59,451 nt of DNA from Mycetocola manganoxydans (lineage in GTDB: Bacteria > Actinomycetota > Actinomycetes > Actinomycetales > Microbacteriaceae), in the NCBI RefSeq assembly GCF_003667545.1, contig NZ_RCUV01000021.1, positions 1 through 59,451 on the forward strand, in the 5' to 3' direction. The notes beneath the pieces are model-generated. The model did not search any database. It was given only the letters and a program-made list of their open reading frames with translations, and was not told the origin of the DNA. The translations under genes were made by a program, and so were the position numbers. How positions within the stretch are numbered: position 1 is the stretch's first letter; each line of letters begins with the position of its first letter. Of the stretch, positions 1 to 59,451 are shown in pieces.

Positions 1-29
1 TCGATCGGCACCGCCGGACGACCAGCCAT
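1..29 (-). CDS. 5' end of an unidentified gene cut by the left edge
   Basis: Only the first nine codons lie in the window; they read MAGRPAVPI from an ATG at 29. The start is supported by AGGGAG five bases upstream of the ATG (seen in the reverse complement). The gene is on the same strand as, and downstream of, the ROK regulator, about 140 bases away; those 140 bases (30-168) show nothing else I can name. Genes beside ROK regulators are often sugar enzymes or transporters, but nine residues do not allow a function to be given. Confidence 0.55.
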
Positions 30-168
30 AGCAACTCCCTGAGATCAGGGTGTTGCGTCACTTCCTTGAACCCGCCTTGTCGGGAATGACCCTTTCGGAC
101 CGTTCGTGCGTTCGGGGGCATGCTGCGGGGCGGATGCCGCGGGGCGGCGCGAACGGGACGGGCGCAGG

Positions 169-1374
169 TCAGCGGGAGGCGGCATCCGCGAGGTCGACCA
201 CCATGGCTTCGACGCTCTCGGGGGAGAGCACGTGGTGGATGGCGAGGATGCTTGCGCCCAGTACGGCCGCGTTGGCGCCGACGCTGGACTGGGTGATCTG
301 CAGGTGCTGCGTCGCGAGCGGCATGGAACGGGCGTAGACGATTTCGCGGACGCCGGCGATGAGGTGTTCGCCTGCTTGCGCCATGGCGCCTCCGACGACG
401 ATGACCGACGGGTTGATCAGGCTGATGCAGGCGTTGAGGATTTCGCCGAGGTCGCGTCCGGCTTGCCGCACGGCTTGAATGGCGGTCGTGTTGCCTGAGC
501 GCACGAGTTCGACCACGTCCTGGCTCGACTCGGCGCCGAGGTCCTGCTCCGAGAGCGCCTTCGCGAGGGCCGGCCCTGAGGCGATCGCTTCGAGGCAGCC
601 GACGTTGCCACAATGGCAGATCGTGTCATTGTCACGGGGAACACGCACGTGGCCGATGTCGCCGGCCACTCCCTGGGCGCCGCGCTGGAGCATCCCGCGC
701 GAGATGACGCCGGCGCCGATGCCCGTCGCGACCTTGACGAAGATGAGGTGGTCGACGTCTGGCCAAGCCATCTCGCGTTCGCCGAGCGCCATGATGTTGA
801 CGTCGTTGTCGACGAGGACGGGAACGTGAAAGTGGGCCTGTAGCCAGCTGGGCACGTCGAAGTTGTCCCAGCCCGGCATGATCGGCGGGTTGATCGGGCG
901 GCCGCTCGAGTGTTCGACCGGCCCGGGCAGGCCGACGCCGATCGCGAGCAGGTCGTCGAGGGTGCGACCCGCGTTTGTGATGAGGTCGTCGCCGGCGCGA
1001 ATGACCCAGTCGAGGATCTTCTCGGGTCCCTCGGAGACGGCGATGTCCGTACCGTCTTCGCTGAGCGGCCGGCCGGTGAGGTCACTCACCGCGATACGCA
1101 CGTGCGTCGCCCCGATGTCGACAGCGAGGACGGCTTTGTTCCCCCCGGTCAGAGCGAACTGGGAGGAGGGTCGGCCGCCCGTCGACGGCGCCGTCTCGGC
1201 GGGCCCGATGAGCCCGAGCTGGAGCAGTGAATCGATGCGCAGCCCGACGGTGGAGCGGGCAAGTCCTGTCAGGCTCGCGAGTTCGGTGCGCGTGCGTGGT
1301 CGCCCGTCCCGGAGGATCTGAAAGATGTCGCTCGTCGCCGACGATCCGAGGGCTGAGGGACTTATGTCGACCAT
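169..1374 (-). CDS. ROK family transcriptional regulator / sugar kinase-like protein
   Basis: The protein of about 401 residues has an N-terminal winged helix-turn-helix (TRTELASLTGLARSTVGLRI near residues 28-47) followed by a ROK domain. The ROK part begins with the phosphate-binding motif AVDIGATHVRIAV, carries GVGLPGPVE, and has the zinc-site signature CHCGNVGCLEA. This is the NagC/XylR layout, in which a sugar or sugar phosphate relieves repression of transport and catabolic genes. A likely target is the gene starting at 29, just downstream on the same strand. An in-frame GTG at 1392 gives six more residues; I chose the ATG at 1374 because the extension is not typical, but no strong ribosome site marks either. 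The effector sugar cannot be read from the sequence. Confidence 0.88.
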   Translation of the reverse strand: MVDISPSALGSSATSDIFQILRDGRPRTRTELASLTGLARSTVGLRIDSLLQLGLIGPAETAPSTGGRPSSQFALTGGNKAVLAVDIGATHVRIAVSDLTGRPLSEDGTDIAVSEGPEKILDWVIRAGDDLITNAGRTLDDLLAIGVGLPGPVEHSSGRPINPPIMPGWDNFDVPSWLQAHFHVPVLVDNDVNIMALGEREMAWPDVDHLIFVKVATGIGAGVISRGMLQRGAQGVAGDIGHVRVPRDNDTICHCGNVGCLEAIASGPALAKALSEQDLGAESSQDVVELVRSGNTTAIQAVRQAGRDLGEILNACISLINPSVIVVGGAMAQAGEHLIAGVREIVYARSMPLATQHLQITQSSVGANAAVLGASILAIHHVLSPESVEAMVVDLADAASR

Positions 1375-1467
1375 CAGGCAATTCAACCACACGAGAGGTG
1401 CAAAAGTCGCCGACGTTCGTCATATGTTGGGCGTCACAACGAACCCGAGCCGGGTTACCGTAAGAGC

Positions 1468-2349
1468 ATGCCCGCATTGACCCTGACTCCGATGGTGCTG
1501 ACCCGCGCCGAGTGGCAGGCGCGGGAGCTCACCCACTCCGAGCGTGCAGACGCGCTGACCGCCGATCATCGGGTGCGGGCGCAACGCGGCGAGAAGCATC
1601 CGATCGAGGACTTCCTCTTCACCTACTACCCGTTCAAGCCGCGGTTGCTGCGGCGCTGGCACCCAGGGGCGGGTGTCGTGCTGACGGATGCCGCCGGCGA
1701 CGACCGCGCGGACTGGCGATGGTATCGAGGCACCCGCGACGGCATCGAGGTTGACGCAGCGGCGTTCCTCGAGGCGAAGGGTGCGAGCGTCGGCTTCATC
1801 GAGAAACTGCTCAGCCGCACCGCTGCCCGTGTGAGCCAGTTCGGCTGCTTCGGATTGCACGAGTGGGCCATGGTCTACAAACAGGACGACATCCGGCACG
1901 CGGTCCCGCTGCGTCTCGGCCAGACCGGAACCGACGAGGTCGTCGAGTCCCACCACATCGGCTGCTCGCACTTCGACGCGTTCCGCTTCTTCACCCCGGA
2001 TGCCGCACCTCGCAATCGCCTCCAGCCGACGCGCGAGAGTTCGCCGGAGCTCGAGCAGCCCGGGTGCCTGCACGCGGGGATGGATGTGTACAAGTGGGCC
2101 GTCAAGCTCGGGCCGCTGGTGCCGGGGGAGGTGTTGCTCGATGCCTTCGTGCTGGCTCGTGACATCCGCTGGCTCGACATGCGGGCATCCCCGTACGACA
2201 TGGCGCCGTGGGGTGCCGAGCCCGTTGCGATCGAGACGCCGGACGGCAAAGCGGAGTATGTGCGGCAGCAGCGCGCCTTCGCCGGGCGCTCGAATGCGCT
2301 TCGGGCGCGGGTCGTTGAGGCGATTCGGGTCGCTCGCGCTGCGGTCTGA
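1468..2349 (+). CDS. 3-methyladenine DNA glycosylase-like conserved protein
   Basis: This 293-residue cytosolic protein resembles a conserved actinobacterial family usually labelled 3-methyladenine DNA glycosylase. Recognisable stretches are HPIEDFLFTYYPFKPRLLRRWHP, abbreviated here as HPIEDFLFTYY near residue 48, ADWRWYRG, and a C-terminal RSNALRARVVEA. I see no helix-hairpin-helix and no textbook AlkA or Tag catalytic motif, so the enzyme name rests on remembered family labels rather than on catalytic residues. It is divergent from the ROK gene with about 93 bases between. It starts at ATG 1468; another ATG eight codons later is possible. The gene is followed within six bases by a 65-bp palindromic repeat. 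Confidence 0.6.
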   Translation: MPALTLTPMVLTRAEWQARELTHSERADALTADHRVRAQRGEKHPIEDFLFTYYPFKPRLLRRWHPGAGVVLTDAAGDDRADWRWYRGTRDGIEVDAAAFLEAKGASVGFIEKLLSRTAARVSQFGCFGLHEWAMVYKQDDIRHAVPLRLGQTGTDEVVESHHIGCSHFDAFRFFTPDAAPRNRLQPTRESSPELEQPGCLHAGMDVYKWAVKLGPLVPGEVLLDAFVLARDIRWLDMRASPYDMAPWGAEPVAIETPDGKAEYVRQQRAFAGRSNALRARVVEAIRVARAAV

Positions 2350-2354
2350 TCGCT

Positions 2355-2419
2355 TTCGGGAGGTAAATCGTGGTGTCCGTCCATGTATGGGCGATGGACC
2401 CCACGATTCACCGCCCGAA
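2355..2419. repeat. 65-bp imperfect palindromic repeat, copy 1 of 3
   Basis: The element begins TTCGGGAGGTAAATCGTGG and ends ACCCCACGATTCACCGCCCGAA, so its two ends are inverted copies of each other. Elements of exactly the same length and ends occur at 12352-12416 (opposite orientation) and 35553-35617. All three lie between genes. It resembles bacterial REP/MITE-type dispersed palindromes and could fold into a long hairpin, so it may also act as a terminator after the upstream gene. Confidence 0.85.
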
Positions 2420-2532
2420 CGCTGGCGCCCCCGGATCAGGGGAACGCTCCCGGGATATCGGGCGTGTTAGATTACGAGCCACCGAGCGCATCTGGGCATG
2501 GTGATCTCACACGGACAGAGGATTCCACTCCC

Positions 2533-4536
2533 ATGCGACTTCGCGCGCTCATCACCATCGCCCTCGCGACGGCCCTGGCTGTTCCGCTCGCCGTCACCGG
2601 CTCTGCCCCCACTCCCGCAGCGGCCGATGAGTCCGTCGCGCAGGCGGTAACGCCCGCGTCGACCGCCACAGTTACCCGCTTGAGCGGAGCAACCCGCTAC
2701 GAGACGGCCGTGGCCGTGTCGAAGCAGTACCCCGCGGGTGTCCCGGCGGCGTTCGTCACGACGGGTGTGGACTTCCCGGACGCGCTGTCGTCCGCTGCGG
2801 CGGCTGCTCGACTCGGCGGACCCCTCCTCCTCACGCCGGCCGCAGCCCTTCCCGCTGCAGTCAGCACGGAACTGAAGCGCCTGAAGCCCAAGCGCATCTA
2901 CGTCATCGGGGGAGCCGCTGTCGTCAGTGAGCGGATCCGGATCGCCCTCTCACGTATCGCCCCGGCGGAACGGATCTCCGGCGTCGATCGTTATGCGACC
3001 GGCCTCAACGTCGTTGCGAAGATCTTCCCGGCCGCCGATCACGCCATCCTCGCGACGGGGCGAAAATTCCCGGATGCTCTCGCCGCGTCCGGCGCTGCCG
3101 GTGCGCGCAAGGCACCAGTGATCCTTGTCGACGGAGCGAAAGCATCCGTCTCCGCCGCCACCCTCTCGGTACTGGCGAAGCTCAAGGTATCGACCATCTC
3201 GATCGCGGGGTCGGATGGTGCGGTGAGTGCGGGCATCCAGTCGCAGCTCTTCAACGCCGGTTACGCGGTGACTCGCTACGGCGGAGCGACACGGTATGAG
3301 ACTGCGGCGGCCATCAACACCGCGTACTTCGCGCCGGAAGCCTCGTCGACGTCGTTCCTGGCGACCGGCGTCAACTTCCCGGACGCTCTCGCCGGTGCTG
3401 CCCTCGCCGGGCACCTTGCCGCTCCGATCAACGTGACCCCCCGCACGTGTGTGCACCCGTCGGTGAACGACGCGATCACAGAACTCGGCGCCCCCACCCG
3501 ATTCGTTCTCGGTGGAACCGCGATAGTGTCCGCAGCCGCAGCAGACAATGTGCGCTGCGTCTACGCGACGAAGACCGAGCCGCTCTCGGGCTGGGCCACG
3601 TCGGCCATCACCCTCGACGCGGATGCCGAAGTGCCGTATCTCGACCGCCCGCCAGTGGACGTCCATGATCCTGCGGTCAAGCTCGACAGCACGGGGCTCC
3701 GCATCTACCTGCGTGCCGACACCAGGAAGTCGTCAGATCACCCGGTCGTGTACGCCCAGTACGGAATCTCCGCACTGATCGAGTACAACCGGACCGGCAG
3801 CAAGGTATGGCTCGACCGGGCCAAGAGGAACGCTCAGAGGCTCATCGACATCGCGGTCGTGCGGGATGGCGCGTGGTGGTATCCCTACAAGCATCCGTGG
3901 ACCTATTACAAGCGGACCCTCGCCACCCCCTGGTATTCCGGAATGGCTCAAGGCCAGGCGCTCTCGCTCTTCACCCGGTTGGCTGAACAAACCGGAGAAG
4001 CGTCATGGGATGTGGCGGCGGACAAGACCTGGGCGAGCTTCAGCCAGCCGTATTCCCCCAAGCTTCCCTGGTCGAGCCTTTCCGTCGACAAGCACCTGTA
4101 CTTCGAGGAGTTCGCGAGCAACCAGCCGCCACTTCTCGTGCTCAACGGTCACGTGTTCGCCCTGTTCGGGCTTTACGACTACTGGCGCCACACCGGCAAT
4201 GCGGAGGTCGCTCGCTACTTCGACGGCGGCGCGACCACGGTCCTCGACCGGATGATGCCGCTGATTCGCGTCGAGAAGGGAGTCTCGTACTACTGCGTGC
4301 AGACGGAGTACTGCCAGAGCCCGCTGTGGCAGAACCAGAAGTACCACGCGATCCACTCCTGGCAGCTCGATACTCTTGCCCGCCTCTCCGGTGATGCGGA
4401 GTTCACCGAGTGGGCCGACACTCTCCGTGCCGACTGGCAGCCGCCGAACGCGAACCGTCGCCAGACCCAGCCGCAGATTCCGCCGACGGATCCTCACTCC
4501 GGCATGGGCGGCGACTCCGACTGGATCGAGCCCTAG
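2533..4536 (+). CDS. Secreted CWB2-repeat protein with C-terminal glucuronyl C5-epimerase-like domain
   Basis: The 667-residue product starts with a signal peptide (MRLRALITIALATALAVPLA, cleavage near APAAADE-type residues around 30). Residues about 45-340 hold three cell-wall-binding type 2 (CWB2) repeats, with the characteristic RLSGATRYETA, ISGVDRYATG and YGGATRYETA starts and YVIGGAAVVS-type ends. From about residue 350 to 650 comes a different domain with FEEF, PPLLVLNGHVFALFGLYDYW near residue 523 and HSWQLDTLARL, which matches the C-terminal domain of D-glucuronyl C5-epimerases. CWB2 repeats anchor proteins to secondary wall polymers, so the enzyme-like part should sit outside the cell and act on a uronic-acid polymer or a cell-wall glycan; that activity is inference. 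The ATG at 2533 is chosen over an upstream in-frame start because the signal peptide begins there. Confidence 0.85.
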   Translation: MRLRALITIALATALAVPLAVTGSAPTPAAADESVAQAVTPASTATVTRLSGATRYETAVAVSKQYPAGVPAAFVTTGVDFPDALSSAAAAARLGGPLLLTPAAALPAAVSTELKRLKPKRIYVIGGAAVVSERIRIALSRIAPAERISGVDRYATGLNVVAKIFPAADHAILATGRKFPDALAASGAAGARKAPVILVDGAKASVSAATLSVLAKLKVSTISIAGSDGAVSAGIQSQLFNAGYAVTRYGGATRYETAAAINTAYFAPEASSTSFLATGVNFPDALAGAALAGHLAAPINVTPRTCVHPSVNDAITELGAPTRFVLGGTAIVSAAAADNVRCVYATKTEPLSGWATSAITLDADAEVPYLDRPPVDVHDPAVKLDSTGLRIYLRADTRKSSDHPVVYAQYGISALIEYNRTGSKVWLDRAKRNAQRLIDIAVVRDGAWWYPYKHPWTYYKRTLATPWYSGMAQGQALSLFTRLAEQTGEASWDVAADKTWASFSQPYSPKLPWSSLSVDKHLYFEEFASNQPPLLVLNGHVFALFGLYDYWRHTGNAEVARYFDGGATTVLDRMMPLIRVEKGVSYYCVQTEYCQSPLWQNQKYHAIHSWQLDTLARLSGDAEFTEWADTLRADWQPPNANRRQTQPQIPPTDPHSGMGGDSDWIEP

Positions 4537-4587
4537 GCCCTTCGTGAGGCGTATGATCCCAGCATCCGCCCCACGGAAGGACACCGC

Positions 4588-5007
4588 ATGATCCCCGAAA
4601 TCAACTACTGGGCCGTACTGCTTGCGACCCTGTCGAGCATGGTGGTCGGCTCGATCTGGTACACGCCGAAGGTCTTCGGCAACTACTGGATGAAGCAGGC
4701 CAACATCACACCATCGGGCAACACGAAGGATGCTATCCGTCCCATCCTCCTCACCCTTATCGTGAGCTTCATCACGGCGTGGGTGCTTGCGGGTGCGACG
4801 TACCTGTCCTGGGATTTCTACGGCGGCAGCTTTTTGCTCAACGCCCTGCTCACCGGCGTCATCCTCTGGGCCGGATTCACGGCGGCACGCTTCATCACCC
4901 ACGACGCCTTCGACGGCCGCCCCGCCGGCCTCACGGTGCTCAACGTCGCCCACGAGCTCGTGACGATCGTGATCATGGCGCTCATCATCGGGATCTGGCC
5001 CGCCTGA
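4588..5007 (+). CDS. DUF1761 family membrane protein
   Basis: This 139-residue protein has four predicted membrane segments and the family hallmark near its start, LLATLSSMVVGSIWYTPKVF followed by the pattern W-M, plus HDAFDGRPAGLTVLN and VTIVIMALIIG at the end. DUF1761 proteins are small bacterial membrane proteins of unknown function. A good ribosome site, GGAAGGA, lies about eight bases before the ATG. It is 51 bases downstream of the CWB2 fusion gene and may be co-transcribed with it, although the two need not be related in function. It converges on the TspO-like gene across a repeat-rich 270-base gap. Confidence 0.85.
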   Translation: MIPEINYWAVLLATLSSMVVGSIWYTPKVFGNYWMKQANITPSGNTKDAIRPILLTLIVSFITAWVLAGATYLSWDFYGGSFLLNALLTGVILWAGFTAARFITHDAFDGRPAGLTVLNVAHELVTIVIMALIIGIWPA

Positions 5008-5070
5008 GTTCCCGTCCGGCGACGGATGCCACGGATCGCACGGATGCTGCGAGTCACGTTGGCTGCACAC

Positions 5071-5199
5071 AGCAATCGAGTTGCCCCGAATGGTCACTCC
5101 GGATGCTCGGGAACGACCTTTTGGGGCAACTCGATTCAGCGAACGACCTTTTGGGGCAACTCGATTCTGCGAACAACCTTTGGGGCAACTCGAACTCGG
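5071..5199. repeat. Three 30-bp tandem repeats plus an inverted fourth copy
   Basis: Units of GAACGACCTTTTGGGGCAAC followed by TCGATTCAGC start at 5111, 5141 and 5171 (the third is diverged and one base shorter). An inverted copy of the core, ATCGAGTTGCCCC, lies at about 5074-5086. The inverted copy can pair with any of the three direct copies, giving alternative hairpins between two convergent genes. The likely role is transcription termination from both sides; a mobile or slippage origin is equally possible. Confidence 0.8.
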
Positions 5200-5236
5200 G
5201 TCAGCGCCGGGAGTCCTACGTCGGCGCTGCGCCGGG

Positions 5237-5290
5237 CCCAGCGCCTACGCCTAGCCCAGCGCCTACGCCTAGCCCAGCGCCTACGCCTGC
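5237..5290. repeat. Three 18-bp tandem repeats reaching the stop codon of the next gene
   Basis: CCCAGCGCCTACGCCTAG occurs at 5237-5254 and 5255-5272, and a variant ending CCTGC at 5273-5290. The last unit contains the stop codon (CTA at 5281-5283, read as TAG) of the leftward TspO-like gene. The extra copies therefore extend the 3' untranslated side and look like slippage duplications of the gene end. Confidence 0.8.
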
Positions 5291-6075
5291 GCAGGCAGCG
5301 GCTTCGGCGCCTTGATGCGGGCAGCGATGGTCACGAGAAGGATCACCGCAACGACGACAATGGCCGTGATCGCGGTCGGCACCGAGATGAGGTCTCCGGT
5401 GAGCCGCCCGTAGGCGACCCAGGCGATTCCCCAGGACAGGGCGGCAGAGGGAGCGAGACGCCCGCGGTTCCACAGGGCGAGTCCGACGCCGATCACACCG
5501 GCGACAGCGATGAGCAGCACACCCCAGAGGTCGATCGACAGGCCGAGCCCGTCAAAGCCGATGGCGGCAAGAACGGCGGCGATGTTGACGAGGGTCGCGA
5601 TGGTGACCCAGCCGAGGTAGAGGCCCATGGTGCCGTCGGTGACGATGGTGTCCACGAGGTTGCGCGGGCGGTGCGCGAGGATGACGCGGAACGCCCAGAT
5701 GAGTACGACGAGCAGGGCGATGATGATCGGAACACTCAGCCAGAGCAGATCGAGCTGCACGCTGAGGATCCAGGCGGCATTGAGAATCAGCGACAGCGCG
5801 ATCGGGTACCCGAGGCGGCGGTGTCGTTCGGCCGACTTCTGCGCGGGCAGCAGCTGCCAGATCGTGTACGCGATGAGTCCCGTGTAGATGACGGACCAGA
5901 TCGCGAACGCGGGTCCGTCCGGCGCGACCGGTGTGGCATCCGTCGACAGCGCTCCACCGGATGCCTCCGCGATGGGAACCCCGCCCACAGCTCCGTTGCC
6001 GATGACGGCGCCGATGATCGCGACAATGGCGCTGACCAGAACGACGATCTGGCGGAGCCGGTCGTTGGTGTTCAC
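5281..6075 (-). CDS. TspO/MBR family tryptophan-rich sensory protein-like membrane protein
   Basis: The 264-residue product is almost entirely hydrophobic, with about seven predicted membrane helices. The segments GPAFAIWSVIYTGLIAYTIW and SLILNAAWI followed later by DGTMGLYLGW are typical of long actinobacterial relatives of the TspO/MBR family, which is otherwise about 160 residues with five helices and binds porphyrins or other hydrophobic ligands. The gene starts with GTG at 6075, with GAGAGGGG about six bases upstream. The C-terminus ends just inside an 18-bp tandem repeat. No neighbour suggests a ligand, and the sensory role of the family should not be assumed here. Confidence 0.75.
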   Translation of the reverse strand: MNTNDRLRQIVVLVSAIVAIIGAVIGNGAVGGVPIAEASGGALSTDATPVAPDGPAFAIWSVIYTGLIAYTIWQLLPAQKSAERHRRLGYPIALSLILNAAWILSVQLDLLWLSVPIIIALLVVLIWAFRVILAHRPRNLVDTIVTDGTMGLYLGWVTIATLVNIAAVLAAIGFDGLGLSIDLWGVLLIAVAGVIGVGLALWNRGRLAPSAALSWGIAWVAYGRLTGDLISVPTAITAIVVVAVILLVTIAARIKAPKPLPAQA

Positions 6076-6186
6076 AGCAGTCCCCTCTCTTGCGAGGCCG
6101 GGCGGCCGCTCGCGTGTTCTGACCCTAGCAAGGGGGACACGCGGTTCCCCCGTCCTTGCGCCCGGCTGATTGTGCCGCTACGGACG

Positions 6187-6223
6187 ACGAAGACGGATGC
6201 CGGCAAGCGGCATCCGTCTTCGT
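6187..6223. terminator. Perfect 16-bp stem terminator hairpin
   Basis: ACGAAGACGGATGCCG at 6187-6202 pairs perfectly with CGGCATCCGTCTTCGT at 6208-6223 across a five-base loop. It sits 18 bases beyond the stop codon of the leftward beta-helix protein gene and upstream of the TspO-like gene start, so it probably ends the former transcript. There is no long T run, as is usual in high-GC actinobacteria. Confidence 0.85.
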
Positions 6224-6240
6224 GGTGTGGTGAGTGCGCC

Positions 6241-6660
6241 CTACGCGGCGCGGGTCAGGCTGTTGGCAGCCCCGGTGCGGGACCCGGCGACGACAGCTCC
6301 GGTCGGGATGGTGCTGTCGCGGCTGACGCGGGCTCCTGCGCCGATCTTCACGTTTGCGCCGATGCGGCAGTGGCTGCCGATCTCGGCTCCGACGCCGACG
6401 GTGGTTCCGGCTCCGATGTGGACGTTCGCGCCGACGAACACTCCGGGTGCGAGGGTGGCGTCACGGTCGATCCAGCTGCCGGCGCCGACCCAACAGCGGC
6501 CGGCGACATGCGCGCCGGGTTCGACGTAGGCGGTGGGGTCGAGGAAGGTCGTCGGGTCGACGACTGCTGTGGAGGCGACGAGTCCGCGACCGTTGCTGTG
6601 ACGACGGTACTTCGCGATCTCGCCCGCCTGGGACTCGATCTCTTCAAATACTCTGCTCAT
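6241..6660 (-). CDS. Left-handed beta-helix (hexapeptide repeat) protein
   Basis: This 139-residue protein is built almost wholly of hexapeptide repeats of the [LIV]-G-x4 type, visible as VGAGSWIDRDATLAPGVFVG and IGAGTTVGVGAEIGSHCRIG, which fold into a left-handed beta-helix. Such proteins are acyltransferases, gamma-class carbonic anhydrases or sugar-nucleotide enzymes, normally as trimers. The conserved histidines of gamma carbonic anhydrases are not evident, and there is no separate N-terminal catalytic domain, so it is either a small acyltransferase or a non-catalytic relative. The ATG at 6660 follows GAAGGAGATC, an excellent ribosome site. It appears to be a single-gene unit ended by the hairpin at 6187-6223. 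Confidence 0.8.
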   Translation of the reverse strand: MSRVFEEIESQAGEIAKYRRHSNGRGLVASTAVVDPTTFLDPTAYVEPGAHVAGRCWVGAGSWIDRDATLAPGVFVGANVHIGAGTTVGVGAEIGSHCRIGANVKIGAGARVSRDSTIPTGAVVAGSRTGAANSLTRAA

Positions 6661-6912
6661 GATCTCCTTCGACGCACGCCGCTCGGGTACGCGGCGTTTG
6701 TGCGCTCCCTCCAGTGAACATCGCGAACCGCCAGAGGATTCCTCCTACCCAGCAAGCTGTCAGCGAGTGAGCAGGCAGTGCCCAGTTGGACGCTGGCCGT
6801 GAGGGCGGCATCCCGCGTCTGGCGGATTCGCGCAGAAACGAGGCGTATTATTGAGGTTTCGGCTCGTCACGACGTGGTGCGTAGTCCCCGTCTACCGAAA
6901 GCGATCCGATTC

Positions 6913-8109
6913 GTGTCACACAATCCTGTAGAACTCTGGACTCCGGCCTTCCTCCTCGCCATCCTGGTGAACTTCTTCCTGGCGATCGTGTTCTACACGC
7001 TGATGACCACGATGGCGCTCTACGCCGTCGATCGGTTCGGCGCGTCGGACACCGCAGCGGGTTTGTCATCGAGCACCTTCATCATCGGTGCACTGATCGC
7101 CCGGATCTTCGCGGGCAAGTTCCTCGACTTCGTCGGCAGGCGACGGATGCTAATCCTCGCGCTCGCCGCGTATGTGATCGCCGGGTTCCTCTACATCCCG
7201 GCAGACAACCTGGTTCTGCTGCTCGTCGTTCGCACCATCCACGGCATCGCCTTCGGTGCGGCGAGCACGTCGATCTCCGCGTCCGTCATGGGTCTCATCC
7301 CTGCCCACCGTCGCGGTGAGGGGACCGGCTATTTCGGAATCTCCACCACGCTTGCCACCGCGATCGGCCCGTTCCTCGCCGTCGTGCTCGTCGATGTGTC
7401 GAGCTACGACGTGCTCTTCGCCCTGTGCACGGCCTGTGCAGCCGTCGGCCTCATCTTCTCGCTGTTCCTCAAGCTGCCCGAGCGCACTCCGTCCGCGCTC
7501 GAGGTCGCCGACAAGTGGAAGTTCCGCGCACGCGACCTGTTCGAACCGGCCGCTCTCACGATCGGCGCCGTCATGTTCGTCGCCGCGATCGGCTACTCGG
7601 GTGTGCTCGCGTTCCTCAACTCCTTCGCGCAGGCCGAGAACATGGTCGCCGCCGCGAGCGCGTTCTTTCTCATCTACGCCGCGGTCGTGCTGTTGTCTCG
7701 ATTCTTCGTCGGGCGGATTCAGGATCGTTTCGGTGACAACGCCGTCGTCTACCCGACACTCATCTCGTTCGCGATCGGCCTCGCCCTCCTGGGCTTCTCA
7801 CCCAACGGGTTCGTACTCGCGAGTTCAGCGGTGTTCATCGGCTTTGGTTTCGGCGCGCTCATGCCATGTGCGCAAGCCATCGCCGTCACGATGGCTCCTC
7901 CGCACCGCATCGGTGTTGCCACGTCGACGTTCTTCCTCATGCTCGACGCCGGCATCGGCTTCGGCCCGCTGGTGCTCGGCTCATTGCTCCCGGTGACCGG
8001 GTTCCACGGAATGTACGGGTTCCTTGCCATCGTGGTCGTGCTCGCCGCGGTGCTGTACCACTTCGTGCACGGCCAGCGCGGTTACCGCCGCAGCGCCCTC
8101 GCGGCGTGA
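6913..8109 (+). CDS. MFS transporter
   Basis: The product of about 398 residues has twelve predicted membrane helices and the major facilitator hallmark between helices 2 and 3, GKFLDFVGRRRMLI, with a related loop GRIQDRFGDNAV in the second half. PAHRRGEGTGYFG and the PPHRIGVATS loop are typical of actinobacterial drug/metabolite exporters of the DHA1 type. The substrate cannot be predicted. The reading frame is open to a GTG at 6778, but the first 45 residues of that version are basic and not helix-like, so I place the start at GTG 6913 just before the first membrane segment; neither start has a strong ribosome site. Its last 28 bases overlap the end of the convergent SDR gene. Confidence 0.87.
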   Translation: MSHNPVELWTPAFLLAILVNFFLAIVFYTLMTTMALYAVDRFGASDTAAGLSSSTFIIGALIARIFAGKFLDFVGRRRMLILALAAYVIAGFLYIPADNLVLLLVVRTIHGIAFGAASTSISASVMGLIPAHRRGEGTGYFGISTTLATAIGPFLAVVLVDVSSYDVLFALCTACAAVGLIFSLFLKLPERTPSALEVADKWKFRARDLFEPAALTIGAVMFVAAIGYSGVLAFLNSFAQAENMVAAASAFFLIYAAVVLLSRFFVGRIQDRFGDNAVVYPTLISFAIGLALLGFSPNGFVLASSAVFIGFGFGALMPCAQAIAVTMAPPHRIGVATSTFFLMLDAGIGFGPLVLGSLLPVTGFHGMYGFLAIVVVLAAVLYHFVHGQRGYRRSALAA

Positions 8110-9119
8110 GCCTTCCCGCGCTTCTTCCCCGACGCATCCGCGTTCGTCGTGAGGATCCACCGCGCGACCGCGACGCCGAGCGCCGCTGCGGTGAGTGAGC
8201 CCAGGAAGGAGCGCTTGCCGGTGCGTTCGCTGCCTTTCCAGCCGCCGGTGGCCGTGGCATCCGCTGTCGGAGCCGGTGAGTAGAGAGTGCCGTCTGTGGA
8301 CGGCGCCTTGTTCTTGCGTGACAGGTGCGTCTTGTCGGTCTGCAGCGCCATCTGGGCTTCGACCGGAGCTGGCGTCTTACGGTGCTGGGTGACGAGGGAC
8401 TTGCCGATCGGCCCCGCCGCGATCGCCTCGTTCCTGGGCTTCTTCGCGGTGCGCACGATGAGCTTCGCGACGAGGTCCGGGCTGTACACCGGAGGCATCG
8501 CGACGACCTGGCGGCCGGTGTAGTTCGCCGAGTGGCGGAAGAACGGGGTATCGATCGTCGCCGGCAGAATCGTCGACACCGAGATGTGCTTCTGCTTCTG
8601 CAGCGCGAGCTCCGACCGGAGGCTCACGCCGAGCGCACGCACCGCCGCCTTCGACATCCCGTACGGTGCCGTGTATGGCTGCGGCACCTCTCCGACGATC
8701 GACGCGACGTTGATAAGGCTTCCGCGCCCCTGCTCGGTCATCACCGCGAGGGCGGCGCGGACACCGTAGATGTAACCGAGGATGTTCACGTCAAGCACCC
8801 GACGGATGTCATCGAGCGGCATCTCGAGGAACGGTGCGAATGCCGAGACGGCCGCGTTGTTGACCCACACGTCGATGCGGCCGAACTTCATGACCGCGGC
8901 CCTCGCGAGCGCGTCGACCTGGCTGGCGTTGGTCACGTCGGTCGGCACGGCGATGGCGTCTCCACCCCGCGCTTCGCACTCCTTCGCGAGCTTCGTCAGG
9001 GCCTGGCCCCTGCGGCTCGCGAGGACGACGTTCGCTCCCGCACTCGCGTAGCGGAGGGCGGTTGCGCGGCCGATTCCGCTCGACGCCCCGGTGATCACAA
9101 CGACGGTGTTCTTCGACAT
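8082..9119 (-). CDS. SDR family oxidoreductase with C-terminal extension
   Basis: The 345-residue product has the classical short-chain dehydrogenase core: TGASSGIGRATAL for NAD(P) binding near the N-terminus, NNAAVSAF, the catalytic serine in INVASIVGE and YGMSKAA with the catalytic Tyr and Lys. After about residue 245 comes an extension rich in Lys/Thr/Pro ending with a hydrophobic stretch (GSLTAAALGVAVARWIL) and a basic tail, which suggests a C-terminal membrane anchor. Classical SDRs are about 250 residues, so the extension is the unusual part. The start is ATG 9119, preceded by GGAGCGAAGC, rather than an in-frame ATG six codons earlier. The 3' end overlaps the convergent MFS gene by 28 bases. 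The substrate is unknown. Confidence 0.87.
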   Translation of the reverse strand: MSKNTVVVITGASSGIGRATALRYASAGANVVLASRRGQALTKLAKECEARGGDAIAVPTDVTNASQVDALARAAVMKFGRIDVWVNNAAVSAFAPFLEMPLDDIRRVLDVNILGYIYGVRAALAVMTEQGRGSLINVASIVGEVPQPYTAPYGMSKAAVRALGVSLRSELALQKQKHISVSTILPATIDTPFFRHSANYTGRQVVAMPPVYSPDLVAKLIVRTAKKPRNEAIAAGPIGKSLVTQHRKTPAPVEAQMALQTDKTHLSRKNKAPSTDGTLYSPAPTADATATGGWKGSERTGKRSFLGSLTAAALGVAVARWILTTNADASGKKRGKAHAARALRR

Positions 9120-9233
9120 GCTTCGCTCCTTCTCCACGGCGCCCCGGTGGCACGCGGTTCCACGTTTCTCGCCCGGAGGATCCGGGTCAAGAGGTGGCCA
9201 AACCGCCGGGAGTGGGTTAGAAGCGAGCCGCGC

Positions 9234-9578
9234 TCACGCGTCGATTTTGTCGAGGAGTTTCTTGAGGGCATCCCGGATCTCGTCGTGATCGAACTGGCCA
9301 GCGCGGCTCTCGGCTGAGATGACGGCACACCGGTGCACCTTGGTGAAGTCGCCGATCGGGAACTTGTAGTGCCCCTTCGTGTCCTTCGGATGCTCGTCGT
9401 CGACGCCGAGGTGCCAGTGCGAGTATTCGGTCCACGAGTGGTTATCGAGGTATCTGTTCTCGTCGTCGGCGCTCGGGGCGTGCTCGCTCCAGTCGTCTCG
9501 CTCGTCGCTGACGACCTTGCCGTCACTGACGAGCTTCTTCGCCTGGCGGAGCGCGGGCTGGTTGAGTTTCACGGTCAC
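9234..9578 (-). CDS. Small conserved hypothetical protein (DUF6582-like C-terminus)
   Basis: This acidic protein of about 114 residues reads VTVKLNQPALRQAKKLVSDG at its start and ends with a basic helix, RDALKKLLDKIDA. The middle holds DDWSEHAPSADDENRYLDNH and the C-terminal part has KFPIGDFTKVHRCAVISAES, a pattern like the FPI-type motif of the DUF6582 family found in phage and bacterial proteins; I am not certain of that match. The GTG at 9578 is preferred because AAGGAG lies seven bases upstream; a longer reading from 9647 has no such site. It is a monocistronic-looking gene between the SDR and the DUF4097 gene, same strand. No function can be assigned. Confidence 0.75.
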   Translation of the reverse strand: MTVKLNQPALRQAKKLVSDGKVVSDERDDWSEHAPSADDENRYLDNHSWTEYSHWHLGVDDEHPKDTKGHYKFPIGDFTKVHRCAVISAESRAGQFDHDEIRDALKKLLDKIDA

Positions 9579-9697
9579 GAGAGTGCTCCTTCCGGTAAGC
9601 GGTAAGCGACCGGCTCCAGCCAAGCCCTGCCGGGCGGCGGCGCACAACCCCTTGCCGCGCGTTGACGGCGCGGGTGTCTTTGCGCCAACCGTGATGC

Positions 9698-10573
9698 TCA
9701 GCGGACGGTTGTGATCGTCACGTCGCCGTTGGTCGTCTCGGCTGTGATGGAGCGGGTGGCGTCGCGGTCGCTCGGGACGTCCTGGTCGTCGACGTTGCCG
9801 TTGGTCGTGTCCGCCTCGATCGCGTACTCGGTGTCATCATCGGGCACTTCGATGCGGATCTCCCCGTTGGTGCTGAACGCGATCACCTCGTCCGGAGCGC
9901 TCTCGAAGCTCAGGCTCACACTTCCGTTGGTAGTGTCCGCTTCGACCCGGGCGGACCGGGAGTCCTCGAGTTCGATTCGCCCGTTGGTCGAGTGCAACTG
10001 AAGGTCGCCACGAGACCCGTCCACCTCGATCCGGCCGTTCGTTGTCGACAGGTCCAGGTCTCCAGTCAGGGCCTCGGCGGTGATCGCGCCGTTCTCGCCG
10101 CCCGCGACGACGTCGAGCTCGGCGGGGAGAAGCACCTCGATCCGCACGTCGCAGCGGTTGAAAACGAACCAGCCCGACGGGCATCCGCCGCGGATCTCCG
10201 TCTCGCCGCCTGCGGTCGTCACATCGAGCGTCGGGCGCGTGCCCGAGTACATACCCCGCATCGACACGTGGATCTCATCGTCATCGCTCACGCCGAGGTC
10301 CATTGACGCGTTCGGGACGTCGATGAACAGGCTGGAACCGGCATCCGTGTCGACGTTCTCGCTCACCGGCTCGCCGTTCAATGCGTTCACGGCGAAGAGC
10401 GTCACGGCGATGACCAGGGCGAGGGCGATCAGCGGGAGCCCAACGAACAGAAACACCATCAGGCCGGGGCGACGACGGCGCTCCGGCGGGGTCGGCGGCC
10501 AGTTCTGCTGCTGCGGGGGGAGCGGCTGCTGGGGCTGGGAGGGCTGGTACGGCTGTTGCGGAGGGAGGGTCAT
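9698..10573 (-). CDS. Membrane-anchored DUF4097 family beta-strand repeat protein
   Basis: The 291-residue protein starts with a Pro/Gln-rich cytosolic segment (about 35 residues), then one membrane helix (GLMVFLFVGLPLIALALVIA), then an extracytoplasmic domain of repeated short beta-strands with the recurring pattern TTNGxIxV or TTNGSVSL: LSTTNGRIEVDG, LHSTNGRIELED, ADTTNGSVSLSF, FSTNGEIRIEV, TTNGNVDD, TTNGDVTITT. This is the DUF4097 (putative adhesin-like) fold, a right-handed beta-helix of unknown role often seen with envelope-stress proteins. The ATG at 10573 follows AAAGGATC. It is 22 bases downstream of the deaminase gene on the same strand, so they probably share a transcript. Confidence 0.85.
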   Translation of the reverse strand: MTLPPQQPYQPSQPQQPLPPQQQNWPPTPPERRRRPGLMVFLFVGLPLIALALVIAVTLFAVNALNGEPVSENVDTDAGSSLFIDVPNASMDLGVSDDDEIHVSMRGMYSGTRPTLDVTTAGGETEIRGGCPSGWFVFNRCDVRIEVLLPAELDVVAGGENGAITAEALTGDLDLSTTNGRIEVDGSRGDLQLHSTNGRIELEDSRSARVEADTTNGSVSLSFESAPDEVIAFSTNGEIRIEVPDDDTEYAIEADTTNGNVDDQDVPSDRDATRSITAETTNGDVTITTVR

Positions 10574-10595
10574 GGTGATCCTTTGTGGGGCATGG

Positions 10596-11054
10596 TCAGT
10601 AGTCGATCCGGTCGGACTTCGCGCCCCACGCGGTGAACGGGGCGAGTTTGTCCGGCACCGCGGCCGCGGTGATCGAGATGGCGGGCCGGACGCCGTCGAA
10701 GTGATCGAAAAATCGGGCGTCATCGAATCCTGCCCGTTCGGCGTCGTGCCGGTCTGCGGCGTAGATCACGGAGTCGACCCGCGCCCACAGACTAGCGGCG
10801 ACGCACATCGGGCACGGCTCGCAGCTGGCGTAGATCGTCGCGCCGGTGAGGTCGAAGGTGCCGAGCGCGGTGCAGGCACGCCGGATGGCCACGACTTCGG
10901 CATGCGCTGTCGGGTCGTTCTCGGCGGTGACGAGGTTGGTGCCCTCGAAGACCCGTCCGTTCGCCGTCACGACGATCGCGCCGAACGGTCCGCCACCGGA
11001 CTGCACGTTCGCCACCGCGAGTGCGACCGCGGCGGAGAGATGGTCGGAAGTCAT
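10596..11054 (-). CDS. Nucleoside deaminase (guanine/cytosine deaminase-like zinc enzyme)
   Basis: The 152-residue protein carries both halves of the cytidine/deoxycytidylate deaminase zinc site: HAE at residues 51-53, where His binds zinc and Glu is the proton shuttle, and CEPCPMC at 78-84, supplying two Cys ligands. GGGPFGAIVV and the HAEVVAIRRA helix place it in the tRNA-adenosine/guanine deaminase branch, and the length and C-terminus are closest to guanine deaminases of the GuaD type, which turn guanine into xanthine. The exact base is inference. The ATG at 11054 has an ideal ribosome site, AGGAGGT. The DUF4097 gene follows 22 bases downstream. Confidence 0.88.
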   Translation of the reverse strand: MTSDHLSAAVALAVANVQSGGGPFGAIVVTANGRVFEGTNLVTAENDPTAHAEVVAIRRACTALGTFDLTGATIYASCEPCPMCVAASLWARVDSVIYAADRHDAERAGFDDARFFDHFDGVRPAISITAAAVPDKLAPFTAWGAKSDRIDY

Positions 11055-11185
11055 ACCTCCTGCCTATCACTCCCGCCGGAACTGCCCAACCCGGGTTCGG
11101 GAAAAAGTGGGTGAAGAGCGTTGCCGAGCGGAGCATCCGGGCGTATCGTATTCAACGACTAGATTGATCAAGGAGTTAGTTGACC

Positions 11186-11554
11186 ATGACGCGAGGAACG
11201 GATGCCGACGAGCGGCTGGACCGCGCCTTCCTCGCGCTTGCGGACCCGGTGCGCCGTGCGATCGTGGCGAAGCTCAGCCGCGGGCCCGCGACAGTGAACG
11301 AACTCGCCGAGCCGTTCGAGATCTCGAAGCAGGCGGTGTCGAAGCACATCCAGGTGCTCGAGCAGGCCGGCCTCGTGAGTCGGACGCGGGATGCGCAACG
11401 ACGCCCTGCGCACCTCGTTCCCGAAGCGCTGGAGCAACTCACCGCCTGGATCGACACCTATCGGCTGGAGGCCGAATCACGCTTTCGCCGGCTGGACGCC
11501 GTCCTCGCCGGCATGAACGTCACCACCACAACACAGAGAGAGGAAGAGAGATGA
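11186..11554 (+). CDS. ArsR family winged-helix transcriptional regulator
   Basis: The 122-residue protein has an ArsR-type winged helix: LADPVRRAIVAKLSRGPATV, then the recognition region FEISKQAVSKHIQVLEQAGLV and a wing with RTRDAQRRPAHLV. The metal-binding ELCVCDL motif of metal sensors is absent. Regulators of this subgroup are typically encoded just before an AHSA1/SRPBCC protein, as here: the stop codon overlaps the next start as ATGA at 11551-11554, so the pair is translationally coupled. A ribosome site, AAGGAG, lies ten bases before the ATG at 11186; a TTG at 11180 is too close to it. Confidence 0.9.
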   Translation: MTRGTDADERLDRAFLALADPVRRAIVAKLSRGPATVNELAEPFEISKQAVSKHIQVLEQAGLVSRTRDAQRRPAHLVPEALEQLTAWIDTYRLEAESRFRRLDAVLAGMNVTTTTQREEER

Positions 11555-12030
11555 CGAATCCAAGCACCATCACCGTGCCCGACGGGCAACCATACATCGA
11601 CATCGTGCGCGAGTTCGATGCACCGGCCGAGGCCGTGTATCGGGCGCACACCGATCCCGAGCTGATCGTCGAGTGGCTCGGACCGCGCGGGTATCGCATG
11701 GAACTCGAGCGCTGGGAGATCGTTCCCGGCGGCCGCTACCGCTACGTGCACTACGACGGCGACGAGGGCTATGCCTTCAACGGCATCGTGCACTCGGCCT
11801 CGCTCGAGAACGTAATTGTGCAGACCTTCGAGTTCGAGGGCTTTCCCGGGGTTGTGAGCCTCGAGTTCCTTCGGATCGAAGACCTTGGTAACGGTCGCTG
11901 CCGCGTCGTCGGGCACAGCGTCTATCCCACGCAGGAGAGCCGCGACGGCATGGCGCAGTCGGGCATGGAGCGCGGGATCAACGACGGCTACGAGCGACTC
12001 GATGAGTTGTTGGTGAAGGTCGCGGCGTAG
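11551..12030 (+). CDS. SRPBCC (AHSA1-type) domain protein
   Basis: The 159-residue protein has the START/Bet v1-like fold of the AHSA1 family: VREFDAPAEAVYRAHTDPEL at the N-terminus, then WLGPRGYRMELERWEIVPGG, a central YAFNGIVHSAS and a final GMERGINDGYERLDELL helix. These proteins bind a hydrophobic ligand in a deep cavity; the ligand is usually unknown. It is coupled through an ATGA overlap to the ArsR-type regulator, a very common pairing in which the regulator is thought to control the pair. It is a complete domain without extensions. Confidence 0.9.
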   Translation: MTNPSTITVPDGQPYIDIVREFDAPAEAVYRAHTDPELIVEWLGPRGYRMELERWEIVPGGRYRYVHYDGDEGYAFNGIVHSASLENVIVQTFEFEGFPGVVSLEFLRIEDLGNGRCRVVGHSVYPTQESRDGMAQSGMERGINDGYERLDELLVKVAA

Positions 12031-12034
12031 GTCG

Positions 12035-12283
12035 CTACTGCGAGGTAGTGCCGCGCCGCGCCCGCGGAGGCGGGGGCGGCGGCACTGCCTTGGCCGCGAT
12101 CACCGCGGTGTACGCGACGATCTCGAGTCCGCGCCTGGTCGCGATCGCGCAGTGGGTCTCGTCTGAGCGGACGAACCAGCCGAGGGCATCCGTCGCCTGG
12201 CCGTCATCGAGTTGATGGCGCACCACGACGCGGGTGCCCTCGGTCGTTGCACGGAGAAACGCGACAGCCTCGGCGCCTAACAT
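12035..12283 (-). CDS. Small stand-alone SH3-like protein (Rv0428c N-domain type)
   Basis: The product of about 82 residues has the pattern GTRVVVRHQLDDGQATDALG, then HCAIATRRGLEIVAYTAVIA, then AAKAVPPPPPPRARRG. This closely follows the N-terminal SH3-like domain of actinobacterial GNAT acetyltransferases of the Rv0428c type, which read RVVVRYRL, then TDxLGxL, then VVVPxxxVVAAKxVPPxP. Here the acetyltransferase part is absent and the protein ends in a Pro/Arg tail. Position 12283 (ATG) is the most sensible start because further upstream the frame runs into a palindromic repeat; there is no clear ribosome site. It converges on the SRPBCC gene, with only four bases between the stop codons. Confidence 0.65.
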   Translation of the reverse strand: MLGAEAVAFLRATTEGTRVVVRHQLDDGQATDALGWFVRSDETHCAIATRRGLEIVAYTAVIAAKAVPPPPPPRARRGTTSQ

Positions 12284-12351
12284 GCGGGATTTCGGGGTGT
12301 GGGCAGCATTCCACCAGCCTGCCATGGGCGGATGTGAGCTGGCGCGTGACA

Positions 12352-12416
12352 TTCGGGCGGTGAATCGTGGGGTCGATGTTCTATACGTGGACGGACCCCC
12401 TGATTTACCGCCCGAA
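12352..12416. repeat. 65-bp imperfect palindromic repeat, copy 2 of 3
   Basis: It starts TTCGGGCGGTGAATCGTGG and ends with TTTACCGCCCGAA, the same element as at 2355-2419 but in the opposite orientation. It lies between the SH3-like gene and the VOC gene, which diverge from it. The remaining bases of this gap (12284-12351 and 12417-12550) presumably carry the promoters of both genes, but I cannot define them. Confidence 0.85.
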
Positions 12417-12550
12417 CGCCAGCCGTCGAGTCCCTGTACGGCCGGGCAGCGCCCGCAAGAGCGGTACCGGGGCAATCACGCACCCCTAGCCGCCGCCGTG
12501 GGCCGCGACTACCCTGACTTTCAACACGGCGATCGACGAAGGGACCACCC

Positions 12551-13321
12551 ATGCCTGACATCACGGTCACGACCCCCGGCGCACCCTGCTGGCTCGAGCT
12601 CACCACCTCGGATCCGGCCCGCTCGCAGGAGTTCTACAGCGCACTCTTCGGCTGGGACGCAGAGACGGGCGACGAAGTGCTCTATGGCGGCTACGTCAGC
12701 TTCAGCTCCACCGGCCGGCGCATCGCCGGCGCAATGAAGAAGCAGGATGACGCCCCATACGCAGACAGCTGGACGGTGTACCTGCTGACAACGGATGCTG
12801 CGGAGACGGCGTCCGCGATCGCTGAAGCGGGCGGCATGAACATGTTCGAGCCGATGAACGTTCCCGACATGGGCGTGATGGGGTTCGCGACCGACACCAC
12901 CGGTGCGACGGTCGGGTACTGGCAGTCCGGCAACCACACCGGGTTCCAGGCCGAACGCGAGCACGGGGCACCGGTCTGGTGCGAACTGCTCGCGTCCGAC
13001 TTCGAGAAAGCCGTCGAGTTCTATGAGAAGGCGTTCGGCTTCACCCTCAAGGACGAGGGCGACGGCGCGGATTTTCGCTACATGACCTTCGAGCGCGACG
13101 GCCAGCCGTTTGCCGGCATCTATGACGCGAAAGGCGATCTGGCGGATGGCGAAGCCGCGAGCTGGGCGGTGTATTTCGGTTCTGACGACGTCGACGCGAC
13201 CGTCGCCAAGGCACTCGAACTCGGCGCTACCGTCAAGGACGAGGCCGAGGACACCCCGTACGGCCGCATCGCAACCGTCGTCGACCCGACAGGTGCTGTG
13301 CTTCGGTTCATGTCGTTTTGA
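12551..13321 (+). CDS. VOC family protein with two glyoxalase-like domains
   Basis: The 256-residue protein is a tandem of two vicinal-oxygen-chelate modules. The first begins GAPCWLELTTSDPARSQEFY with FYSALFGW, the second GAPVWCELLASDFEKAVEFY with YEKAFGF, and each ends in a typical DPTGAxxxxW/F strand (DTTGATVGYWQ, DPTGAVLRFM). The layout is the same as in actinobacterial proteins of the 27-kDa antigen CFP-30B type. Metal ligands are not all conserved, so it may bind rather than transform its substrate. ATG 12551 has AAGGGACC upstream. The gene is ended by an 11-bp-stem hairpin. Confidence 0.87.
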   Translation: MPDITVTTPGAPCWLELTTSDPARSQEFYSALFGWDAETGDEVLYGGYVSFSSTGRRIAGAMKKQDDAPYADSWTVYLLTTDAAETASAIAEAGGMNMFEPMNVPDMGVMGFATDTTGATVGYWQSGNHTGFQAEREHGAPVWCELLASDFEKAVEFYEKAFGFTLKDEGDGADFRYMTFERDGQPFAGIYDAKGDLADGEAASWAVYFGSDDVDATVAKALELGATVKDEAEDTPYGRIATVVDPTGAVLRFMSF

Positions 13322-13329
13322 GCGGCGCC

Positions 13330-13390
13330 GAGATCGCAGTCACGCACCCATACGTGCGCATGCGCTCGCGTGTGGGGGCACTGCGATCTC
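13330..13390. terminator. Bidirectional terminator-like hairpin
   Basis: GAGATCGCAGT at 13330-13340 is perfectly complementary to ACTGCGATCTC at 13380-13390, and the inner bases pair partly (CACGCACCC with GTGTGGGGG). It fills the gap between the convergent VOC and PHP genes, the usual place for a two-way terminator. Confidence 0.75.
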
Positions 13391-13413
13391 ACGAGCGGAT
13401 GCCGTGGGCCGGC

Positions 13414-14424
13414 TCAGCGTGCCCACTCCAGCAGGCGGTCGGCTGGCCACGTCGTCACGATCCGGTCTGCAGGCACTCCGTTCGCCTCGGCACGCGCGGC
13501 GCCCAGGTCGAGCAGCCCGAGTTGGCCGGGTGCGTGCGCGTCGCTGTCGATGCTGAACAGGCAGCCGGCGTCGAGCGCGATCTGGATGAGGTTGTCGGGC
13601 GGGTCCTGCCGCTCCGGACGCGAGTTGATCTCGACGGCAACGTCGTTCTCGGCACACGCGGCGAACACGGCGGCGGCGTCAAACGTGGACTCCGGCCGGG
13701 TCCCTCGGCTGCCCTGGACGAGCCGTCCGGTGCAGTGCCCGAGCACGTTCGTGTGCGGGGAACGGATGCCGGCCAGCATCCGTTCGGTCATCTCGCGCGA
13801 GTCCATACGCAGTTTCGAGTGCACGCTCGCGACCACGATGTCGAGACGTTCGAGCACATCGTCGGACTGGTCGAGCTCGCCGTCGAGAAGGATGTCGACC
13901 TCGATGCCGGTCAGCACCCGGAAGTCGTCGAACTCGGCATTGAGCCCGTCGATCTCGACGAGTTGCTCTTCGAGACGCTCGGTACTCAGCCCGTTCGCGA
14001 CCCGCAGCGAAGGGGAGTGGTCGGAGGCGACGAGGTACTCGTGGCCGAGCCGCCGGGCGGTGCGCGCCATCGACGCGAGGTCGGTGGTGCCGTCGGACCA
14101 CAGGGTATGGCTGTGCAGGTCACCCTTGAGTTGCGCGCGAAGCTTGCCGCCGGCATCCGTCACCGGGCCGCCGATCCGCTCACGCAGGTCGGCGAGGTAG
14201 TCGGGGATGCCGCCCTCCACCGCCTGCTCGATCACCGTGTAGGTGGTCGAGCCGATGCCCTTGGTGCGCTTGAGCCTGCCATCCTCGACGCGAGCGGCGA
14301 TCTCCTCATCGCTCAGGGAACCGAGCGCCGCGAGAGCACCGCGGAACGCCTTGGTCTTGTACGGCGACGCGAGGTCACGCTCGAGCAGGAACGCGATCTC
14401 GTCGAGGGCATCGGTGGGTCTCAT
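13414..14424 (-). CDS. PHP domain phosphoesterase with N-terminal helix-hairpin-helix (PolX C-terminal-like)
   Basis: The 336-residue protein has an N-terminal helical region with a helix-hairpin-helix (KRTKGIGSTTYTVI, residues 53-66) like the 8-kDa domain of X-family polymerases, then a PHP domain with its metal-binding motifs: GDLHSHTLWSDG (101-112), a central E in GIEVDIL, VVASVHSKL, and SDAHAPGQL. PolX enzymes end in such a PHP domain with 3'-5' exonuclease or phosphatase activity, but here the polymerase palm is missing. A role in DNA end processing or as a phosphatase is inference. ATG 14424 has CAAGGAG upstream. It is the last gene of a three-gene leftward operon after the lipoprotein and the LLM enzyme. 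Confidence 0.87.
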   Translation of the reverse strand: MRPTDALDEIAFLLERDLASPYKTKAFRGALAALGSLSDEEIAARVEDGRLKRTKGIGSTTYTVIEQAVEGGIPDYLADLRERIGGPVTDAGGKLRAQLKGDLHSHTLWSDGTTDLASMARTARRLGHEYLVASDHSPSLRVANGLSTERLEEQLVEIDGLNAEFDDFRVLTGIEVDILLDGELDQSDDVLERLDIVVASVHSKLRMDSREMTERMLAGIRSPHTNVLGHCTGRLVQGSRGTRPESTFDAAAVFAACAENDVAVEINSRPERQDPPDNLIQIALDAGCLFSIDSDAHAPGQLGLLDLGAARAEANGVPADRIVTTWPADRLLEWAR

Positions 14425-14456
14425 GGCGGCTCCTTGCGTCGGCGTGGGTGGGTCGT

Positions 14457-15407
14457 TCAGCGCCCGATTCGGGGAAAGACGTCGTCGGCGAAGCGCTGGT
14501 AGCTGGCGATCGGGTCGTCAGCGCCCGCGACGAGGATGATGGTGTCTGCGCCGGCCTCGGCCCAGCCGGCGATCGCCCGAGCGCCGTCTTCCGGAGTTCC
14601 GGCGACGGCCAGGGATTGCAGAATCTCGTCGGTCAGCTCGCCGCTGCCGTCAGCACCCATCCCGGCGATCTCGGTGAGCCGGTCGAAGACGCGGAAGTCG
14701 ACCAGTCGCTGCACCCGCGTACGAACCTCAGCCAGGGCCTGCTCGCGGTCGTCGCCGAGGCTCGTCATCGCGAGAAGCAGGGCGCGACCGGACCCCTCCG
14801 GGGCGGCCATTTCGTCGCGAACCCAGCGGACGGCATCCGGTGTCGCGATCTCGGGAAGCAGAACGCCGTCGGAGCTGCGGCCGGTGATGCGGAGGCCGAG
14901 CGGTCCGGTCGTGCCGAGAACGATCTGCGGCATCTGCTCGGGCGCAAAGCCGAGCCGCACAGCATCGAGGTGCACGTGGTGGCCGTCGACCGTGACCTCC
15001 TCGCCGGCGAGCAGCCTGCGCAGGGCGACGGCGGTCTCCTCGAGCGCGGCGAAGCGTCTGGGCACGTCGGCGCCGATCTCCTGCATCCAGCTCGGGATGC
15101 CGGTGCCCAGCCCGATCGACAGCCGCCCGGGAGCGAGGCGGGCGAGGGTCGCGATCTCCATGGCCGCGGTCGCGACGTTGCGGGTGGTCGCGGGGAGGAG
15201 TCCGAGTCCGACGTGGATGCGATCGGTGACGGCGAGGGCGGTGGCTGCCATCGCGATGCCGCCCGCCCAGGGCAGGTCCTCGCTGAACCAGAGTTCATCG
15301 AAGCCGGCTGCTTCCGCCCAGCGGGCGAACTCGGGGAGGCGTTCGGGTGCCCAATCGGGCTCGAACCGGACTCCGATGCGGGGCTGGCTGGCGTCTCGAG
15401 GCGTCAT
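14457..15407 (-). CDS. LLM class (F420/FMN-type) oxidoreductase
   Basis: The 316-residue TIM-barrel protein shows luciferase-like features: IGVRFEPDWAPERLPEFARW, GFDELWFSEDLPW, the cofactor loop around GLGLLPATTRNVATAAMEIA and RLSIGLGTGIPSWMQEIG. The TTRN segment is typical of F420-dependent members in actinobacteria. The substrate is not predictable. ATG 15407 is preferred to a GTG at 15425. The PHP gene follows after 32 bases and the lipoprotein gene precedes by 38 bases, all on the same strand, so an operon is likely, though the three products share no evident pathway. Confidence 0.87.
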   Translation of the reverse strand: MTPRDASQPRIGVRFEPDWAPERLPEFARWAEAAGFDELWFSEDLPWAGGIAMAATALAVTDRIHVGLGLLPATTRNVATAAMEIATLARLAPGRLSIGLGTGIPSWMQEIGADVPRRFAALEETAVALRRLLAGEEVTVDGHHVHLDAVRLGFAPEQMPQIVLGTTGPLGLRITGRSSDGVLLPEIATPDAVRWVRDEMAAPEGSGRALLLAMTSLGDDREQALAEVRTRVQRLVDFRVFDRLTEIAGMGADGSGELTDEILQSLAVAGTPEDGARAIAGWAEAGADTIILVAGADDPIASYQRFADDVFPRIGR

Positions 15408-15445
15408 GGTTCGAGCGTATGGCACAACGCGCCGAAAACGAGGGG

Positions 15446-17143
15446 CTACTGGTAGGTGACGAGGTCCGGCGCGGGTGACACTCCGCTCATCGTCTGCTCC
15501 GGGGTGAGCATCGGCAGGTCCTCGTCGTAGAAGTTCTTCCAGCCCCAGTGGATGCCGGCGGGCGCGTCACGGTGCAGGTTCGCCCAGGTCGCCTGCTTGT
15601 CGCCCTGCCCGCCCTGCCCGTCGGCGTGGATCAACAGGGCAACCTCGGGGCGAGTGAGGTCGAGCGAGGCGCGATCGGTGATCATCGACGGCCGGAACTG
15701 GTGCAGCACGAGCATCTTCTGCGGCAGTCCCTTCTCGTTGGTGAGGTCGGCGAGCCAGGTGGTGACGCTGTTCACTTCGGCGGCGGTCACGGATCCGATC
15801 TGCCTGAGCGGGACCTGGTCGGGCCCCAGCCTCCACTCGGGGTCGAGCGCGAGGCCGACGTGCGGCAGTTCGAGCAGCGACTGGTACTGCTTCGCCTGGG
15901 TGAGGAAGTCGGTGCGCCCCGGCTGCAGGTCGATCACGACGTAGATCCCTGCCTTTGCGGCCTCATCCACGAGCAAACGCAGGCTTTCCGGCGACAGTTC
16001 ATTGGAGTAGTTGCCGTCACCGCCGGGCCCACCCGCGGCCACGGTCGCGATGATCTCGAACATCGGCACGACCGTCTTGTCGGTGAGGGCCGCGTATGGC
16101 GCAGCGAGGTCACGGGCGCGCTGGACCGAACCGGCGGCATCCTGCTCACCGAGCACACCGAGGACACTCGTGATCGGAGTGCCGTAGAGGGCGATGAACT
16201 GGTGTGCCGGGAACAGCAGCTGTCCGCCGCCGGGCAGTTGTGTGCCGGTTCGCGCGGTGCGAATCTTCCAGTCGAGCGCCGCCTGGGTGGCGAATTCGGC
16301 ACCGATCGCGAGGGTCTTCGTCGTCTCCGAGGTCGAGAGCGCCTCGATGATGGATGCGTGCGCCTGCGGGTTCGCGGACCCCTCCGGGACGAGGTGCACC
16401 GGAATACCCGCAGCCCGCGCCGTCGCGATCGACGCGAGTTGTGCGGCGCCGTTCACCGCGAGCGCCACGGTGTCGGCGAGGGGTTCGGCGCGTTTCGGCC
16501 GGGTGATCGGGGTTTCGGCGTTGGAGCTGCCGCGCTGTGCTTTCGGAGCTTCCCATGCCGCGATGCCGGCGGGGAAGCCGGCGGCATCCTCGGCGGTGGC
16601 GGCGCCGAGCTTGAGGCCTGTCGCTTCGGTGACCGCGGAGGCGCTGGCCTTGACCCGCTCAACGGTGAGGTCCGACTCGGAATCCTCCGCTTCGGCGTCG
16701 AGCGACTCGACTGCGCCGATGACGAGAGCCGTGGTCGCCTTCAACCGCTTGAGCTCGGCGGGCAAGCCGTCCGGGGTCGGCTCGGCGCTCGCCGTGGGTG
16801 CCGGGGTTTCGGTCGTGGCGGACGTGCTTTCCGTGACATCCGACTTCCCAACCAGGAGCGGCACGCCGAGCCCGATCGCTGCTCGCGCCGCGAGCTCCTG
16901 CGCCTTCGGGTCGCCGCTCGGAGCGACCACGACCACGGGGGAGGAATCGAACAACTCAGCGCTGGTGGCGACGGATGCTTCGCGATCGGTCGCGGCGTCG
17001 ATGACGGTGAGCGCGGCATCCGGATCGGAGGTCTTGAGAGCGGTTGTGCGCGCGGCCTGGGGGGTGCTAGCGGTGCAGGCTGTGAGCGCGAGGAGGCCGG
17101 CGAGGGCGAAGGCGGTGCGCGAGCGCCGGGAGAGCAAAGACAT
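15446..17143 (-). CDS. Secreted lipoprotein with N-terminal CWB2-like region
   Basis: The 565-residue product begins with a lipoprotein signal peptide (TAFALAGLLALTACTAS; lipobox LTAC, acylated Cys near residue 23). The first part (SSPVVVVAPSGDPKAQELAA, VPLLVGKSD, LPAELKRLKATTALVIGAVE) looks like a degenerate CWB2 repeat. The second half (from about 290) is a barrel-like domain with LLFPAHQFIALYGTPITSVLG, MFEIIATVAAG, GIYVVIDLQPGRTDF, VGLALDPEWRLGPDQVPLRQ and LVLHQFRPSM, a pattern seen in conserved actinobacterial lipoproteins with no known function and reminiscent of glycoside-hydrolase-type barrels. It probably heads the operon with the LLM and PHP genes. No catalytic residues can be assigned with confidence. 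Confidence 0.75.
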   Translation of the reverse strand: MSLLSRRSRTAFALAGLLALTACTASTPQAARTTALKTSDPDAALTVIDAATDREASVATSAELFDSSPVVVVAPSGDPKAQELAARAAIGLGVPLLVGKSDVTESTSATTETPAPTASAEPTPDGLPAELKRLKATTALVIGAVESLDAEAEDSESDLTVERVKASASAVTEATGLKLGAATAEDAAGFPAGIAAWEAPKAQRGSSNAETPITRPKRAEPLADTVALAVNGAAQLASIATARAAGIPVHLVPEGSANPQAHASIIEALSTSETTKTLAIGAEFATQAALDWKIRTARTGTQLPGGGQLLFPAHQFIALYGTPITSVLGVLGEQDAAGSVQRARDLAAPYAALTDKTVVPMFEIIATVAAGGPGGDGNYSNELSPESLRLLVDEAAKAGIYVVIDLQPGRTDFLTQAKQYQSLLELPHVGLALDPEWRLGPDQVPLRQIGSVTAAEVNSVTTWLADLTNEKGLPQKMLVLHQFRPSMITDRASLDLTRPEVALLIHADGQGGQGDKQATWANLHRDAPAGIHWGWKNFYDEDLPMLTPEQTMSGVSPAPDLVTYQ

Positions 17144-17337
17144 GTCTCAACGGTATGTCACCCGGTCGAGGGGTGCAGCATCGGGTGGGAGCTGTCACGC
17201 TGCTTTTGGACGGTGATCGGCGCTTGTGGGCGCGGCGAATGGCGCAAGGTAGAGGTAAAGCCGCTGTCGTCGCAAGGGTGTTGCCGTTCTTTTTCCGTCT
17301 GAAAGAGTGAAGGCACTGACGCACGGGGGGTGAAGTC

Positions 17338-18426
17338 ATGGACCACACACGGTCGACGACTCACGCGCCTGTCCGGCTGTTGCTCTACTCGTTCGGCCTC
17401 GCTGCCGTCTGGATAGTGATCAGTCTCTTCGTCGGCACCAATTCGGCCCATGCCGACGACGACGATTCCCGCTCCCGCCTCGGGAGCGTGGTTTCGGGCG
17501 CCGCGAAGGCGGTCGGAAAGCAGCTCTCTTCGGTCACGACGGTCACCGATTCGGTCATCTCCGATATTGCAACTCCGGTCGTGGAAAAGGTTGTCGAGCC
17601 TCTCGCGGATGTCGTTCCTCCGGTCAAAAAGGTCGTCGCCGTCGTTCCGGCTGTCACCTCTCCCGTTGCCGAGGTCGTGGACAGCAAGCCGGTAACCACG
17701 ATCGTCTCGCCGATCACCTCGACCGTGGACGCGGTCGTGGCGCCGGTTGTGTCCCCGATCGCCAGCGGTGTGGATCGACTGCTCGATGACGTCCCCGTCG
17801 TCAATCACCTGCCGAAGGTGTCGAGCCTCGTCGGCGACGCTCCCCTCACCGACGTGACAGCGCCGCTCACCGGCGCGATCGACGATGTCGTTTCTGACGC
17901 GACCACCCCGGTCACGGATGTTGTTGCTGCATTGCCCTCAACTCCCTCTCTTCCTGCTTACCCGGGCCTGCCGGGCCTGCCGAACGACCCAGCTGCCCCG
18001 GTGTCGTCTGCACCGACGGATGCATCGCCCACAGTCGATCCCTCTGACCCGCCCGCGACCACGCCTGCCACGGTCGAGTTGCGCTCCAACCACCCTTCTT
18101 CTCCGGCTCTCCCGGCGCACGACGCTCAGTCGTGGGCTGATCACATCAACTCCGGGATGGGCGCCAGCCCCGCAGCGTCCACCCGGCCTCATCCGGACCC
18201 GGTGCCCCGGGGTCCGGCCGAGAACGGGGACCCGGCGTTGCCGAGCACCCCGGCGGCCAGCAGCAGTAGCGGTGCTGCGGCCGGCGGTCCGACCGGTCCG
18301 TCTGCTGTGGCAGAGCTGATGTCATCCGCCATTCCGGCACTGATCTCTGGTGCCCTCCTTTCCCGTGCTGAGAACGACGTCCTCCCGTCGACCCTCGTAC
18401 TGGAACTCTCGTCTACTCCTGACTGA
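17338..18426 (+). CDS. Secreted low-complexity Val/Pro/Thr-rich protein
   Basis: The 362-residue protein has a signal peptide (LLLYSFGLAAVWIVISLFVG with a likely cleavage after NSAHA) and a mature part made of loosely repeated amphipathic segments rich in V, P, T, S and D, such as TPVVEKVVEPLADVVPPVKK, VTSPVAEVVDSKPVTTIVSP and VVAPVVSPIASGVDRLLDD. A Pro/Ser/Ala-rich linker follows. There is no LPxTG motif and no recognised enzyme domain. ATG 17338 follows GGGGGTGAAG. It lies 92 bases upstream of the chaplin-like gene in the same direction, so both may build the same cell-surface layer; that is inference from context. The mature Cys content is very low. Confidence 0.7.
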   Translation: MDHTRSTTHAPVRLLLYSFGLAAVWIVISLFVGTNSAHADDDDSRSRLGSVVSGAAKAVGKQLSSVTTVTDSVISDIATPVVEKVVEPLADVVPPVKKVVAVVPAVTSPVAEVVDSKPVTTIVSPITSTVDAVVAPVVSPIASGVDRLLDDVPVVNHLPKVSSLVGDAPLTDVTAPLTGAIDDVVSDATTPVTDVVAALPSTPSLPAYPGLPGLPNDPAAPVSSAPTDASPTVDPSDPPATTPATVELRSNHPSSPALPAHDAQSWADHINSGMGASPAASTRPHPDPVPRGPAENGDPALPSTPAASSSSGAAAGGPTGPSAVAELMSSAIPALISGALLSRAENDVLPSTLVLELSSTPD

Positions 18427-18518
18427 CGACGGTCCGGCCTGCCCGATCTGCAGATAACCGAACCGCTTCTCCCGCCTGGGGAGGAGTATCCGTCGAACCA
18501 CTTTCAAGGAGTAGAACC

Positions 18519-19910
18519 ATGAAACGAACAATCTCGAGGTGCCTCTACGGCGTCCTCTTCGCCGGAGGGATCACCCTCTTCGGTGCAACAGCTGCTCACG
18601 CGGACACGACCGGTGACGACGGTGTGCTTTCGGGCACACTCGTCGACGCTGTGGTGTCCATCCCGGTGACGATCGGCGGCAACACCGTCAGTCTCATCGG
18701 GGACTCCGACTCGGATGCCGCGGCTACGACAAGTGCCCCAGCCGCGGCATCCGCCCCCTCGTCGTCGACGACGTCCGGAAACGGCAGCGTCGCCGGTGGC
18801 ACGCAGACAACCCCGGTCGTCTCCATCCCCGTAACCGTCGTCGGCAATTCGGTTGCGGGTATCGGGGATGCCGCGACGTCCGGCGCTGAGACTCCTGCAC
18901 CTGCTGCGGCTCCTGCACCTGCTGCACCTGCTGCACCTGCTGCAACCCCTGGGGCAGCGACGTCCGGCGACCAGAGTGTTGGCGGAGGCACCCAGGTGTC
19001 TCCGACCGTGACCGCACCGGTGACCATTGCCGGAAACTCCGTCGCTGTCGTGGGGAACTCCTCGTCGTCTGGTGCCGAGACCCCGGCAGCAGAATCGGCG
19101 ACTCCAGCGTCAGGCGTCGCCACGACCGGCGACGACAGTGTCCTCGGTGGCACTCAGGTGGCACCGGTGATCTCAGTGCCGATCAACCTGGGCGGCAATG
19201 CCGTCTCAGTGCTCGGTGATGCGGGCACGACGGATGCCACCACAGCTGTTTCCGGTGCTCCCGCTGCTTCCGGCGCCGATGCCTCCACGTCGGGTGACGA
19301 GAGCGTCCTCGGCGGCACTCAGATCGTGCCCGCGATCAGTATCCCGATCAACCTCGGCGGCAACGCCGTGAGCGTGATCGGTGACGCCGTGACGACGGGG
19401 TCGTCGACCGGTGGTGCCCAGGCACCGGCCACACCGGCTGGCTCGGTCACGTCGGGGAACGACAGTGTGCTCGGCGGCGCCCAGGTGGCGCCCATCGTCT
19501 CCCTGCCGATCACCATCGGCGGAAACACGGTCAGCGTGATCGGTGATGCGGAGACTGCGCCGGCCGTTCCGACGACGCCGGGAGTCCCATCGACGCCGGG
19601 AACCCCGTCCACTCCCGGTTCCCCGTCCGACCCGGCAACGCCCGTGACCCCGATTGACCCGGCAACGCCCGTGACACCGATCGATCCGGCAACGCCTGCG
19701 ACGCCGGACGCCCCGGCATCTGTTCCTGCGGAAGACAGCGACACCTCGGTTGTCGAGACCGAAACGCGGTCCTCGGCGGCGCGTGTGACGGCATCCGCCC
19801 CGGCGCTGCCAGCAACCGGGGCAAACGTGATCGCCCTGGTCGCACTCGGCGCCCTGCTGCTGCTCTTCGGTGCGGTAGCGATCCGCGTCGGCCGTCTCCA
19901 GCGGAACTGA
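18519..19910 (+). CDS. LPATG-anchored surface protein with six chaplin-like repeats
   Basis: The 463-residue product has a signal peptide (cleavage after AAHA), then six repeats of about 35-40 residues separated by Ala/Pro/Thr linkers. Each repeat follows the pattern GDDSVLGGTQVAPVISVPIN then LGGNAVSVIGDA; they lie near residues 30-70, 87-125, 150-187, 207-245, 255-293 and 307-345. This matches the core of chaplins (PVNVCGNTVSVIG type) but with no cysteines. A Pro-rich DPATPVTPI repeat spacer follows, then the sortase signal LPATG near residue 430, a membrane helix and the tail RVGRLQRN. Chaplins form amyloid-like hydrophobic surface films in Streptomyces; here a wall-anchored multi-repeat version is predicted. 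ATG 18519 has AAGGAG upstream. Confidence 0.87.
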   Translation: MKRTISRCLYGVLFAGGITLFGATAAHADTTGDDGVLSGTLVDAVVSIPVTIGGNTVSLIGDSDSDAAATTSAPAAASAPSSSTTSGNGSVAGGTQTTPVVSIPVTVVGNSVAGIGDAATSGAETPAPAAAPAPAAPAAPAATPGAATSGDQSVGGGTQVSPTVTAPVTIAGNSVAVVGNSSSSGAETPAAESATPASGVATTGDDSVLGGTQVAPVISVPINLGGNAVSVLGDAGTTDATTAVSGAPAASGADASTSGDESVLGGTQIVPAISIPINLGGNAVSVIGDAVTTGSSTGGAQAPATPAGSVTSGNDSVLGGAQVAPIVSLPITIGGNTVSVIGDAETAPAVPTTPGVPSTPGTPSTPGSPSDPATPVTPIDPATPVTPIDPATPATPDAPASVPAEDSDTSVVETETRSSAARVTASAPALPATGANVIALVALGALLLLFGAVAIRVGRLQRN

Positions 19911-19971
19911 GTCGGATGCCGGTGCCCGGTCGGTGAACGCCGGCCGGGCTTCCGGCGTGCGCGCGACCCTC

Positions 19972-20023
19972 AAGGGACGCAAACTGTCGCGACATGCGTG
20001 AATGACAGCACTTTGCGTCCCTT
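19972..20023. terminator. Terminator-like hairpin, 12-bp perfect stem
   Basis: AAGGGACGCAAA at 19972-19983 is the exact inverse of TTTGCGTCCCTT at 20012-20023; flanking CGCG and inner TGTC/GACA add further pairing. It follows the chaplin-like gene by about 60 bases and precedes the glycosyltransferase remnant, so it most likely ends the surface-protein transcript. Confidence 0.75.
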
Positions 20024-20090
20024 GGATCGCGCCGCAATCGCCATTGTCAAGATGTTGACCGCCTTCCGCCTCCGAACGGACAGTGGCTGC

Positions 20091-21127
20091 ATGAGCACTC
20101 GAACTGAGCAGACCGCCGGGTCCATTGCCGAGCCGAAGCCGACGGCCGCGTATTCGCACGACGACTTCAGTACCACCGAGCGCCTCGCCGCCGAATACGT
20201 GCTGCCGTTGCGATGGTCCGAGTTCCGCACCGGGGACGTGTTCGAGCTCACCGACTACCTCATCTTCCTCGCCGAACACATCGACGTGACGGTCGTCGAC
20301 GGATCCCCCGAGCCGGTGTTCAGTGGGGAGACCTCGTGCGCCACCTGCCGCCCGCCGGCCCGGCCACGGGCAACGGCAAGGTCGCTGGGGTGATGACCGG
20401 AATCCGCCGGGCCCGGCACCGCGCTGTGATCCTCGCCGACGACGACGTTCGTTACAACCTGCCGGGCCTGCAACGCATGGTGAAGGAACTGGACGACGCG
20501 GATCTCGTGCGGCCGCAGAACTACTTCACCGCTCTGCCCTGGCATGCCCGCTGGGACACGGCGCGGAGCCTGCTGAATCGCGCCGTGGCATCCGATTATC
20601 CGGGAACACTCGGGGTGAACCGCGACCTTGTGCTCGAACTCGGCGGCTACGACGGCGATGTGCTGTTCGAGAACCTGGAGCTCATTCGCACGATCGAGGC
20701 GGCGCACGGTCGTGAGCGCAGGCTCGACGACTTCTTCGTGGGCCGGATCCCGCCGAGCGCCAGGCACTTCGCCCGGCAACGCGTGCGCCAGGCGTACGAC
20801 GATTTTGCCCAGCCACCACGGCTCGCCGTCGAGCTCGCACTCCTCCCATTCCTGGGGTGGGGACTCCGACGCCCGGAACGCATCGCCGGCATCGCAACGG
20901 CAGCGATCGCGCTCGCCGAGATCGGCCGCCGTCGAGCGGGCGGCCCCCGCGCGTTCCCCGCGTCGAGTGCGCTCTGGGCTCCGGCGTGGCTGCTCGAGCG
21001 CGCCATCACTGTGTGGGTCGCCCTCGGTGCACGGATGCTCGGGGGCGCGAAATACGGGGAGACACGCCTGAAGAGAGCAGCGCACTCCACCACCAGCCTG
21101 CGCCGAAAATTCCTGGCTGAGCGTTGA
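20091..21127 (+). pseudogene. GT2-type glycosyltransferase interrupted by a single-base frameshift
   Basis: The first part, from ATG 20091, reads MSTRTEQTAGSIAEPKPTAA to FLAEHIDVTVVDGSPEPVF and then loses the frame at about 20319-20324. The second part continues in the next frame with WGDLVRHLPPAGPATGNGKV, AGVMTGIRRARH and the nucleotide-sugar motif ADDDVRYNL, then EALNRAVASDYPGTLG-type acceptor-side residues and a membrane-associated C-terminus ending RKFLAER. Joined with one base restored, the two parts make a normal family 2 glycosyltransferase of about 345 residues. So the gene is either a recent pseudogene or the result of a sequencing error; no slippery heptamer is evident that would support programmed frameshifting. 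Acceptor and sugar are unknown. Confidence 0.8.
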
Positions 21128-21130
21128 GGG

Positions 21131-21171
21131 TTGCACCCAGTCTGCACATGTAATACATTGCTTACATGTGC
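21131..21171 (+). promoter_or_regulatory. Promoter with overlapping perfect palindromic operator
   Basis: TTGCAC at 21131-21136 and TACATT at 21154-21159 form a sigma-70-type promoter with a 17-base spacer. GCACATGTAA (21144-21153) and TTACATGTGC (21162-21171) are exact inverted repeats eight bases apart that bracket the -10 box. The arrangement is what is expected for autorepression by the ArsR-type protein encoded immediately downstream. Confidence 0.75.
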
Positions 21172-21182
21172 AAGGCAAAACG

Positions 21183-21500
21183 ATGAACGCGGACCAGCTC
21201 AGCGCCAAGCTGTCCGCGATCGCAAGCCCGCAGCGCATGCGCGTGCTCGCCCTCCTCTCTGGTGAGCGACTGCACGTGAGCGAACTCGCCCGCAGGGTCG
21301 GAATGTCACGGGCGCTTCTGTACATGCACCTGACCAAACTCGAGGAGGCCGGCTTCGTGGCCGGGCACCTTGAAATGTCACCGGACGGCAAAGCACTCAA
21401 GTACTTCGAACTGGTGCCGTTCACCCTCACCCTCGACGCACAGACTCTCGTCGACGCCGTCGCCCAGACCACCAACGAAAGCGAAAAAACTGATGCCTGA
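21183..21500 (+). CDS. ArsR-type winged-helix transcriptional regulator
   Basis: The 105-residue protein has a clear winged helix: SPQRMRVLALLSGERLHVSE, LARRVGMSRALLYMHLTKLE, then EAGFVAGHLEMSPDGKALKY as the wing. No metal-binding cysteines are present. Its promoter carries a perfect palindrome at 21144-21171, probably its own operator. The next gene starts inside its last codons (ATG at 21493, stop ending 21500), so the regulator and a small membrane protein are coupled; such pairs are seen in envelope-stress or transport modules. ATG 21183 with AAGG upstream is chosen; a GTG at 21168 lies in the operator. Confidence 0.85.
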   Translation: MNADQLSAKLSAIASPQRMRVLALLSGERLHVSELARRVGMSRALLYMHLTKLEEAGFVAGHLEMSPDGKALKYFELVPFTLTLDAQTLVDAVAQTTNESEKTDA

Positions 21501-21717
21501 ACTCGCCTATTTCCCCTGGTTCGCCTGGATCGTCATCGTCGGAATCGTCATGGGCGGCATCGTGACCGTCGTCAAAATGCGCTCCGAGCGCAATGACTCG
21601 ACGGCGAAAGCCCTCGAGCAGAACACCACGGTGAACGAAGCGCTCGTCGCCCGGCTCGAGGGCATCGACGCCCGCCTCGCCCGCCTCGAGAAGACGCTCG
21701 ACGACATCCCGTCCTGA
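21493..21717 (+). CDS. Small single-pass membrane protein with coiled coil
   Basis: The 74-residue protein begins MPELAYFPWFAWIVIVGIVM, one N-terminal membrane helix, then a charged helical segment (KMRSERNDSTAKALEQNTTV, then LVARLEGIDARLARLEKTLD) with a heptad pattern suited to coiled-coil pairing. It overlaps the preceding ArsR-type gene by eight bases and so is almost certainly translated with it. Small proteins of this shape are often encoded with winged-helix regulators in actinobacteria and may act on membrane-stress signalling; no function is established. Confidence 0.8.
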   Translation: MPELAYFPWFAWIVIVGIVMGGIVTVVKMRSERNDSTAKALEQNTTVNEALVARLEGIDARLARLEKTLDDIPS

Positions 21718-21795
21718 CTGATCTCATCCTCCCGGTGGGGCCGGATCATCCTCGAAGCCGATTCGCCGGATGCCGTGACGCGCTGAACTGGAAGC

Positions 21796-22221
21796 ATGGC
21801 AACTTCCCGCAGAATCACGTCGGTACTCCCAGTGGCAGCACTCGCTCTTGTGCTCAGCGGCTGCTCGATCGAAGAGTACGTCGTGAACTCTCACGAGGAG
21901 TCGTTCGGAACCTACACGGCGGCTGCGGAGGACTGGGTCGGCGGCGACATGCCGGAGTGGATCCCGACGGATGCCACCGGCATCCGTCGCATTGCGACCC
22001 GCGATGAGCGGATCTCGACGATCCGCATCGAGACGACGAGCGCCCCACGCGGAGACTGCGAGGAGCAGCCGCGCGAAGGTGTTCCGGTGCTCACGGCGAC
22101 GTGGAGCGCGGCCGAGCGGCCCGACTCGGTGCTGGTCTGCGACGGCTACGAGATCATGCCGACCGAGAACGGCTGGCTGGGCTGGCTCTATAACCCGGAG
22201 GAACCCGGCCGGCTGTCGTAG
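21796..22221 (+). CDS. Small putative lipoprotein
   Basis: The 141-residue product has a lipoprotein signal peptide with lipobox LSGC (VLPVAALALVLSGCSIEEYV, Cys near residue 23). The mature domain (GDMPEWIPTDATGIRRIATR, ISTIRIETTSAPRGDCEEQP, LVCDGYEIMPTENGWLGWLY) contains two further cysteines that could form a disulfide. It is exported and fixed to the outer face of the membrane. I do not recognise a functional family beyond conserved actinobacterial hypothetical lipoproteins. It is 78 bases downstream of the small membrane protein gene. Confidence 0.75.
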   Translation: MATSRRITSVLPVAALALVLSGCSIEEYVVNSHEESFGTYTAAAEDWVGGDMPEWIPTDATGIRRIATRDERISTIRIETTSAPRGDCEEQPREGVPVLTATWSAAERPDSVLVCDGYEIMPTENGWLGWLYNPEEPGRLS

Positions 22222-22368
22222 CGACCCACCGCGGGGCAGGATGGTGCCGCGCCCGGAGGCGGCAGGCGCACGACCGAACCGTTATGTCAATACCCTTGAG
22301 GCTTCCGCTACCACGATCTTGAATTGAGATCAGAGGAACGCCAAGGTGCATTCCTGGGGGAGGGGACC

Positions 22369-22599
22369 ATGAACGACGCGATGCTGTGCGAGCCGGATTC
22401 TGCAGGCACCCCGGAAGCGCCGCACCCCCACGAACACCTCGACGCCGAAGGCATTCAGGCGCTGCTCGCCTACGAAGAGACGCACGGGCACCGCGACGCC
22501 GTGATCCAGGCGCTCAACGAGCGATTGCTGTCGGTGCGCAGCGGCACGGATCCCGCGGGTCCGCTCGGCGAACACCTCCGCCGCCACAACGCCGGCTGA
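22369..22599 (+). CDS. Small conserved protein, paralogue of the one at 37954
   Basis: The 76-residue protein contains the segment LDAEGIQALLAYEETHGHRD followed by AVIQALNERLLSVRSGTDPA. The same block is found in the protein at 37954-38295 as LDEAGVTTLLDYEQAHANRL followed by PVVQVLTHRLEALKNGAEPS, so the two are paralogues sharing a helical module common in Microbacteriaceae (I believe a DUF8129-type domain, not certain). Outside the module they differ. ATG 22369 has a very strong ribosome site, GGGGGAGG. No membrane segment or catalytic motif is present. Confidence 0.75.
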   Translation: MNDAMLCEPDSAGTPEAPHPHEHLDAEGIQALLAYEETHGHRDAVIQALNERLLSVRSGTDPAGPLGEHLRRHNAG

Positions 22600-22639
22600 C
22601 TCTGTCGCCCAGTCGTCGGTCGCGGCTACTCTGTTCGGC

Positions 22640-22933
22640 ATGACCTTCCGGTTCACCACTCCGCTCTGGGCCTGGCAGGGTGACGCCCCCTGGTTCTTCG
22701 TCACCGTCCCCAGAGAGGAGAGTGACGACATCCGTGACCGTCCGCGGATGCCGCGTGGCTTCGGATCCGTGAAAGTCCGCGTCACGGTCGGCGACTCGAG
22801 TTGGGAGACCTCGGTGTTCCCTGACAGCACGGTGGGCCAGTACATCCTCCCGGTGAAGAAGGCGGTGCGGATGGCGGAGGGCATCAGTGAGGGCGATGAG
22901 GTGGACGTGCAACTGGAGTTGATCGAGCTGTAG
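22640..22933 (+). CDS. DUF1905 domain protein
   Basis: The 97-residue protein matches DUF1905: FTTPLWAWQGDAPWFFVTVP at the start, GFGSVKVRVTVGDSSWETSV in the middle and YILPVKKAVRMAEGISEGDE with VDVQLELIEL at the end. The domain forms a small beta-barrel of unknown function, sometimes fused to a YdeI/OmpD-associated domain that is absent here. It lies 40 bases after the small paralogue gene on the same strand and is followed by a two-way terminator. Confidence 0.87.
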   Translation: MTFRFTTPLWAWQGDAPWFFVTVPREESDDIRDRPRMPRGFGSVKVRVTVGDSSWETSVFPDSTVGQYILPVKKAVRMAEGISEGDEVDVQLELIEL

Positions 22934-22957
22934 AGCCTGTAGCGCCGCAGCACAGCA

Positions 22958-22992
22958 CTCGGGGCCTCCGCGCGATGCGCAGAGGCCCCGAG
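22958..22992. terminator. Bidirectional terminator hairpin
   Basis: CTCGGGGCCTC at 22958-22968 pairs perfectly with GAGGCCCCGAG at 22982-22992; an inner GCGC/GCGC extends the stem, and GCGTTTCT follows. It lies between the ends of the rightward DUF1905 gene and the leftward peptidase gene and can serve both. Confidence 0.87.
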
Positions 22993-23021
22993 GCGTTTCT
23001 CAGCAGAGGGACGAGGAAGCG

Positions 23022-24626
23022 TTAGCGACCCTTGTCGTATCCCTTGTAACCGAACTTGTCGTGGCCGTGACCTTTGCCGTAGCCCTTTCCGTAGTGGCCC
23101 TTGCCGTGGTGCCCTTTGCCCCAGCCTTTGCCGTGGCCTTTGATGACCTTGGCGTCGGCGTAGACAGCGGTGGCGTGGGCGATGGCATCAGCCATCTGGC
23201 CCAGGACCTCCTGGTTGATGTTGTTGATGTCGTCGCACTCGGCGTGGTAGCAGGGGTCGTACGCTTCGCCGGCGGTGCCGCCGAAGATCTCCGCCTGCGC
23301 CTCGGACTTGATGCCCTCAGCTCCCGAGAACAATCCACCGGCCGGGATGCCGTTCTCGATGAACGCGAAGTAGTCGCTGCGTCCGTCGAACGCGGTCGGT
23401 TCGGTCGCGAGGTTCTGCGAGGCGAAGTAGTCGTTGAAGACTGCCTCGATCGCATCCGATCCTTCCGGTCCTTCCGTGCCGAAGGCATCCCCGTCTCCGT
23501 CATAGACGAAGCGCACCGCGTTGGGCGAGCCGGTCATGTCGAAGTTGAGGTTCGCGGCGTGCTGCGCGATCTGCTCGGGGGTGAGCTGGGCGACGTAGTG
23601 GTTCGAGCCAAGCAGGCCGTCCTCTTCACCGCTCCAGAACGCGAAACGGATCTTGTTCTTCGGAACGATGTGCTTCTTCGACATCTGGATCGCCGTCTCG
23701 AGGATCGAGGCGGTTCCCGAACCGTTGTCGTTGATACCGGGGCCCTCGGGAACACTGTCGAGGTGTCCGCCGACGACGAGCAACTTGTTCGGGTCGCCCT
23801 TCTTGGTGTCAGCGAGCAGGTTGAAGGTGTTCACCGTCTCGATGTGGGCGTCGAACGCGAGGCGAACCTCAGCCCCTTCGGTGGTGGCGAGGGTCTCACC
23901 GAGCGCGAACGTCGTTGTCGCGACGGGGAGTGAGAAGATCGTCTCACCCAGGGCTCCGGCGAAGAGCGCGGAGCGGTCTTCGGTTTCGGAGGCGTTGCCC
24001 TGGTTGAAGATGATCACACCGACGGCGCCTGCTGCGAGAGCGTTGTCTGCCTTGACCCTGAAGTCACACGTGCCGCGTTGCACGAGGGCGATGTTGTTCT
24101 CGGTGAAGTTCGCGAAGTCCTCCGCCTCGCAACCGCTCGTCGATGCGCGGTCGCCGGTGAGGTTGATGTCGACCGCCTCGATAAGTCCGGTGACGTCGCC
24201 CTCGGACGCGTTCGATGCCTCGACGAAATCGACCCCGTACGTGAAGGTTTCCGTGGTGGGAGCGACCAGGTCGAGGACGGCGGTGTCCACAACCGACTTG
24301 TCGTAGCTGAACGCCTGACGTGATGTGACGTACCCGGCCTTCTTGAGTTGCTTCTCGAAGTAGTCGACGGATGCCGCGTGGCCCGACGTTCCTGCCGCCC
24401 GGTTTCCGTCGTTCGCGTCCGCGATGTTCTGCAGGGCCTGCAGGTGTTTGGTGATGCCCTTTGCCGTGACGGCTTTCCGCAGCTGCGCCGATGCGGATTT
24501 GTCGCCGCCGTGGCCGTGGCCCTTGCCTCCGCCTGCGTAGGCGGGGCCGGCGAAACCGACCGCGATCAGGGCACCGGTGGCGAGGGTCGCTCCCACCGTG
24601 ATGCCGAATTTGCGTCTCTGAATCAT
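23022..24626 (-). CDS. Secreted M28 family aminopeptidase with PA domain and Gly/His/Lys-rich tail
   Basis: The 534-residue product has a signal peptide (ITVGATLATGALIAVGFAGP, cleavage near AYAGG). A protease-associated domain lies at about 150-260 (NIALVQRGTCDFRVKADNAL, VGVIIFNQG), inserted in an M28 zinc peptidase whose ligands are visible: GGHLDSVPEGPGINDNGSGT (His, Asp, Asp), SGEEDGLLGS (Glu-Glu), LNFDMTGS (Asp) and CYHAECDD (His). It resembles Streptomyces secreted leucine-type aminopeptidases. The last 40 residues are built of KGHGKGWGKGHHGKGHYGKG repeats, unusual for the family; a similar GGGKGHGHGG follows the signal peptide. ATG 24626 has AAGGAG upstream, which decides against longer frames. 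Confidence 0.9.
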   Translation of the reverse strand: MIQRRKFGITVGATLATGALIAVGFAGPAYAGGGKGHGHGGDKSASAQLRKAVTAKGITKHLQALQNIADANDGNRAAGTSGHAASVDYFEKQLKKAGYVTSRQAFSYDKSVVDTAVLDLVAPTTETFTYGVDFVEASNASEGDVTGLIEAVDINLTGDRASTSGCEAEDFANFTENNIALVQRGTCDFRVKADNALAAGAVGVIIFNQGNASETEDRSALFAGALGETIFSLPVATTTFALGETLATTEGAEVRLAFDAHIETVNTFNLLADTKKGDPNKLLVVGGHLDSVPEGPGINDNGSGTASILETAIQMSKKHIVPKNKIRFAFWSGEEDGLLGSNHYVAQLTPEQIAQHAANLNFDMTGSPNAVRFVYDGDGDAFGTEGPEGSDAIEAVFNDYFASQNLATEPTAFDGRSDYFAFIENGIPAGGLFSGAEGIKSEAQAEIFGGTAGEAYDPCYHAECDDINNINQEVLGQMADAIAHATAVYADAKVIKGHGKGWGKGHHGKGHYGKGYGKGHGHDKFGYKGYDKGR

Positions 24627-24809
24627 GTATTGCTCCTTCATTGGAGAGTGACAGTCAGGCCGGCGACTGTGGTGCCCCCGGCACAGTGTCCCAGACACTA
24701 CCCCCCGATTGCGGGGGAGGGAAGAGGCGATTGAGGAATCCTCGCGCTTTCGGTGAACTCCCATTGCAACGGGTTCAGGCGCGCTCGGGTCGTGCTTTGC
24801 CGACTGGAT

Positions 24810-25424
24810 CTACTTGTCGTGGACCCGGTGCATCTCGGCGGCGAGGTCGGGCTGGGCGTAGTTTTCGCCGTGCTCGAGCTCGCTCATCACGTTGCCGACG
24901 ACCTCGGCGGATTTGCCCTGGCTGAGCTTTGCGCGGGCTTCGAACCGCTCGACGATGAGGCGGAACCCGACGGTGCCCGACATGATCCTGCGGCCGTATT
25001 CTTCGTTGTGCTCGAGCAGGTTCGGCTCCGGAAGTTCGTGCTCGAAGTGGCCGACGAGGTTGCTGAGCACCTGCCAGTTCTCCTCATCCGAGAGGATCTG
25101 CGGGGTGCCGTAGAGGTGGGCGGTGACGTGGTTCCATGTGGGAACCGCGGGCTTGCCGTCGTACCAACCCGGCGACACATACCCGTGCGGACCCTGGATG
25201 ATGACCATCACCTCGTGCGCGCCGAGCTCGAGCGCGCGATCGTCGGGGCGGCCGACGTGGCTGACGATGCTGATGCCGTCGGCATCCTCCTCGAGCATCA
25301 CCGGATAGTGCGACGCCACCAGGCCCTTCGCCGTATTCGACACGATGGTCGCCCACGGGTTCTCGCGGACCAGCCGCTTCACCTCTTCGGGATCGGTGAC
25401 GATGTAGGCAGGCGTGTGGCGCAT
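24810..25424 (-). CDS. PaiB-type FMN-binding negative transcriptional regulator
   Basis: The 204-residue protein matches the PaiB family over its full length: MRHTPAYIVTDPEEVKRLVR, ATIVSNTAKGLVASHYPVML, SHVGRPDDRALELGAHEVMV, GPHGYVSPGWYDGKPAVPTW and NHVTAHLYGTP. The fold is a split-barrel flavin-binding domain; in Bacillus PaiB represses sporulation and protease genes, but most actinobacterial members are uncharacterised. A direct regulatory role here is therefore unproven. The gene is monocistronic, starting at ATG 25424 close to a large palindromic repeat array. Confidence 0.88.
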   Translation of the reverse strand: MRHTPAYIVTDPEEVKRLVRENPWATIVSNTAKGLVASHYPVMLEEDADGISIVSHVGRPDDRALELGAHEVMVIIQGPHGYVSPGWYDGKPAVPTWNHVTAHLYGTPQILSDEENWQVLSNLVGHFEHELPEPNLLEHNEEYGRRIMSGTVGFRLIVERFEARAKLSQGKSAEVVGNVMSELEHGENYAQPDLAAEMHRVHDK

Positions 25425-25468
25425 GGGGAAATCATGGCAGATGCGGGTGTCGTTCGTCCCCGCGTGAC

Positions 25469-26011
25469 TTCATCGGTCCCGTATGCCGGTTTTCGTGTCG
25501 GAAAACGTGCATAACGGACCGATGAACGCGGATGCCGCGCCGCAGCATCCGCTCATCGGTCCCGTATGCCGGTTTCTGCGACGATATCCGTGCATGCGGG
25601 ACCGATGAACCGCGCGCGTCCCCGCGGCATCCGCTCGGTGGTCGCTAATGCGGGCAATTGCGCCGGATTACCTGCGTTTGCGACAACTCAACCGCGCGTG
25701 AGTGCGCAGCATCCGCTCGTCGGTCCCGTATGGCGGTTTCTGCGTCGGGAAACGTGCATAACGGACCGATGAACCGCGAGCGTCCCGCCGCATCCGTTCG
25801 GTGGTCGCTAGTGCGGGCATTTGCGCCGGATTACCTGCGTTTGCGACAACTGAACGGCGCGCGGGTGCGCAGCATCCGCTCGTCGGTCCCGTATGGCGGT
25901 TTCTGGGTCGAAAAACGTGCATAACGGACGGATGAACCGCGTGCGTCCCCGCGGCATCCGTTCGGTGGTCGCTAGTGCGGGCAATTGGGCCGGATTGCCT
26001 GCGTTTGCGGC
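25469..26011. repeat. Tandem array of two palindromic repeat types (A-A-B-A-B-A-B)
   Basis: Type A (57-58 bp) occurs at 25469-25526, 25553-25609, 25717-25773 and 25880-25936. It starts TCATCGGTCCCGTATG or TCGTCGGTCCCGTATG and ends GGACCGATGAA, and its arms are complementary (11-17 bp). Type B (44 bp) occurs at 25641-25684, 25804-25847 and 25968-26011; it runs from GTCGCTAATGCGGG to CCTGCGTTTGCGAC, also with complementary ends. The A+B unit repeats with a period of 163-164 bases. The array fills the whole 678-base gap between the PaiB-type gene and the flavoprotein gene. Short open frames across it are by-products of the repeats. Confidence 0.9.
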
Positions 26012-26102
26012 AACTGGAGCGGTCCGGCCCGCACCGCCCCCGCGGTTTGCCGATACGGCAACGATAGTTGCGAATCCGTACGCCCGCGCGCAGCATGAAA
26101 CC

Positions 26103-27077
26103 ATGACAAACACCACTACTTTTCACTACGACGCCATCATCATCGGCGGAGGTGCCGCCGGCCTCAGCGCCGCGCTCGCGCTCGGCCGCGCGCGTCGGTC
26201 CGTCCTCGTGCTTGATGCGGGCAAACCACGCAACGCACCGGCATCCGGTGTGCATAATTTCCTCACACGGGATGGCACGCCTCCCGCCGAACTGACCCGC
26301 CTCGGTCGGGCCGAAGTCGAATCCTACGGCGGGGTCATCGTGTCGGATGCCGCCGCCACCGCCACCGCCACACAAACGGGCAACGGTTTCGCAGTCACCA
26401 CCGCGGGCGGCGAGGTTTTCGAAGGCCGACGTCTGCTGGTGGCGACCGGGCTGACGGACGAGCTTCCGAATGTGCCTGGCCTCCGCGAGCACTGGGGCAC
26501 ATCGGTGCTCCACTGCCCGTATTGCCACGGGTGGGAGGTGCGTGACCGGGCGATCGGCATCCTCGGGACCGGGCCGAAGTCGGTGCACCAGGCGTTGCTG
26601 TTCCGGCAATGGAGTGAGCGGATCACCCTGTTTCTGCACACCGCTCCGCAGCCGAGCGACGACGAACTGGAGCAGCTCGCCGCCCGCGGGATCGCTGCCG
26701 TGGACGGCGCGGCCGTATCGGTGGAGGGCTCAGGCGGCCGACTCAACGGGATACGACTCGAAGACGGGACCATGCACGCCGTCGATGCCCTCGTGATTGC
26801 GCCGAACTTCATCGCCAACACCGACCTGCTCGAGCAGCTCGGCGTCGACGTGCAGCCGCACCCCATGGGCGTCGGCTCGTTCGTCGAGACCGACCCGATG
26901 GGCGCGACATCCGTTCCCGGTGTCTATGCCGCCGGGAACGTGACGGATCTCATGGCGCAGGTCGTGACATCCGCTGCCGAGGGTCTCCGCGTCGGGGCAG
27001 CGCTCAACGCCGACCTGATGCAGGAAGACACCCGGGATGCCGTCGCGGTGTACCGGCAACGGCTGGCGAGTCGTTGA
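26103..27077 (+). CDS. NAD(P)/FAD-dependent oxidoreductase, thioredoxin-reductase-like
   Basis: The 324-residue protein has the FAD-binding motif IIIGGGAAGLSAALALGRAR at its start, a CPYC redox pair in VLHCPYCHGWEVRD, an NAD(P)-binding region with GILGTGPKSVH and the C-terminal GVYAAGNVTD flavin motif. This is the compact thioredoxin-reductase-like fold; actinobacterial members of this subtype are often found with alkyl-hydroperoxide or mycothiol-related redox systems, but the electron acceptor is not known. The frame stays open far upstream through a repeat array; the ATG at 26103 is where the family's sequence begins. Confidence 0.9.
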   Translation: MTNTTTFHYDAIIIGGGAAGLSAALALGRARRSVLVLDAGKPRNAPASGVHNFLTRDGTPPAELTRLGRAEVESYGGVIVSDAAATATATQTGNGFAVTTAGGEVFEGRRLLVATGLTDELPNVPGLREHWGTSVLHCPYCHGWEVRDRAIGILGTGPKSVHQALLFRQWSERITLFLHTAPQPSDDELEQLAARGIAAVDGAAVSVEGSGGRLNGIRLEDGTMHAVDALVIAPNFIANTDLLEQLGVDVQPHPMGVGSFVETDPMGATSVPGVYAAGNVTDLMAQVVTSAAEGLRVGAALNADLMQEDTRDAVAVYRQRLASR

Positions 27078-27143
27078 TGGAGCACGCCCTCTCCCCACGC
27101 GACTCGTTTGTGCTCCTCCGCCAAACGCCTTCTGTGCGACAGA

Positions 27144-27158
27144 CCCCGCTCCGCGGGG
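27144..27158 (+). terminator. Rho-independent-like terminator
   Basis: CCCCGC (27144-27149) and GCGGGG (27153-27158) form a short GC-rich hairpin followed by CTTCTTCT, 67 bases after the stop codon of the flavoprotein gene. Its position and T-rich tail fit a terminator. Confidence 0.65.
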
Positions 27159-27262
27159 CTTCTTCTCGCACTGTGTGGGTGCATAAGCGCTTCGAGTAGT
27201 ACCCCAGTCTGGGGTACGCAGGTGGTGAACTATGCGACAGTTTTGGCGAGATCGCGACCAAT

Positions 27263-27328
27263 TTGATTGAGCAAAGTACACAAACTTTATGCACACCTTG
27301 CAATTCTCGACTGCTTCATGTCTAAGAT
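27263..27328 (+). promoter_or_regulatory. Probable promoter/operator region of the ABC transporter operon
   Basis: This AT-rich stretch contains TTGCAA (27298-27303) and TAAGAT (27323-27328) with a 19-base spacer, and farther upstream TTGATT at 27263. AAAGT (27273-27277) and ACTTT (27284-27288) form an inverted repeat with a six-base spacer, a size suitable for a dimeric repressor. No regulator gene adjoins the operon. The spacer is longer than ideal, so the exact promoter is uncertain. Confidence 0.4.
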
Positions 27329-27370
27329 GGCCATATCCTACAGGATCTACGACACGCTCCGGAGGCAATG

Positions 27371-27436
27371 ATGACTCGACCATCCCACGACGCCATGCTG
27401 CAATACGCGGACGATGTCACGAGGCGTCAGCGATGA
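27371..27436 (+). CDS. 21-codon ORF translationally coupled to the ABC permease gene
   Basis: An ATG at 27371 (with another at 27368) lies five bases after a textbook ribosome site, CCGGAGG at 27359-27365, and reads MTRPSHDAMLQYADDVTRRQR before a TGA that overlaps the permease start as ATGA (27433-27436). The site is much stronger than the GAGG in front of the permease itself, so the ORF may drive permease translation by coupling. It could be a leader peptide, a genuine small protein or the shortened remains of a gene. Too short for composition tests. Confidence 0.5.
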   Translation: MTRPSHDAMLQYADDVTRRQR

Positions 27437-28437
27437 GCGCAGTCCTCACGGAACCAGACCGGCCCGGTGTAAACGCGGAGCGTAAGAATCGCAGTGGTTG
27501 GCGCAAACTAACAACGACGTATCGCATCGAGATGGCCATGTTTGCGGCACTACTCGTGTTGTCGACCGTACTGACGCTTCTCGAGCCAAGGTTCCTGTCG
27601 TCGGGGAATCTCCAGAACATCCTGTCCCAAGTGATGGTGCTCGGTATTATTGCCATCGGGCAGACGCTGGTCATCCTCACAGGCGGTATCGATCTCTCGG
27701 TTGGCGGAATCGCGGCAATCTCGATCATGACCGGCGGTCTGGTGATGACTCAGAATGGCGTCGTGGCGGGCGTCGCGGTCATGCTCGCCACCGGGCTTCT
27801 GGCCGGAACAATCAACGGTGTTCTGGTCGCGTATGTGCGGCTCGCCCCGTTTATCGTCACTCTCGGCATGATGTCTATCACGGCGTCGCTTGCCTATGTC
27901 ATTTCTGACGGACGGTCTCTCTTCGGTCTTCCGGCCGAGTTTGGTTGGCTTGGTAAGGGCAACATCGGCGGTATCAAAATCTACGTCGTCATCTTCGTCG
28001 TCCTCTACGTTGTCGCTCACCTTATGCTCACGCGGAGCAAGCCCGGACGATTCCTTTATGCCATCGGCTCGAACTCGGAGGCCGCGCGCCTTTCTGGCAT
28101 CCGGGTCTCTGCATACCAAGTACTTCCGTACGCGCTGACCGGACTGCTGTGCGCTGTCGCGATGGCCATTGAGGCCTCGAGGCTAGGAACGATTGACCCG
28201 AACACGGGTTCGGGTTTCGAGTTGACCACTATCGCGGCAGTAGTCATCGGGGGTGCGTCCTTGATGGGAGGCAAGGGGAGCGCGATAGGCACATTGATCG
28301 GGATCTTCCTGATCGGTGTGCTGCAGAACGGCCTAAACATCGTCGGTGTAAGCGCCTTTTGGCAAGGCACGGCGCTCGGAACCGTCATCATCATGGCCGT
28401 GGTACTCGATCGCGTCGTCCGCGGCAAGAAAGCTTGA
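27433..28437 (+). CDS. Ribose-type (RbsC-like) ABC transporter permease
   Basis: The 334-residue product has about nine to ten membrane helices and the sequence marks of branched-chain/ribose permeases: NLQNILSQVMVLGIIAIGQT, LVILTGGIDLSVGGIAAIS, GLLAGTINGVLVAYVRLAPF, IVTLGMMSITASLAYVISDG, then YAIGSNSEAARLSGIRV (the EAA-like loop contacting the ATPase) and TTIAAVVIGGASLMGGKGS. It is the membrane part of an importer encoded with the next two genes. ATG 27433 is coupled to the short ORF before it. The gene's base composition is lower in GC than its neighbours to the left and lacks the CGGATGCC octamer typical of the rest of the window. Confidence 0.92.
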   Translation: MSAVLTEPDRPGVNAERKNRSGWRKLTTTYRIEMAMFAALLVLSTVLTLLEPRFLSSGNLQNILSQVMVLGIIAIGQTLVILTGGIDLSVGGIAAISIMTGGLVMTQNGVVAGVAVMLATGLLAGTINGVLVAYVRLAPFIVTLGMMSITASLAYVISDGRSLFGLPAEFGWLGKGNIGGIKIYVVIFVVLYVVAHLMLTRSKPGRFLYAIGSNSEAARLSGIRVSAYQVLPYALTGLLCAVAMAIEASRLGTIDPNTGSGFELTTIAAVVIGGASLMGGKGSAIGTLIGIFLIGVLQNGLNIVGVSAFWQGTALGTVIIMAVVLDRVVRGKKA

Positions 28438-28486
28438 CTAGCGCCTTTTATACCCTGCACCAGCAATCACGAATCAAAGGAGAATC

Positions 28487-29479
28487 ATGAAACGCATAAT
28501 GGCATTCGCAGCAACCAGCATGGTGGCTGTGGCGGCACTGGCCGGCTGTTCGATGGATAGCCCTGCTAATAGCCCTGCCGCTGGCTCAGCGGATTCGAGC
28601 TGCAAGGGCGCCAAGATCGCCTACATCACCTCAGCGACCAGTGTCTCGTTCTGGCGGTCGTTGTCCCTGGGAATTAAAGATGCAGCAGAGGAGAAGGATG
28701 CGACTGTCACCGACTACGACTCCGACAACAGCCAAGGTAAGCAGCTGCAGAACGCGCAGGATGCGATCACATCAGGCGTAGATCTAATAATCTTCTCTCC
28801 GACCGACAGCGCTTCGGCCCCGGCCGTTCTTGACGTTGCGGAAGAAGCGGGAGTTCCTGTCGTCATCGCTGACATCGGAACCGAGGAAGGGGAATACGTC
28901 AGCCTGATCAAGACCGACAACACCGCGGCCGCACAGGAAGCGGGAGAATACCTTGTTGAGCAGCTTCAGGCAGCCGGACACTCGAGCGGTGATATCGCCA
29001 TCATCGGAATCTCGCAGACTCGTCAGAACGGGAAGGACCGCACGGCCGGATTCTCCAAGCCTGTTGAAGAGGCTGGGTACACAATCGTTCCCCTGCTCGA
29101 GTCAGCCGACTACACCCGGTCGGAAAGCCTCGGTTTCACGCAGGACCTTCTCGCCGGGAACCCCGATCTCATCGGCCTGTTCACTCAGCATGACGAGGCA
29201 ACTCAGGGCGCCCAGACCGCTCTGGATGGGGCGGACGAACCAATCGCGGTTGGATTCGACGGGAGTCCTGACACTCTTCAGTCGTTGAAGGACGGGACAC
29301 TTGCGGGCGCGGCGATGCAGCAGCCCGTGCTCATGGGACAGAAGGCATTCTCGACTGCGTGCAGCTTCCTCGACGGTGAAAAGGTCGAGAAAGAGGTGAC
29401 GGTCGAAACCATCCTGGTTACCCGTGAGAACGTTCTGGAGATCGAATCCGACGTCCAGGACACGGTCTTCAAAGAATAG
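28487..29479 (+). CDS. Sugar-type ABC transporter substrate-binding lipoprotein
   Basis: The 330-residue protein has a lipoprotein signal (MVAVAALAGCSMDSPANSPA, lipobox LAGC) and a type I periplasmic binding fold: KIAYITSATSVSFWRSLSLG, ITSGVDLIIFSPTDSASAPA, AGVPVVIADIGTEEGEYVSL, IKTDNTAAAQEAGEYLVEQL, IGLFTQHDEATQGAQTALDG and VGFDGSPDTLQSLKDGTLAG. This is the RbsB/Peripla_BP_4 group that binds sugars, inositols, autoinducer-2 and related molecules outside the membrane. The ligand is not identifiable by eye. ATG 28487 follows AAAGGAG. It lies between permease and ATPase genes, an uncommon order for the ribose-type cassette. Confidence 0.92.
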   Translation: MKRIMAFAATSMVAVAALAGCSMDSPANSPAAGSADSSCKGAKIAYITSATSVSFWRSLSLGIKDAAEEKDATVTDYDSDNSQGKQLQNAQDAITSGVDLIIFSPTDSASAPAVLDVAEEAGVPVVIADIGTEEGEYVSLIKTDNTAAAQEAGEYLVEQLQAAGHSSGDIAIIGISQTRQNGKDRTAGFSKPVEEAGYTIVPLLESADYTRSESLGFTQDLLAGNPDLIGLFTQHDEATQGAQTALDGADEPIAVGFDGSPDTLQSLKDGTLAGAAMQQPVLMGQKAFSTACSFLDGEKVEKEVTVETILVTRENVLEIESDVQDTVFKE

Positions 29480-29499
29480 CTTCGAGGGTTAGAAACCAA

Positions 29500-31014
29500 A
29501 TGTCTGAGATGGTGTCTTTGCTCAAGGCCTCAGGGATTGAGAAAAGCTATGGCGCCACCCGCGCCTTGGCCGGTGTTGACATCAACATCGGCCGGGGTGA
29601 GGTCGTCGCTCTGGTAGGAGAAAATGGTGCTGGTAAATCGACATTAGGGAAAGTTCTAGCCGGCGCGGTCACCCCTGATTCGGGCACACTCCTGTTCGAA
29701 GGAGAAGAGGTCACGTTCCGGTCCACAGCGGAGGCACTCGCCCGTGGAGTGGCGATCGTGCTTCAGGAGTTTAACCTCATCCCCGAAATGACTGTGGCCG
29801 AGAATCTTTCGTTGACGAGTCCCGCAGGGTATCGCTGGGGCTGGTGGCGCAACTCACGACACCAGCTGACGCGCGCGCGCGCGGCGATCGTCGCGGCGTC
29901 CATGGATTTTGGCATTGATCCGGAGGCATTGGTCTCCGAACTCAGCGTCGCACAGCAGCAAATCGTTGAGATAGTGCGCTCCCTTTCGGCGGACGCCAAG
30001 CTCTTCATTCTTGATGAGCCAACAGCCGCGCTCGGCCGCAGGGAGACAGAGGCGCTCCTCGACCTGATTCGCTCACTCCGCGATGACGGTCGATCTGTGG
30101 TCATCGTCACGCATCGTCTTGACGAAGTCTTCGCGGTCGCCGATCGCATCTATGTGCTTCGCGACGGCGTGCCGCGCGGCGAGTTCGATCCAGCATCGAC
30201 ATCAGTGGACACATTGATCAACGCGATGGTTGGGCGTGACCTTGATCAGAAGATGCACGATTCACGGACGATACGCGAACCGGGTGAGGTCGTCCTGTCG
30301 GTGGATTCCGTGTCGGTCGACGGAAGCGCCGAGTGCTCTTTCGAAATTCGTCGGGGAGAAATAGTCGGATTGGCTGGACTGGTGGGCTCAGGGCGAACGG
30401 AGCTAGCCCGGGCTATCTTCGGGGCAGATCGCGTCAGCTCTGGATCTGTAACGATCAACGGGAAGCACGGACTGATGCGTTCACCGCTGGGAGCGGTACG
30501 TGCCGGCGCGGCGATGGTGTCAGAAGACCGGAAGGCTCAGGGTCTGCACACCGGCTTGTCGATCCACGACAATATTGTGCTGACGCACCTCGCGAAGCGA
30601 GGCAAATTCTGGCTCAACCTCCGGAAACTGGACGCGATGGTTCGGGGTCAAGTTGAGGACCTTCGCATCAAAATCGGTGGCTCGTGGTTGGATGCCGGTG
30701 TGCTCAGCGGTGGCAACCAGCAGAAGGTGGTTCTCGCTAAATGGCTCCTGTCTAAACCAGACCTGCTCATCCTTGACGAACCCACCCGAGGAATTGACGT
30801 CGGAGCACGCGCGGAGTTCTATCGCCTCATCGATGCGCTCGTGAGTGACGGAATGGCGGTGCTGGTAATTTCGAGTGAACTCCAGGAGGTGCTCGCTCTC
30901 TCCGATCGGGTCCTCGTCATGAGCCGCGGCACGATTGTGGCTGAACTCCCGCGCGACGAAGCGACGGAGGAAGCCGTCTTGGCTCAAACTGAAATTGCCG
31001 CCACTGGCACTTGA
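29500..31014 (+). CDS. Ribose-type ABC transporter ATPase with two ATP-binding domains
   Basis: The 504-residue protein is a tandem ATPase of the RbsA/MglA type. The N-terminal half has Walker A GENGAGKST, the signature LSVAQQQIVEIVRSL and Walker B LFILDEPTAAL; the C-terminal half has the usual degenerate Walker A (LAGLVGSGRTELARAIF), a perfect signature LSGGNQQKVVLAKWL and LLILDEPTRGIDVGA. It powers import together with the permease and binding protein. It ends four bases past the point where an alternative start of the next frame would begin, and the cyclase gene begins 47 bases later. The 5' start at 29500 has a weak ribosome site (GAGGGTT). Confidence 0.92.
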   Translation: MSEMVSLLKASGIEKSYGATRALAGVDINIGRGEVVALVGENGAGKSTLGKVLAGAVTPDSGTLLFEGEEVTFRSTAEALARGVAIVLQEFNLIPEMTVAENLSLTSPAGYRWGWWRNSRHQLTRARAAIVAASMDFGIDPEALVSELSVAQQQIVEIVRSLSADAKLFILDEPTAALGRRETEALLDLIRSLRDDGRSVVIVTHRLDEVFAVADRIYVLRDGVPRGEFDPASTSVDTLINAMVGRDLDQKMHDSRTIREPGEVVLSVDSVSVDGSAECSFEIRRGEIVGLAGLVGSGRTELARAIFGADRVSSGSVTINGKHGLMRSPLGAVRAGAAMVSEDRKAQGLHTGLSIHDNIVLTHLAKRGKFWLNLRKLDAMVRGQVEDLRIKIGGSWLDAGVLSGGNQQKVVLAKWLLSKPDLLILDEPTRGIDVGARAEFYRLIDALVSDGMAVLVISSELQEVLALSDRVLVMSRGTIVAELPRDEATEEAVLAQTEIAATGT

Positions 31015-31061
31015 TGGCCAGGCCACGGCGACGATACTTCAAGAGAAATGGTCGAGAACAC

Positions 31062-31874
31062 ATGTCAGAAAATTCGTTGTGGAATGGCGATCGCGTGGTC
31101 GACCTCACATTGCTGCTTGCAGAGGAACTGCCTTGCACTTGGCCTGGCCATATGCCGTATCAGCAGAAGACATTCAACTACTTCGCCGCGGGCGGCGTAG
31201 ACGAAGCGCACATGGTGTCGCCGTGCGGCGACTATCAAACGCGGTGGCTGCTGATCGATGAACACACGGGAACGCATATGGACGCTCCCGCGCACTTCGT
31301 TCCGCGGCCGGGCACTGGACTTCCCGATGAAGGCGAAGCGGGCAACGTCACCGTCGAGAACGTCGCACTCTCGCAGCTGATCGGGCCAGCTGTCGTCATC
31401 GATGTTGCGCATTTACTGGAGGGGGCCACGGTGGACGGCGAGAGCCCGGTTATCGGGCGCTCTGACGTAGAGGCATTCGAGCTCGCGAATGGGGACCTAC
31501 AGGAAGGCGATATCGTACTCTTCCGCTCGGCATGGGACGCTAAGCACTACCGCTCCGGAACCGAGGGCGCGCATTACGCCACGAACGCTCTGATTCACAA
31601 GACTGGAGCGTCATGGCCTGCTCCCGTCGCAGAAACTATGCGTTACCTCGCGTCGAGGGGTGTCCGCTGTGTTGGGACCGACAGTCCGAGCATGGGATCG
31701 TCTCACGCGGGACGAGAGGTCCATATTGCCGGGCTGAGCGTTGGCACAATCTTCATTGAGGCACTCGCCAATCTCTCGGCGCTTCCCGTACGCGGATCGA
31801 CGTTTGTTTTCGCGCCGCTGAAAGTCGCTCGTGGAACCGGGGCGCCGGGTCGGGCTTTCGCATTCCTGAGCTGA
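31062..31874 (+). CDS. Cyclase / kynurenine-formamidase-like metal hydrolase
   Basis: The 270-residue protein matches the cyclase family (PF04199): VVDLTLLLAEELPCTWPGHM at the start, the metal-binding hallmark DEHTGTHMDAPAHFVP, VVIDVAHLLEG, GDIVLFRSAWDAKHY and GVRCVGTDSPSMGSSHAGRE with HIAGLSVGTIFIEALANL. Members hydrolyse N-formylkynurenine, isatin and other cyclic or formylated amides using divalent metals. As last gene of the ABC operon, it probably acts on the imported compound or a product of it, so the substrate may be an amide- or lactone-containing molecule rather than a plain sugar; that is inference. The ATG at 31062 is preferred to an upstream frame start. Confidence 0.87.
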   Translation: MSENSLWNGDRVVDLTLLLAEELPCTWPGHMPYQQKTFNYFAAGGVDEAHMVSPCGDYQTRWLLIDEHTGTHMDAPAHFVPRPGTGLPDEGEAGNVTVENVALSQLIGPAVVIDVAHLLEGATVDGESPVIGRSDVEAFELANGDLQEGDIVLFRSAWDAKHYRSGTEGAHYATNALIHKTGASWPAPVAETMRYLASRGVRCVGTDSPSMGSSHAGREVHIAGLSVGTIFIEALANLSALPVRGSTFVFAPLKVARGTGAPGRAFAFLS

Positions 31875-31951
31875 GGCTGGTGTCGGATGGCGAATCAGCC
31901 ATGCCCTCTGTGCCGTGTAGCGGATAGAAGAGGCTGTGCCACGGGGATCCG

Positions 31952-32091
31952 TTCGTCCGGCCCCCGTGTCGGGTCTTCAGCCAGAAACCGCGCATAAGGG
32001 ACGGATGAAGCTGGCTCGCGGGTCGTGGCATCCGTTCGTCTGTCCCTTGTCCCACTATTCGCGACAGAAATCACGCACACAGGACGGACGA
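31952..32091. repeat. Two diverged copies of the type A palindrome
   Basis: Copies at 31952-32009 (TTCGTCCGGCCCCCGTGTCG to GGGACGGATGAA) and 32035-32091 (TTCGTCTGTCCCTTGTCCCA to CAGGACGGACGA) resemble the type A elements of the array at 25469-26011, with complementary ends. No type B copy is visible here. They fill the gap after the cyclase gene and before the end of the leftward SDR gene. Confidence 0.75.
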
Positions 32092-32111
32092 GGCGGCCGG
32101 AGCCAGCTGGG

Positions 32112-32897
32112 TCAGGACCAGATGTCATCTCCGCGGAGCGTGGCATCCGCTCCACCGTCAATGTAGATCGTCTGCCCGGTCACGTGCGTGTTCTCCTCGC
32201 CCGTCAGCCAGACGAGAAGGCGCGCGATGACGATGGCATCCGAGTGTCCGTTGAGGGGCATCGGCACGGCGGCGTCAGCCATCGCGCGTCCCTGATCGGA
32301 TGCCAGCAGCTCACGGGTCATCGACGTCACGACGGTGCCGGGGGCAACCGCATTGACGGGGATACCGGCGCCCGCGAATCGGGGTGCGATGCTCTCGCGG
32401 CGCACCCACCGCGACAGGGCCCGCTTGCTGGACGGGTAGTTGAGGTAACCGACGCGGGGGCCCTCGGCTTCGAGGGCGCTTCCGATGTCGAGGGCGCGAG
32501 CTTCGTCTCCGGCGAGGAGAGCGTCGACGAGTTCCGGCGAGTTGTCCTGAAGCGACGCCATCGAGCTCACGACCGCGACGCGCGGTGCCTCGCTTGTGGC
32601 GAGAGCGGCGGCGAGCCCGTCGATCAGCGCCGTGACGCCGAAGAAGTTCACGGCAACGGTCAGGGCCTTCGGCGCAGAGATGCCCGCCGCTGCGATGACC
32701 GCGTCGATTTTCGAATCGGATGCCGCGAGGACGCCGCGGATGGCGGCATCCCGACCCAGCGTGGTCGACAGGTCGGCTTCAACGTCGGCATTGCGGAGGT
32801 CGACTCCGATGACGTTGTGTCCGCGCTCGCGGAGGAGTTCGGCGGTGGCCTGGCCGATGCCTGAAGCGGAACCGGTGACGACGTAGGTACGGGTCAT
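32112..32897 (-). CDS. SDR family oxidoreductase (3-alpha-hydroxysteroid-dehydrogenase-like)
   Basis: The 261-residue protein is a classical SDR: VVTGSASGIGQATAELLRER for cofactor binding, GVDLRNADVEADLS where the Asp suggests NAD(H) preference, VVSSMASLQ with the catalytic Ser and YPSSKRALSRWVRR with Tyr and Lys, then PGTVVTSMT and GQTIYIDGGADA. The pattern DLRxADVxADLS and the long Ser-Tyr interval are typical of the 3-alpha-hydroxysteroid dehydrogenase/carbonyl reductase subgroup; the actual substrate is unknown. Its start overlaps the stop of the MarR gene by four bases (ATGA), so regulator and enzyme are coupled. Confidence 0.88.
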   Translation of the reverse strand: MTRTYVVTGSASGIGQATAELLRERGHNVIGVDLRNADVEADLSTTLGRDAAIRGVLAASDSKIDAVIAAAGISAPKALTVAVNFFGVTALIDGLAAALATSEAPRVAVVSSMASLQDNSPELVDALLAGDEARALDIGSALEAEGPRVGYLNYPSSKRALSRWVRRESIAPRFAGAGIPVNAVAPGTVVTSMTRELLASDQGRAMADAAVPMPLNGHSDAIVIARLLVWLTGEENTHVTGQTIYIDGGADATLRGDDIWS

Positions 32898-33415
32898 GAT
32901 GTGACTGTGCTTTCGTTCGAGCCTTGTGGGCGTGATGGTGTGGTGGGGAGGGTGGCCGCGAACACGCGGGTGGAAGTGTCGAGGCGCTGGGTGAGGTGGG
33001 TGAGCAGGTGCCGTTCCTTCTCGCTCCAGCCGTCGAGGAGTTCTTCGAGCATGCCGTCTCCGGCTCGGATGAAGGCGGCGGCAACCTCGCGTCCGGCATC
33101 GGTGAGGTGGATGACGGTCGCACGAGCATCGGCCTCATCCTTGCGGCGCTCGATGAGGCCGGAAGCGTCCAGCCGCCCAAGCACCTTGCTCACGTTCGAC
33201 GCTCCCGTTGCAAGGTGGTCGGCGAGTGCGGATGGGCGCAGCGGCCCACGCCGGTCGAGGATGCTGATCGCGGTAATCGCCGTCGAGTCGAGGTCGATCC
33301 CCTCGCGAGCGGCGACCGAGACGAGAAATCCCGGGGCGGTCCACTGCGCGATGACGCTCGTGAGAGCAGCCAGGAACTCGGAGGAATACGGATGCTCTGC
33401 GTCTCGTTTCTCCAT
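32894..33415 (-). CDS. MarR family transcriptional regulator
   Basis: The 173-residue protein is a MarR-type winged helix: ITAISILDRRGPLRPSALAD, HLATGASNVSKVLGRLDASG as the recognition region, then LIERRKDEADARATVIHLTD as the wing and a dimerising C-terminal helix. It is the first gene of a two-gene unit with the SDR (ATGA overlap). The ATG follows GGAGGATGC, a strong site. Upstream, AGTGTCGTAAGGACAGTATA (about 33431-33450) is an imperfect palindrome and may be the operator. A phenolic or lipophilic effector is typical of the family but not shown here. Confidence 0.88.
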   Translation of the reverse strand: MEKRDAEHPYSSEFLAALTSVIAQWTAPGFLVSVAAREGIDLDSTAITAISILDRRGPLRPSALADHLATGASNVSKVLGRLDASGLIERRKDEADARATVIHLTDAGREVAAAFIRAGDGMLEELLDGWSEKERHLLTHLTQRLDTSTRVFAATLPTTPSRPQGSNESTVTS

Positions 33416-33465
33416 CGCATCCTCCGATTTAGTGTCGTAAGGACAGTATATCCCTGTGGCGCGGA

Positions 33466-34272
33466 TCAGCGGAGCGGGGCGAGCAAGTCCTGCGATTCAG
33501 TGGCGCGATCGGCGGCGGCGACGGCGGCGGTGGCGGTGGTGACGAGCCGCAGTCCCACGTCCGTGCCGATCGGCTCGCGCTGGCCGCCGGAGTGCACCAC
33601 GTCGTCACCGACGACGGTCAGCTGGCTCGCGTGGCACTTCAATGCCGCAACCACCACGGGTTGGTGCTCCGTCAGCGAGAACCATGACGCATCGGCTGCG
33701 GGGGCCTCGAGAAGTTCCGCGAACGCAACGCCAGCCGCAACGGATGCCGCCAGCGCGGCATCCCGAATGCGGACGTGATCGGGATGGCCGTACCCACCCC
33801 CGGAGTCGTAGCTGATCACGAGCGACGGGCGTTCGGCAGCGATCAGCGCGGCGACGTCGTCGACGACCTCGGCGAGCGGCGCAACCGAGAGCGCGTCGGC
33901 GTCGGCATCGCCGGCGGGACCGGCGAGTCCGGGGCGGATCCACTCCATCCCGGAGTCGCGATACCTCCGCGGCGTCAGGCCGGGTGCACGGGCGGGGCCG
34001 AGTCCGAGCCAGTACTGCGCGGAGATGCCCAACGTGGCCACCGCACCGGCGAGCTCGGCCTCGCGGGCGCGCGTGAGGGCATCCGCGTCGGTGTTTGCGG
34101 GCAGAGCGCCGGCGACGATCTCGCCGCGTTCGCCCCGGGATGCCGTCAGCAACGTCACCCGCATACCGCGCGACACGAGGTCGGCGATGAGCGCACCGGA
34201 TGCGAGTGTTTCGTCGTCGGGGTGCGCGTGGGCGAAGAGCACGGAGTCGACCCCGTCGAAGATGTCGGTCAT
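33466..34272 (-). CDS. MshB-like PIG-L family zinc deacetylase
   Basis: The 268-residue protein has the metal motif AHAHPDDETLASGALIADLV near the start, RGERGEI, then YRDSGM and SYDSGGGYGHPDHVRIRD. The last two closely follow MshB, the enzyme that removes the acetyl group from GlcNAc-inositol in mycothiol biosynthesis. It is coupled by a four-base overlap to a MshA-like glycosyltransferase, which makes the substrate of MshB, so a mycothiol role is likely; a related PIG-L function in conjugate hydrolysis (Mca-like) is the alternative. The start is ATG 34272, inside the stop of the upstream gene; a longer frame is an artefact of high GC. Confidence 0.82.
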   Translation of the reverse strand: MTDIFDGVDSVLFAHAHPDDETLASGALIADLVSRGMRVTLLTASRGERGEIVAGALPANTDADALTRAREAELAGAVATLGISAQYWLGLGPARAPGLTPRRYRDSGMEWIRPGLAGPAGDADADALSVAPLAEVVDDVAALIAAERPSLVISYDSGGGYGHPDHVRIRDAALAASVAAGVAFAELLEAPAADASWFSLTEHQPVVVAALKCHASQLTVVGDDVVHSGGQREPIGTDVGLRLVTTATAAVAAADRATESQDLLAPLR

Positions 34273-35459
34273 GACGCCGCCCGGGCAGCGAGGAGTTGCG
34301 CATAGACCTCGGCGGTTGCGGTGGCGGCGCGGTCCCAGGTCAGTTGCTCGGCGTGTTTGCGGCCGGCGGCTCCGAGCCGGGCAGCGAAGGCGGGGTCCTC
34401 GAGGAGCCGGCGGACGGCATCCGTCCACGCGGCGGGATCGCGCGAGTCGACGAGCAGCCCGGTCACGCGATCGGCGACGGCTTCGACCAGTCCGCCCGAT
34501 GCCGAGGCAACGACGGGAATGCCGCTCGCCGCTGCCTCGAGCGCGACGAGTCCGTAGGTCTCCGAGTGCGACGGGACCAGCAGCATCCGGGCGCCGCGGA
34601 GCAACGCGGCGAGATCCTCACGGGACTGCGGACCCACGAAACGGATGCTGTCGGCCAGCCCATGCGCGCGGGCGTGTGCTGCGAGTTCGGCGGGGTAGGC
34701 ATCGTGTCCGGTGGTCGGGCCTCCGGCGAGGATGAGTTCGGGGCGGATCGCCGCGGGCAGCCCCGCGAGCGCTTCGATGGCGAGGTCGAGACCCTTGAGT
34801 GGCTCGAGCCGGGCAGCGGCGACGATGTAACCGGGCTGGGCGGCGGGAGTGTTCGCGGGGGTGAACAGCGACGCGTCGACCCCCGGAGGAATGACGGTCA
34901 CCCGCTCAGGCGAGCCGCCGAGCCGGTCGATCACGGTGGTGCGTTCGGCCTCGCTCACGGTGAGCACCGCGGCGGAACACTGTGCGAGGTGCGCTTCGCC
35001 GCGCAGCCGGCCGGGCGACTCCGGGCGTTCACCGGCGGATAGCATGGTGGAGGCATCCGCCGCGATGCTGTGGAAGCTCTGCACATGCGGGATGCCACGC
35101 GTCGCCGCCACATCGAGCGCAGCCATGCCGGAGAACCAGTGGTGCGAGTGCAGCAGGTCGTACGGCCCGAGCGGGGAGAGCGCGCGGCGGAAATCCGCAA
35201 TGTACGACTCGTGGTCGCCCTTGATGCGGCGCTCGGCGGGCCCGGCGTCGAGGTGACGAAGTGTGAGGTTCGGAGCAAGGCTCAGCACAGCGGATGCCGC
35301 GGGGTCGGTTCGGCGGGTCAGGATCTCGACCTCGTGACCCTGGGCTGCAAGCGCCACGGCGGTGGCTCGCACGGCGACGTTCATTCCGCCGACGTCGCCG
35401 GTGCCCGGATCGTCGGCGGGCGACGTGTGCAGGCTGACGAGGGCGATACGGAGGGTCAC
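34269..35459 (-). CDS. MshA-like GT4 glycosyltransferase
   Basis: The 396-residue protein has the GT-B layout of family 4. The N-terminus reads IALVSLHTSPADDPGTGDVG followed by GMNV, the signature of MshA, the UDP-GlcNAc:inositol-phosphate transferase that begins mycothiol synthesis. VIPPGVDASLF, AARLEPLKGLDLAIEAL and SHSETYGLVALEAAASGIPV (nucleotide-sugar site with the E-x7-E motif) follow. Coupling with the MshB-like deacetylase supports the role. Start is GTG 35459 with GGAAA just upstream. If another mshA exists elsewhere in the genome this could be a paralogue with a different acceptor. Confidence 0.82.
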   Translation of the reverse strand: MTLRIALVSLHTSPADDPGTGDVGGMNVAVRATAVALAAQGHEVEILTRRTDPAASAVLSLAPNLTLRHLDAGPAERRIKGDHESYIADFRRALSPLGPYDLLHSHHWFSGMAALDVAATRGIPHVQSFHSIAADASTMLSAGERPESPGRLRGEAHLAQCSAAVLTVSEAERTTVIDRLGGSPERVTVIPPGVDASLFTPANTPAAQPGYIVAAARLEPLKGLDLAIEALAGLPAAIRPELILAGGPTTGHDAYPAELAAHARAHGLADSIRFVGPQSREDLAALLRGARMLLVPSHSETYGLVALEAAASGIPVVASASGGLVEAVADRVTGLLVDSRDPAAWTDAVRRLLEDPAFAARLGAAGRKHAEQLTWDRAATATAEVYAQLLAARAAS

Positions 35460-35552
35460 TTTCCGAGTCTATGAGGAGCTTGCTGAACGTTTCGGGAGGG
35501 GTCGTGCGTCCGGCACGGCTCCTGATGCGGAAGTCGGCCGGTGCCGTTCACA

Positions 35553-35617
35553 TTCGGGAGGAGAATTCGTGGGTTCGTCCACGTAGAGGGGTCGAAGCCC
35601 ACGATTTACCGCCCGAG
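35553..35617. repeat. 65-bp imperfect palindromic repeat, copy 3 of 3
   Basis: It begins TTCGGGAGGAGAATTCGTGG and ends GATTTACCGCCCGAG, matching the elements at 2355 and 12352 in length and ends. It lies in the 386-base gap between the divergent MshA-like and quinone oxidoreductase genes. The rest of that gap holds a weak AAAAAGG/CCTTTTT inverted pair (35669-35675 and 35708-35714) and presumably both promoters; I see no gene in it. Confidence 0.8.
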
Positions 35618-35845
35618 CGCACTGCATCCGCCCGACTCAGGCGCCCATACCGGGTGCAACCCCTGGAGAAAAAGGGCCGGATCAGCGGGTTTGAGTGCCG
35701 CAAGGCGCCTTTTTGGCAAGAAACGCCGCACTTCGGCACGGAAACTCCGTGCGCGACTCCGCCATGGGGTCACGCGGGGCCTTCAACTCACCCAACCGAC
35801 CGTGAAACGATGGGACGCACGCCATCAACCACGGGGGAGCACACG

Positions 35846-36832
35846 ATGAGCACCATGCGGGCAGTCGAGTACCAGGGCGCGGGCGGCCCCGAAGTGATGC
35901 GCATCGTCGAACGCCCCCGCCCGCAACCGAAACCGGGTGAAGTGCTCGTGCGAGTCGCCGCCGCCGGGCTGAATCGCGCCGACGTGCAGCAACGGAAGGG
36001 TGTGTACCCGCCGCCGAAGGGGGCATCCGATATCCCGGGCCTTGAGGTCAGCGGAACGATCGCCGAGCTCGGCGATGGCGTCGACAGCTTCGGGCTCGGA
36101 GAAGAAGTGTGCGCGCTGCTGGCCGGCGGCGGCTACGCCGAATACGTCGCCGTACCGGCCGGACAGGTACTGCCGGTCCCGACCGGTACCACCCTCATCG
36201 ACGCCGCCGCTCTGCCCGAGGTCGTCTGCACGGTCTGGTCCAACCTGTTCATGAATGTGCGGGTCGAGAAGGGAAACTGGGTCCTCATCCACGGAGGTGC
36301 CGGCGGCATCGGCACCATGGCGACCCAGCTCGTCGCGGCCCACGGCGCCCACCCGGTCGTGACGGCCGGCAGCGAGGAGAAGCTCGCATACTGCTATCGC
36401 TTCGGCGCCGAAGCGGGCATCAACTATCGCGATGAGGACTTCGTCGAGGAGATGCTCGACCTCTCCGATGGGCACGGCGCGGACGTGATCCTCGACGTCG
36501 TCGGCGCCACGTACCTGGACCGCAACCTCCACGCGCTGGCGCCCGGCGGACGGCTCGTCGTCATCGGCCTGCAGGGCGGCGCGAAGGCTGAACTCGACCT
36601 CGGCCTGCTCATGTCACGCCGCGCGAGCGTGCACGGCACGACCCTCCGCGCCCGCCCCATCGAGGAGAAGGCGCGCATCGTTGCGGATGTCGCGACGCAC
36701 GTCTGGCCGCTCGTCGCGGCGGGAACCGTCCGCACCGCCGTCGAAGTCCGCTACCCGCTCGACCAGGCCGCGGCCGCTCACGAGCACTTCGACTCGGGTG
36801 AGCACACGGGCAAGATTCTGCTCACGATGTGA
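35846..36832 (+). CDS. NAD(P)H-quinone oxidoreductase (PIG3-type zinc-independent MDR)
   Basis: The 328-residue medium-chain reductase has VAAAGLNRADVQQRKGVYPP, a PIG3-type mark, GLEVSGTIAELGDGVDSFGL, the nucleotide-binding loop WVLIHGGAGGIGTMATQLVA and DVILDVVGATYLDRNL. There is no catalytic or structural zinc Cys set, as in quinone oxidoreductases. It transfers hydride from NADPH to quinones or other electrophiles in the cytosol. The ATG at 35846 follows GGGGGAG. The upstream open frame through a repeat is not coding. The family member's physiological substrate is not known. Confidence 0.9.
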   Translation: MSTMRAVEYQGAGGPEVMRIVERPRPQPKPGEVLVRVAAAGLNRADVQQRKGVYPPPKGASDIPGLEVSGTIAELGDGVDSFGLGEEVCALLAGGGYAEYVAVPAGQVLPVPTGTTLIDAAALPEVVCTVWSNLFMNVRVEKGNWVLIHGGAGGIGTMATQLVAAHGAHPVVTAGSEEKLAYCYRFGAEAGINYRDEDFVEEMLDLSDGHGADVILDVVGATYLDRNLHALAPGGRLVVIGLQGGAKAELDLGLLMSRRASVHGTTLRARPIEEKARIVADVATHVWPLVAAGTVRTAVEVRYPLDQAAAAHEHFDSGEHTGKILLTM

Positions 36833-36875
36833 GGTCGCGACGAGATACGCCGGGACGGAGCAACGTAACGTCGGA

Positions 36876-37790
36876 CTACGCGCTTTCGAAGTAGTACGTG
36901 ATCGCGCCGCTGGACTCGCTTCCGTACCGGATGGACCAGACGCCACCCGTGGCATCCGCCGTGGGAATCGCGATCACGACGTTGCCGGAGCCGCTCTCGC
37001 CGAGCGCCAGTGTGTCCTGGATGTCGGCAAGGTCTGCGGGCGGTGGGGTCGCCAGCGCGTCGGCCACCGAGTACACCGAACCGTCAGCGGTGACGAACTC
37101 GACCTCGATCTGGTCGGGCGGCAGGTTCGACGCGGCCAGTACGGTCAGTTCGACCGTGGCCATGGCCCACTGCATGGTCGCGGGTGCTGGCGTATTGCCG
37201 TCGATCGCGAGCACCACGTCGTTGGCATCGAGAACGGATGCCGTCACCGTCGCGTCGAATAGCGGGGCGCCATCGGCGTCGTTCAGCTGCACGCCGGTGC
37301 CGAGGGCGAGCGGTTCGACGGCCGGTGCGATCGCGGAGGGAGTAGGCGACGGAACCGGCGTCGCCTCGTACGTGGGCAGGTTGCGCGTCGACTCTTCGAT
37401 CGCGCCGCCCACGGCGAAGATGAACCCGAAGGTGTAGACGAAGAACATGAGGAACGCGATCACCATGGATGCCGCGGACAGTCCCGTTCCCCACGCCGCC
37501 TGCTTGCGGGGCCGGTCGGCGAGCACGAGTCCGATGATGCCGACGATGATGCCGGCGGTTCCCGTGAAGAACGCGAAGATGTTGACGATCGGGATGAACG
37601 CGAGAACCACCGAGACGATACCGAGGATGAGGGCGGCAAGTCCCGGCCCGTTGCCGCGCTGCGGCGGCTTCGGCCCGACCACCGTGTACCCGTACGGCAC
37701 CTGCGGCGGGTGGAACATCGGCGGCTGCCCATAGGCGGGCTGCTGCGAGGGGTCCGACGGTCCATAGGGGCTCTGCGGTGGGTTCGTCAT
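36876..37790 (-). CDS. DUF4190 domain membrane protein with extracytoplasmic domain
   Basis: The 304-residue protein starts with a Pro/Gln/Tyr-rich cytosolic tail (YGPSDPSQQPAYGQPPMFHP), then two to three membrane helices of the DUF4190 type (GLAALILGIVSVVLAFIPIV, then GTAGIIVGIIGLVLADRP and a third helix), then an exported domain of about 150 residues with a Pro/Thr/Ala linker. The exported part resembles DUF4352/DUF5067-like beta-sandwiches of unknown role (TMQWAMATVELTVLAASNLP, LALGESGSGNVVIAIP, VWSIRYGSESSGAITYYFES). Start at ATG 37790. Monocistronic. No function can be assigned. Confidence 0.8.
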   Translation of the reverse strand: MTNPPQSPYGPSDPSQQPAYGQPPMFHPPQVPYGYTVVGPKPPQRGNGPGLAALILGIVSVVLAFIPIVNIFAFFTGTAGIIVGIIGLVLADRPRKQAAWGTGLSAASMVIAFLMFFVYTFGFIFAVGGAIEESTRNLPTYEATPVPSPTPSAIAPAVEPLALGTGVQLNDADGAPLFDATVTASVLDANDVVLAIDGNTPAPATMQWAMATVELTVLAASNLPPDQIEVEFVTADGSVYSVADALATPPPADLADIQDTLALGESGSGNVVIAIPTADATGGVWSIRYGSESSGAITYYFESA

Positions 37791-37953
37791 GGTTCGAGTC
37801 TGCCCGAAATCGCCGCCGGACGTACGGGGGAGCACTCCCCATGCGGATGCCGCGGCTCGCGTCGAACCACGCGCGTCACCCTGTCAACGCCTTGCGACCC
37901 ACCCACTCCCCGCCTTGGATGGAGAACAAGGAACACGACGAGGGAGGAAACAC

Positions 37954-38295
37954 ATGAACGACTCGATCGAACACAGTAACTTGCCGCTTCCGGAGTTCGA
38001 CCACATTCCGCTCGGGACACTTCCGCAGCGGATCGCGCCCCTCGACGAAGCCGGCGTCACCACGTTGCTCGACTACGAGCAGGCGCACGCGAACCGGCTT
38101 CCGGTGGTGCAGGTGCTGACGCACCGTCTCGAGGCGCTGAAGAATGGGGCTGAGCCGAGCGGAAGCATCCCGGACTCGATGCCCGAGGTGCGCTCGGGCA
38201 GCGACGTGTCGCCAGAGGGGCCCAAGACGGATGCCCCGCCGGTCAACCCGCCGGCGCACGGCAACCCGGCGAACCCGGCGCAACCGCGGGGATAG
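37954..38295 (+). CDS. Small conserved protein, paralogue of the one at 22369
   Basis: The 113-residue protein has the module LDEAGVTTLLDYEQAHANRL followed by PVVQVLTHRLEALKNGAEPS, shared with the 76-residue protein at 22369-22599, and a longer N-terminus with LPEFDHIPLGTLPQRI that is characteristic of this family in Microbacteriaceae. The C-terminal third is a disordered Pro/Asn/Ala tail. ATG 37954 has a strong ribosome site, GGGAGGAAA. Like its paralogue it is followed within 40 bases by another small gene. Function unknown. Confidence 0.78.
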   Translation: MNDSIEHSNLPLPEFDHIPLGTLPQRIAPLDEAGVTTLLDYEQAHANRLPVVQVLTHRLEALKNGAEPSGSIPDSMPEVRSGSDVSPEGPKTDAPPVNPPAHGNPANPAQPRG

Positions 38296-38331
38296 CGACG
38301 CCTTTTTGCTCTCGACAGCTACGGTGAGCGT

Positions 38332-38622
38332 ATGCGAGCCGAACTGATCGACCCCCGCGACCAGACCACCCAGGTCGACGACCCGACCTACCGGGTCTAC
38401 TTCTGGGCGGAGGGTGGGGGAGCGAAGGAAGAGTGGGAACTCTTCGACGCCGACCTCGATGAGGTTCTCGAGTGGATTCCCGCGCACGCGCTCGGCCGAC
38501 CGCACAGCCTCTGGGCCGTGACGCGTTCGACCGAAGGGGTCTGTCTCATCCGGCTGCGCGGGATCGATCTCGATGTCGAACGTGGCACCTGGCCGGTCTG
38601 GGCGCACGAAGTGATTCTGTGA
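38332..38622 (+). CDS. Small conserved hypothetical protein
   Basis: The 96-residue acidic protein reads MRAELIDPRDQTTQVDDPTY, then RVYFWAEGGGAKEEWELFDA, DLDEVLEWIPAHALGRPHSL and ends WPVWAHEVIL. It looks like a complete small alpha/beta domain without signal or membrane segments; similar short proteins occur widely in actinobacteria without known function. It follows the small paralogue gene by 36 bases and converges on the next gene 14 bases away. Confidence 0.7.
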   Translation: MRAELIDPRDQTTQVDDPTYRVYFWAEGGGAKEEWELFDADLDEVLEWIPAHALGRPHSLWAVTRSTEGVCLIRLRGIDLDVERGTWPVWAHEVIL

Positions 38623-38636
38623 CCAGGCCGACGGTC

Positions 38637-39005
38637 CTATTGCTCCGGATGCGTGGCTCTCGGACGCAGTTCTTCGGGCATCGGGAACGGCAGCAGAAAC
38701 TCCCGCTCGGCCACGTCGTGCGCTCCCCAATCGTCGCGCGTGACGCGGATGCCGTCAGGGGACAGTTCCGCGATGCGCACCCCGATGCAGCGTCCGTCGG
38801 GGAGGCGGAGCTCGTAGGGGTCGGCGAGAAAGCCCAGGCCGATGGCGTCGAGGGTTTCTTCGGCGGTGTGCCAGTCCAGTTCGCCGGTGCGAGTCCGACC
38901 GAGGAGGTCGACAACGACGAAGCCGTCACCGGTGGGCGTCATCCATCCCAGGAGTTCACGGTCGCTGCCGCGCCGATGCTCGATCCACTGCTCGGTGTTT
39001 GTCAT
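38637..39005 (-). CDS. Conserved hypothetical protein
   Basis: The 122-residue protein begins MTNTEQWIEHRRGSDRELLG and contains WMTPTGDGFVVVDLLGRTRT, LDAIGLGFLADPYELRLPDG and RVTRDDWGAHDVAEREFLLP. It looks like a mainly beta domain, with a regular alternation of hydrophobic strands, and has no signal peptide. Start ATG 39005 follows GGGGG. It is divergent from the kinase-fusion gene, with 43 bases between the two starts. I know of no function for relatives. Confidence 0.7.
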   Translation of the reverse strand: MTNTEQWIEHRRGSDRELLGWMTPTGDGFVVVDLLGRTRTGELDWHTAEETLDAIGLGFLADPYELRLPDGRCIGVRIAELSPDGIRVTRDDWGAHDVAEREFLLPFPMPEELRPRATHPEQ

Positions 39006-39048
39006 GCCCCCGAGCGTATCGGTGAGGCCCGCACGCTATCGTCGCGGT

Positions 39049-40074
39049 ATGGAGCAACTGGATGAGTACGCCACCACGACCGTGCGGATGTTCCCGGACT
39101 ACGCCGACACGGTGCTGTGGTTCCCCGAGCCCGTTCCCTATGACGTGGCGAAGCTGAGCCCGGCCCTCGTGCGGGATTTGCAGGATTGGGAGCGGTCCTT
39201 CTACGACGCGCTCACCCATCGGGCGCGGTGGCGAGCGAAGGCGGCCGCTCGTCGGCTCGACAAGCGAGGGCACAAACTCGCCGAGCGTGTCGCCTCCGAG
39301 CTCGGCCAAGAGTTCTCGGTGGAGTACCGCTCGATGGTCGACAGCGAAGACGTGCGCAACGTCGGCGTCTCGAACGCCCCAGCGGCGAACCCGGATGCCG
39401 CGGCCGCCTTCGCGGCGCTCGTCGCGGCATCCCGAGAAGAACACGAACGCATCGAGAAGCTGATGGCCGAAGACGGCGAGAACTTCGGCTGGTTCGCGTA
39501 CGCGCCCAATTCGCAAACGGTCTTCCGCTCGTCGGAACATCCGCACGGAAGGCCACCCACCCAGGTGCTCTTTCTCGGCGGGCGTTCGGGCGTCGGCAAG
39601 TCGACCGTTGCCCTCGCGCTGCAGGACCTGCTGCGGGAGCGCGACATCCACCATGCGCTGATCGATGGCGACAATCTCGACCTGGCGCACCCGGCGCCGT
39701 GGGTGGAGCATCCCGACGCGCGACTGGCCGAGAACAATCTTGCCGCGATGTGGGGCAACTACCGGGCGCTGGGCTACTCCCGGCTGATCTACACGAACAC
39801 GGTGTCGGTGCTGCAGATGTCACGGTTGAGCATGGCGCTCGGCGGAGAGGTGGATGCCGTCGGCATCCTCCTCGAAGCAAGCGACCGGCAGGCGCGCCGG
39901 CGATTGGGGCAGCGCGAGCGCGGCGGGTCACTGCGCGAGCACGTTGAGCGAAGCAAGGCTGCGGCGAAACGCCTCGAGCAGGAATCGCCCGAGGATGTTC
40001 ACCGGGTCAACACGAGCGGTCGCACCCCGGAACAAATCGCGGCCCAACTGCTCGAGCTCATTGGGTGGGAGTGA
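39049..40074 (+). CDS. P-loop kinase-like protein with unrelated N-terminal domain
   Basis: The 341-residue protein has two parts. Residues 1 to about 170 (MEQLDEYATTTVRMFPDYAD, TVLWFPEPVPYDVAKLSPAL, VRDLQDWERSFYDALT) form a helical domain found alone in other actinobacterial hypothetical proteins. From about 180 there is a P-loop kinase: VLFLGGRSGVGKSTVALALQ as Walker A, then HHALIDGDNLDLAHPAPW and a lid region with ARRRLGQRERGGSLREHVER, like adenylylsulfate or small-molecule kinases. The substrate is unknown. Start at ATG 39049. The combination with the N-terminal domain is not one I recognise. Confidence 0.75.
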   Translation: MEQLDEYATTTVRMFPDYADTVLWFPEPVPYDVAKLSPALVRDLQDWERSFYDALTHRARWRAKAAARRLDKRGHKLAERVASELGQEFSVEYRSMVDSEDVRNVGVSNAPAANPDAAAAFAALVAASREEHERIEKLMAEDGENFGWFAYAPNSQTVFRSSEHPHGRPPTQVLFLGGRSGVGKSTVALALQDLLRERDIHHALIDGDNLDLAHPAPWVEHPDARLAENNLAAMWGNYRALGYSRLIYTNTVSVLQMSRLSMALGGEVDAVGILLEASDRQARRRLGQRERGGSLREHVERSKAAAKRLEQESPEDVHRVNTSGRTPEQIAAQLLELIGWE

Positions 40075-40119
40075 TCCCACCCTTCCCTCGCCGGCCCTTC
40101 GCGCCGTAGTCTCGCCGTC

Positions 40120-40479
40120 ATGATCGGAGAATTTCGCAGCGTCGTGCTCGACTGCCCGGACGCCAAAGCCCTCGCCTCGTTCTACGAGGAACTCCTCGGA
40201 ATGGAACGCGTCATCGACCGCGAGGACTGGGTCGCCCTGCAGAAACCCGAGGGCGGACCGCGGGTGTCGTTCCAGCAGATCGACGACTACAACCCGCCGC
40301 AGTGGCCGGGGCAGGTCGTGCCCCAGCAGCTGCACATCGACGTGACCGTCGCAGACATGGACGTTGCCGAGAAACAGGTGCTCGCCCTCGGCGCGACGGA
40401 TGCCGGCTACCGCGAGGACGACTTCCGGGTCTTTCTCGATCCGGCCGGTCACCCGTTCTGTCTCGTCGACGGAAGCTAA
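40120..40479 (+). CDS. VOC family protein, single glyoxalase-like domain
   Basis: The 119-residue protein has FRSVVLDCPDAKALASFYEE, LLGMERVIDREDWVALQKPE, VVPQQLHIDVTVADMDVAEK and DPAGHPFCLVD. This is the glyoxalase-like_6 subgroup of the vicinal-oxygen-chelate fold. His in LHIDV is retained as a possible metal ligand. Members range from resistance proteins to dioxygenases, and substrate is not predictable. It is 46 bases after the kinase-fusion gene and converges on the LURP-one-like gene 13 bases away. Confidence 0.87.
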   Translation: MIGEFRSVVLDCPDAKALASFYEELLGMERVIDREDWVALQKPEGGPRVSFQQIDDYNPPQWPGQVVPQQLHIDVTVADMDVAEKQVLALGATDAGYREDDFRVFLDPAGHPFCLVDGS

Positions 40480-40491
40480 GTGCGGGAAGCG

Positions 40492-41067
40492 TCAGCGCTG
40501 CATGATCGCGTCGAGACCAACGGCGACGGATGCCGCGAGGCGGAAGTCCACTCGCTGGTCGGGCACGTCGACGGTGTAGCGGTCGCGCAGGCTGAACTGG
40601 CGTTCGCTCGACATCACGACGGCGCCGGTCGCCTTGTCGGTGAAGTCGAAGTGGAACGAGAACGGGAAGTCGATTATCCGGCGGGCGATCGCGGTCATCT
40701 GGTTGCGTTCCTGGCCGAAGGCTTCGAGGTTGGGTCCGTAAAGGTGAAAGCTCGAGCGCAGCATGCTCGCCTTGAAGTCCTTCTGGAATGCGCCGAGCGG
40801 AGTCCCGTCAGCGGCGGTGACGTCGTAGGTGCCTGCCAGGTCCATGACGTTGCGGGCCTTGAAGCCGAAGAGCGGCTGCGTTCGAGCTTCGTCGGCGAAG
40901 AACGTGACCTGTTCCTTCATCGCCATGCGTTTCTGCTGGGCGATGGCGAAGATCCGCCCTTCGGTGCCGTCGGGGTTCGCCTCGACGATCTCGTAGCGGT
41001 TCACCATCATGGTCAATCGCTGCTTCACGAAGAAGCGGGGAAGGTACTGGAGGGTGGTGCCGTTCAT
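40492..41067 (-). CDS. LURP-one/scramblase-related (tubby-like fold) protein
   Basis: The 191-residue protein reads PRFFVKQRLTMMVNRYEIVE at the start, then IFAIAQQKRMAMKEQVTFFA, PLFGFKARNVMDLAGTYDVT and ADGTPLGAFQKDFKASMLRS, patterns of the LURP-one-related family with its closed beta-barrel around a central helix. Bacterial members are uncharacterised; relatives include phospholipid scramblases and tubby proteins that bind membranes. No transmembrane helix is evident. ATG 41067 follows AAAGGC. Monocistronic in appearance. Confidence 0.82.
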   Translation of the reverse strand: MNGTTLQYLPRFFVKQRLTMMVNRYEIVEANPDGTEGRIFAIAQQKRMAMKEQVTFFADEARTQPLFGFKARNVMDLAGTYDVTAADGTPLGAFQKDFKASMLRSSFHLYGPNLEAFGQERNQMTAIARRIIDFPFSFHFDFTDKATGAVVMSSERQFSLRDRYTVDVPDQRVDFRLAASVAVGLDAIMQR

Positions 41068-41184
41068 CGGTGCCTTTCGTTGGGGCGCGCGGTGCGGCCC
41101 AGGAATAGAGAGGAATCGCGATCGTCGCTGCCCCCAGTGGAGCGTATCGGTGAGCGGGCGGAAGCCGTGGGACCGTCGAGACCG

Positions 41185-41619
41185 CTATTCGACGCCGAGC
41201 ACTGTTCTTACACCCGCGAGCTTTGTCTGGTCATCCACGGAAACAACGACCAAACCTGTGCGCACGAGTTGCGATTCTACGATTCCGAATTGTTTGATTT
41301 GCTCGAGGAAGCTGACGTAGTCGTCTTCGTTGGCGAAGGCATAAATCTGAACCCTGGAACCCTCATATGTCCCTTCACCCCACTGCGCGGCGAATGGAGC
41401 GACCGAAGAAGACTGTACGTAATCGCCGACGCCAAGCGCCGAAGCCACGGACTCGGGCGTTGTAGCTTCGGGTGTTTCAGCGGGCTCGCTTGGTTCTTCA
41501 GTTGGCACCGAGGTCGCGTGACGGCTTGCTGCCGGCCCCGGGCTCTTTGCGGGCTCACTGGGCGACGCGCATCCGCCAAGTAGTAGGACGACGGAAATCG
41601 CGATCAAGACCTTCTTCAT
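41185..41619 (-). CDS. Small putative lipoprotein
   Basis: The 144-residue product has a lipoprotein signal MKKVLIAISVVLLLGGCASP (lipobox LGGC), a Pro/Glu/Thr-rich spacer of about 40 residues (VPTEEPSEPAETPEATTPES) and a small C-terminal alpha/beta domain (AALGVGDY-type start, GSRVQIYAFANEDDYVSFLE, LVRTGLVVVSVDDQTKLAGV). It would be displayed outside the membrane with the spacer crossing the wall. It follows the NYN gene by 58 bases on the same strand. I do not recognise a function. Confidence 0.78.
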   Translation of the reverse strand: MKKVLIAISVVLLLGGCASPSEPAKSPGPAASRHATSVPTEEPSEPAETPEATTPESVASALGVGDYVQSSSVAPFAAQWGEGTYEGSRVQIYAFANEDDYVSFLEQIKQFGIVESQLVRTGLVVVSVDDQTKLAGVRTVLGVE

Positions 41620-41677
41620 ACTGCGAACACTACTGAGTCGGGCGTCCCTGCCATTGCCGTTCATTGTGCGCCGGGGG

Positions 41678-42637
41678 TCAGCTCTTGAGTTTCAGCCGCA
41701 ACGGCGGGCTGGTCTTATCCATCTCAATGAACGACTGCCGGGACTTGAGAAAGTCCGAGAACTGACCGTGCCCTAGCGCCCGCTCCTGAAACGACGGGTC
41801 GATCCGCTTCATCTGTACCTTCACGGCCGAGGCGTGCTGCCACTCGAGGTCGTTCTTCGCCAACAGGTCGAGGGCGCGCCTCAGAGTCGCAGTGGCCGTC
41901 TTCTGCAGGTTGCGAGGCGGGTCAGCGGATGCCGCAGGCGCCGCGTCGGGATCCACCGAGCGTTCCTGTGGGAAAGGAGCGGGAGCATCCGTTGTCGTCG
42001 TGGCGGCATCCGTCATTCCAGCGGTGGCCGCGGTTCCGTAGTCGACCGGGAGGGTAACCGGGAGAATCTCGACCCCGGGCAGGGCGTCGTAGTCGGCGTA
42101 CTCGTCGCAGGCCGCAGCGAGGGCGGTGCTCGTCGCGCCGGAGACGCCGATGCCGACGACGTAGCGGTCGAGGCGTTTGCAGCGTTGGGCGAGGGGGATG
42201 TAGTCCGAGTCGCCGGCGACGATGATCACGTGGGTGAGACCTTTGAGGCGGAAGCTGTCTTCGATGACGTCCACGGCGAGACGGATGTCGGCGCCATTCT
42301 TCAGCGAGTAGGCGGTGGGAAAGAGCTGGGTCAGGTCGACGGCGCGTCCGATGAGCTGCTTCTGGTAGCTGGCGTTGAAGGGTGCGGACCAGTCGGCGTA
42401 GGCGCGGCTGACGACGATGGTTCCGAAGGAGGAGGCGTAGTCGAGGATGGCGGCGACGTCGACGGTGGCTTCGCGGATGCGGGCGGCGATGACCGGGTCG
42501 GAGTTGTTGCGGTTTGGGATGAAGTTGCGAACGCGGTCCTTGGTGAACTGTCCGTCGCCGTGTAGTTGGTTGTAGCGGGAGATGACGATGTTGTCGAAAT
42601 CGATGTAGACGGCGACACGGTCGCGTTTTTTGGCCAC
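41678..42637 (-). CDS. NYN domain protein with C-terminal LOTUS/OST-HTH-like domain
   Basis: The 319-residue protein starts with a NYN (PIN-like) nuclease domain: VAVYIDFDNIVISRYNQLHG at residues about 7-26, KNGADIRLAVDVIEDSFR with the second acidic residue, and HVIIVAGDSDYIPLAQRCKR with the third acidic pair. After an Ala/Pro/Thr linker comes a C-terminal helical domain (TATLRRALDLLAKNDLEWQH, FQERALGHGQFSDFLKSRQS) of the OST-HTH/LOTUS type that binds RNA. The family is predicted to cut RNA. The start is GTG 42637, four bases after the stop of the DUF4190 gene, so the two are co-transcribed; the GTG is uncertain because no ribosome site is visible. Confidence 0.87.
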   Translation of the reverse strand: MAKKRDRVAVYIDFDNIVISRYNQLHGDGQFTKDRVRNFIPNRNNSDPVIAARIREATVDVAAILDYASSFGTIVVSRAYADWSAPFNASYQKQLIGRAVDLTQLFPTAYSLKNGADIRLAVDVIEDSFRLKGLTHVIIVAGDSDYIPLAQRCKRLDRYVVGIGVSGATSTALAAACDEYADYDALPGVEILPVTLPVDYGTAATAGMTDAATTTTDAPAPFPQERSVDPDAAPAASADPPRNLQKTATATLRRALDLLAKNDLEWQHASAVKVQMKRIDPSFQERALGHGQFSDFLKSRQSFIEMDKTSPPLRLKLKS

Positions 42638-42641
42638 GCGG

Positions 42642-43013
42642 TCAGGCGCCGACGATGGCTGTAGAGCTGGTCGAAACCGGAAAAGAGATCACCCAGAGCG
42701 AGGTCGTGACGATCGAGAGGGCGACGACGAGGTAGCCGAGAACGAGACCGGTGATGGCGCCGCCGCGTCCGATGCCGGCGCGGGCGGAGTTGTTGAGGCC
42801 GACGTGTCCGAACACGATGGCGAGCACCGCGGGCAGGAAGGCGACGAACATCATGAACAGCCCGAAGATCGGGATGGGAATCCAGATCCCGAAGACGATC
42901 GCGACGATGCCGAGCACTAGGGCGGTGACGGCCATGCCGTTCGACGGTTGCTTGACGACGGACTGGTAGATGACCTGCTGTTGGCCGTACGGGTAATGGC
43001 TCTGGTTAATCAC
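42642..43013 (-). CDS. DUF4190 domain membrane protein
   Basis: The 123-residue protein has a short Tyr/Gln-rich cytosolic start (MINQSHYPYGQQQVIYQSVV) and three membrane helices in the DUF4190 pattern: GMAVTALVLGIVAIVFGIWI, FMMFVAFLPAVLAIVFGHVG and GAITGLVLGYLVVALSIVTT. GHVGLNNSARAGIGRGGAIT is the usual loop. Function is unknown. It starts with GTG 43013 and sits directly before the NYN gene. The 216-base gap upstream of it (43014-43229) shows nothing I can support. Confidence 0.83.
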   Translation of the reverse strand: MINQSHYPYGQQQVIYQSVVKQPSNGMAVTALVLGIVAIVFGIWIPIPIFGLFMMFVAFLPAVLAIVFGHVGLNNSARAGIGRGGAITGLVLGYLVVALSIVTTSLWVISFPVSTSSTAIVGA

Positions 43014-43229
43014 TGGATCAGCCTGTCAGCGATGGTGATTGGGCGGCAGTACCAGTTGGGGTGGCACTGGGGCTCTTGGGGTGGCATTTCTCCGGGTCGC
43101 TCAAAAGGACCTCTCCTATGAAGGGTGGTTCGCTGCCCATGAGCCGGCCCCGTCTCCGATGTGCCGAAGTGCGAGGCATCGAAGACCGCAATGCGAGTGA
43201 AGTGCATACTAGGGCCGGGCCGACCATGT

Positions 43230-44009
43230 TTAGCCGACTCGAATCCATTCACCGCACCGCTGAGAAGAGAAACTGTAGTCACCAACCCCGATGGCTACCT
43301 CGATCCGCAGGGCGGAGACGTGGAAGCCGTTCTCGATGATGGCCCCCGTGTTATCCAGGCGCTCCCAGTAGCAATTCTCAATGTCGCCTTCTGATACGTA
43401 GGTTCCTGACTCGATGCCCTCGCCTACCCTGTGGATGCCGCCAAGAATTCGCGTTCCATCCTCGATCTCCTGGACGCGCTGTGCTACTGACTTCTCGGCA
43501 GCGGCTCGTTCTGCGGCTTCGGCGGCAGCGGCTTCCGTTTCTGCTGCGATTGCCTCATCGGCACGAGCGATCACTGCGGCCGCATCTGGGTGCTCCGGAC
43601 AGAGTGTAAGGGCGGCGTACGCACTGGGCCAGTATCCCGTTGGCGGGTCATCTGTCCCGAGGTCAGCGCAACGGGCATACAGAAAACCAAGTGCCACCGT
43701 CGTTCGGTCATAGCCGGCCGCGTCAAGGGCGGCGATTTGCTCAGGGGAGAATTTCTTGCCAGCTGGCTCACCCGCGTTGCAGTTGATGACTGGTTCACTT
43801 GCTTCCCACACCGAGGCGTAGTCGTCGAACGACCATGACGCACCCAGCTGGGCGTTCTGGCAGTCCATTGGAAACGTGTAAACGGTTCCAGTCGTCGGTT
43901 CAGTGCCAGGAGTTTCCGTTGCCGTTACCGGCTCCGATGCTGAGCACGCCGAAAGACTGAACACGGAAAGCGCCGCCGCTAGCGGCAGCGTCGAGGCCCA
44001 TCGGGACAT
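43230..44009 (-). CDS. Secreted lipoprotein with coiled-coil and C-terminal beta domain
   Basis: The 259-residue product has a lipoprotein signal (STLPLAAALSVFSLSACSAS, lipobox LSAC). Residues about 45-150 hold an alpha-helical region with conserved Cys (FPMDCQNAQLGASWSFDDYA, YARCADLGTDDPPTGYWPSA), then an Ala/Glu coiled coil (ARADEAIAAETEAAAAEAAE) and a C-terminal beta domain (GIHRVGEGIESGTYVSEGDI, ENCYWERLDNTGAIIENGFH, SSQRCGEWIRVG) that also occurs in other actinobacterial surface proteins. ATG 44009 has GAAGGAGC upstream. It probably belongs to the cell-envelope group; no enzymatic role is visible. Confidence 0.8.
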   Translation of the reverse strand: MSRWASTLPLAAALSVFSLSACSASEPVTATETPGTEPTTGTVYTFPMDCQNAQLGASWSFDDYASVWEASEPVINCNAGEPAGKKFSPEQIAALDAAGYDRTTVALGFLYARCADLGTDDPPTGYWPSAYAALTLCPEHPDAAAVIARADEAIAAETEAAAAEAAERAAAEKSVAQRVQEIEDGTRILGGIHRVGEGIESGTYVSEGDIENCYWERLDNTGAIIENGFHVSALRIEVAIGVGDYSFSSQRCGEWIRVG

Positions 44010-44102
44010 GTTGCTCCTTCAGCTTGTAGGCGTCAGCCTAGGACGACGAGGGTGACCAATCGGGGGCAATTGTTCGGAACTTGCTATCCCAGCGTCACCT
44101 CG

Positions 44103-44190
44103 CACCATCGAAAACACCCTGCGTGCCATTGATCAGCGCCGGTCATCAGCTGATCGTGCGAGATCGGCGCCTTCGAGTACCTGACGAAAG
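44103..44190 (-). pseudogene. Decayed fragment of the 3' end of an LLM oxidoreductase gene
   Basis: This 88-base stretch aligns with 46112-46203, the 3' part of the intact LLM gene, on the same strand. Shared blocks are CACCATCG, TGCGTGCCAT, GTCATCAGCTG-TCGTGCG and ATCGGC followed by TTCGAGTAC. Translated, it gives RYSKAPISHDQLMTG beside the intact KYSNGPMPHDQLMTS; a small length change then breaks the frame. It is therefore a partial, degraded copy with no upstream part. The remainder of the 402-base gap (44010-44411) shows no gene. The stretch lies on the far side of two genes from the intact copy. Confidence 0.8.
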
Positions 44191-44411
44191 GATCGATCCA
44201 GCCGCAGCTTGTGCGCCGTGCCCGCAGTCGGTCGTTATTGGTTCTGTCGTTTCCCATCCGCATTCCCCTATCAGCACCACAGTATTCGTGTGACATAGAT
44301 GATTGCGTTGGCCCAGTGCCGTTGGCAAGCTCGCTAGTGCTGCGACGGCCGGGTTCTACGCCTTCTCCGAGTCAGCTTGCGTTTTGTCTCGACCGCGACA
44401 CATCATTAGCC

Positions 44412-45041
44412 GTGCCAGAACCCACGTGGACCGATATCGCCACAGCAATCAGCTCGGCCGCGACGCCAGTCGTTGTTGCGATCTTCGGCTGGATCCTGAC
44501 GCGACGGCAGTCGCGTAGTGAGTTATTACTCAACGCTCGGATCGATTACTACAGGCAACTCGGCCCAGAGCTGAATAAGTTGATGAGCTACATGATGTTC
44601 ATCGGAACGTGGCGCGATATCGCGCCACCCGAGGTAGTCGCCCTCAAACGGCGCTTGGACGCATCTTTCTATGTGGCCGCGCCGCTATACAGCCGACCCG
44701 TCACGGCGGCATACGAAAGCTACATGAAGTTGTGCTTCGTGCCTTTCGGCGATTGGGGTTCCGACGCCCTGATCAGAAGTAGTCCGTATCGGCGCCGCGT
44801 CAGTTGGAAGGCGTCGGCCGCATGGGACCCTTCCTGGGGCAGATTATTCGAGTTGCAGGAAGAGGAGCCGATCGAGCGGCAAGCTCTCGAGGAACTAAGG
44901 TCCGCGTATGACTCGCTGATCTCCGCGCTGGTCAAAGACCTGAACATAAATCGGGCCCGCAGTGAATACACGAGCGCTCGCGCGGTCACCAACGCCGGAG
45001 GACAGCTCCGCACTGTCGACGGTGCGCCCGCCCGCGATTAG
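44412..45041 (+). CDS. Hypothetical protein with one N-terminal membrane helix
   Basis: The protein of about 209 residues begins with a membrane helix (ATAISSAATPVVVAIFGWIL) followed by a basic stop (TRRQSRSELLLNARIDYYRQ) and a mostly helical cytosolic domain (LGPELNKLMSYMMFIGTWRD, ALKRRLDASFYVAAPLYSRP, VTAAYESYMKLCFVPFGDW) ending with a helix before a polar tail. I do not recognise the family. GTG 44412 is chosen because upstream the frame runs through the pseudogene region; there is no good ribosome site. It lies in the cassette between the two LLM gene copies, next to the HEPN/CBS-like gene, and its codon use is less GC-biased than the core genes. Confidence 0.6.
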   Translation: MPEPTWTDIATAISSAATPVVVAIFGWILTRRQSRSELLLNARIDYYRQLGPELNKLMSYMMFIGTWRDIAPPEVVALKRRLDASFYVAAPLYSRPVTAAYESYMKLCFVPFGDWGSDALIRSSPYRRRVSWKASAAWDPSWGRLFELQEEEPIERQALEELRSAYDSLISALVKDLNINRARSEYTSARAVTNAGGQLRTVDGAPARD

Positions 45042-45258
45042 CGATTCAGCTGCTTGAGAAATTTAGCGGCTTCACGGCTCATTCGAGTACGGACGAGTAC
45101 TTCCGCCGATATCTGATTGATCTACGCACCACAGCCGATAGTGCTGCGAACGCCAGCAGCGGCGGTTGAGTAAGCGACGACTGTCTTGCGGAGGATTGGA
45201 CGTGCGTAGTGCCCAGCATTACTGACCACGACGCTGTGATCCTAAAACACGAGGCCCG

Positions 45259-45270
45259 GGAACGCGTTCC
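45259..45270. promoter_or_regulatory. 12-bp perfect palindrome upstream of the HEPN/CBS-like gene
   Basis: GGAACGCGTTCC lies 48 bases before the start of the next gene, in the 276-base gap after the membrane-protein gene. Its size and place suit a repressor site, but nothing else supports that. No other feature is visible in the gap. Confidence 0.35.
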
Positions 45271-45317
45271 CACGAGCCGAGCACATAGATTGATACAGGA
45301 CTGAGAAAGAGGAAACG

Positions 45318-46067
45318 ATGGACGATGTGGGGTCCAATGCGCGACGTTTTTTGGACGCATTTCACAAGACCGAAATAATGCTCCAGAGTCGTTTCGATCG
45401 CCGAGATGGGAAACGGCCTCCTTTCAATCGCCTGATTGATGAGTCAGATGAACTTGTGGGCGAACAGAAGAGCCGCCTCAAGGAACTTGCCCTGCTGCGG
45501 AATGCGATCGTGCACACTCCGTATAGTCCGCGGGATGAACCATATGCGGACCCCCGGAACTCGGTGGTCGAGTGGATAGAAAAGCAGGCGGACGTGATCG
45601 AGAATCCCCCGCTCGTTATTGGAGTTCTCAAGCTCGATCCTCCGCGAGTGCTGCAGCACTCGGACGATGTCAGTCGGTTCCTGGCGGAAGTCGCCTATCC
45701 ATTTGATTTTTCCCAGGCCCCGGTGAGAGACGCCAACGGTCAAATCTTTCTGGTTACGACTAATGCTGTTGCTCGGTGGGTCGCATCCGCGTATTCCCCT
45801 CATGCTGGCGGGGTTCTTCCCCTGGCAAGCATCGCCGAGGTCGCCCGGTTCTCTGAAGAAGGGGACCGCCTTCATATTGCCTCCGAACGCTTACGAGTTA
45901 TAGATGCTCTTCGCATATTCGGAGGTGCGCTGGGTGTGCCACCTGCGGCCATTCTTATGCGATCAGAAAGCCCGGGTGATCCGGACCCTCTCGGACTCTG
46001 CGTTCGCTCAGATCTCCCCGAGCTGTTGCGAGCTCTCGGCGTGGGGCCGCACGCCAGCCCGCTGTGA
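45318..46067 (+). CDS. HEPN-like domain fused to CBS-like domains
   Basis: The 249-residue protein has a helical N-terminal domain ending in LKELALLRNAIVHTPYSPRD; RNAIVH at residues 61-66 fits the R-x4-H motif of HEPN ribonucleases and RNA-binding proteins. From about 100 follow two CBS-like halves: VLQHSDDVSRFLAEVAYPFD, SQAPVRDANGQIFLVTTNAV, ARWVAS, then LHIASERLRVIDALRIFGGA and DPLGLCVRSDLPELLRALGV. CBS pairs bind adenosyl or other nucleotides, so a ligand-controlled RNase or RNA-binding protein is plausible. That combined reading is inference. ATG 45318 follows GAAAGAGGAAACG. It is inside the cassette bracketed by LLM gene 3' ends. Confidence 0.65.
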   Translation: MDDVGSNARRFLDAFHKTEIMLQSRFDRRDGKRPPFNRLIDESDELVGEQKSRLKELALLRNAIVHTPYSPRDEPYADPRNSVVEWIEKQADVIENPPLVIGVLKLDPPRVLQHSDDVSRFLAEVAYPFDFSQAPVRDANGQIFLVTTNAVARWVASAYSPHAGGVLPLASIAEVARFSEEGDRLHIASERLRVIDALRIFGGALGVPPAAILMRSESPGDPDPLGLCVRSDLPELLRALGVGPHASPL

Positions 46068-46094
46068 GCAGAGCTAAAGCTCGATGAGAGGGCC

Positions 46095-47126
46095 CTACGC
46101 GAGCATTTCCTGCACCATCGGAATCACCTGCGTGCCATACAGCTCGATGCTCGTCATCAGCTGGTCGTGCGGCATCGGCCCGTTCGAGTACTTGAGGTCG
46201 AACCGGTCCAGCCCGAGCGTCTGCGCCGTCGCCGCGATCTTCCGCGCGACCGTCTCCGGCGATCCCGCATAGAGCGAGCCGTGCTCGATCTCGTTCACGT
46301 ACTCCGTCTCGGTCACCGGCGGCCAGCCGCGCTCGGCGCCGATCCGGTTCCGGTTCGCCCGGAAGTGCGGCCACAGCTGCTCGCGCGCCTCCGCGTCGGT
46401 GGCAGCGATGTGTCCGGGGGAGTGCGCGCCGAGCGGCATCCGCGGAAGTCCGAGCTGCTCCGACGCCCGCCCATACAGCTCGACGTACGGCAGGAACCGG
46501 CCCGGGTCGCCACCGATGATCGCCAGCATCATCGGGATGCCGGTGCGCACCGACCGCACGACGGACTCCGGTGATCCGCCGACACCGATCCACGAGGTGA
46601 GTCGGCCGGACTCGGTCTTCGGGAAGACGTCCTGGTTCGTCAGCGGGGCACGGTGGCTGCCGGACCAGGTGATCGGCTTCTCCTTGAGCAACTGCACGAA
46701 CAGGTCGAGCTTCTCGTTGAACAGGGTCTCGTAGTCGGCGAGGTCGAAGCCGAACAGCGGGAACGACTCGGTGAACGAGCCGCGACCGAGGATGACCTCC
46801 GCGCGGCCGCTGCTGGCGGCATCCAGTGTGGAGAAGCGTTCGAAGACGCGGATCGGGTCGTCGCTCGAGAGCACGGTGACGGCGGAACCGAGGCGGATGC
46901 GCTCGGTCTGGCCGGCAATCGCAGCGAGCACCATGTCGGGGGCGGAGATCGCGTAGTCGTCGCGGTGGTGTTCGCCGACGCCGATGAAGTCGACGCCGAC
47001 CGAGTCGGCGAGCACCCCCTGGGCGATGACGTTGCGGATCACCTGGGCGTCGCTCTGGCGTTCGCCGTTGTTGTCGACGGTGACGTCACCGAAGGTGTCG
47101 AGTCCGAGTTCGAGGTGCTGTGCCAT
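46095..47126 (-). CDS. LLM class flavin-dependent oxidoreductase
   Basis: The 343-residue TIM-barrel protein is luciferase-like: LELGLDTFGDVTVDNNGERQ, SVGVDFIGVGEHHRDDYAIS (the GEHH motif is typical), RIRLGSAVTVLSSDDPIRVF, EVILGRGSFTESFPLFGFDL and SWIGVGGSPESVVRSVRTGI. It probably uses FMN or F420; substrate unknown. Its last 30 codons are the source of a degraded duplicate at 44103-44190. Composition and octamer content mark it as core DNA within an otherwise accessory stretch. The 227-base gap upstream (47127-47353) shows nothing I can support. Confidence 0.9.
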   Translation of the reverse strand: MAQHLELGLDTFGDVTVDNNGERQSDAQVIRNVIAQGVLADSVGVDFIGVGEHHRDDYAISAPDMVLAAIAGQTERIRLGSAVTVLSSDDPIRVFERFSTLDAASSGRAEVILGRGSFTESFPLFGFDLADYETLFNEKLDLFVQLLKEKPITWSGSHRAPLTNQDVFPKTESGRLTSWIGVGGSPESVVRSVRTGIPMMLAIIGGDPGRFLPYVELYGRASEQLGLPRMPLGAHSPGHIAATDAEAREQLWPHFRANRNRIGAERGWPPVTETEYVNEIEHGSLYAGSPETVARKIAATAQTLGLDRFDLKYSNGPMPHDQLMTSIELYGTQVIPMVQEMLA

Positions 47127-47353
47127 TGCCGTATCCGTTCAGTCTAAAGTCGATGCGTACGCATCATTGTCGACAACGGTCGAGGTTAGCCCCGTATTCC
47201 TACTGTCACCTGGGCTCTCGGTCGTGCCCCTCATCGGGGCTGAAGCGCTCACCCGCAAACTGTCCGTCCGAATTTCTGGCAGAGCCGTACCTCACACTTT
47301 ACGAATGCACCTGACCCGAAAAGACACGCGCTCGTGTGCAGAAACTTTCGAAG

Positions 47354-47899
47354 TCACAGCCCTGCCGCGTCAGCGAGCCAATCTCGAACTTGAGCGGGGT
47401 CGTTCCCGAATGGTTCGAGCCACGACTGAACGACCCCAGGACCAGCGTCGAACCAGTAGGTTTCTTGGGAGTCGATCCCCGTGTGTTGACCAAGTTGACC
47501 TATCACGTGAATATCCAGGGCCTCCTTCGGCAACAACCACATGTGTGCGTCCACAGGCGACAGCCCAAGGCAGAGACAGTAGTCGTAATCTCGATCGCGG
47601 ATCTGTTGGAATCTGTAGATGCCGCTGCTCCATAAGGTTGACATCTTCACTTGAACTCGTAGCTCGTCGATATCTAGGTAATGCTGTCCGTCTACTCTGA
47701 TCGACCGCACGTCGAAACCCGAATTTGCCGCCCACTCGGCTACCAGACGCCGTCCGATGCTCCCTTTCGTGGCGGACGGAACAGACAATATCCACTCGAA
47801 CGGGCTTCCCCGCCAGTCACGTGACTCTGGGAAGTCGGCGGCGATTTCATTTGACGCGTGTGCAAGGTCCACAAAACCGTCTGTTGGAGTAGGTGCCAC
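47354..47899 (-). CDS. Putative PD-(D/E/Q)XK-type nuclease-like protein
   Basis: Read from GTG 47899 (GGAG eight bases upstream), the protein has about 181 residues. ATKGSIGRRLVAEWAANSGF, HYLDIDELRVQVKMSTLWSS and YDYCLCLGLSPVDAHMWLLP follow the alpha-beta order of restriction-type nucleases: a helix, an Asp (D78), a strand with Q-x-K (Q83, K85) and a further strand. Similar proteins in other bacteria are described only as endonuclease-like or hypothetical. Starts at ATG 47947 and GTG 47980 are also possible. It stands alone on the minus strand beside the GIY-YIG/MazG pair. Nuclease activity is inferred from the motif alone. Confidence 0.6.
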   Translation of the reverse strand: MAPTPTDGFVDLAHASNEIAADFPESRDWRGSPFEWILSVPSATKGSIGRRLVAEWAANSGFDVRSIRVDGQHYLDIDELRVQVKMSTLWSSGIYRFQQIRDRDYDYCLCLGLSPVDAHMWLLPKEALDIHVIGQLGQHTGIDSQETYWFDAGPGVVQSWLEPFGNDPAQVRDWLADAAGL

Positions 47900-48085
47900 C
47901 GCTACGTCTCCGATCCTTGAGCAAGTCGATTGGCGAAAGCTAAGCATTAATTCGGAGGCTTGTATACAGGCGTTGATCACGGATTTTTAACCGTTGAGTG
48001 CGAGTCAGGCGTGGACCTCGTGTTCAGGGTAGTTCCTGTGAAGTGCACGATAGTGCCGGCTCGACGACCGGCGACTTGCTCCCGC

Positions 48086-49876
48086 TCAGTGCCGGTCCAC
48101 CGTCGTGATGAAAGTTCTTAGGTACTCGCGAAGGGCGGGGTCGCACACGTAGACATACGTACCGCGGATGCCACGGGTCAGGAGAACTGCGTAAATGTTG
48201 CGGACAAAACGCAGCAGGTCGTCGTCGCTGTAGACCTTGCCGAGAACCGCATTGTTCTCCTTGCCCTTCTTGTCGAAGTACGACGCACGATCAACGAACA
48301 GCCGTCGAGTAATGGGGTCGTAGCGAAGGTCCGGCCCGATGATCACGCCCGCGTAGTTGAGGTCGTAGCCCTGGACCGTGTGGATCGACCCGACCTCATT
48401 CAACGATTTCGGGGATGCGATCCAATCGGTCTGTGTGCTGTTCCAGCGAAACTTCTCACCGTCGACGTTGATGTCGAAAGCCGCCTTGTCGTTCTTGGAA
48501 GCCCAGGGCCACGCGAATCCAGCCACGAGACGCGAGAGACCTGCTTCCTTCTCCTTGAGCAAGATCTCGTCCCGCATGTCGGCGACGCTTTCAAACATCC
48601 GAAAGTCGTACTCCGCGAACAGTTCCGGCTCGGGCTGGGTGGTGTCGTCGAAGTGGCTCGCCGAGCCAAGAATGCGTCGGATGTACGCGACGTAGTCCGC
48701 TTCACCCGCCTGCACCCGCATCTGAGTAATCAGGGGATAGTGGCGGTGGCGAGCTTTGGCGTTGGTCACAAGGTCGAGGAGTAGTTGGAACGGGAGATCC
48801 GCGGGTCGCACGCTCTGCTCCGCATCAAGCAAATAGATCTGATGCTTGCTTCTCGCACGGATCCAGTCCAGCTGAGTCTTGCTCGTGTCATCAACATCGA
48901 AGAGCTTTTTCGTGATGTCGGCGAAGTTCTTGTTCTGCACACCCGACGGTTGGTTCGCTCGCTGATTGAGCCGGTGGGCTTCGTCGACGATGAGAAGGTC
49001 GAACTCCTCGTCGGCATTGCCCACGTCGAAGGCAGTCATGACCATCGCCGGATCCAAACCGGGCGTCTTGCGGAACACTTTCTTGATCGACTCCCGCAGC
49101 GACTGTTGCGGGATAACGAGACCGATGCGAAGGTCGGTGAGAAGTGCGCGGTGCTCGGGGACGAACAACTCCGAGAACATCGTGTCGCTGTCGAAATCCT
49201 CAGCCTCAACAGTATTCGCGATATCGACGAGCAGCTTCAACATATAGAGGGCGACCACGGTTTTGCCGGTGCCGGGGTCACCCTGAATCACGAGGGTGCT
49301 GCTGGAACCAGCGCCCAGATCCGTGAGCAGACCGTTGAGAATGTCTTCCACTGCGGCAGCCTGGTCCTGCGTGAGCGCTTTGAATGGGGACAGCTTGAAC
49401 AGGTCGCTGTTCTCGATCTCCGGGATGCTCCGGGTGAAGACCCCGTCGCGTCGTAGCTGTTCAAAGACGTCGCGAAACGACTCGCGATAGAGATCACGGT
49501 CGTAGTAATCGCCCTCGGTGATTCCGTCATTCCGGTTGAGCACGCGATAGGCCCCGTCGCCGGCGAGCAGCCGGATGAGGAAGGACTCGAGATCGAGGCA
49601 GGCCGATTTGTTGAATCGTTCGTCGACAATGACCCGGATGGTCTTCAGATGCGCCTTGTCTGGGGAGTCGAAGTGCTGCCGCATCCGACCGGCGGCATTT
49701 CGCGACTCACCAACATAGACGTCGTTCAGCAACCGATTCCGTGGAGCGCGGTTGTCGGTCGTCGCGTCGTCGAGCACATAGACAACGGGCCAGTTCGTGT
49801 TGCGAGTGTGACTCGGAGCCCAACGAATAACAGCCTCGGGTGTGAAGTCGAGGCGTTCGATTTTAGAGGGCGTCAT
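48086..49876 (-). CDS. GIY-YIG nuclease fused to a DUF2075-type P-loop helicase-like domain
   Basis: The 596-residue protein begins with a GIY-YIG domain (PVVYVLDD at 30-37, VYVGESRNAAGRMRQHF at 53-69, a Glu near LDLESFL). From about 190 it carries a DUF2075-type superfamily 1-like ATPase: TLVIQGDPGTGKTVVALYML, FDLLIVDEAHRLNQ, QIYLLDAEQSVRP and VGSIHTVQGYDLNYAGVIIG, which are Walker A, Walker B and later helicase motifs. GIY-YIG/DUF2075 proteins recur in defence-gene neighbourhoods. Its ATG at 49876 lies inside the last codons of the MazG gene (14-base overlap), so the two proteins are made together. Nucleolytic action on foreign DNA is an inference. Confidence 0.85.
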   Translation of the reverse strand: MTPSKIERLDFTPEAVIRWAPSHTRNTNWPVVYVLDDATTDNRAPRNRLLNDVYVGESRNAAGRMRQHFDSPDKAHLKTIRVIVDERFNKSACLDLESFLIRLLAGDGAYRVLNRNDGITEGDYYDRDLYRESFRDVFEQLRRDGVFTRSIPEIENSDLFKLSPFKALTQDQAAAVEDILNGLLTDLGAGSSSTLVIQGDPGTGKTVVALYMLKLLVDIANTVEAEDFDSDTMFSELFVPEHRALLTDLRIGLVIPQQSLRESIKKVFRKTPGLDPAMVMTAFDVGNADEEFDLLIVDEAHRLNQRANQPSGVQNKNFADITKKLFDVDDTSKTQLDWIRARSKHQIYLLDAEQSVRPADLPFQLLLDLVTNAKARHRHYPLITQMRVQAGEADYVAYIRRILGSASHFDDTTQPEPELFAEYDFRMFESVADMRDEILLKEKEAGLSRLVAGFAWPWASKNDKAAFDINVDGEKFRWNSTQTDWIASPKSLNEVGSIHTVQGYDLNYAGVIIGPDLRYDPITRRLFVDRASYFDKKGKENNAVLGKVYSDDDLLRFVRNIYAVLLTRGIRGTYVYVCDPALREYLRTFITTVDRH

Positions 49877-50183
49877 ATTTCGCGCTTCGACCGCGGGATT
49901 TCTCGATCGGGTACTTTTCACGGCTCTTCGCCAGTTTCTCAAGGACGATCTGGTCCGGGTCGGCACCGATACGGTCGGCGAGCAGTATGCAATACGTAAG
50001 GACGTCGGCTAATTCGTCGCGGACACGGGCCGAATCCGCGTCATCGTTCCATTGGAAGCACTCGAGCAGCTCGCCGGATTCGATGACGATGCTCTTCGCG
50101 AGGTTCTCGGGACTGTGAAATTGAGCCCAGTCCCGCTCGGCCATGAAGGAGGCGATCTCATCGCGGACTGACTTGTCGACCAT
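49863..50183 (-). CDS. MazG-type nucleotide pyrophosphohydrolase
   Basis: The 106-residue protein is an all-helical MazG-like domain with NLAKSIVIESGELLECFQWN, where the Glu-rich helix supplies metal ligands, and VRDELADVLTYCILLADRIG with the second E-x2-D site. It would hydrolyse (d)NTPs to monophosphates and pyrophosphate. It overlaps the GIY-YIG/DUF2075 gene by 14 bases and is the first gene of that pair. Such partners are reported in phage-defence settings, where changing nucleotide pools is one proposed role; the sequence does not prove it. Confidence 0.87.
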   Translation of the reverse strand: MVDKSVRDEIASFMAERDWAQFHSPENLAKSIVIESGELLECFQWNDDADSARVRDELADVLTYCILLADRIGADPDQIVLEKLAKSREKYPIEKSRGRSAKYDAL

Positions 50184-50329
50184 CCCGTCAACCTAGCAGG
50201 GAGGCCCCTCGAGCCGAGGTCAATGCCCGGCGGAGACTACATGGCACACGTTTTGGGTGTCTCTCGCGGCGCGGGCATCTCGGCCGATCTCAATAGACTA
50301 CGGACCGAGTACCAATCATGGAGGTTGTT

Positions 50330-51583
50330 GTGGCCAAGCGTCGAGGATTCTTTGCGGAAATGCAGCATCAGGCACGACTCGCAGAGAAGCGCGAAGCCGC
50401 CGTTGCTCGAGAATACAATGCGGCCGTTCGACGCACCGAGCAGGCGCATAAAGCCGCACAAAGAGCAACCGCGGCGGCTCAACGTGCGTCTGAAGCGGAC
50501 CGAAAGCGACTCGAGAAGGAAGCCGCCGCTGCGCACGTCGAGGCGATGCAGGCCGAAGTAGACCAATTGAACGCCGAACTTTCTGCGAAGTACGAGCGCA
50601 TCGATTCGCTGCTGTCGGCGACCCTGCAAGTTGATGACTACGTCGACCTCGAATCATTGCGAGAAGTGGTCGATCATCCCCCGTTCGATCGCCCGGACCT
50701 CATGCGCCCACTGCCCGCTCCGGCCCCCATTCCGGACCCACCGCTCCCCGTTAAGCAGCCAGTGCAGGCTCCGACAGGATTATTCGGTAGAAAGCAGAAG
50801 CTCGCTGAGGCGGAAGCTGCAGCCGAGGCGCAATATGCGGCCGATTACTGGGCTTGGCACGCGAGTGTGCAAGAACTGCCGGCTCGTCGCCAAGCTCAGG
50901 ACACGGCCTATGCCGCAGCTGAGCAGGGGCGCTTAGCGGAGCTCGCGAAAGAGAGGGCGCGCTACGACCAAGAGTGTGTTGCCCGGGAAGAAGCAGTCCT
51001 CGAGCAGAACGGGGAGCTTGACCAGTTAATTAACGGCCTTGGTTACGGGACCGTGGGCGCTGTGCAAGATTATGTCGCTATAGTTCTCGCGAACTCGATC
51101 TACCCGGAGGAAGTCGAGGTGCATCATTCAGCCGAATTCGAGCCGTCGACTGCTGAGCTCAGCATGAGGGTGTTGATCCCAGGCCCGGACAGTATTCCTG
51201 CAGTGAAGGGATATCGGTATGTCAGAGCATCCGACGAGATCGTCGAAACACCTCTGTCGCAGAAGGAAGCCAAAGAGAGGTATGCCGAGCTCGTTCACAA
51301 CGTCGCTTTGAGGAGTTTCCACGAGGTGTTCGAAGCGGATCGACGTGGTCTCATCCGAAGCATCGCTTTGGAACTTGGCACCGAAACCATCAATCCAGCA
51401 ACAGGTAGAGAAACATACGTACCGCTGACTGCCGCTGCAGTTTCCCGGGAGGTCTTCTCCGAACTCGATCTCTCGGCTGTAGTGCCAGCGGCTACTCTCG
51501 CCCATCTTGGTGCGGTTGTCTCGAAGAACCCGCTGGCCTTGGTGCCAGTGAGCGGTTCGGGTGTTCGGAGCGCACAAGGGTGA
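50330..51583 (+). CDS. Coiled-coil protein coupled to a DUF4041/GIY-YIG gene
   Basis: The 417-residue protein has a long basic/Ala-rich coiled coil at the N-terminus (AEKREAAVAREYNAAVRRTE, RKRLEKEAAAAHVEAMQAEV), a Pro-rich hinge (PLPAPAPIPDPPLPVKQPVQ), a second coiled coil and a folded C-terminal domain (LGYGTVGAVQDYVAIVLANS, TAELSMRVLIPGPDSIPAVK, GYRYVRASDEIVETPLSQKE, RGLIRSIALELGTETINPAT). Similar actinobacterial proteins are sometimes labelled restriction-system proteins. GTG 50330 follows GGAGG by five bases, which decides the start over the ATG at 50318. It ends over the start of the next gene (GTGA). No nuclease motif is evident in it. Confidence 0.75.
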   Translation: MAKRRGFFAEMQHQARLAEKREAAVAREYNAAVRRTEQAHKAAQRATAAAQRASEADRKRLEKEAAAAHVEAMQAEVDQLNAELSAKYERIDSLLSATLQVDDYVDLESLREVVDHPPFDRPDLMRPLPAPAPIPDPPLPVKQPVQAPTGLFGRKQKLAEAEAAAEAQYAADYWAWHASVQELPARRQAQDTAYAAAEQGRLAELAKERARYDQECVAREEAVLEQNGELDQLINGLGYGTVGAVQDYVAIVLANSIYPEEVEVHHSAEFEPSTAELSMRVLIPGPDSIPAVKGYRYVRASDEIVETPLSQKEAKERYAELVHNVALRSFHEVFEADRRGLIRSIALELGTETINPATGRETYVPLTAAAVSREVFSELDLSAVVPAATLAHLGAVVSKNPLALVPVSGSGVRSAQG

Positions 51584-52941
51584 GTGAACCGATATTCAAC
51601 CCGCCGCCCGGGTGGCCCCAACCGCCTCCCGGCTGGCAGCCGCCGGCAGGCTGGAGCCCGGACCCTTCTTGGCCGGACCCACCTCCCGGATGGGAACTGT
51701 GGGTGCCATCGGTCACACCCAAGGAAGCAGCCGAAAATTCGTTCGTCACCTCTGTCTCGGACGACAGTCCGATTGGCTCCTCGGACGATCATGGTGCCGC
51801 AGACGGCGATATTGACAGAACGCGCGGCGGCGATGTGTCTCGACGAATGGCGTTGCTAGAGGCAGAGAACGCCACCTTGCGCGCCCAGCTGGCCTCGACC
51901 GCGCCGGGCACTTACGTTGAACTGAATGACGCTATCGTCCTTCAGGACGTCGGAATTTACCGCTACCACCATCCGCTTGAATCAGCTGCTGCCTACAAAG
52001 ACCGCTTGAACCACATTGAGTCGCAAACGGCCGAGCTGGTCAAATCCGGTCGCGCGATAGTCAAATCCGAATTGTTTACGTTCAATAACTCTCTTGCGCA
52101 GGGCCGACGCATGACGGAGGACCTCGCGAAGCTCATGTTGCGTGCCTATAACGCGGAAGCCGACAACAGCATTCGATCTCTGAAGGCCGGAAACGTACTC
52201 ACGGCCAGGCGCCGTATGGACGCCAGCCGAGCTGCTATCGCGAGACTCGGCCGATTGATGGAGATGCATATCAGTGATGAGTTCCACGCGTTGCGTTTAG
52301 AAGAAATCGAGCTTACTTCCGACTGGCTAGTCAAGAAGCAGGAAGAACGAGAGGCGCAACGTGAGGAACGGGCGCGGTTGAAAGAAGAGAATCGTGTTGC
52401 AAAGGAGCTTGCTGAGGAGCGAGCGAATCTCGATAAGGAGCGGTCGCATCTTCTGAATGCCCTCAATGCACTTGAGCAGCAAGGGCAATCTGACCCAGAA
52501 CTGGTCGTTCGGCTTGCCCTCATCGATGACGCAATCGCGCAGAATGACTTCCGCGCCGCGAATATTCGTGCGGGCTATGTCTACGTGATCTCAAATGAAG
52601 GTGCGTTCGGCAAGAACGTCGTGAAGATTGGGTTGACTCGAAGACTTGATCCGGGCGATCGTATCGCCGAGTTGAGCGGGGCGTCCGTGCCGTTCCGCTT
52701 CGACACCCACACCCTGTACTTCTCGGAAGATGCCGTCACCTTGGAGAACGAACTACACAGGCACTTCGCGGATCGGGCACTCAATCGCGCGAATGCTCGG
52801 AAAGAGTTCTTCTTTGCTACCCCCGTAGAGGTCAAAGCGGTCCTTCTCGAAAAGGTAGGCAACCTGTTGGAATTCACAGAGTCAGCAGACGCGACGGAAT
52901 ATCGGCAGTCAGTCGCTCTGTGGCCGGCCGGCCGACCTTGA
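51580..52941 (+). CDS. DUF4041-type protein with C-terminal T5orf172 GIY-YIG domain
   Basis: The 453-residue protein has an N-terminal Pro/Trp-rich stretch (NPPPGWPQPPPGWQPPAGWS) like DUF2510-type tails, a DUF4041 region (YVELNDAIVLQDVGIYRYHH, AAYKDRLNHIESQTAELVKS, LMLRAYNAEADNSIRSLKAG), a coiled coil rich in E/R/K (EEREAQREERARLKEENRVA) and a C-terminal GIY-YIG domain of the T5orf172/Mug113 kind (GYVYVISNEGAFGKNVVKIG, LENELHRHFADRALNRANAR). The GIY-YIG core suggests DNA cleavage. GTG 51580 overlaps the upstream stop codon, so this is a coupled pair that recurs in actinobacteria. Function unproven; defence is a reasonable guess. Confidence 0.83.
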   Translation: MSEPIFNPPPGWPQPPPGWQPPAGWSPDPSWPDPPPGWELWVPSVTPKEAAENSFVTSVSDDSPIGSSDDHGAADGDIDRTRGGDVSRRMALLEAENATLRAQLASTAPGTYVELNDAIVLQDVGIYRYHHPLESAAAYKDRLNHIESQTAELVKSGRAIVKSELFTFNNSLAQGRRMTEDLAKLMLRAYNAEADNSIRSLKAGNVLTARRRMDASRAAIARLGRLMEMHISDEFHALRLEEIELTSDWLVKKQEEREAQREERARLKEENRVAKELAEERANLDKERSHLLNALNALEQQGQSDPELVVRLALIDDAIAQNDFRAANIRAGYVYVISNEGAFGKNVVKIGLTRRLDPGDRIAELSGASVPFRFDTHTLYFSEDAVTLENELHRHFADRALNRANARKEFFFATPVEVKAVLLEKVGNLLEFTESADATEYRQSVALWPAGRP

Positions 52942-52954
52942 TCACAACGACCTA

Positions 52955-54049
52955 ATGCGCCTGATTAGAGCAACAATCCCCGCCGTCGTTGCCGCCCTGC
53001 TCTGGTGGGCCAGCGGCGGCCTCGAACTGCTCGGCCGGCAGACCCTCTCCGGTCCGGTGCGGCACATCCTCGCCATCGTCGCTCCCGAGACGATTCCGGT
53101 GCAGGAACTCACCGCTCCCGCACCGTGGGCGTTCATCATGATCGCTCTCTCGATGCTCGCCATCTTCGCCGCCTACGCCGCCCTCGCCGCACTGGTCGGG
53201 CGTCAGCAGCCAGGCAACACCGCGACCGCGTTTGCCGCCTACTGGATGTGCGCCGTGGCATCCGGGTTCCTGGTTCCGGCGATTCCCGTCGTCATCGAAC
53301 TCGTCAACGCAGTCGTACAGCAGCAGGCCCCGTTCGGTCTCGTCGGCGAGCGGGTGGCCGGGGCAGCGCAGTGGGGGCTGCTGATCGGCTGGATTCCCGC
53401 GCTGGTTGCTGTCGCCCTCGATAGTGCCGGTCGGCCGGAACGGCGCGTCTTCACCCGTCGGATGGTCGCCATCCCCGCGATCGTCCTGTTTCTGCTGGCG
53501 GCCGTCGGGCTGACCGTCGCCTCGCCGCTGGCGCTTGCTGCGGTGCAGGCGCAGATTCCGACCGAACCGGTCGCGGAACCCGCCCCGGTGGGCACACCGG
53601 TGCCACAGGTCGCGCCCGGCGAGTGGCAGATTGATCCGCGGTGGTGCACGAGCGGACAGCTCGAGATGACAGCGGGGGAGCCGGACGCCGCCCTCGGCAG
53701 CCGCGCCCTCGTCATTCGGGCCACGAACGTCAGCGATGCGCCGTGCATCGTGGAGAGCTACCCGGATGTGGCGTTCGCCGACGAGTACAGCAACGCCCTC
53801 GACGTGAGCGTCGACCACGGCGGCGCGATGCTCAGCGACGATCCCGGTGTGACGCGGATCGAGGTGCAGCCCGGGGCATCCGTGGTGTCGACGCTCGCCT
53901 GGAGTGCGATGCCGACTCAGGGGCTGGATGCCGCCGGCTGGCTCCACGTCGCATCCCACCACGGTGCGAAACGGCAGATGGTGCACATCGATACGGATAT
54001 CACCGGGGGGACAGTGACGGTAACTGCGTGGGCGTTGCTCATCGGCTAG
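52955..54049 (+). CDS. Membrane protein with C-terminal DUF4232-like domain
   Basis: The 364-residue protein has about five to six membrane helices in its first half (AFIMIALSMLAIFAAYAALA, GLLIGWIPALVAVALDSAGR, IPAIVLFLLAAVGLTVASPL) and, from about residue 225, an exported beta-sandwich of the DUF4232 type with WCTSGQLEMTAGEPDAALGS, LVIRATNVSDAPCIVESYPD and VQPGASVVSTLAWSAM. DUF4232 domains are common in actinobacterial surface proteins without known role. It starts 13 bases after the GIY-YIG gene, yet its GC content and CGGATGCC-type octamers point to core DNA, so the defence-like block may end and resume around it. Confidence 0.82.
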   Translation: MRLIRATIPAVVAALLWWASGGLELLGRQTLSGPVRHILAIVAPETIPVQELTAPAPWAFIMIALSMLAIFAAYAALAALVGRQQPGNTATAFAAYWMCAVASGFLVPAIPVVIELVNAVVQQQAPFGLVGERVAGAAQWGLLIGWIPALVAVALDSAGRPERRVFTRRMVAIPAIVLFLLAAVGLTVASPLALAAVQAQIPTEPVAEPAPVGTPVPQVAPGEWQIDPRWCTSGQLEMTAGEPDAALGSRALVIRATNVSDAPCIVESYPDVAFADEYSNALDVSVDHGGAMLSDDPGVTRIEVQPGASVVSTLAWSAMPTQGLDAAGWLHVASHHGAKRQMVHIDTDITGGTVTVTAWALLIG

Positions 54050-54408
54050 GCGAGGTACTCGAAGATAGCGGCGGCTCCATCCGGCTTCGGAAAGGCACGG
54101 TTGCGCTCTGGTGACCTACTGCTGCGACGTGGAGCGAGCGACTCTTCATATGTTCGTCTGGCAACCGCAGCGATGGGCAGCCATCTCGACCAGAGTGTTG
54201 TGCCACTGAGCACAGGCTTTCCTCCTGAAGCGCTAATCCCCGAGCGGCTTAGCTCAGTCGCACCGGCTCAGCGCCAGGACGGGATGGAGGAAGCCCCGAA
54301 AGCGGGGTCGCACGTGACCGTGCTCCGAGGATAGCCTGACTCGATCTAACGTTCGCTGAGCGGGGAGTCAAGATTGTTTTTGCGTGAGCTAGTGCGCACC
54401 GATAACCC
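54050..54408. other. Gene-free gap with a short hairpin
   Basis: This 359-base stretch holds no convincing gene; a 77-codon open frame (54101-54334) lacks a ribosome site and biased codon use. CCCCG (54294-54298) and CGGGG (54303-54307) around AAAG form a small hairpin. AT-rich bases near 54370-54405 (TTGTTT, GATAAC) could carry the promoter of the kinase gene, but the spacing is not standard. Confidence 0.5.
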
Positions 54409-55281
54409 ATGGCTGCTTTCGTGACCCCAGACGAAATCGTCTCGGAGGCGATCGCTGCAACAGGAGTATCTAACGCCCAATGGCTCACCCAGGGAGGGCA
54501 AAAGTGGGTGCTGACTGCTGATCTCGCAGGCAATCCCGTAGTTCTAAAGATCGTCCCGGTGCCTCCCGGACCAGTTGCGCAGATCGCAGTTAAACGAGCG
54601 CATCGCGAGGTGGAACTGCTCGCCGCCGTCGAATCGCCTCATCTGGTTTCGGTCTTGTCGGAGGCGATCGAGATTGGTGACGTCCCGTCAGCCGTGGTCT
54701 GGCTCGAAGAGAGGCTGGACGGTGCCGACTTGAGTCTGGAGTTGGGGGTGCAGTGGGACGATATGCAGGTCGTAGCGATGTTGCGCGATCTCGCTCGCGG
54801 ACTAATCGGCTGCCATGAACTCGCAGTCGTTCACCGAGACCTTTCCCCGGGTAATGTGCGCCACACCTCTGAAGGACGATTCGTTGTGATGGATCCCGGA
54901 TTTGCGCGACATTTGGAACGAAGCGCGCTTACCGGGATACATCAACCTGGCACGCCCGGCTTCCGAACCCCGGAGCATGTGCCGGGTGGATCTCCCACCC
55001 CCGCTAGCGACATCTTCGGCGTGGGGATCTTGGCCTTTTTTGCTCGCAGTGGACAATTCCCAGTTGACCCCTCGGGTGAGGATCACGAGTACGACCGTCG
55101 TCTGCGCACAGGCCAGGCCGCACCTATTAGCAGTTTGGTGAGCTCCATCGACGGAGAACTTGCCGTGATCATTGATCGCTGTCTGCAGCGTCAGCCAGCG
55201 CGGCGGTATTTGGATGGCGGCGAGCTCTTCGCTGCACTTGAGGCGACAGCAATAGGGAGTGCCGAATGGCGGGAATTCTGA
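54409..55281 (+). CDS. Eukaryotic-type Ser/Thr protein kinase (single domain)
   Basis: The 290-residue protein is a compact kinase: NPVVLKIVPVPPG with the ATP-binding Lys (K47), VVHRDLSPGNVRHT with the catalytic His-Arg-Asp (residues 142-144), VVMDPGFARH where DPG replaces the DFG metal motif (about 162), TPGFRTPEHVPGGSPTPASD and DIFGVGILAFFARSGQFP. The Gly-rich loop (TQGGQKWVLTADL) is atypical. There is no transmembrane segment or PASTA repeat, so it is a cytosolic kinase with an integral partner rather than a wall sensor. It overlaps the following gene by 16 bases. The ATG at 54409 has no strong ribosome site. Confidence 0.83.
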   Translation: MAAFVTPDEIVSEAIAATGVSNAQWLTQGGQKWVLTADLAGNPVVLKIVPVPPGPVAQIAVKRAHREVELLAAVESPHLVSVLSEAIEIGDVPSAVVWLEERLDGADLSLELGVQWDDMQVVAMLRDLARGLIGCHELAVVHRDLSPGNVRHTSEGRFVVMDPGFARHLERSALTGIHQPGTPGFRTPEHVPGGSPTPASDIFGVGILAFFARSGQFPVDPSGEDHEYDRRLRTGQAAPISSLVSSIDGELAVIIDRCLQRQPARRYLDGGELFAALEATAIGSAEWREF

Positions 55282-56435
55282 TTCATGATGGCCGCAGAAC
55301 CGGGCATCTGGGCTGGTGCGAGAAGGCTATCGCGGATGGCGTTGCGGATGGGGTCTTTATCTCTGCGTTCTCCACACCTCGGGTCGGCACGCCTAGAAAT
55401 CCGAGTGCCGAGCGACTCGCAGATACCATTCGAGCGACGGGCGGAGAGGTGGTTTTTGACGTGGAGACCCATGCCCGAGTGCTCCCGACTTCAAACCGAG
55501 TGGATTTTTATGACACCTGGGAGTTGTGGGGCCCCGCCGGGGTCGGACTCGACACGCCGACGAGACGTTTGCAGCACATTGAGCGGGTGTTCCGGCGTCA
55601 GGAGAGTATAGGAGCGCCGCATCTGGCTCCCACCCTCGCCCTAGATTCTCCGGATTCAGACGCCGCGACCCATGCACTCGCTGCAGCAGAGCTGGCGAGC
55701 GGGATGTCCGAAAATTCATGGCAGTCGCTGGTCGCGACTAAGACATTCCTGAGGAGCGGGTACCGTCTTGATGAGTACGTTGGTCAACTGGCGGCCCTCG
55801 GATCGCCGACCTGGGTGATCACGGTTGCAAATGAGGTGGTTCTGGGCCAAGCACCCGATGTAGGCGACACGGAAGCATTCGCAGGGCTGCTCCGTTCCAT
55901 TCATTCCTTGTCAGAGAGATCTCGAGTGATCGTCGCGAAGTCAGACTTTGTCGGACTTCTTGGAGTAGCAGCTGGAGCGGATACCGTTGGCGGTGGGTGG
56001 GACCGTTCAATGAGAACTTACGATCCAAATGCTTTCCACGTCGCGTCCGACGATGGGATCCGTATTCCGGCATCATACGTGACTCAGAGTGGCCTGTTAG
56101 CGGTGCTTCGCCGCGATACAGCCGAGGCGATCGAGCGCTTAGACTCCGCTTTAGCGTCGGCCATTCGGGGCGGGGCGATGCCGCCGAGTGATCGTGCGGA
56201 GCGAGAGCACCATCTGCGAACTATCCGGGAAGTCGTACTTGCGATGAATCAATCTGAGTCAAGAGGCGACCGAGTCGAAGTGCTTCGCAACCTCTACGCG
56301 ACAGCCGATAACTATTTCGTAGACCTCTTAGCGCGGGTTCCTGCATTCGTAAAGAACAGCGACAAGGTTGCCTGGCACGATCAGCAACAGGCCATCCTCC
56401 GTGAGTATGCGTCGGCTGAGGGCCTGTGGGTCTAG
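55266..56435 (+). CDS. Unclassified alpha/beta (possibly TIM-barrel) protein coupled to the kinase
   Basis: The 389-residue protein shows an alternation of hydrophobic strands and helices suited to a barrel: GILIHDGRRTG, VFISAFSTPRVG, EVVFDVETHARVLPTSNRVD, FYDTWELWGPAGVGLDTPTR, HLAPTLALDSPDSDAATHAL, SLVATKTFLRSGYRLDEYVG, TWVITVANEVVLG, RVIVAKSDFVGLLGV and ADTVGGGWDRSMRTYD, followed by a helical C-terminus (VLRNLYATADNYFVDLLARV). The fold order recalls tRNA-guanine-transglycosylase-like barrels, but I see none of their zinc or catalytic motifs, so I give no function. ATG 55266 (GGGAG upstream) lies inside the kinase gene, so the two are co-translated. Its stop overlaps the convergent wHTH gene by four bases. 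Confidence 0.65.
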   Translation: MAGILIHDGRRTGHLGWCEKAIADGVADGVFISAFSTPRVGTPRNPSAERLADTIRATGGEVVFDVETHARVLPTSNRVDFYDTWELWGPAGVGLDTPTRRLQHIERVFRRQESIGAPHLAPTLALDSPDSDAATHALAAAELASGMSENSWQSLVATKTFLRSGYRLDEYVGQLAALGSPTWVITVANEVVLGQAPDVGDTEAFAGLLRSIHSLSERSRVIVAKSDFVGLLGVAAGADTVGGGWDRSMRTYDPNAFHVASDDGIRIPASYVTQSGLLAVLRRDTAEAIERLDSALASAIRGGAMPPSDRAEREHHLRTIREVVLAMNQSESRGDRVEVLRNLYATADNYFVDLLARVPAFVKNSDKVAWHDQQQAILREYASAEGLWV

Positions 56436-57190
56436 GTCAAGCTATGCCGCAGGGAACCAACCGAATGGATGAAACGCTCCGATGCCAAGAGCCGTGAGCC
56501 CGCATGGAGAGCGTTCGCCCGCCGCCCAATTGTCGGCTGAACGATCCATTTATCGCCAATCGCAAGTCCGAGTCGAAGTGATTTGGCATGGCGGACCACG
56601 TCGGTGAGGTTCTTCGGGGGGTGAAGGAGGACGACGCCTGATGCGTCAGCCCAGGTGGAATACCGAGCGGCTTGAGAGATCGCGCGATTCCAGTCCGATA
56701 CCTTGGCTTCGAATGCATACATTCGTCCAACTGGAACGATTGCTGGGTGGCGACGATATTTGCCGGCCACCTCCTTGACTGCGCCCGACGTTTCGAGTTC
56801 GCGCAGATATCCAGCCACCTGACGGCGCGACATTCCGATCCGCCATTCCACCTGAGCGGCCGTAGTGCCTCGTCCAATAGGGACGGCGGCGGCCACGGTT
56901 GCAAGCGCTAGCCGATCAACAAGTGCAATGCCGCTCTCTATCCGAGACTCAATCCCTGCGCTTGCCCGAGTCACAGCCACTAAGTCTGCGATCCCGTTTG
57001 GGCCCGCGAACTCGGGTGTCACAAATACTCCGGCGGTAGCGCCAGGGAGGCGACCTGCGAGCTGACGCAGGGGCCGGTCCAGCTCTCTCTCGAGCAACGG
57101 CTCGAATCTACGTCCTCCCCGAACAATCAGCGCTTCGGTCTCGCATATGTTGGGTGAAGCGCTAGGTGTTGGCGATGGTGTGGATGGCAC
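56432..57190 (-). CDS. Winged-helix protein embedded in a PD-(D/E)XK-like nuclease fold
   Basis: Read from GTG 57190 (AAAGGGG five bases upstream) the protein has about 252 residues. FVTPEFAGPNGIADLVAVTR (Asp near 69) and MYAFEAKVSDWNRAISQAAR with YSTWADASGVVLLHPPKNL (E161-A-K163) fit the D...ExK pattern of PD-(D/E)XK enzymes, and between them sits a winged helix (GRGTTAAQVEWRIGMSRRQV, AGYLRELETSGAVKEVAGKY). Relatives in actinobacteria are described only as DNA-binding or hypothetical. It converges on the kinase/barrel pair with stops overlapping by four bases. Starts at ATG 57205 or 57235 are possible. DNA binding is likely; cutting is inference. Confidence 0.65.
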   Translation of the reverse strand: MPSTPSPTPSASPNICETEALIVRGGRRFEPLLERELDRPLRQLAGRLPGATAGVFVTPEFAGPNGIADLVAVTRASAGIESRIESGIALVDRLALATVAAAVPIGRGTTAAQVEWRIGMSRRQVAGYLRELETSGAVKEVAGKYRRHPAIVPVGRMYAFEAKVSDWNRAISQAARYSTWADASGVVLLHPPKNLTDVVRHAKSLRLGLAIGDKWIVQPTIGRRANALHAGSRLLASERFIHSVGSLRHSLT

Positions 57191-57383
57191 ATGTCCCCTT
57201 TCCATAACGACGATACTCTTTTCGCGATCACGCAACGAGTCCCCGCGCTGCTGGGGATAGCTGCATCACATCTTCCCTCTGTGGGCAGGCCATGACGGTA
57301 ACTCCGGAGTGAGACCTCAGTCATGGAGGACTCATAAACTGCCTCGGCGCGAAGGGGTCACTAAACCCGGCAGAATATGAGTC

Positions 57384-58307
57384 ATGACCACCCCTCTCTC
57401 CGGAACGCAGTTCGAGCTCACCAGCGGCGAATACACCGCCACCATCGCCAGCATCGGCGCCTCACTGCGGTCACTGCAGCACAACGGCCGCGACCTCGTC
57501 GTTCCCTACGACGCCGACGAGGTGCGCCCCGCCTACCGCGGCGCCACCCTCGCACCGTGGCCCAACCGCGTGGTCGACGGCAAATACAGCTTCGAGGGAA
57601 CCGACTTCGAGCTCGCGCTCACCGAACCAAAGCGCGGCCACGCCCTGCACGGACTCGTCGTCTGGCACGACTTCATCGCCCTCGACGAAGCCGAAGACCG
57701 CGTCATGCTCGCCACCACCGTCGAGGCGCAGGAGGGCTACCCGTTCCGCATCCAGGTGCGCGTCGAGTTCGTCCTCGACGCCGACGGTCTCCACACCACC
57801 GTCGCCGCCCGCAACACCGGCACCGCGCCCGCCCCGTTCGGCACCGGCCCGCACCCGTACCTCGTCGCCGGCGAGGGAACAGTCGACGACTGGACCCTCC
57901 TCCTCCCCGCCGAACAGGTGCTCACCGTCACCGAAGACCGCCTCATCCCGATCGAATTGGCGGATGTCTCCACCGAGTCAGGCGGAACCTTCGACTTCCG
58001 AGAGCCCCGCGTCATCGGCGACACTTTCATCGACCACGCGTTCACCGGACTGGTGCGCAACGAGAACCGGACCGCCGAGGTGCAAGTCACCGCGGCATCC
58101 GGAACCGGAGTACGTATGCGCTGGGACACCTCGTGCAAGTGGGTGCAGGTGCACACCGCCGACCAGGAGGCGCCGAAGCCCAGTCGCATCGGCCTCGCCG
58201 TCGAACCGATGACCTGCCCGCCGGACGCGTTCAACTCCGGTGAGGACCTGCTCGTGCTCCAGCCGGGTGGCGTCACGTTTGCTTCGTGGAGTATCGCCGC
58301 GATCTAA
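57384..58307 (+). CDS. Aldose 1-epimerase family protein
   Basis: The 307-residue protein has the galactose-mutarotase fold: LRSLQHNGRDLVVPYDADEV, YRGATLAPWPNRVVDGKYSF with the conserved Asn-Arg, RGHALHGLVVWHDFIALDEA with the catalytic His region, PAPFGTGPHPYLVAG with the second His and LAVEPMTCPPDAFNSGEDLL with the catalytic Glu. It would interconvert alpha and beta anomers of a hexose. Length and motifs are complete. It starts at ATG 57384 and precedes the APC permease by 78 bases in the same direction, though the two need not share a pathway. Confidence 0.9.
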   Translation: MTTPLSGTQFELTSGEYTATIASIGASLRSLQHNGRDLVVPYDADEVRPAYRGATLAPWPNRVVDGKYSFEGTDFELALTEPKRGHALHGLVVWHDFIALDEAEDRVMLATTVEAQEGYPFRIQVRVEFVLDADGLHTTVAARNTGTAPAPFGTGPHPYLVAGEGTVDDWTLLLPAEQVLTVTEDRLIPIELADVSTESGGTFDFREPRVIGDTFIDHAFTGLVRNENRTAEVQVTAASGTGVRMRWDTSCKWVQVHTADQEAPKPSRIGLAVEPMTCPPDAFNSGEDLLVLQPGGVTFASWSIAAI

Positions 58308-58385
58308 CTCCATCTTCTTGCGGATGCCGCCACACGGCGTCCGTTCTCTCTCGCCGTGCCCTGGCACACGACACAAGGAACCCTC

Positions 58386-59451
58386 TTGGAAACGACACTG
58401 AACCGCCGGCTCGGCGTGCCCGGAATTGTCTTCATGGTGATCGCGGCCGCCGCGCCGATCACCGTGGTGGCGGCGAACTTCCCGCTGATCCTCACCGTGT
58501 CCGGGTCGATCGGCGCACCGCTGATGGTGCTCGTCGCGACGATCATTCTGCTGCTCTTCTCGGTCGGTTACGCCTGGATGACCCCGCGCGTGCCCGACGC
58601 CGGCGCGTTCTACTCCTACGTGCACCGCGGCCTCGGCCGCCGGGCGGGACTCGGCACCGCATCCATTGCGCTGCTCTGCTACGTGCTGCTGACGGTGTCG
58701 ATGACCTGCTACCTCGGCGTGCAGGCCGGCAACCTGATCGAACTGTGGACCGGCCTCCAGCTGCCATGGTGGCTGATCTCCGCGGTCATGCTGCTCATCG
58801 TCGGACTGCTCGGCTACCGCAGCATCGACCTGTCGGCGAAGGTCCTCGGCGTCGTGCTCGTGCTCGAAGTCGTCGCCGTGATCGCCATCGACCTCGGCGT
58901 TCTGTTCTCGGGTCGTGAGCTCACCACCACCCCGTTCAGCCCCGCCGAAGCGCTGTCGGGCGCACCCGGCCTCGGACTGCTCTTCGCCTTCCTCGGGTTC
59001 TTCGGCTTCGAAGCCACCGCCGTGTTCCGCAACGAGGCCAGGAACCCGGAGAAGACCGTGCCGCGGGCCACCTACATCGCCGTGATCTCGGTCGGCCTGC
59101 TCTACTTCGTCTCGTCGTGGCTCGTCATCGCCGGACTCGGCGGAACGGATGCCGTCGCCGCCTCCTCCGCAAACCCCGACAGCGTCGTGGTCGGCCTCGC
59201 CGGCGAAGTGATCGCCCCGATCGTCGGCGATATCGTCCAGGTTCTCGTCGTCACGAGCATGTTCGCGTGCATGCTCGCGTTCCACAACATCGTCACCCGC
59301 TACCTCTTCACCCTCGGTCAGCGCGGAGTGCTTCCGCAGAAGCTCGCGACCGTGCACCCCAAGCACCGCGCACCGTCGCAGGCGTCTCTGTGGGTCAGCG
59401 GAATCACATCCGTCGTCGTGATCGGCTCGGCGCTCGCCCAGCTCGACCCGG
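58386..59451 (+). CDS. APC superfamily amino-acid permease, cut by the right edge
   Basis: The visible 355 residues contain about nine membrane helices. The start ETTLNRRLGVPGIVFMVIAA with AAPITVVAANFPL is the APC first helix, PDAGAFYSYVHRGLGRRAGL is typical of amino acid transporters, and AFLGFFGFEATAVFRNEARN with PEKTVPRATYIAV is the classical helix 6 region. It would import amino acids or amines; the substrate is not predictable. The likely start is TTG 58386, five bases after AAGGAA; no stop codon occurs before the window ends, so the C-terminus is missing. It follows the epimerase gene in the same direction. Confidence 0.88.
   Translation, partial: METTLNRRLGVPGIVFMVIAAAAPITVVAANFPLILTVSGSIGAPLMVLVATIILLLFSVGYAWMTPRVPDAGAFYSYVHRGLGRRAGLGTASIALLCYVLLTVSMTCYLGVQAGNLIELWTGLQLPWWLISAVMLLIVGLLGYRSIDLSAKVLGVVLVLEVVAVIAIDLGVLFSGRELTTTPFSPAEALSGAPGLGLLFAFLGFFGFEATAVFRNEARNPEKTVPRATYIAVISVGLLYFVSSWLVIAGLGGTDAVAASSANPDSVVVGLAGEVIAPIVGDIVQVLVVTSMFACMLAFHNIVTRYLFTLGQRGVLPQKLATVHPKHRAPSQASLWVSGITSVVVIGSALAQLDP

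Follow-up and report, generated by a model that had tools for sequence, protein, structure and literature searches.

A protein kinase gene, a gene for a predicted TIM-barrel protein and a convergent gene for a putative winged-helix nuclease constitute a three-gene unit that is, we are close to certain, both conserved and mobile, and that is likely, as we infer, a defence-type module. The trio was found in a 59,451-nt contig of Mycetocola manganoxydans (hereafter the window, meaning the whole stretch that was analysed). According to the open reading frame (ORF) list, the kinase gene occupies 54409..55281 on the forward strand (ATG start, 290 aa), the middle gene 55266..56435 on the same strand (ATG start, 389 aa), and the nuclease gene 56432..57190 on the reverse strand, if it starts with GTG at 57190. 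The kinase and middle genes overlap by 16 bases (55266..55281), while the middle and nuclease genes overlap tail to tail by four bases (56432..56435); the ORF list thereby agrees with the coordinates of all three genes and with both overlaps as given in an earlier note on this DNA. For the convergent gene, GTG 57190, ATG 57205 and TTG 57235 (the longest frame) were the start candidates, and by eye an AAAGGGG lies just upstream of GTG 57190 on the same strand. No tRNA was found in the window and no Rfam match at its positions 45000-58000, and promoter- and terminator-like sites showed no excess over shuffled sequences.

Such packing by itself is unremarkable, but the arrangement is retained in all of the 14 distinct loci identified (window included), of which 10 belong to subtype I and four to a very diverged subtype II. 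The order of kinase, middle gene and convergent nuclease and the orientation of the genes were identical throughout, and in 12 loci the 3' ends of the nuclease and middle genes overlap by 4 to 77 bases, whereas in the other two these ends lie 2 and 70 bases apart. Among 72,556 plasmid records, tblastn with the middle protein gave a sole match, on a Dietzia plasmid whose trio is arranged as in the window; searches of genomes and of viral sequences extended subtype I to Leifsonia virtsii, Mycobacterium europaeum, Knoellia remsis, an Acidimicrobiia MAG, two further genomes and a viral contig. Kinase and nuclease genes were present in 9/9 of the subtype I loci retrieved by the middle protein (window included), and the tenth, on a second viral contig (L013) retrieved by the nuclease search, also had the kinase and middle genes. 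The four subtype II loci comprise two that were reached through distant matches of the nuclease and two on plasmids, one of Kineococcus radiotolerans and one of Arthrobacter sp. FB24; the trio, its order and its orientation were unchanged in all four. Homologues were thus the opposite of rarely adjacent, all three genes standing together in 14 of 14 loci, which bears out the earlier note in treating them as one packed unit. Left out of this count were L001, L009 and L014, which are the window itself; L002 (identical to L007), L012 (contig of L008) and L057 (identical to L045); L010, L011, L015 and L016, whose loci are identical to L046 and L047; L017 and L018 (identical to L044 and L045, the middle frame of L018 being cut by the locus end); and L056 and L059, which have the record length and matches of the Kineococcus plasmid (L048).

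Further, when 19 kb of each of two genomes from different families (G744 and G666) were compared, a single match of 2.9 kb with 90.4% identity was found, which comprises the trio and little else. The dN/dS ratios of this pair were 0.13 for the kinase, 0.11 for the middle gene and 0.11 for the nuclease; in two more distant pairs that were also tried, dS was infinite in five of the six comparisons and 2.7 in the sixth. The confined match together with the low dN/dS indicates that the three genes travel, and are maintained, together. Between the subtypes, the nuclease profiles matched with a probability of 98.5 per cent (E 3.3e-15), and those of the middle proteins gave no significant match (probabilities of 0.3 and 0.6 per cent), so that the middle proteins of the two subtypes are taken as equivalent because of synteny and the nuclease profile match.

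Hanks-type kinases are marked by a VAIK-type Lys, an alpha-C Glu, the HRD motif, a catalytic Asn and a DxG motif. The window kinase matched Pfam Pkinase at 1.9e-19 and carries K47, E67, H142-R143-D144, N149 and D162-P163-G164, of which K47, E67, HRD, N149, D162 and G164 are invariant in all 14 kinases. Judged from these residues, the first gene product is an intact Hanks-type Ser/Thr protein kinase and should be active. The DPG in place of DFG that the earlier note had remarked on holds for subtype I (10/10 kinases) and does not extend to subtype II, where all four kinases read DLG. The best PADLOC family was PD-T4-6 for both the window kinase (1.4e-28) and the Kineococcus kinase (3.2e-37). 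PD-T4-6 is a stand-alone anti-phage system made of a single Ser/Thr kinase gene, whereas the kinase described here is accompanied by a TIM-barrel protein and a nuclease in 14/14 loci. PADLOC also showed a resemblance to MAD6, the kinase of MADS, with 2e-21 for the window kinase and 1.2e-49 for that of the Arthrobacter locus; in NCBIfam, however, the window kinase scored 60.5 bits, far under the MAD6 cut-off of 460, and the methylase, ATPase and other partners of MADS are not in the trio. We counted it in favour of a defence role that these nearest PADLOC profiles, by sequence, are both of defence kinases; what the PD-T4-6 matches show is kinship of kinases, and kinases serve many roles.

The loci lie in varied settings. 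Three are on plasmids, namely those of Dietzia (mobilizable), Arthrobacter (conjugative) and Kineococcus; viral contig L008 has the trio with a phage head gene, and viral contig L013 with single-strand-binding and terminase genes. The Mycobacterium locus (L005) adjoins phage head, scaffold and protease genes, that of G666 a TrwC relaxase and a prim-pol, and that of Knoellia an apparent type III restriction-modification pair (by eye). Locus L046, viewed by eye, had no clear defence neighbour. The plasmid and viral-contig carriers, together with a compact, self-contained layout in which the nuclease is convergent to the other two genes, would also suit a toxin-antitoxin-like unit for plasmid or phage maintenance, whose nuclease toxin is silenced by kinase and barrel protein and whose loss kills the cell. 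We consider this unlikely, as three enzyme-sized parts are heavy for an addiction unit, nine of the 14 loci lie outside plasmid or viral records, and the kinase is closest to defence kinases; a unit of this kind could also have a defence role. The presence of the trio in L008 and L013, near the phage head genes of L005 and on one conjugative and one mobilizable plasmid could likewise point to a weapon between mobile elements, which would exclude superinfecting phages or other plasmids and not serve the immunity of the host. That reading, too, has a low probability in our estimate: the window trio sits in a chromosomal variable locus by defence-type genes, and neither the middle nor the nuclease protein had a match among 50,697 named phage records. 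Its mechanism would be the one preferred below for an anti-invader module, with the beneficiary alone being different.

At the genome level, the module is rare and patchy. Subtype I was found in one of 149 relatives, i.e. the window's own genome only, in two of 396 genomes of the phylum and in three of 394 genomes of the class; these overlapping samples all include the window's genome. For subtype II, a single query gave no match in 99 relatives, and its profile gave two true matches in 376 genomes of the order plus one chance match. The latter, in G782, was rejected, as by eye its frame looks like an ornithine carbamoyltransferase and neither a kinase nor a nuclease match was obtained in its 14 kb. 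The nuclease profile matched in 178 of the 394 class genomes at E 0.001, and among them five matches were below 1e-10, all at trio loci; the count was restricted to these five genomes, with the search scoring six candidates per genome and hence possibly missing lone nucleases. The other matches, among the matches listed, were mostly short and lay over the winged helix. Viral scans were pattern-based and incomplete, those with the middle protein missing L013, which the nuclease scan found; a scan of this same incomplete kind with subtype II returned no match.

The convergent protein had no match at the Pfam or NCBIfam cut-offs and none in PADLOC at E 0.01 or better. PD-(D/E)XK nucleases carry an acidic residue before D/E-x-K, often followed by a Gln. 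Such a signature (D, ExK, Q) is present in all 14 convergent proteins, with E60, D69, E161, K163 and Q173 invariant (numbered from 57190); with this start the ExK lysine is K163, matching the earlier numbering. A winged helix is placed between the D and the ExK, and this region matched solved HTH proteins, the best being EutK (5e-4), followed by Lrp/AsnC and MarR types. The alignment and the HTH matches thus agree with the ExK pattern joined to a winged helix that had been proposed, and the sequence is naturally read as that of a PD-(D/E)XK nuclease into which a winged helix is inserted. The invariance of D69, E161, K163 and Q173 across very diverged subtypes suggests catalysis. Weak matches in the winged-helix region to TrmB (0.03) and, in PHROGs, to a Ren-like exclusion protein (0.008) and a regulator (0.014) were set aside.

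For the middle protein, no match was obtained at the Pfam or NCBIfam cut-offs, none in PADLOC at E 0.01 or better and nothing better than 0.2 in PHROGs, and PDB sequence searches with the family gave nothing relevant; a DUF6285 match of the window protein (0.05) was below the cut-off and was set aside. Sequence searches thus returned no well-known metabolic enzyme family, consistent with the earlier note. Structure prediction was poor from the single sequence (pLDDT 40) and weak from a seven-row alignment (pLDDT 58, with residues 223-279 mostly below 50), and the resulting model predicts a TIM barrel (about residues 1-250) followed by a helical C-terminus. tRNA-guanine transglycosylase (TGT) was the best, but tied, structural match of this weakly predicted model (pLDDT 58), and Foldseek against viral models gave no match at E 0.001 or better. 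We propose, from the model, that the middle protein may have a TGT-like fold. Compared with five TGTs by hhalign, subtype I reached a probability of 0.1 per cent and subtype II of 0.05 per cent, which is not above luciferase-barrel or kinase controls (0.1-0.2 per cent), and among the middle proteins scanned there was no Pfam TGT match. The link to TGT is unproven because the profile comparison was no better than the controls.

In TGTs, the zinc ligands are formed by CxCxxC…H near the C-terminus, and the Asp of the FDC motif is the nucleophile. A CxCxxC…H occurs in all four subtype II middle proteins, with the H at +17 to +21 against a TGT spacing of +26, and is absent from the nine subtype I middle proteins scanned. 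FDC was present in 5/5 of the TGTs compared; at the equivalent site of a by-eye alignment the nucleophilic Asp was not found, the residue being Gly in all nine subtype I proteins and, in subtype II, Ser in three and Gly in the fourth. Three acidic residues of the subtype I middle proteins, D8, D65 and D227, are invariant and lie where strands are predicted to end. These residues, and the resemblance of the winged-helix region to many transcription regulators, would fit a signalling or metabolic unit in which the kinase regulates a TIM-barrel enzyme and the winged-helix protein is a transcription factor using its PD-(D/E)XK fold for binding only. Such a unit is very unlikely in our judgement, given the four nuclease residues that are invariant in 14/14 and suggest catalysis, the rare and patchy distribution, and an informal look across the loci in which no recurrent neighbour was noticed.

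We favour, with moderate confidence, a mobile, self-contained three-gene anti-invader module, in which a nuclease is gated by a kinase via a base-handling barrel protein. The kinase would serve as sensor or switch and, upon infection, phosphorylate one partner or both; the TIM-barrel protein, whose fold is probably TGT-like, would handle or recognise a nucleobase and license or aim the nuclease; and the winged-helix PD-(D/E)XK protein would cut DNA, that of the invader or of the host. Convergent, tail-overlapping transcription may hold nuclease expression low until the switch is thrown. A more specific version, which we regard as speculative and rather improbable, is that a TGT-fold protein devoid of the usual nucleophile acts in this kinase-switched immune module as a base-flipping reader (or a Cap10-like nucleobase-protein binder), detecting modified bases of invader DNA, whether of deazaguanine type or others, and passing the site to the winged-helix nuclease, with phosphorylation as the trigger; if true, such a reader would be a new way to sense phages that hide behind modified guanines. 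Confirmation of the anti-invader module would add to actinobacteria a compact immune module that chromosomes, plasmids and viral contigs all carry, and give a first setting to a protein family that is unnamed in the libraries searched (Pfam, NCBIfam, PADLOC and PHROGs). As two diverged subtypes share one layout, it can be tested directly whether kinase, barrel and nuclease depend on one another.

Precedents for the parts exist separately. Kinase domains, restriction-endonuclease domains and winged helices cooperate in PglW of BREX type 2 and in DndF variants (PMC12839542, PMC10853773); there, they belong to large fusion proteins that have BREX or Dnd partners, none of which is in the trio. Cap10 of type IV CBASS is a TGT-family enzyme remodelled for protein binding (PMC11996544), and TGT-family proteins also occur in BRC and Dpd systems (PMC12839542). 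With Dpd (DpdA), Cap10 and BRC the trio would share a TIM barrel, possibly with the fold of TGT, in the neighbourhood of defence-type genes, but it has no QueC-, DpdB/DpdC- or CD-NTase-like gene. The middle proteins scanned had no TGT, DpdA or CBASS profile match; with PADLOC, no middle or nuclease protein among those scanned matched the Dpd system (DpdA with DpdB/DpdC) at E 0.01 or better, and among 10 window proteins scanned there was no such match to type IV CBASS (CD-NTase, Cap9/Cap10). Among the known precedents compared, as far as the accessible parts of the sources extend, none combines kinase, TIM barrel and nuclease as here, and a description of the trio was not found in a limited literature search, with subscription journals and most preprints lying beyond its reach.

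In the window, genes upstream of the trio match PADLOC mREase_IV (7e-35) and PD-Lambda-1 (5e-95), as well as an SLFN-type helicase. The locus is bounded by luciferase-like and epimerase-like genes that are kept in the genus, both being complete and on one contig in four of five congeners and present in the fifth as contig-end fragments only. The distance between them is about 10 kb in the window and 33 to 57 kb in the four congeners, from which the 13.9-15.2 kb ending at the epimerase were taken. Eight proteins scanned from three of these comprised a GmrSD-like restriction protein, two methylases, a PIN protein, a DpdB-like protein and an SLFN helicase, with two giving no match. In the fourth (G005), the 15 kb beside the epimerase read by eye as metabolic genes, which indicates that the variable locus does not hold defence cargo alone. 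The defence-type surroundings pointed out earlier are thus seen in the window's neighbours and in part of the variable locus in congeners. The neighbours in G005 and L046, along with the rarity of the module and its absence from named phage records, were counted against the defence reading. The GC content of the trio is 0.59-0.61, compared with 0.65-0.68 downstream.

The trio lies in a variable chromosomal locus (window 46095-57384) flanked on one side by the gene of a luciferase-like monooxygenase and on the other by an aldose-epimerase-like gene, and the interval between these two genes spans ~10 kb in the window versus 33 to 57 kb in four congeners. This locus is possibly a hotspot for defence cargo, although in one congener its part looks, on reading by eye, like metabolic genes, which counts against a hotspot of purely defensive content. 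In the congener G002, the same locus carries a DpdB-like protein (L080:5552-7291; PADLOC, 6e-11) with a DNA methylase nearby.

Upstream of the trio, two plus-strand genes overlapping each other by 4 bases (50318-52941) matched the PADLOC profiles mREase_IV (7e-35) and PD-Lambda-1 (5e-95), the protein with the latter match having DUF4041 and a T5orf172/MUG113 domain. Judged by these profile matches, the two genes are predicted to be a defence pair of known type. Between this pair and the trio lies a plus-strand gene (52955-54049) with a GC content of 0.70, above that of its neighbours, whose product matched DUF4232 in its C-terminal part and, on visual inspection, seems hydrophobic over its N-terminal half. 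The minus-strand gene at 48086-49966 was matched by profile to SLFN group-3 helicases, and the N-terminus of its product weakly matched GIY-YIG; the same locus of the congener G001 (stretch L079) also encodes an SLFN-helicase relative.

On the viral contig L008, which bears a subtype I trio, a second kinase (L008:5911-7215; PHROG serine-threonine kinase, 5.7e-31) is encoded ~2 kb past the trio.
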